A model generated the notes under the pieces. The model ran no database searches. It had not been told where the DNA came from and saw only the letters and a list, made by a program, of their open reading frames with translations. Source: Desulfobacterales bacterium (GTDB lineage: Bacteria > Desulfobacterota > Desulfobacteria > Desulfobacterales > QNYZ01). Taken from it: a DNA stretch of 12,394 nucleotides. Position numbers and translations under genes: made by a program. Positions 1-12,394 of this stretch are shown one piece after another. Where the stretch lies: assembly GCA_029938515.1 (NCBI GenBank), contig JAOZUU010000010.1:4036-16429 (forward strand), given 5' to 3'. The stretch's first letter is position 1. Every line of letters starts with the position of its first letter.

Positions 1-11
1 CGTCTTCGTAA

Positions 12-70
12 ATAACTTCGACGGACAGGACGACCCGACAAGTCGCTGAAGCTTCGCCGCGGCAGGCCCC
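12..70. repeat. Two imperfect direct copies of a REP-like core
   Basis: The words ACTTCGACGGACAGG (from 15) and AGCTTCGCCGCGGCAGG (from 50) are imperfect direct copies of one GC-rich core. Each is followed within a few bases by CCC. Short self-complementary words (CGAC at 31-34 with GTCG at 42-45, and the palindrome GAAGCTTC at 48-55) add hairpin potential. The style resembles small palindromic intergenic elements of many bacteria. A two-copy match inside one window is weak evidence and no function is assigned. Confidence 0.25.
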
Positions 71-195
71 ACATCGACCCACGCAGACGATTGATTTAAA
101 ACAATGTAGACTCTGTATGTGAAGCCCGTCTGTGCCTGTCTATGTGGGCCTGTGGCGCTATTGAAGTCGGTTGAAAACCTTGGATTAGGTATCGA

Positions 196-307
196 GGTCA
201 AGGCGCGTGCCGACGAGAAAGCGAAGTCCACCTGAGGCGGATGAAAATTTTGAAAAGGTGCGCAATACCGAGATCGTGGCCTTAAAAGGAGTTTTAAAAT
301 AGCTCCT
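196..307. repeat. AT-rich inverted-repeat intergenic element (candidate)
   Basis: ATTTTGAAAA (247-256) is nearly complementary in reverse to GTTTTAAAAT (291-300), leaving a 34-base loop. AGGAG (287-291) pairs with CTCCT (303-307) around an internal TTTTAAAA palindrome, an alternative and overlapping hairpin. The preceding bases (196-240) are GC-richer and purine-biased. Two mutually exclusive hairpins could act as a terminator for a gene left of the window, but no clean U-tract follows. From general memory, stretches of this look recur between genes in Desulfobacteraceae; that is an impression, not a verified match. Confidence 0.3.
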
Positions 308-347
308 ACGTAATTTGCATACTCAATTAATCCATAATTTTTTCAGC

Positions 348-377
348 TTGCATTTTTTTGATTAAATCTGGTATATT
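348..377 (+). promoter_or_regulatory. Candidate sigma-70 promoter for the protease operon
   Basis: TTGCAT (348-353) and TATATT (372-377) lie 18 bases apart, close to the housekeeping sigma-70 consensus, in locally AT-rich DNA. Transcription would start near 384 and leave a leader of roughly 210 bases before the ATG at 593. No other pair in the 1-592 stretch looked as good. The call rests only on the two boxes and spacing. Confidence 0.4.
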
Positions 378-592
378 CTTCGTTTAGGCAGGAATGGCAA
401 AGCCCCCTCTCTTTTAACAAACAATGTCAGCTTAACCATTTAGCCTTGGTTGGAAGGTGCAAGGGCAAATGAAAAAATAGGCGGTGCAGATCTTTCAGAT
501 TAACTTCGTTTTCGACTCCACATAATTCTTTCTCTTAGAAACCACCCACATGGAAAGACGTTTGCCATGAAATGTTCGAGGATTTGCAGATA

Positions 593-2026
593 ATGAAAGG
601 AACATTCATTCAAATCCCCGGCTTTTATTTGGTTTTTTTGTTGTATTTTTTCCTGATTCCCATCAAAGCGAACGGAACTCCGCCAATCCCGCCACAACTC
701 GTTTCGCCCCCGAATAGTTCAGATGACATTCCCTTAACCCCCCGCTTGGAGTGGGCTCCGTCACTCGGAGCTATATCGTATCAAGTTGAAATTCGCGCCG
801 TTTTAGACAAGGTGGAATACCCGATTTTTTTGAATGAAACGGAAGATACATATTTTGATATCCCCCCAGGATATCTCGCTGTTTCTGTCCACTACATATG
901 GGGCGTAAGAACGATTGAGGAAGTTGATTACGGTGTTGAAAATAATGGGGGTGAGAAAACTTACAGTAAATGGTCAAATAGAAGTTTTGCAACCGGGCTG
1001 ATATCTGCTATAACTGGAAATTGTGAAGATGACGATGATTGCGACGGCATTCCTAATAGTCTAGAAATAAAAATTTTGAAAACCAATCCTCATAAAAAAA
1101 CCCTTTTTGTCCGGCCTAAAAAAGAAATAGATGACGAATTATATGCATACTGGGAGGAGTTTTATACAAAGCTTTTTCCAGGAAGCAGCAATGGCAGGAT
1201 GAATATCCCGGCATTTGTACTGGCCGGCATTGAAGTGGTTGTGATTGGAGAGATGGACAATCCCTACATCCCCATGAAAGACTTTCAATATGACCCGGCA
1301 AACGATGGTAAAAAACCACCTTGTGACATCCTGGAAATAACGCTTAAAAGAAAGGCAGGCTTGGAAGGATGGCCGCTGTACTGTGGCGTTGCTGATGATG
1401 CCTATCACGAGGGCCATACCTATCTTATGTCGGATGATCGCAACAATCGATCTGTCTGGTCATGGAGCACCATCGGTTATGCATCATCCGCAGAAAAGTC
1501 ACACAAATACTTTAAGACTTTTATTTATCCTTATGCGCTCGATAATTATTTTAAAGAGGGCGCATATGAAAAGATAGCGGTGGGGGAGAAACCGATTGTA
1601 ACCAACTGCAGAAAATTTCCCGAAAAGTGCAACCATCTCAGTCCTTTTAATTTTAACGATAACGACCCTCTGCCTAACCCACCTTACACCATGAAACCCG
1701 ACGATACAGTTGAATTTAACGAGATAGATTTCGATGCTGAAGGAAAAATAATACGGATTGGCAAGCGGGGAAAGCCTTACAACAAATACCAGGTGCTGGC
1801 ACGAACCGTAGTTCACGAAATGGGACATGCACTTCTCGGTGCCGTTTGGCAGGATCACTGCCAGAACCCGTGCTGCATCATGTGCCGAAAAATTACAGAC
1901 AGGGATCAAAAGGGATTTGGACCCGGCTGCCGAATTGCGGAAACAAACGTCTCCGACTGCCAGCATGGTCCCGGAAGAAACCAGGACATCCGTGCCGTTG
2001 GGGTTGTTTTTAACCATGTTCATTGA
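593..2026 (+). CDS. Exported zinc metalloprotease, metzincin-like, with FN3-like domain
   Basis: A 477-residue secreted protein, probably a zinc endopeptidase; the substrate is unknown. The ATG at 593 is preferred over the in-frame ATG at 572: it has a GAGGA ribosome site ten bases upstream and gives a clean signal peptide (MKGTF, hydrophobic stretch of residues 8-24, cleavage near residue 27). Residues about 32-135 look like a fibronectin-III-type beta domain (VSPPNSS, LEWAPS, SYQVEIRA). An acidic DDDDCDGIPN segment at 146-155 resembles a thrombospondin-3 or calcium-binding loop. The catalytic segment is HEMGH at 408-412 with Glu409 as the expected base. It is followed by His422-Cys423, then Cys427, Cys428, Met430 and Cys431. 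HCxxxC with a nearby Met recalls archaemetzincin (M54), where HExxHxxGxxH is followed by HCxxxC and the Met-turn. Here the third His is four residues further away than in classical metzincins. The 3' neighbour, 40 bases on, is another exported protein, so the two are probably co-transcribed. Protease activity is inferred from the motif; the family assignment is tentative. Confidence 0.72.
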   Translation: MKGTFIQIPGFYLVFLLYFFLIPIKANGTPPIPPQLVSPPNSSDDIPLTPRLEWAPSLGAISYQVEIRAVLDKVEYPIFLNETEDTYFDIPPGYLAVSVHYIWGVRTIEEVDYGVENNGGEKTYSKWSNRSFATGLISAITGNCEDDDDCDGIPNSLEIKILKTNPHKKTLFVRPKKEIDDELYAYWEEFYTKLFPGSSNGRMNIPAFVLAGIEVVVIGEMDNPYIPMKDFQYDPANDGKKPPCDILEITLKRKAGLEGWPLYCGVADDAYHEGHTYLMSDDRNNRSVWSWSTIGYASSAEKSHKYFKTFIYPYALDNYFKEGAYEKIAVGEKPIVTNCRKFPEKCNHLSPFNFNDNDPLPNPPYTMKPDDTVEFNEIDFDAEGKIIRIGKRGKPYNKYQVLARTVVHEMGHALLGAVWQDHCQNPCCIMCRKITDRDQKGFGPGCRIAETNVSDCQHGPGRNQDIRAVGVVFNHVH

Positions 2027-2066
2027 GACGGATAACAAAAACCATTCAGGAAAAGGAGGCAGAAAA

Positions 2067-2687
2067 ATGGGCAGGAAGGTAAAATTGATGATGTTTTTGG
2101 CATTTGTGGCCATGTTTACTGTTTCTTACACGACGGCTTGGGCCGATGGTGCTAAGGAGCCACCGAAAGATGGTTGTGAAGATCTACCGCTTCCCACTAA
2201 TCAAAGCCCGGTGATTCACGGAACTTTTACTGCGTCTTATTTTGTTGAGGATGGCCAGCCCGCCAAATACTACAGCATCCAGACTGTTCTGAAAACGACG
2301 AAAGTGATAACAAACAAACAGATGATGGAAAAATTGAAGATTTCCAGTGCGGGCTGCACCAAGATGAAGACCGATGAAGAAAAAAAAATTAAGTCGGGAA
2401 ACAAGGACAAGTGCCCCGGATTCGAATCGGCGGAAATCGATCTTACGAAGCTGCATACTTTCCCAAAATATATCGTTATCCATAAAAATTTATGTGAGTA
2501 TACCGAAAACGATCTCATGAGCCTTTACTGGGCCAGACCCTGTAATGTGAAAATCCAGGAGGAATTCGGTTTGAAGGGGCGCGCTGTCCTCACGGATATA
2601 AAAATCATAAATCAAAATCATTGCGACGATGAGAAAAAGGCCGCTATTTCCGGTACATTTAAAATCAGGGTCGTTCCAGTTCCATAA
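2067..2687 (+). CDS. Six-cysteine exported protein of unknown function
   Basis: I do not recognise this 206-residue protein. The start at 2067 is chosen because AGGAGG (2054-2059) sits seven bases upstream and the product opens with a textbook signal peptide (MGRKVKL, hydrophobic core about 8-23, likely cleavage after TTAWA). A longer reading from 1827 would run through the 3' end of the protease gene and bury this signal, so it is rejected. The mature part is lysine-rich and has six cysteines outside the signal peptide (in GCED, GCTK, KCPG, LCEY, PCNV and HCDD), an even number that suits up to three disulfides in the periplasm or outside the cell. No membrane helix follows the signal peptide and no lipobox is seen. 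It lies 40 bases behind the metalloprotease gene, so it may be co-expressed as a partner, substrate or inhibitor of that protease. That role is only a guess from position. Confidence 0.75.
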   Translation: MGRKVKLMMFLAFVAMFTVSYTTAWADGAKEPPKDGCEDLPLPTNQSPVIHGTFTASYFVEDGQPAKYYSIQTVLKTTKVITNKQMMEKLKISSAGCTKMKTDEEKKIKSGNKDKCPGFESAEIDLTKLHTFPKYIVIHKNLCEYTENDLMSLYWARPCNVKIQEEFGLKGRAVLTDIKIINQNHCDDEKKAAISGTFKIRVVPVP

Positions 2688-2710
2688 GTGCTAATTTTCT
2701 CAGGAACTGG
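2676..2710 (+). terminator. Hairpin across the stop codon of the six-cysteine gene
   Basis: CCAGTTCC (2676-2683) and GGAACTGG (2703-2710) form a perfect 8-bp stem with a 19-base loop that contains the TAA stop. The following bases are only mildly T-rich (CTTTACAG), so it is a poor intrinsic terminator by the usual rule. It could stabilise the 3' end of the operon mRNA or assist termination. Confidence 0.3.
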
Positions 2711-2728
2711 CTTTACAGTTATCGGTTG

Positions 2729-2756
2729 ATGAAATTTAAAAAACACAGAATTTCAT
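2729..2756 (+). terminator. AT-rich hairpin after the protease operon
   Basis: ATGAAATT (2729-2736) and AATTTCAT (2749-2756) are perfect inverted repeats with a 12-base A-rich loop. The stem has only two G-C pairs, so it would be weak alone, but it follows directly on the hairpin at 2676-2710. Together they are the most likely place where the protease operon ends. It could equally be an operator-like palindrome for the downstream genes. Confidence 0.25.
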
Positions 2757-2764
2757 TCATTTGA

Positions 2765-2833
2765 GTCATGCCCGTACGGGCGGGGATTTAGTGGCTTCAG
2801 CGGTTTATTGATTCCTGCCTGCGCGGGAATGAC
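2765..2833. repeat. REP-like inverted repeat pair before lnt
   Basis: The left arm (2765-2788, starting GTCATGCCCGTACGGGCGGG) is an imperfect reverse complement of the right arm (2810-2833, ending GCGCGGGAATGAC); about two thirds of the positions pair across a 21-base loop. The GTCATTCCCGC..GCGGGAAT(C) style is that of a very common class of bacterial palindromic intergenic elements. When translated, such elements give the tell-tale peptide IPACAGMT, seen here just ahead of the true Lnt start. It probably inserted between the protease operon and lnt, and its transcript could fold as a strong hairpin. Confidence 0.6.
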
Positions 2834-2840
2834 AATACAG

Positions 2841-4457
2841 ATGACTTTATACGGCACCATTAAAAACACTGGCATCAGCATTTTTTCATCTGTTCTCCTC
2901 GTCAGCCTGTTTCCCGATTGGAATCTGGGCCTCCTGGCATGGATCGCGATCGTGCCGTTGCTTTTGGTCGTTTCGCGTCGGGGGCGAATAGACGGATTTC
3001 TTCTCGCCTATTTATGCGGAATTTTATTTTTTTTAGGCACGTTCGACTGGATCCGTAACATTGCTTATTATCGATGGTATCACCACGCGATCCTGGCGCT
3101 TTATTTAGGCGCCTATTTCGGTCTTTTCGGTTTGGGAGTGGGTTATGTTTCCAAACGTATGGGGCAGCCCGCAGGTCTGTGGGCCGCCCCCTTTCTCTGG
3201 GTAGCACTGGAATACATCCGCTCAAATTTCTTTTTTTTGGCCTTACCCTGGCAATTGCTCGGCCACTCACAGTACCAACACTCGGCAGCTATTCAGATTG
3301 CCGCCTTGTTCGGCACTTACAGCATCAGCTTCCTGATCGTTTTGGTGAATGCGGGAATCGCGTGCCTGGTGCTCCTTTTATTATCCTTATTACAGGAGCG
3401 AAGATCTCAGCAAAGCTGCAAGATGGTTTCTAAAAAATGGGCCCTTGCGCTGGTATTTTCAGCCGTATTATGCACGGTCTTGAGCCTGGGATACGGCCAT
3501 CGGGCCATCTCGAAAACAATGATTGGAAAACCGATCGATGTCGCCATTGTCCAAGGGAATATCGACCAACGTAAAAAGTGGGATCCGAAATATGCCGATG
3601 AGATCATCCGGATCTATGAGGACCTAACGTTGAAAGCCGTCTGGAATCGCCCGGAGCTGATTATCTGGCCCGAAACGGCCACGCCCGGATCGATCTCGCT
3701 CAATCCCGAGATTTTAAATGAACTCAAACAGATGGTCCTCAAAACGGGGACACCCCTTGTTTTCGGAAGTGCCCAGCATCAGAAATTCATGAAAGCTGAA
3801 CAGGAAAGGCCTCATTTAGTCAATTCCGGTTTTCTGATGAACCCCGGGAATAAAAAATCTGAATTACAGCAGTATGATAAAATTCGACTTCTCCCTTTCG
3901 CTGAATATTTACCCCAGAAGGAAATTATTCCATGGAAATGGATTAACGTTTCCAGCCTAAGCGAGTATGATCCCGGTCAGCAGCCTGTTGTTTTCGAATT
4001 GCCGCCATATCGATTCGGAGTAACCATTTGCTGGGAAAACATTTTTCCGGATTTTATCCGACAATTTGTAAAACGGGGCGCCCAGTTCATTGTAAACATC
4101 ACCAACGAGGCCCGGTTTGGAAAAACCGCCGCACCCCGTCAACTTTTGGCCATCAGTGTGTTTCGTGCCGTAGAAAACGGAATTTTCATTATTCGTTGCG
4201 CAAATACCGGGGTTTCGTGTATCATTGATCCCCGTGGACGAATCGTCAAACGGCTTCAGGATGAAAACGGTCAGGATCTGTTTGTCAGGGGTATATTAAA
4301 TGGAACGATCATTCCCACGGATTCGAAAACTTTTTATACCCGCAATGGAGATCTGGTCCCCATTCTGGCCATAGCGGTGTCTTTGGTTTTCATATTCATC
4401 GCCTGGTCGAAACCGTTAGCCAAAAGGAAAAATACCCATGACATCGAAGGACAATAA
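2841..4457 (+). CDS. lnt: Apolipoprotein N-acyltransferase
   Basis: This inner-membrane enzyme adds the third, amide-linked acyl chain from a phospholipid to the N-terminal cysteine of lipoproteins, the last step of lipoprotein maturation and normally needed for Lol sorting to the outer membrane. From the ATG at 2841 it has 538 residues (E. coli Lnt has 512). The N-terminal half is a bundle of membrane helices, a nitrilase-like periplasmic domain follows, and one C-terminal helix (near VPILAIAVSLVFIFIAW) closes it. The catalytic triad is intact: Glu278 in WPETATPG, Lys347 in YDKIRLLPFAEYLP and Cys397 in ICWENIFP, matching E. coli E267, K335 and C387. Glu355 in PFAEY matches the essential E343. 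NITNEARFG replaces the usual NDxWFG-type segment, a mild deviation. Upstream in-frame starts (TTG 2808, ATG 2829) fall inside the REP-like repeat and are disfavoured, though 2841 has no clear ribosome site. The 3' end overlaps the next gene by 20 bases, which suggests translational coupling. Confidence 0.95.
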   Translation: MTLYGTIKNTGISIFSSVLLVSLFPDWNLGLLAWIAIVPLLLVVSRRGRIDGFLLAYLCGILFFLGTFDWIRNIAYYRWYHHAILALYLGAYFGLFGLGVGYVSKRMGQPAGLWAAPFLWVALEYIRSNFFFLALPWQLLGHSQYQHSAAIQIAALFGTYSISFLIVLVNAGIACLVLLLLSLLQERRSQQSCKMVSKKWALALVFSAVLCTVLSLGYGHRAISKTMIGKPIDVAIVQGNIDQRKKWDPKYADEIIRIYEDLTLKAVWNRPELIIWPETATPGSISLNPEILNELKQMVLKTGTPLVFGSAQHQKFMKAEQERPHLVNSGFLMNPGNKKSELQQYDKIRLLPFAEYLPQKEIIPWKWINVSSLSEYDPGQQPVVFELPPYRFGVTICWENIFPDFIRQFVKRGAQFIVNITNEARFGKTAAPRQLLAISVFRAVENGIFIIRCANTGVSCIIDPRGRIVKRLQDENGQDLFVRGILNGTIIPTDSKTFYTRNGDLVPILAIAVSLVFIFIAWSKPLAKRKNTHDIEGQ

Positions 4458-7305
4458 AAATCGATCCTGGTTCGCATTCGGCCTTGTCATGGCTTTTATT
4501 GTCACCGTTGCATCTCTTTATTTTTACAATATCCTCAAATGGGCGGATGAACCGGAATTCGGTTTTATCAGCCGATCCGGGACCGCAATTGATATTGTCG
4601 GGGGAGTGGAAAAAGAAGGCCATCAGGCGGGGTTGCGCCCAGGGGATCGTATCCTTTCGATAAATGGCAAAAAAATTCAAACCGTCCAAGAAAAGCGAGC
4701 GTTTCGAAATTATGGCCTTCAAGAGAAAAACACCTACGCCATCGAAAGAGGCGGTGATCGGTTTGAGGTCACTATCATCAACACGCCTGCCGGGTTCCCG
4801 AGGACTTTTAGACAAAGTGGCTTCCCCTATTTAGTCGGACTTAGTTATGTGTTAATCGGCATTCTGGTTTTTCTGATGAAGCCGCATCGGCACGATAGCT
4901 GGGTTTTCTTTATTTTTGCCACCTGCCTGGGATTGCTCATGATTTTTCTTTATAGAGGCGGGGCTTTGAAGCCATTCTGGGTGAATAATATCCACATATT
5001 CCTTTACTCTTTTACTCCGGGTGCAATCCTCCATCTGGCCCTCTCAGTTCCGGTAAAACGAAACTTGGTCATCAGATATCCTTTAGTCGAATTTTTGCCA
5101 TACGTTGCTTCACTGCTTTTATTTATCGGTATACGGTCATCCGCGTCTGAGATGCTGGCGGTTTCCAAGACATGGTATTTGATCCTTTTGTCGTATTTTG
5201 TCCCGGCTTTGATCGTGTATATTCTCTCCTGCCTTCATTTGTGGATGCGATCATCCTCTGTGATCGCCAGGGTACGCGCCAAGGCTATCCTGTTTGGTGC
5301 TCTCATCGCCACATCGGTGCCGATTCTGGATATGCTCTTCAGTAATCTTTTCAAAATTTACCTTGTTCCCAACTTCAATTACTACCTCCCCTTTTTTATC
5401 ATCTTCCCTCTATCCATCGGATATTCGATCACCAGGCATAACCTATTCGACATCACTACCGTTATCCGGCAAACCTTTGGTTATTTGCTATTAACGGCCG
5501 GTATCGCTATTATCTATTTTCTGGTCGTGGTTGTCCTTTCCCGGTTCTTGGGTGATATATGGCAGAAACAATCTCATTTTCTATTTCTGGCGATTTTTAT
5601 GATCGTCATGTTGTCGTTCGGGTTTCTCCGTAAGCGAGTCCAATCTTATGTGGACCGTATTTTTTTCCGAATGGACTTCGATTACAAGGAAACGGTTTCG
5701 CGAATCGGCATGGCCATGCGATCCTTGATCAATATCGACCAGGTCGTGGCGTTTATGAAGGACATCGCTGAAAACGTGCTGTTCGCCGGGCCGAGTTACG
5801 TCATGCTTTTAAACCAGGAGAAAAACGCCTACGAATGTGCGGCCGAATCCTGTTCCGTGACGAGCCTGCCGGCCGGGGAACTGCTGATCCGGAAAATTGC
5901 CGAGCAAAAAAGAGAAATAACCCGCTACGACATTGACGAAAACCCGCTTTTTGCCATCGATCGCGAGGCGTGTAAAGAGACCTTCAGCCGCCTGGGTGCC
6001 AGTTTGATCGTCCCGCTCATCTATGAAGACCATCTCTCCGGATTTATGGCGCTGGGAAAGAAAAAGTCGGGCAAGATTTTCAAGTATGAGGACGTGCTCC
6101 TTTTGAAGACCCTGGCCAACCAAGGGGCCATGGCCATCGAAAATGCCCGTCTGTTTACCGATCTGGAAGGGCAGACCGACACGTTATTGAAAACCAACGT
6201 CAAACTCGAAATGGAGATCGATCAGCGCAAAAAGGCCGAAGCCGAGTTGAACAAATACAAGCGACAGCTTGAAAAAAAGGTGGAAAGGCAGACCGTGGAG
6301 ATTGACCGGAGCCGGAAGGCCCTGGCCGATTTAAAAGGTGATATCAAGCGGGGGCATCGCTTCGGGAGAATGATCGGTAAAAGCGAGTCGATGCAGGCGA
6401 TTTATGCCCTCATTCAGAATCTGGTCGATGTACCCGCCACGGTGTTGATTACCGGTGAAAGCGGCACGGGCAAGGAACTGGTGGCTGAAGCGCTTCATAC
6501 CGAAAGCCGCCGCAAGGATCACCCGTTTGTCAAGGTGAATTGCTCGGCTCTGTCTGAAAGCGTGCTGGAAAGCGAATTGTTCGGCCATGTGAAAGGGGCG
6601 TTCACCGGGGCCGATAAAAACAAGATCGGCCGATTTCAGAAGGCGTCTGATGGCACCATCCTTCTGGATGAAATCGGGGATGTATCGTTGAACTTTCAAA
6701 AGCGACTGCTGCGGGTACTTCAGGAACGTGAGTTTGAACGCCTGGGAGATACGATCACTCTTTCCATGGATGCCCGTGTCATCGCGGCGACCAATCAGAA
6801 CTTGCCGGAAAGGGTCAAACAGGGTGAGTTTCGTCAGGATCTTTATTACCGCCTAAAGGTGGTGGAAATCAAACTGCCGCCCCTGCGTGAACGCAAGGAG
6901 GATATCCCCCTGTTGATCTACCATTTTCTCAATGTCTTCAACGAGGAGCTGGGTAAAAAGATTGAGAGTGTTTCCCCGGAAGTGCTGCGCATCCTGATGG
7001 CCTATCACTGGCCGGGCAATGTCCGCGAACTTCGCAATACGCTGGAGCATATCTGTATCCTGTGTAAAAATATAACCATCGTCGAGGATGATCTTCCATC
7101 GGATTTTCCCGGCTATGATCTGGCGTATGACCCGTCGTTTCAGGCCTTTTCGGATGGCAAACAACCTTCCGAAACCCTTACGGTCGATAAACAAACCTTG
7201 TTGAAAGCGCTCGATCAAGCCGAGTGGAATAAAACCCGCGCCGCCGAGATCCTGGGCATCAGCCGCCGGACGCTGTATCGCCGGTTGAAGGAATACCAGA
7301 TATAG
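4438..7305 (+). CDS. Membrane-bound sigma-54 activator: PDZ, 10 TM, GAF, AAA+, Fis HTH
   Basis: A 955-residue enhancer-binding protein that should use ATP to open sigma-54 RNA polymerase promoters. Order of parts: one N-terminal membrane helix (about 12-33); a PDZ domain, with AGLRPGDRILSINGKKI at 64-80, which by topology faces the periplasm; about nine further helices (roughly 129-395), with positive cytoplasmic loops such as KPHRH and VKR; a GAF-like domain (about 420-580); a coiled coil (about 580-640); and the AAA+ domain with Walker A GESGTGKE at 673-680, GAFTGA at 720-725 (the sigma-54 contact loop), Walker B ILLDE ending at 745, and WPGNVREL. The C-terminus is a Fis-type HTH (931-955, NKTRAAEILGISRRTLYRRL). 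No receiver domain is present, so the signal probably passes from the periplasm and membrane through GAF and coil to the ATPase. AAGGA (4424-4428) gives a good ribosome site inside lnt. The lnt overlap may link it to envelope or lipoprotein status, but the signal and target promoters are unknown. Confidence 0.93.
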   Translation: MTSKDNKNRSWFAFGLVMAFIVTVASLYFYNILKWADEPEFGFISRSGTAIDIVGGVEKEGHQAGLRPGDRILSINGKKIQTVQEKRAFRNYGLQEKNTYAIERGGDRFEVTIINTPAGFPRTFRQSGFPYLVGLSYVLIGILVFLMKPHRHDSWVFFIFATCLGLLMIFLYRGGALKPFWVNNIHIFLYSFTPGAILHLALSVPVKRNLVIRYPLVEFLPYVASLLLFIGIRSSASEMLAVSKTWYLILLSYFVPALIVYILSCLHLWMRSSSVIARVRAKAILFGALIATSVPILDMLFSNLFKIYLVPNFNYYLPFFIIFPLSIGYSITRHNLFDITTVIRQTFGYLLLTAGIAIIYFLVVVVLSRFLGDIWQKQSHFLFLAIFMIVMLSFGFLRKRVQSYVDRIFFRMDFDYKETVSRIGMAMRSLINIDQVVAFMKDIAENVLFAGPSYVMLLNQEKNAYECAAESCSVTSLPAGELLIRKIAEQKREITRYDIDENPLFAIDREACKETFSRLGASLIVPLIYEDHLSGFMALGKKKSGKIFKYEDVLLLKTLANQGAMAIENARLFTDLEGQTDTLLKTNVKLEMEIDQRKKAEAELNKYKRQLEKKVERQTVEIDRSRKALADLKGDIKRGHRFGRMIGKSESMQAIYALIQNLVDVPATVLITGESGTGKELVAEALHTESRRKDHPFVKVNCSALSESVLESELFGHVKGAFTGADKNKIGRFQKASDGTILLDEIGDVSLNFQKRLLRVLQEREFERLGDTITLSMDARVIAATNQNLPERVKQGEFRQDLYYRLKVVEIKLPPLRERKEDIPLLIYHFLNVFNEELGKKIESVSPEVLRILMAYHWPGNVRELRNTLEHICILCKNITIVEDDLPSDFPGYDLAYDPSFQAFSDGKQPSETLTVDKQTLLKALDQAEWNKTRAAEILGISRRTLYRRLKEYQI
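6256..6763 (+). repeat. Duplicated sigma-54 output module, copy 1
   Basis: This part of the membrane-bound activator (second half of the coiled coil plus the first part of the AAA+ domain) aligns without gaps to 11887-12394 at an offset of 5631 bases. From the serine of SRKAL onward I count 22 differences in 151 residues, about 85% identity. DNA words such as GAAAGCGGCACGGGCAAGGA and GAAAGCGTGCTGGAAAGCGA are unchanged. The copies probably come from tandem duplication or later gene conversion. The similarity must continue to the right, but the window ends inside copy 2. Confidence 0.9.
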
Positions 7306-7321
7306 GGGACCAGGAAAGAAT

Positions 7322-7349
7322 AAAATCCGGCGTCATCTCCGTGGATTTT
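7322..7349 (+). other. Small hairpin in the 54-base gap between the two activators
   Basis: AAAATCC (7322-7328) and GGATTTT (7343-7349) form a perfect 7-bp stem with a 14-base loop. It ends 10 bases before the ATG of the giant kinase gene, where one would expect a ribosome site, and no Shine-Dalgarno sequence is visible. The stem could be a weak terminator or attenuator, or could modulate translation of the next gene. I see no promoter in the gap, so read-through from the upstream gene is likely. Confidence 0.35.
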
Positions 7350-7359
7350 GTTGACTTTT

Positions 7360-10300
7360 ATGACTCGATTTTCAGGATACCATATAGAGCAAAAGATTTA
7401 TGAGAGCAGCGGAACGCTTATCCTTAGAGCGAAGGGTAAAGAAGATGCCCAGACAGTGATCTTAAAGGTGCTGAAGCCGGAGCATCCCAAACCTGAACAG
7501 ATCCGCCGGTTTCAAAATGAATATAAAACCGCCTGTCGCGTGACCTCACTTAAAGGGGTCATCGAGACCCACTCACTGGAAAACGTTGATAACCGCTTCA
7601 TCATGGTCATGGAGGATTTCGGTGCGGTCTCCCTGGATATCCTGATGAAAAATGACCGGTTTTCTCTCACCAGGGTGCTTGCCATTGCCATTGCGGTCAC
7701 CCGAGCCCTGGGAGAAATCCACGCGACCGGTATCATCCACAAAGACATCAATCCCGGCAACCTCGTTATTAACCCGGAAACCGACTGCCTGAAGATCATT
7801 GACTTTGGCATTGCCACCACCGTATCGGAAGAGATATCGGCCAGGGCAAATCCGGATGTGATCGAGGGTACTTTGACATATATGTCACCGGAACAGACAG
7901 GCAAGGTAAACCGGGCCATTGATCACCGTACCGATTTTTATTCACTAGGTGTCACCCTTTACACGTTGCTGGTACATAAAGTACCCTTTAATGGCTGCGA
8001 CCCGGCAGAATTGATCCATGCCCATCTGGCCAGGCAACCAATTCCACCAAAAGATCTTCGATCATCCATCCCCGGGATCGTTTCCGATTTAGTTATGAAA
8101 CTGCTGGCAAAGAACCCCGATGATCGTTATATAAACGCCGCCGCGATTGAATCCGACCTGACGAAATGCCTTGATGTGTCTCAAACAATCCGTCCAGACC
8201 AACGTTTTTTATTGGGTCGCCAGGATTTTCAAACAACCATGAAAATTGCCGACAAACTCTATGGACGGGATCCGGCCCTGGAAAGGTTGCAAAAGGCCTT
8301 TCAACAGGCCCGTGCCGGTGAAAGCCGTCTGTTTCTGGTCACGGGATCTGCCGGCATCGGTAAAACGACTCTGGTCAATGCTCTTCGCCGAACCGTGACT
8401 CAAAAAGGCGGACGTTTTATTGCCGGAAAATACGATCCACTTCAGCGCAACATCCCTTACAGCGGCCTTATTTTTGCGTTACAGGAACTCGTCAGGCAAT
8501 TGTTAACCCTGCCCGAGTTGAAGTTAAGCGAATTGCGTCAGGCGCTTCTAAAGTCCATTGGCACCACTGGGCAGGTCATTATCGATCTGGTTCCTGATTT
8601 GGAGATGGTTCTGGGCCCTCAACCACCAGTGGCGGCGCTTGCGCCTGTCGAATCCCTTAATCGGTTTTTTGTTGTGTTTGAGAAATTGATGCGGGTTTTG
8701 GCCAAACCAGACATGCCGCTGGTCCTGTTTCTGGATGATTTACAATGGATTGATGGCGCCTCACTTAAACTGGTCCAAATTCTGCTTACATCCAACATGG
8801 TGGAATCCATACTGGTGATTGGCGCCTACCGGGACAACGAGAGGGAACAGGCCCATGTATTGGAAACAGCGCTGGCGGATATCCAAGCGGAAAAAATTCC
8901 CGTAGATTTGGTCCGCCTCGAACCGCTGAAATCATCTCATCTGGTACAGTTGGTTTCCGACAGTTTCGGGTGTTCCCCCACCAAAGGCCAACCCCTTGCC
9001 GAATTGATTATGGACCGCACCCTCGGAAACCCGTATTTTATTCATGAATTTTTAAGGTCGCTGCATGCACAACAATTAATCCGCTCTGACCCGGCCAATA
9101 GGACCTGGCAATGGTCGCTTTCGACGATTCGCGCATCAGCACTGCCGGATGGTCTCGCTGCCCTGCTGACAAACAAAATTCAATCCCTTTCCAGGGAAAG
9201 TCAGGAATTACTGAAGATGGCCGCTTGTATCGGTTGCCGATTTGAATTCGGTATCCTCCTGGCTGTCGTATCTGAAAAAACCAGGGGCAATATTACCGAT
9301 ACCCTGCGGCAGGCTGTTAAGGCGGGGCTAGTTATCCCTCCTGAAGATGAGATCCCGTTTGGCGATATTGAATCTCACAATAAAGATATAACGACCCGGG
9401 CTGAATACCGGTTTAGCCATGACCGTATCCAGCAGGTCATTTATCGGCTTGTAACGCCGGCGGAAAAAACCCGATTCCATTGGAAAATCGGACAAATTAT
9501 GCTGTTACGCGCGACAACCGGGAAACGCAAACGGCATATATTCGATATTGTCAATCAGCTCAATACGGGGGTTCGTCATTGTTGTTCACCCGCCGATCGT
9601 ATTCAACTGGTTCGTCTGAATCTGGATGCCGGGCAAAAAGCAAAAGCGGCCCTGGCCTACGATTCGGCGTTTAACTATTTTGAGATCGGAATTGATCTCT
9701 TAAATCGTTTTCATTCAGAGACGACCGAGCCACAATCACCCTGGAAAAAAGAATATGAGTTGACCCTGACACTCTATCTGGAGGCCCTGGAATCAGCTTC
9801 GCTTAGTGCCAGATTCAGTGAGATCGACAACTTGGGGCTGGCCGTTTTATCCCATGCGAAAAGTCTTCCGGATAAAATGAAGGTTTACGAGGCCAAATGC
9901 TATGCTTTCTACACCCAAAACGATTTGCAAGGCGCGGTGGATACCGTTTGTACGGCTTTGGGGCTATTGGGTATTAAAATTCCCCGAAATCCTCGCAAAT
10001 CAAATGTTATCATCGATTTTATGAAAACCAGATTGGCATTGGCAGGTAAAAGCACCAGGCAGATTGAAAATTCCTCACACGTGACAAATCCTGAGAAGCT
10101 GGCTGCCCTGAGCTTGATTTATACGGTACTGCTGCCATCCTATTACGTTAACCCCAATCTTTTTCCTCTCTTCGTTTTCAGAGGCGTACGGATTTCGGTA
10201 CACCATGGGACAACGGCTAATTCCGCCTTTGCTTATGCCGGATACGGCCTGATCCTTTGCGGTGTTTTGGGTCAAATTGAAAAAGGCTATCATTTTGGCC

Positions 10301-12394
10301 GGCTTGCACTCAAACTGATGGATCAATTTGATATCCAGCAATATAAATGCCGGACACTGGTAACGGCGCATACATTTACGACTCATTGGAAACATCATTT
10401 GGGTGAGACACTGCAACCGCTGCTGGATGCCCATCAGAGCGGGCTTGAAACCGGTGATATCGAATTTGCGGCCATCGCCGTCTATCTTTATTCGTTAAAC
10501 CAGTTTTACATGGGCAGAAGCCTGGAACAATTGGAAAAGGTGATGGCCACCTTCGAACAAACCATTTATCACCTGAAGCAGAAAATAACGCTCCAGTTCC
10601 AGAAAATTGTGCACCAGGCAGTGCTGAATTTGATTGGTCGCTCTCCAGACCGGTGCCGGTTGCTGGGCGAATGTTACAATGAAGAAAAAATGCTTCCCCG
10701 GCATAAGGAAGCGCTTGATCAGAATGCACTTTTCAGCGTTTTTTTGCTTAAAGCGTTTCTCTGCTTTCTTTTTAACCAGACACACCAAGCGGTTAACAAC
10801 AGCCGAGAGGCGGAAAAATATTTGGATAGTCAGACCGGTGCCACGGATACCCCCTTTTTTTATTTTTATGACTCGTTGATCGGATTGGCGGCCTATCCAA
10901 GTATGTCCAAATTAGAACAGAAACGGGTACTCAAGAAAGTTTCCGCCAATCAAAAAAAAATGAGGAAATGGGCCCGTTTCGGTCCAATGAACTATTTGCA
11001 TAAGTATCACCTGGTGGAAGCCGAACGCCTGAGCCTTAGGGGGGAAATACCACGGGCGCTTGACCGATACGATCAAGCCATTGAGGCTGCCCATCAATCC
11101 GAATATACTCACGAAGAAGCATTGGCCAACGAGTTGGCGGGAAGGTTCTGTGTTCGCCGGAAGGACAATGAAGCCGCAAAAGACTATTTAAAAAAGGCCC
11201 GCAATGCTTATCTGAAATGGGGAGCCATCGCCAAGGTCAAGGACTTGGACCAGCATCATGCCATGTTGTTTGAAAATCTGGTCCACAGGCCCGAATCGGG
11301 CTTTTCGACACCGGGTGAAGAAACCCTGGTCAACGGCTCAATAAAATCGCTGAATCTGGCCGCAATAATGAATGCGTCACTTTCCATCAGCAACGAGATT
11401 ATTTATCCCCGGCTGGTGAATCAGTTGATGCGGATTGTGATTGAAAATACCGGCGCCCAAAGGGGGGTTTTGATTTTAAATGACCGTGATACCCTGATGA
11501 TCAGGGCCAGCAGCTCAATAGATAAAGGAATGGTCGCTGAGTTGCACAAACACCCGTTAAATAAAAGCAATGACCTGCCCCTGACTATCGTGAACTATGT
11601 CAGCCGATCAGAAAAATACGTGATCCTGGAAAATTACGCCAGTGATCCGCTTTTTGCCGGCGACCCTTATCTGGCTAAAGAGCGGCCCCAGTCGATTTTG
11701 TGTTATCCCCTGAAAAATAAGTCCAAATTGATCGGGATGCTTTACCTTGAAAACAACCTTGTCAGCGGGGTGTTCAACCGACAGCGCCTGGAGGTGCTAA
11801 ATATACTGGGCGCACAAATTGCCGTCTCCCTGGAAAATGCAAGGCTTTATACGGACCTTGAAAGCCAGGCCAACGAATTGAGTAATTACAAGCAACGACT
11901 TGAAAAAACGGTGGAACAACAGACCGTCGAGCTGGATCTGAGCCGGAAGGCGCTGGCCGATTTAAAAGGCGATATCAAACGGGGACATCGGTTTGGCAAA
12001 ATCATTGGTAAAAGTGAGCCAATGCAGGCGATTTATGCCCTTATTCAGGATCTGGCCGATGTGTCCGCCACGGTGCTGATTACCGGCGAAAGCGGCACGG
12101 GCAAGGAACTGGTCGCCGAGGCACTCCACACCAGTGGACGGCGACGGGATAAACCGTTTATCAGGGTCAATTGCGCGGCCCTTTCGGAAAGCGTGCTGGA
12201 AAGCGAGCTGTTCGGACATATCAGGGGTGCCTTTACCGGGGCCGACCGGGACAAGATCGGCCGGTTCCAGAAGGCCGGCGACGGCACCATTCTTCTGGAT
12301 GAGTGCGGGGAGGTGTCGCTGCATTTTCAAAAGAGGCTGCTGCGGGTGCTCCAGGAGCGCGAGTTCGAACGCCTGGGCGACACCGCCACCCTGC
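7360..12394 (+). CDS. Giant Ser/Thr kinase - AAA ATPase - TPR - GAF - sigma-54 activator (3' end outside window)
   Basis: An open frame of 1678 codons runs without a stop to the right edge, so the gene is partial. The ATG at 7360 fits the family N-terminus (GYHIEQKIYES). Kinase domain (about 1-270): Lys36 in VILK, Glu54, HKDINPGN at 127-134, Asp148-Phe-Gly, and GTLTYMSPEQ at 170-179. The glycine loop is degenerate, as is usual in this family. A PknK/AAA_16-type ATPase follows: LYGRD at 300, Walker A GSAGIGKT at 329-336 and Walker B LFLDDLQWID at 456-465. Residues about 700-1310 are helical and TPR-like. A GAF domain spans about 1328-1500, then a coiled coil and a sigma-54 AAA+ domain with GESGTGKE at 1576-1583, GAFTGA at 1623-1628 and Walker B LLDE at 1645-1648, where the next residue is Cys1649 instead of the usual Ile. 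No membrane helix is seen, so it is cytosolic. Relatives usually end in a histidine kinase; here the output is sigma-54 activation. The signal is unknown. The ATPase-TPR part resembles STAND-type sensors that bind ligands or partner proteins. A Fis-type HTH is expected beyond the window. Confidence 0.92.
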   Translation, partial: MTRFSGYHIEQKIYESSGTLILRAKGKEDAQTVILKVLKPEHPKPEQIRRFQNEYKTACRVTSLKGVIETHSLENVDNRFIMVMEDFGAVSLDILMKNDRFSLTRVLAIAIAVTRALGEIHATGIIHKDINPGNLVINPETDCLKIIDFGIATTVSEEISARANPDVIEGTLTYMSPEQTGKVNRAIDHRTDFYSLGVTLYTLLVHKVPFNGCDPAELIHAHLARQPIPPKDLRSSIPGIVSDLVMKLLAKNPDDRYINAAAIESDLTKCLDVSQTIRPDQRFLLGRQDFQTTMKIADKLYGRDPALERLQKAFQQARAGESRLFLVTGSAGIGKTTLVNALRRTVTQKGGRFIAGKYDPLQRNIPYSGLIFALQELVRQLLTLPELKLSELRQALLKSIGTTGQVIIDLVPDLEMVLGPQPPVAALAPVESLNRFFVVFEKLMRVLAKPDMPLVLFLDDLQWIDGASLKLVQILLTSNMVESILVIGAYRDNEREQAHVLETALADIQAEKIPVDLVRLEPLKSSHLVQLVSDSFGCSPTKGQPLAELIMDRTLGNPYFIHEFLRSLHAQQLIRSDPANRTWQWSLSTIRASALPDGLAALLTNKIQSLSRESQELLKMAACIGCRFEFGILLAVVSEKTRGNITDTLRQAVKAGLVIPPEDEIPFGDIESHNKDITTRAEYRFSHDRIQQVIYRLVTPAEKTRFHWKIGQIMLLRATTGKRKRHIFDIVNQLNTGVRHCCSPADRIQLVRLNLDAGQKAKAALAYDSAFNYFEIGIDLLNRFHSETTEPQSPWKKEYELTLTLYLEALESASLSARFSEIDNLGLAVLSHAKSLPDKMKVYEAKCYAFYTQNDLQGAVDTVCTALGLLGIKIPRNPRKSNVIIDFMKTRLALAGKSTRQIENSSHVTNPEKLAALSLIYTVLLPSYYVNPNLFPLFVFRGVRISVHHGTTANSAFAYAGYGLILCGVLGQIEKGYHFGRLALKLMDQFDIQQYKCRTLVTAHTFTTHWKHHLGETLQPLLDAHQSGLETGDIEFAAIAVYLYSLNQFYMGRSLEQLEKVMATFEQTIYHLKQKITLQFQKIVHQAVLNLIGRSPDRCRLLGECYNEEKMLPRHKEALDQNALFSVFLLKAFLCFLFNQTHQAVNNSREAEKYLDSQTGATDTPFFYFYDSLIGLAAYPSMSKLEQKRVLKKVSANQKKMRKWARFGPMNYLHKYHLVEAERLSLRGEIPRALDRYDQAIEAAHQSEYTHEEALANELAGRFCVRRKDNEAAKDYLKKARNAYLKWGAIAKVKDLDQHHAMLFENLVHRPESGFSTPGEETLVNGSIKSLNLAAIMNASLSISNEIIYPRLVNQLMRIVIENTGAQRGVLILNDRDTLMIRASSSIDKGMVAELHKHPLNKSNDLPLTIVNYVSRSEKYVILENYASDPLFAGDPYLAKERPQSILCYPLKNKSKLIGMLYLENNLVSGVFNRQRLEVLNILGAQIAVSLENARLYTDLESQANELSNYKQRLEKTVEQQTVELDLSRKALADLKGDIKRGHRFGKIIGKSEPMQAIYALIQDLADVSATVLITGESGTGKELVAEALHTSGRRRDKPFIRVNCAALSESVLESELFGHIRGAFTGADRDKIGRFQKAGDGTILLDECGEVSLHFQKRLLRVLQEREFERLGDTATL
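11887..12394 (+). repeat. Duplicated sigma-54 output module, copy 2 (cut by window edge)
   Basis: Gap-free partner of 6256-6763. The shared block begins in the coiled coil (YKQRLEKTVEQQTVEL against YKRQLEKKVERQTVEI) and goes on through Walker A, GAFTGA and Walker B to the last visible base. Changes are mostly conservative (K/R, V/I, D/E). The least conservative change near the active site is Ile to Cys just after Walker B. Just before the block, this copy is 21 residues shorter in the coiled coil than copy 1. Confidence 0.9.

Follow-up and report, generated by a model that had tools for sequence, protein, structure and literature searches.

The locus analyzed here raises the question of what a protein kinase fold does at the front of a polypeptide that ends as a sigma-54 activator, and whether such a polypeptide exists as a gene or only as a product of assembly or of exchange with its neighbor. 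The window, meaning the whole stretch of DNA under analysis (12,394 nucleotides), contains the fusion gene at its downstream end and a second regulator gene directly upstream, with the following features.

4438..7305, + strand: upstream neighbor, 955 aa, with PDZ, GAF, sigma-54 AAA+, lid and HTH_8 (Pfam)
7360..12393, + strand: fusion reading frame, 1678 codons seen, ATG at 7360, open at the contig end; alternative start TTG at 7348
7384..8142, + strand: protein-kinase fold, residues 9-261 (Pfam PF00069, 3.4e-33)
8254..8817, + strand: AAA_16 (STAND-type) NTPase, residues 299-486 (PF13191, 1.2e-42)
8827..11379, + strand: long region, residues 490-1340, its TPR-like nature weakly supported
11413..11832, + strand: GAF domain, residues 1352-1491 (PF01590, 6.4e-12)
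11833..12000, + strand: linker between GAF and AAA+, likely a coiled coil as judged from a comparison of linker lengths
12001..12387, + strand: sigma-54 AAA+ domain, residues 1548-1676 (PF00158, Sigma54_activat, 1.7e-52)

The reading frame from 7348 or 7360 to 12393 contained zero internal stops, and the ATG at 7360 agreed with the start in relatives. All motifs listed in the initial annotation (HKDINPGN, DFG, LYGRD, GESGTGKE and GAFTGA) were present in the translation. The AAA_16 domain carried the STAND NTPase motifs Walker A (GSAGIGKT) and Walker B (LVLFLDDLQW). In the C-terminal part, GESGTGKE (residues 1576-1583, nt 12085-12108), the Walker B motif of the sigma-54 AAA+ domain and the GAFTGA loop (residues 1623-1628, nt 12226-12243, and likewise in 23/23 fused relatives among the matches listed) were found, so that the visible part of the protein has the AAA+ Walker A/B motifs and GAFTGA that define a bEBP. 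The Sigma54_activat match covered profile positions 1-129 of 168, the best NCBIfam model was NifA (226.6 bits vs a cut-off of 528.85), and the best PDB chain was also NifA (9qq6_C).

The combination of kinase, AAA_16 and GAF is the defining front end of the trifunctional kinase/ATP-binding/sensor histidine kinase family, to which this front had been assigned from the outset; Pfam domains, motifs and relatives all agree with the assignment. Members such as P0031 and P0046 show the same order of kinase, AAA_16, long region and GAF, with about 43% identity to the window protein over 90% of the query. Their output is a histidine kinase, whereas the C-terminal histidine kinase is absent from the fusion protein and a sigma-54 AAA+ domain stands in its place, as proposed; relatives carry a histidine kinase or another output at that position. 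For the long region, the proposed TPR label was weakly supported: no Pfam TPR family reached its cut-off over residues 487-1340 of the fusion protein, and the best match, TPR_CHK1 (about 10873-11199), had an E-value of 6.9e-4 and 19.5 bits vs a cut-off of 27.

The window ends (12,394) where the contig ends (base 16,429), inside the paralogous sigma-54 module, and the R-finger, lid, HTH and stop of the fusion protein would fall past this point. A lid and HTH_8 lie at the C terminus of full-length relatives of about 1870 aa, and R-finger, lid and HTH were seen in P0001 and P0034. The missing tail was not found in the own genome (72% complete) using the last 190 aa of the neighbor as the query, the search giving 16 places, none above 45% identity except the neighbor itself. 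The termination of the contig within a paralogous module is what a misassembly that fused a kinase gene with a sigma-54 gene might leave behind, but we regard such a chimera as extremely improbable and reject it. The frame is continuous, with no sign of a break or join between 11800 and 12000, the interval in which one had been considered; full-length versions of the same order exist in other genomes (G100, G080, G270 and G191) and among catalogue proteins; and the longest exact match of the fusion to the upstream paralogue is 26 nt, which was judged short for an assembler to cross.

Relatives were collected by a protein-collection search that gave 6625 matches among 8000 scored candidates, of which the best 120 were examined. 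Kinase, AAA_16 and sigma-54 domains occurred together in 23/120 among the matches listed, in proteins of about 1800-1950 aa. P0001 spanned the entire query at 54% identity to the window protein in the order Pkinase, AAA_16, GAF, Sigma54_activat, AAA_lid_14 and HTH_8. Full-span versions were found in G100 and G080 among 146 genomes of related organisms, and frames with GAFTGA also in G104 and G051 (30 loci looked at). In the genomes of the order, a match reaching the sigma-54 part was obtained in at least 6 of 389, including the own genome and G217, whose contig begins at query position 364, and the versions in G270 and G191 matched over the whole length. In the phylum set of 395 genomes, G400 had two places, besides the own genome. 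These genome counts are lower bounds, the best candidates per genome having been scored with an E-value limit of 1e-280. Among the members with a taxonomic name are Desulfobacula sp. (P0018) and a Desulfobacteraceae MAG (L016). Because full-length versions occur in other genomes, the fusion is a real family, rare and scattered. The G400 locus L075:620-8307 contains a sigma-54 fusion and, behind it on one contig, the opening part of another related kinase frame.

A second search used the sigma-54 end of P0001 as the query, and the best 120 of 7944 matches were examined. PF00069 and PF00158 occurred together in 68/120 among the matches listed, 27 of them like the window protein in type and 41 shorter; those of the shorter type that bear a taxonomic name are Myxococcota, and some are called PknK by JGI. 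Proteins of this shorter type (P0188, P0163) have the same nominal domain order as the fusion; in P0188 it reads kinase, nSTAND_NTPase5, TPR, GAF, Sigma54_activat, lid and HTH_8. They differ in being mostly 1400-1550 aa long, in carrying nSTAND_NTPase5, in a sigma-54 module placed on a branch of the module tree separate from that of the window, and in mostly keeping the glycine loop and catalytic residues by pattern (HxD 41/41, D[FL]G 39/41, glycine loop 37/41). The separate sigma-54 branch together with these kinases, intact by pattern, indicates that the fusion of a kinase to a sigma-54 module has arisen more than once. Within the trifunctional-type fronts, the idea that groups A and B had acquired the sigma-54 output independently was considered and dropped, the two groups being apart on a 76-row tree and joined at 100 on the 108-row tree; we take the output to have arisen once for A and B together and independently in groups C and D (4 changes, 108-row tree). 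One frame lacking GAFTGA (L038, G053:C46) has a front end that groups within the sigma-54 fusions (with P0134, 99), and its output may have been swapped again.

The expectation that fusions of this kind are filed in databases under generic names agreed with the names of matches in both searches. A literature search, confined mostly to journals outside subscription, found no study of this architecture and no characterised example of it; the order itself is not unique, in view of the 23 and 68 proteins counted above, and undescribed examples are numerous.

The initial annotation had proposed coupling of Hanks-type phosphorylation to sigma-54, the kinase phosphorylating itself or the AAA+ part and so switching the sigma-54 motor. 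In the window copy the residues for this are in place, namely Lys36 (VAIK), Glu54 (alphaC), Asp129 (HxD), Asn134 and Asp148 (DFG), and because they are kept the predicted kinase may be active; the SPE motif is also intact, and the top PDB hits, PknB among them, are kinases from bacteria that are active. The intact patterns of the shorter, Myxococcota-type set likewise favor an active kinase. On the other hand, the glycine-rich loop (GxGxxGxV) was absent by pattern search from the window and from all relatives among the matches listed (0/120), and PDB kinases, PknB for example, align to the window kinase only from residue 24 on. The nearest relatives of the window (P0001, P0004 and P0011) have HRN, that is, they have lost Asp129, although kinases changed from HRD to HRN can retain weak activity. 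Among the 23 listed sigma-54-linked rows, Asp129 is replaced by Asn in 11 and Asp148 by Gly in 4, giving 15/23 without one or the other and none without both, as opposed to the listed rows with other outputs, the trifunctional family among them, in which Asp148 is kept in 97/97 and Asp129 in 95/97.

In a wider set of rows, 19/32 sigma-54-linked relatives have lost Asp129 or Asp148 and 13/32 keep both, and in three P0128-type proteins the HxD Asp is Ala. Loss also occurs with other outputs, in 8/42 loci (33 from genomes of the order and 9 from named records) and in 1/33 sampled proteins, the sample being every third of the 97 listed non-sigma-54 rows put in the 108-row tree. From this tree L016 and L056 (kinase not on contig) and L032 (frame split) were left out and the duplicates L020, L021, L022, L050 and L051 were removed; the two G400 copies were left out of the trees. 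The catalytic Asp underwent 13 state changes on the 108-row tree, and 13/18 rows of the window's group have lost it. One single loss of kinase activity in this group was rejected, since a single clade of losers gave a p-AU of 6e-44 for a group that was named after the tree had been seen. The catalytic Asp has been lost repeatedly, by separate events, among the sigma-54-linked relatives. Whether kinase loss goes with sigma-54 output was also considered: the raw counts of 19/32 vs 8/42 gave a Fisher p of 0.0006 on rows that are related to one another, but a test on independent pairs (three in number, median p 1) lent such a tie no support.

From the repeated loss of Asp, the absence of the glycine loop and the alignment of PDB kinases from residue 24, we conclude that catalysis is probably not what selection keeps in the window's group. 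Phosphorylation as the general mechanism of these proteins was not sustained, with 19/32 lacking one of the two Asp residues and the loop absent by pattern, and an active kinase switching the motor is for the same reasons, and because of HRN in the nearest relatives, an unlikely account of the family. An arrangement with two outputs, in which the kinase would have its targets in trans, among other proteins, and the sigma-54 part would separately answer a STAND/GAF signal, is considerably less probable still. Among the matches listed, the same front bears histidine kinase, PP2C/SpoIIE, cyclase, GGDEF and HD outputs by Pfam, so that a front is not bound to act on the output it carries; however, this arrangement leaves the candidate kinase without a known substrate and faces the same loss of catalytic residues.

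The kinase fold would then more probably serve as a regulatory or nucleotide-binding module, and the segment between GAF and AAA+ offers a route by which its state could reach the motor. The linker was measured in 36/37 proteins as the distance between the GAF end (ENA) and Walker A, P0034 having no GAF-end motif. A length of 105 residues was found in 33/36; two sister proteins have 98 and the window copy 84, three heptads (21 residues) below the common length. Each of the three values is divisible by seven. The independent changes of length are few, namely two; since both keep the heptad register, the linker is likely a coiled coil that passes the signal. A common linker motif across outputs was sought by pattern and dropped (5/23 and 16/97).

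The origin of the sigma-54 module itself was examined by comparison with the upstream neighbor, which lies on the same strand with a 54-base gap. From residue 1506 on, the closest sequence found to the fusion protein was this neighbor, at 83% aa identity over 173 residues, vs 76% for the G007 counterpart of the neighbor and 75% for P0001, and the DNA of the two genes was 80% identical over 11874-12383. The GAF domain was 58% identical to that of P0001 and appears to have been inherited with the kinase front. In the module tree the window, both neighbors and the P0001 group formed one set of 7 rows (96/91), within which the window paired with the G007 neighbor (98/86) and not with its own neighbor. 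The sigma-54 end may have been swapped in recently, or gene-converted, from the adjacent PDZ/GAF/sigma-54 gene, and both proteins may act at common promoters or in mixed rings. The higher identity to the neighbor (83% vs 75% to P0001), the grouping in the tree and the close co-oriented placement speak for this reading, and we hold it as a tentative possibility falling short of even weight, considering that own neighbor and window are not sisters, that the comparison covers just 173 residues, and that full-length fusions occur without such a neighbor in the stretches examined (e.g., G191 and G080). The latter indicate that the fusion itself is older. More generally, these comparisons make it plausible that the fusion and the membrane-type regulator have exchanged the module, in either direction.

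G007 and G062 both conserve the block consisting of the gene at 572-2026, apolipoprotein N-acyltransferase and the neighbor. In G062 the neighbor (L053:5679-8570) is broken, showing two TAA in one view and three frames in another, and no kinase follows it in the 1.7 kb left on that contig; the contig of G007 stops too early to show one. The protein encoded at 572-2026, adjoining the acyltransferase in both genomes, looks secreted and contains HExxH as well as an acidic stretch of the DxDxD type; it had no Pfam match, and the archaemetzincin model gave 20.6 of 145 bits, well below the cut-off. The contig carries, upstream of the window, an AAA_14/DUF4143 gene (L009:593-1918) and a gene (L009:1919-2890) whose product shares 48.6% identity with the apolipoprotein N-acyltransferase (window 2808-4457) across 286 aa. 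Conserved gene context was discarded as a clue to the target, as flanks vary among relatives: G191 has a BTAD/TPR regulator, G100 a polyketide-synthase-like gene, and G080 a cyclase/AAA_16 gene and another GAF/sigma-54 regulator. A sigma-54 promoter in the window was likewise discarded, with 4 matches vs 6.0 expected and none beyond chance.

Taken on balance, the fusion protein is probably a multi-sensor cytoplasmic sigma-54 enhancer-binding protein in which the kinase fold has mainly a regulatory role. Its front, made up of this fold, the STAND-type NTPase, the long region and the GAF domain, would probably respond to nucleotide, to partner proteins or to small molecules; the state of the GAF domain would be transmitted through the register-constrained linker to the AAA+ domain; and this domain would assemble as a ring, touch sigma-54 through GAFTGA and drive promoter opening with ATP. 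We infer this direction of control, the assembly of the ring and DNA binding by an HTH past the contig end from domains and motifs, from full-length relatives with lid and HTH_8, from the Asp losses, the missing glycine loop and the linker heptads, and from rpoN in the own genome (PF04552, 208.3 bits, G000:C152). Weighing against the regulatory role are the retention of both Asp residues in the window copy and 13/32 sigma-54-linked relatives, the losses with other outputs and the three pairs that gave no tie to sigma-54, the weak activity that HRN kinases may keep, the restriction of linker changes to two, and the promoter matches in the window, which did not exceed chance. A more specific version, which we consider doubtful though somewhat less so than an active kinase, would make these proteins a lineage of pseudokinase-gated sigma-54 activators: occupancy by ATP or ligand, not phosphotransfer, would set the STAND/GAF front and the AAA+ ring via the heptad-counted coiled coil, the window copy would be among the few in its group keeping both Asp residues, and the motor module would have been exchanged with the adjacent membrane-type regulator, both serving the same promoters.

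Compared with known systems, GAF-containing bEBPs of the NtrC/NifA type share GAF and AAA+ with GESGTGKE and GAFTGA, and the fusion differs from them by about 1340 preceding residues that hold the kinase, the STAND NTPase and the long region. The portion of a survey of sigma-54 activators covered here describes response-regulator, PAS and GAF types, and a kinase/STAND-gated class is not among the classes in that portion (PMC3162934). The fungal proteins Chk1/Mak2/Mak3 are described, in the part of the source consulted, as having an N-terminal Ser/Thr kinase domain and GAF before a histidine kinase (PMC5383687); they resemble the window protein in domain order and through the weak TPR_CHK1 match, a likeness by description, and unlike the fusion they end in a histidine kinase and response regulator. 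If the regulatory role proposed here is true, one conserved sensory front would serve many outputs, sigma-54 motors among them, and the presence of kinase-live and kinase-dead versions in one group would allow a direct test of non-catalytic gating.
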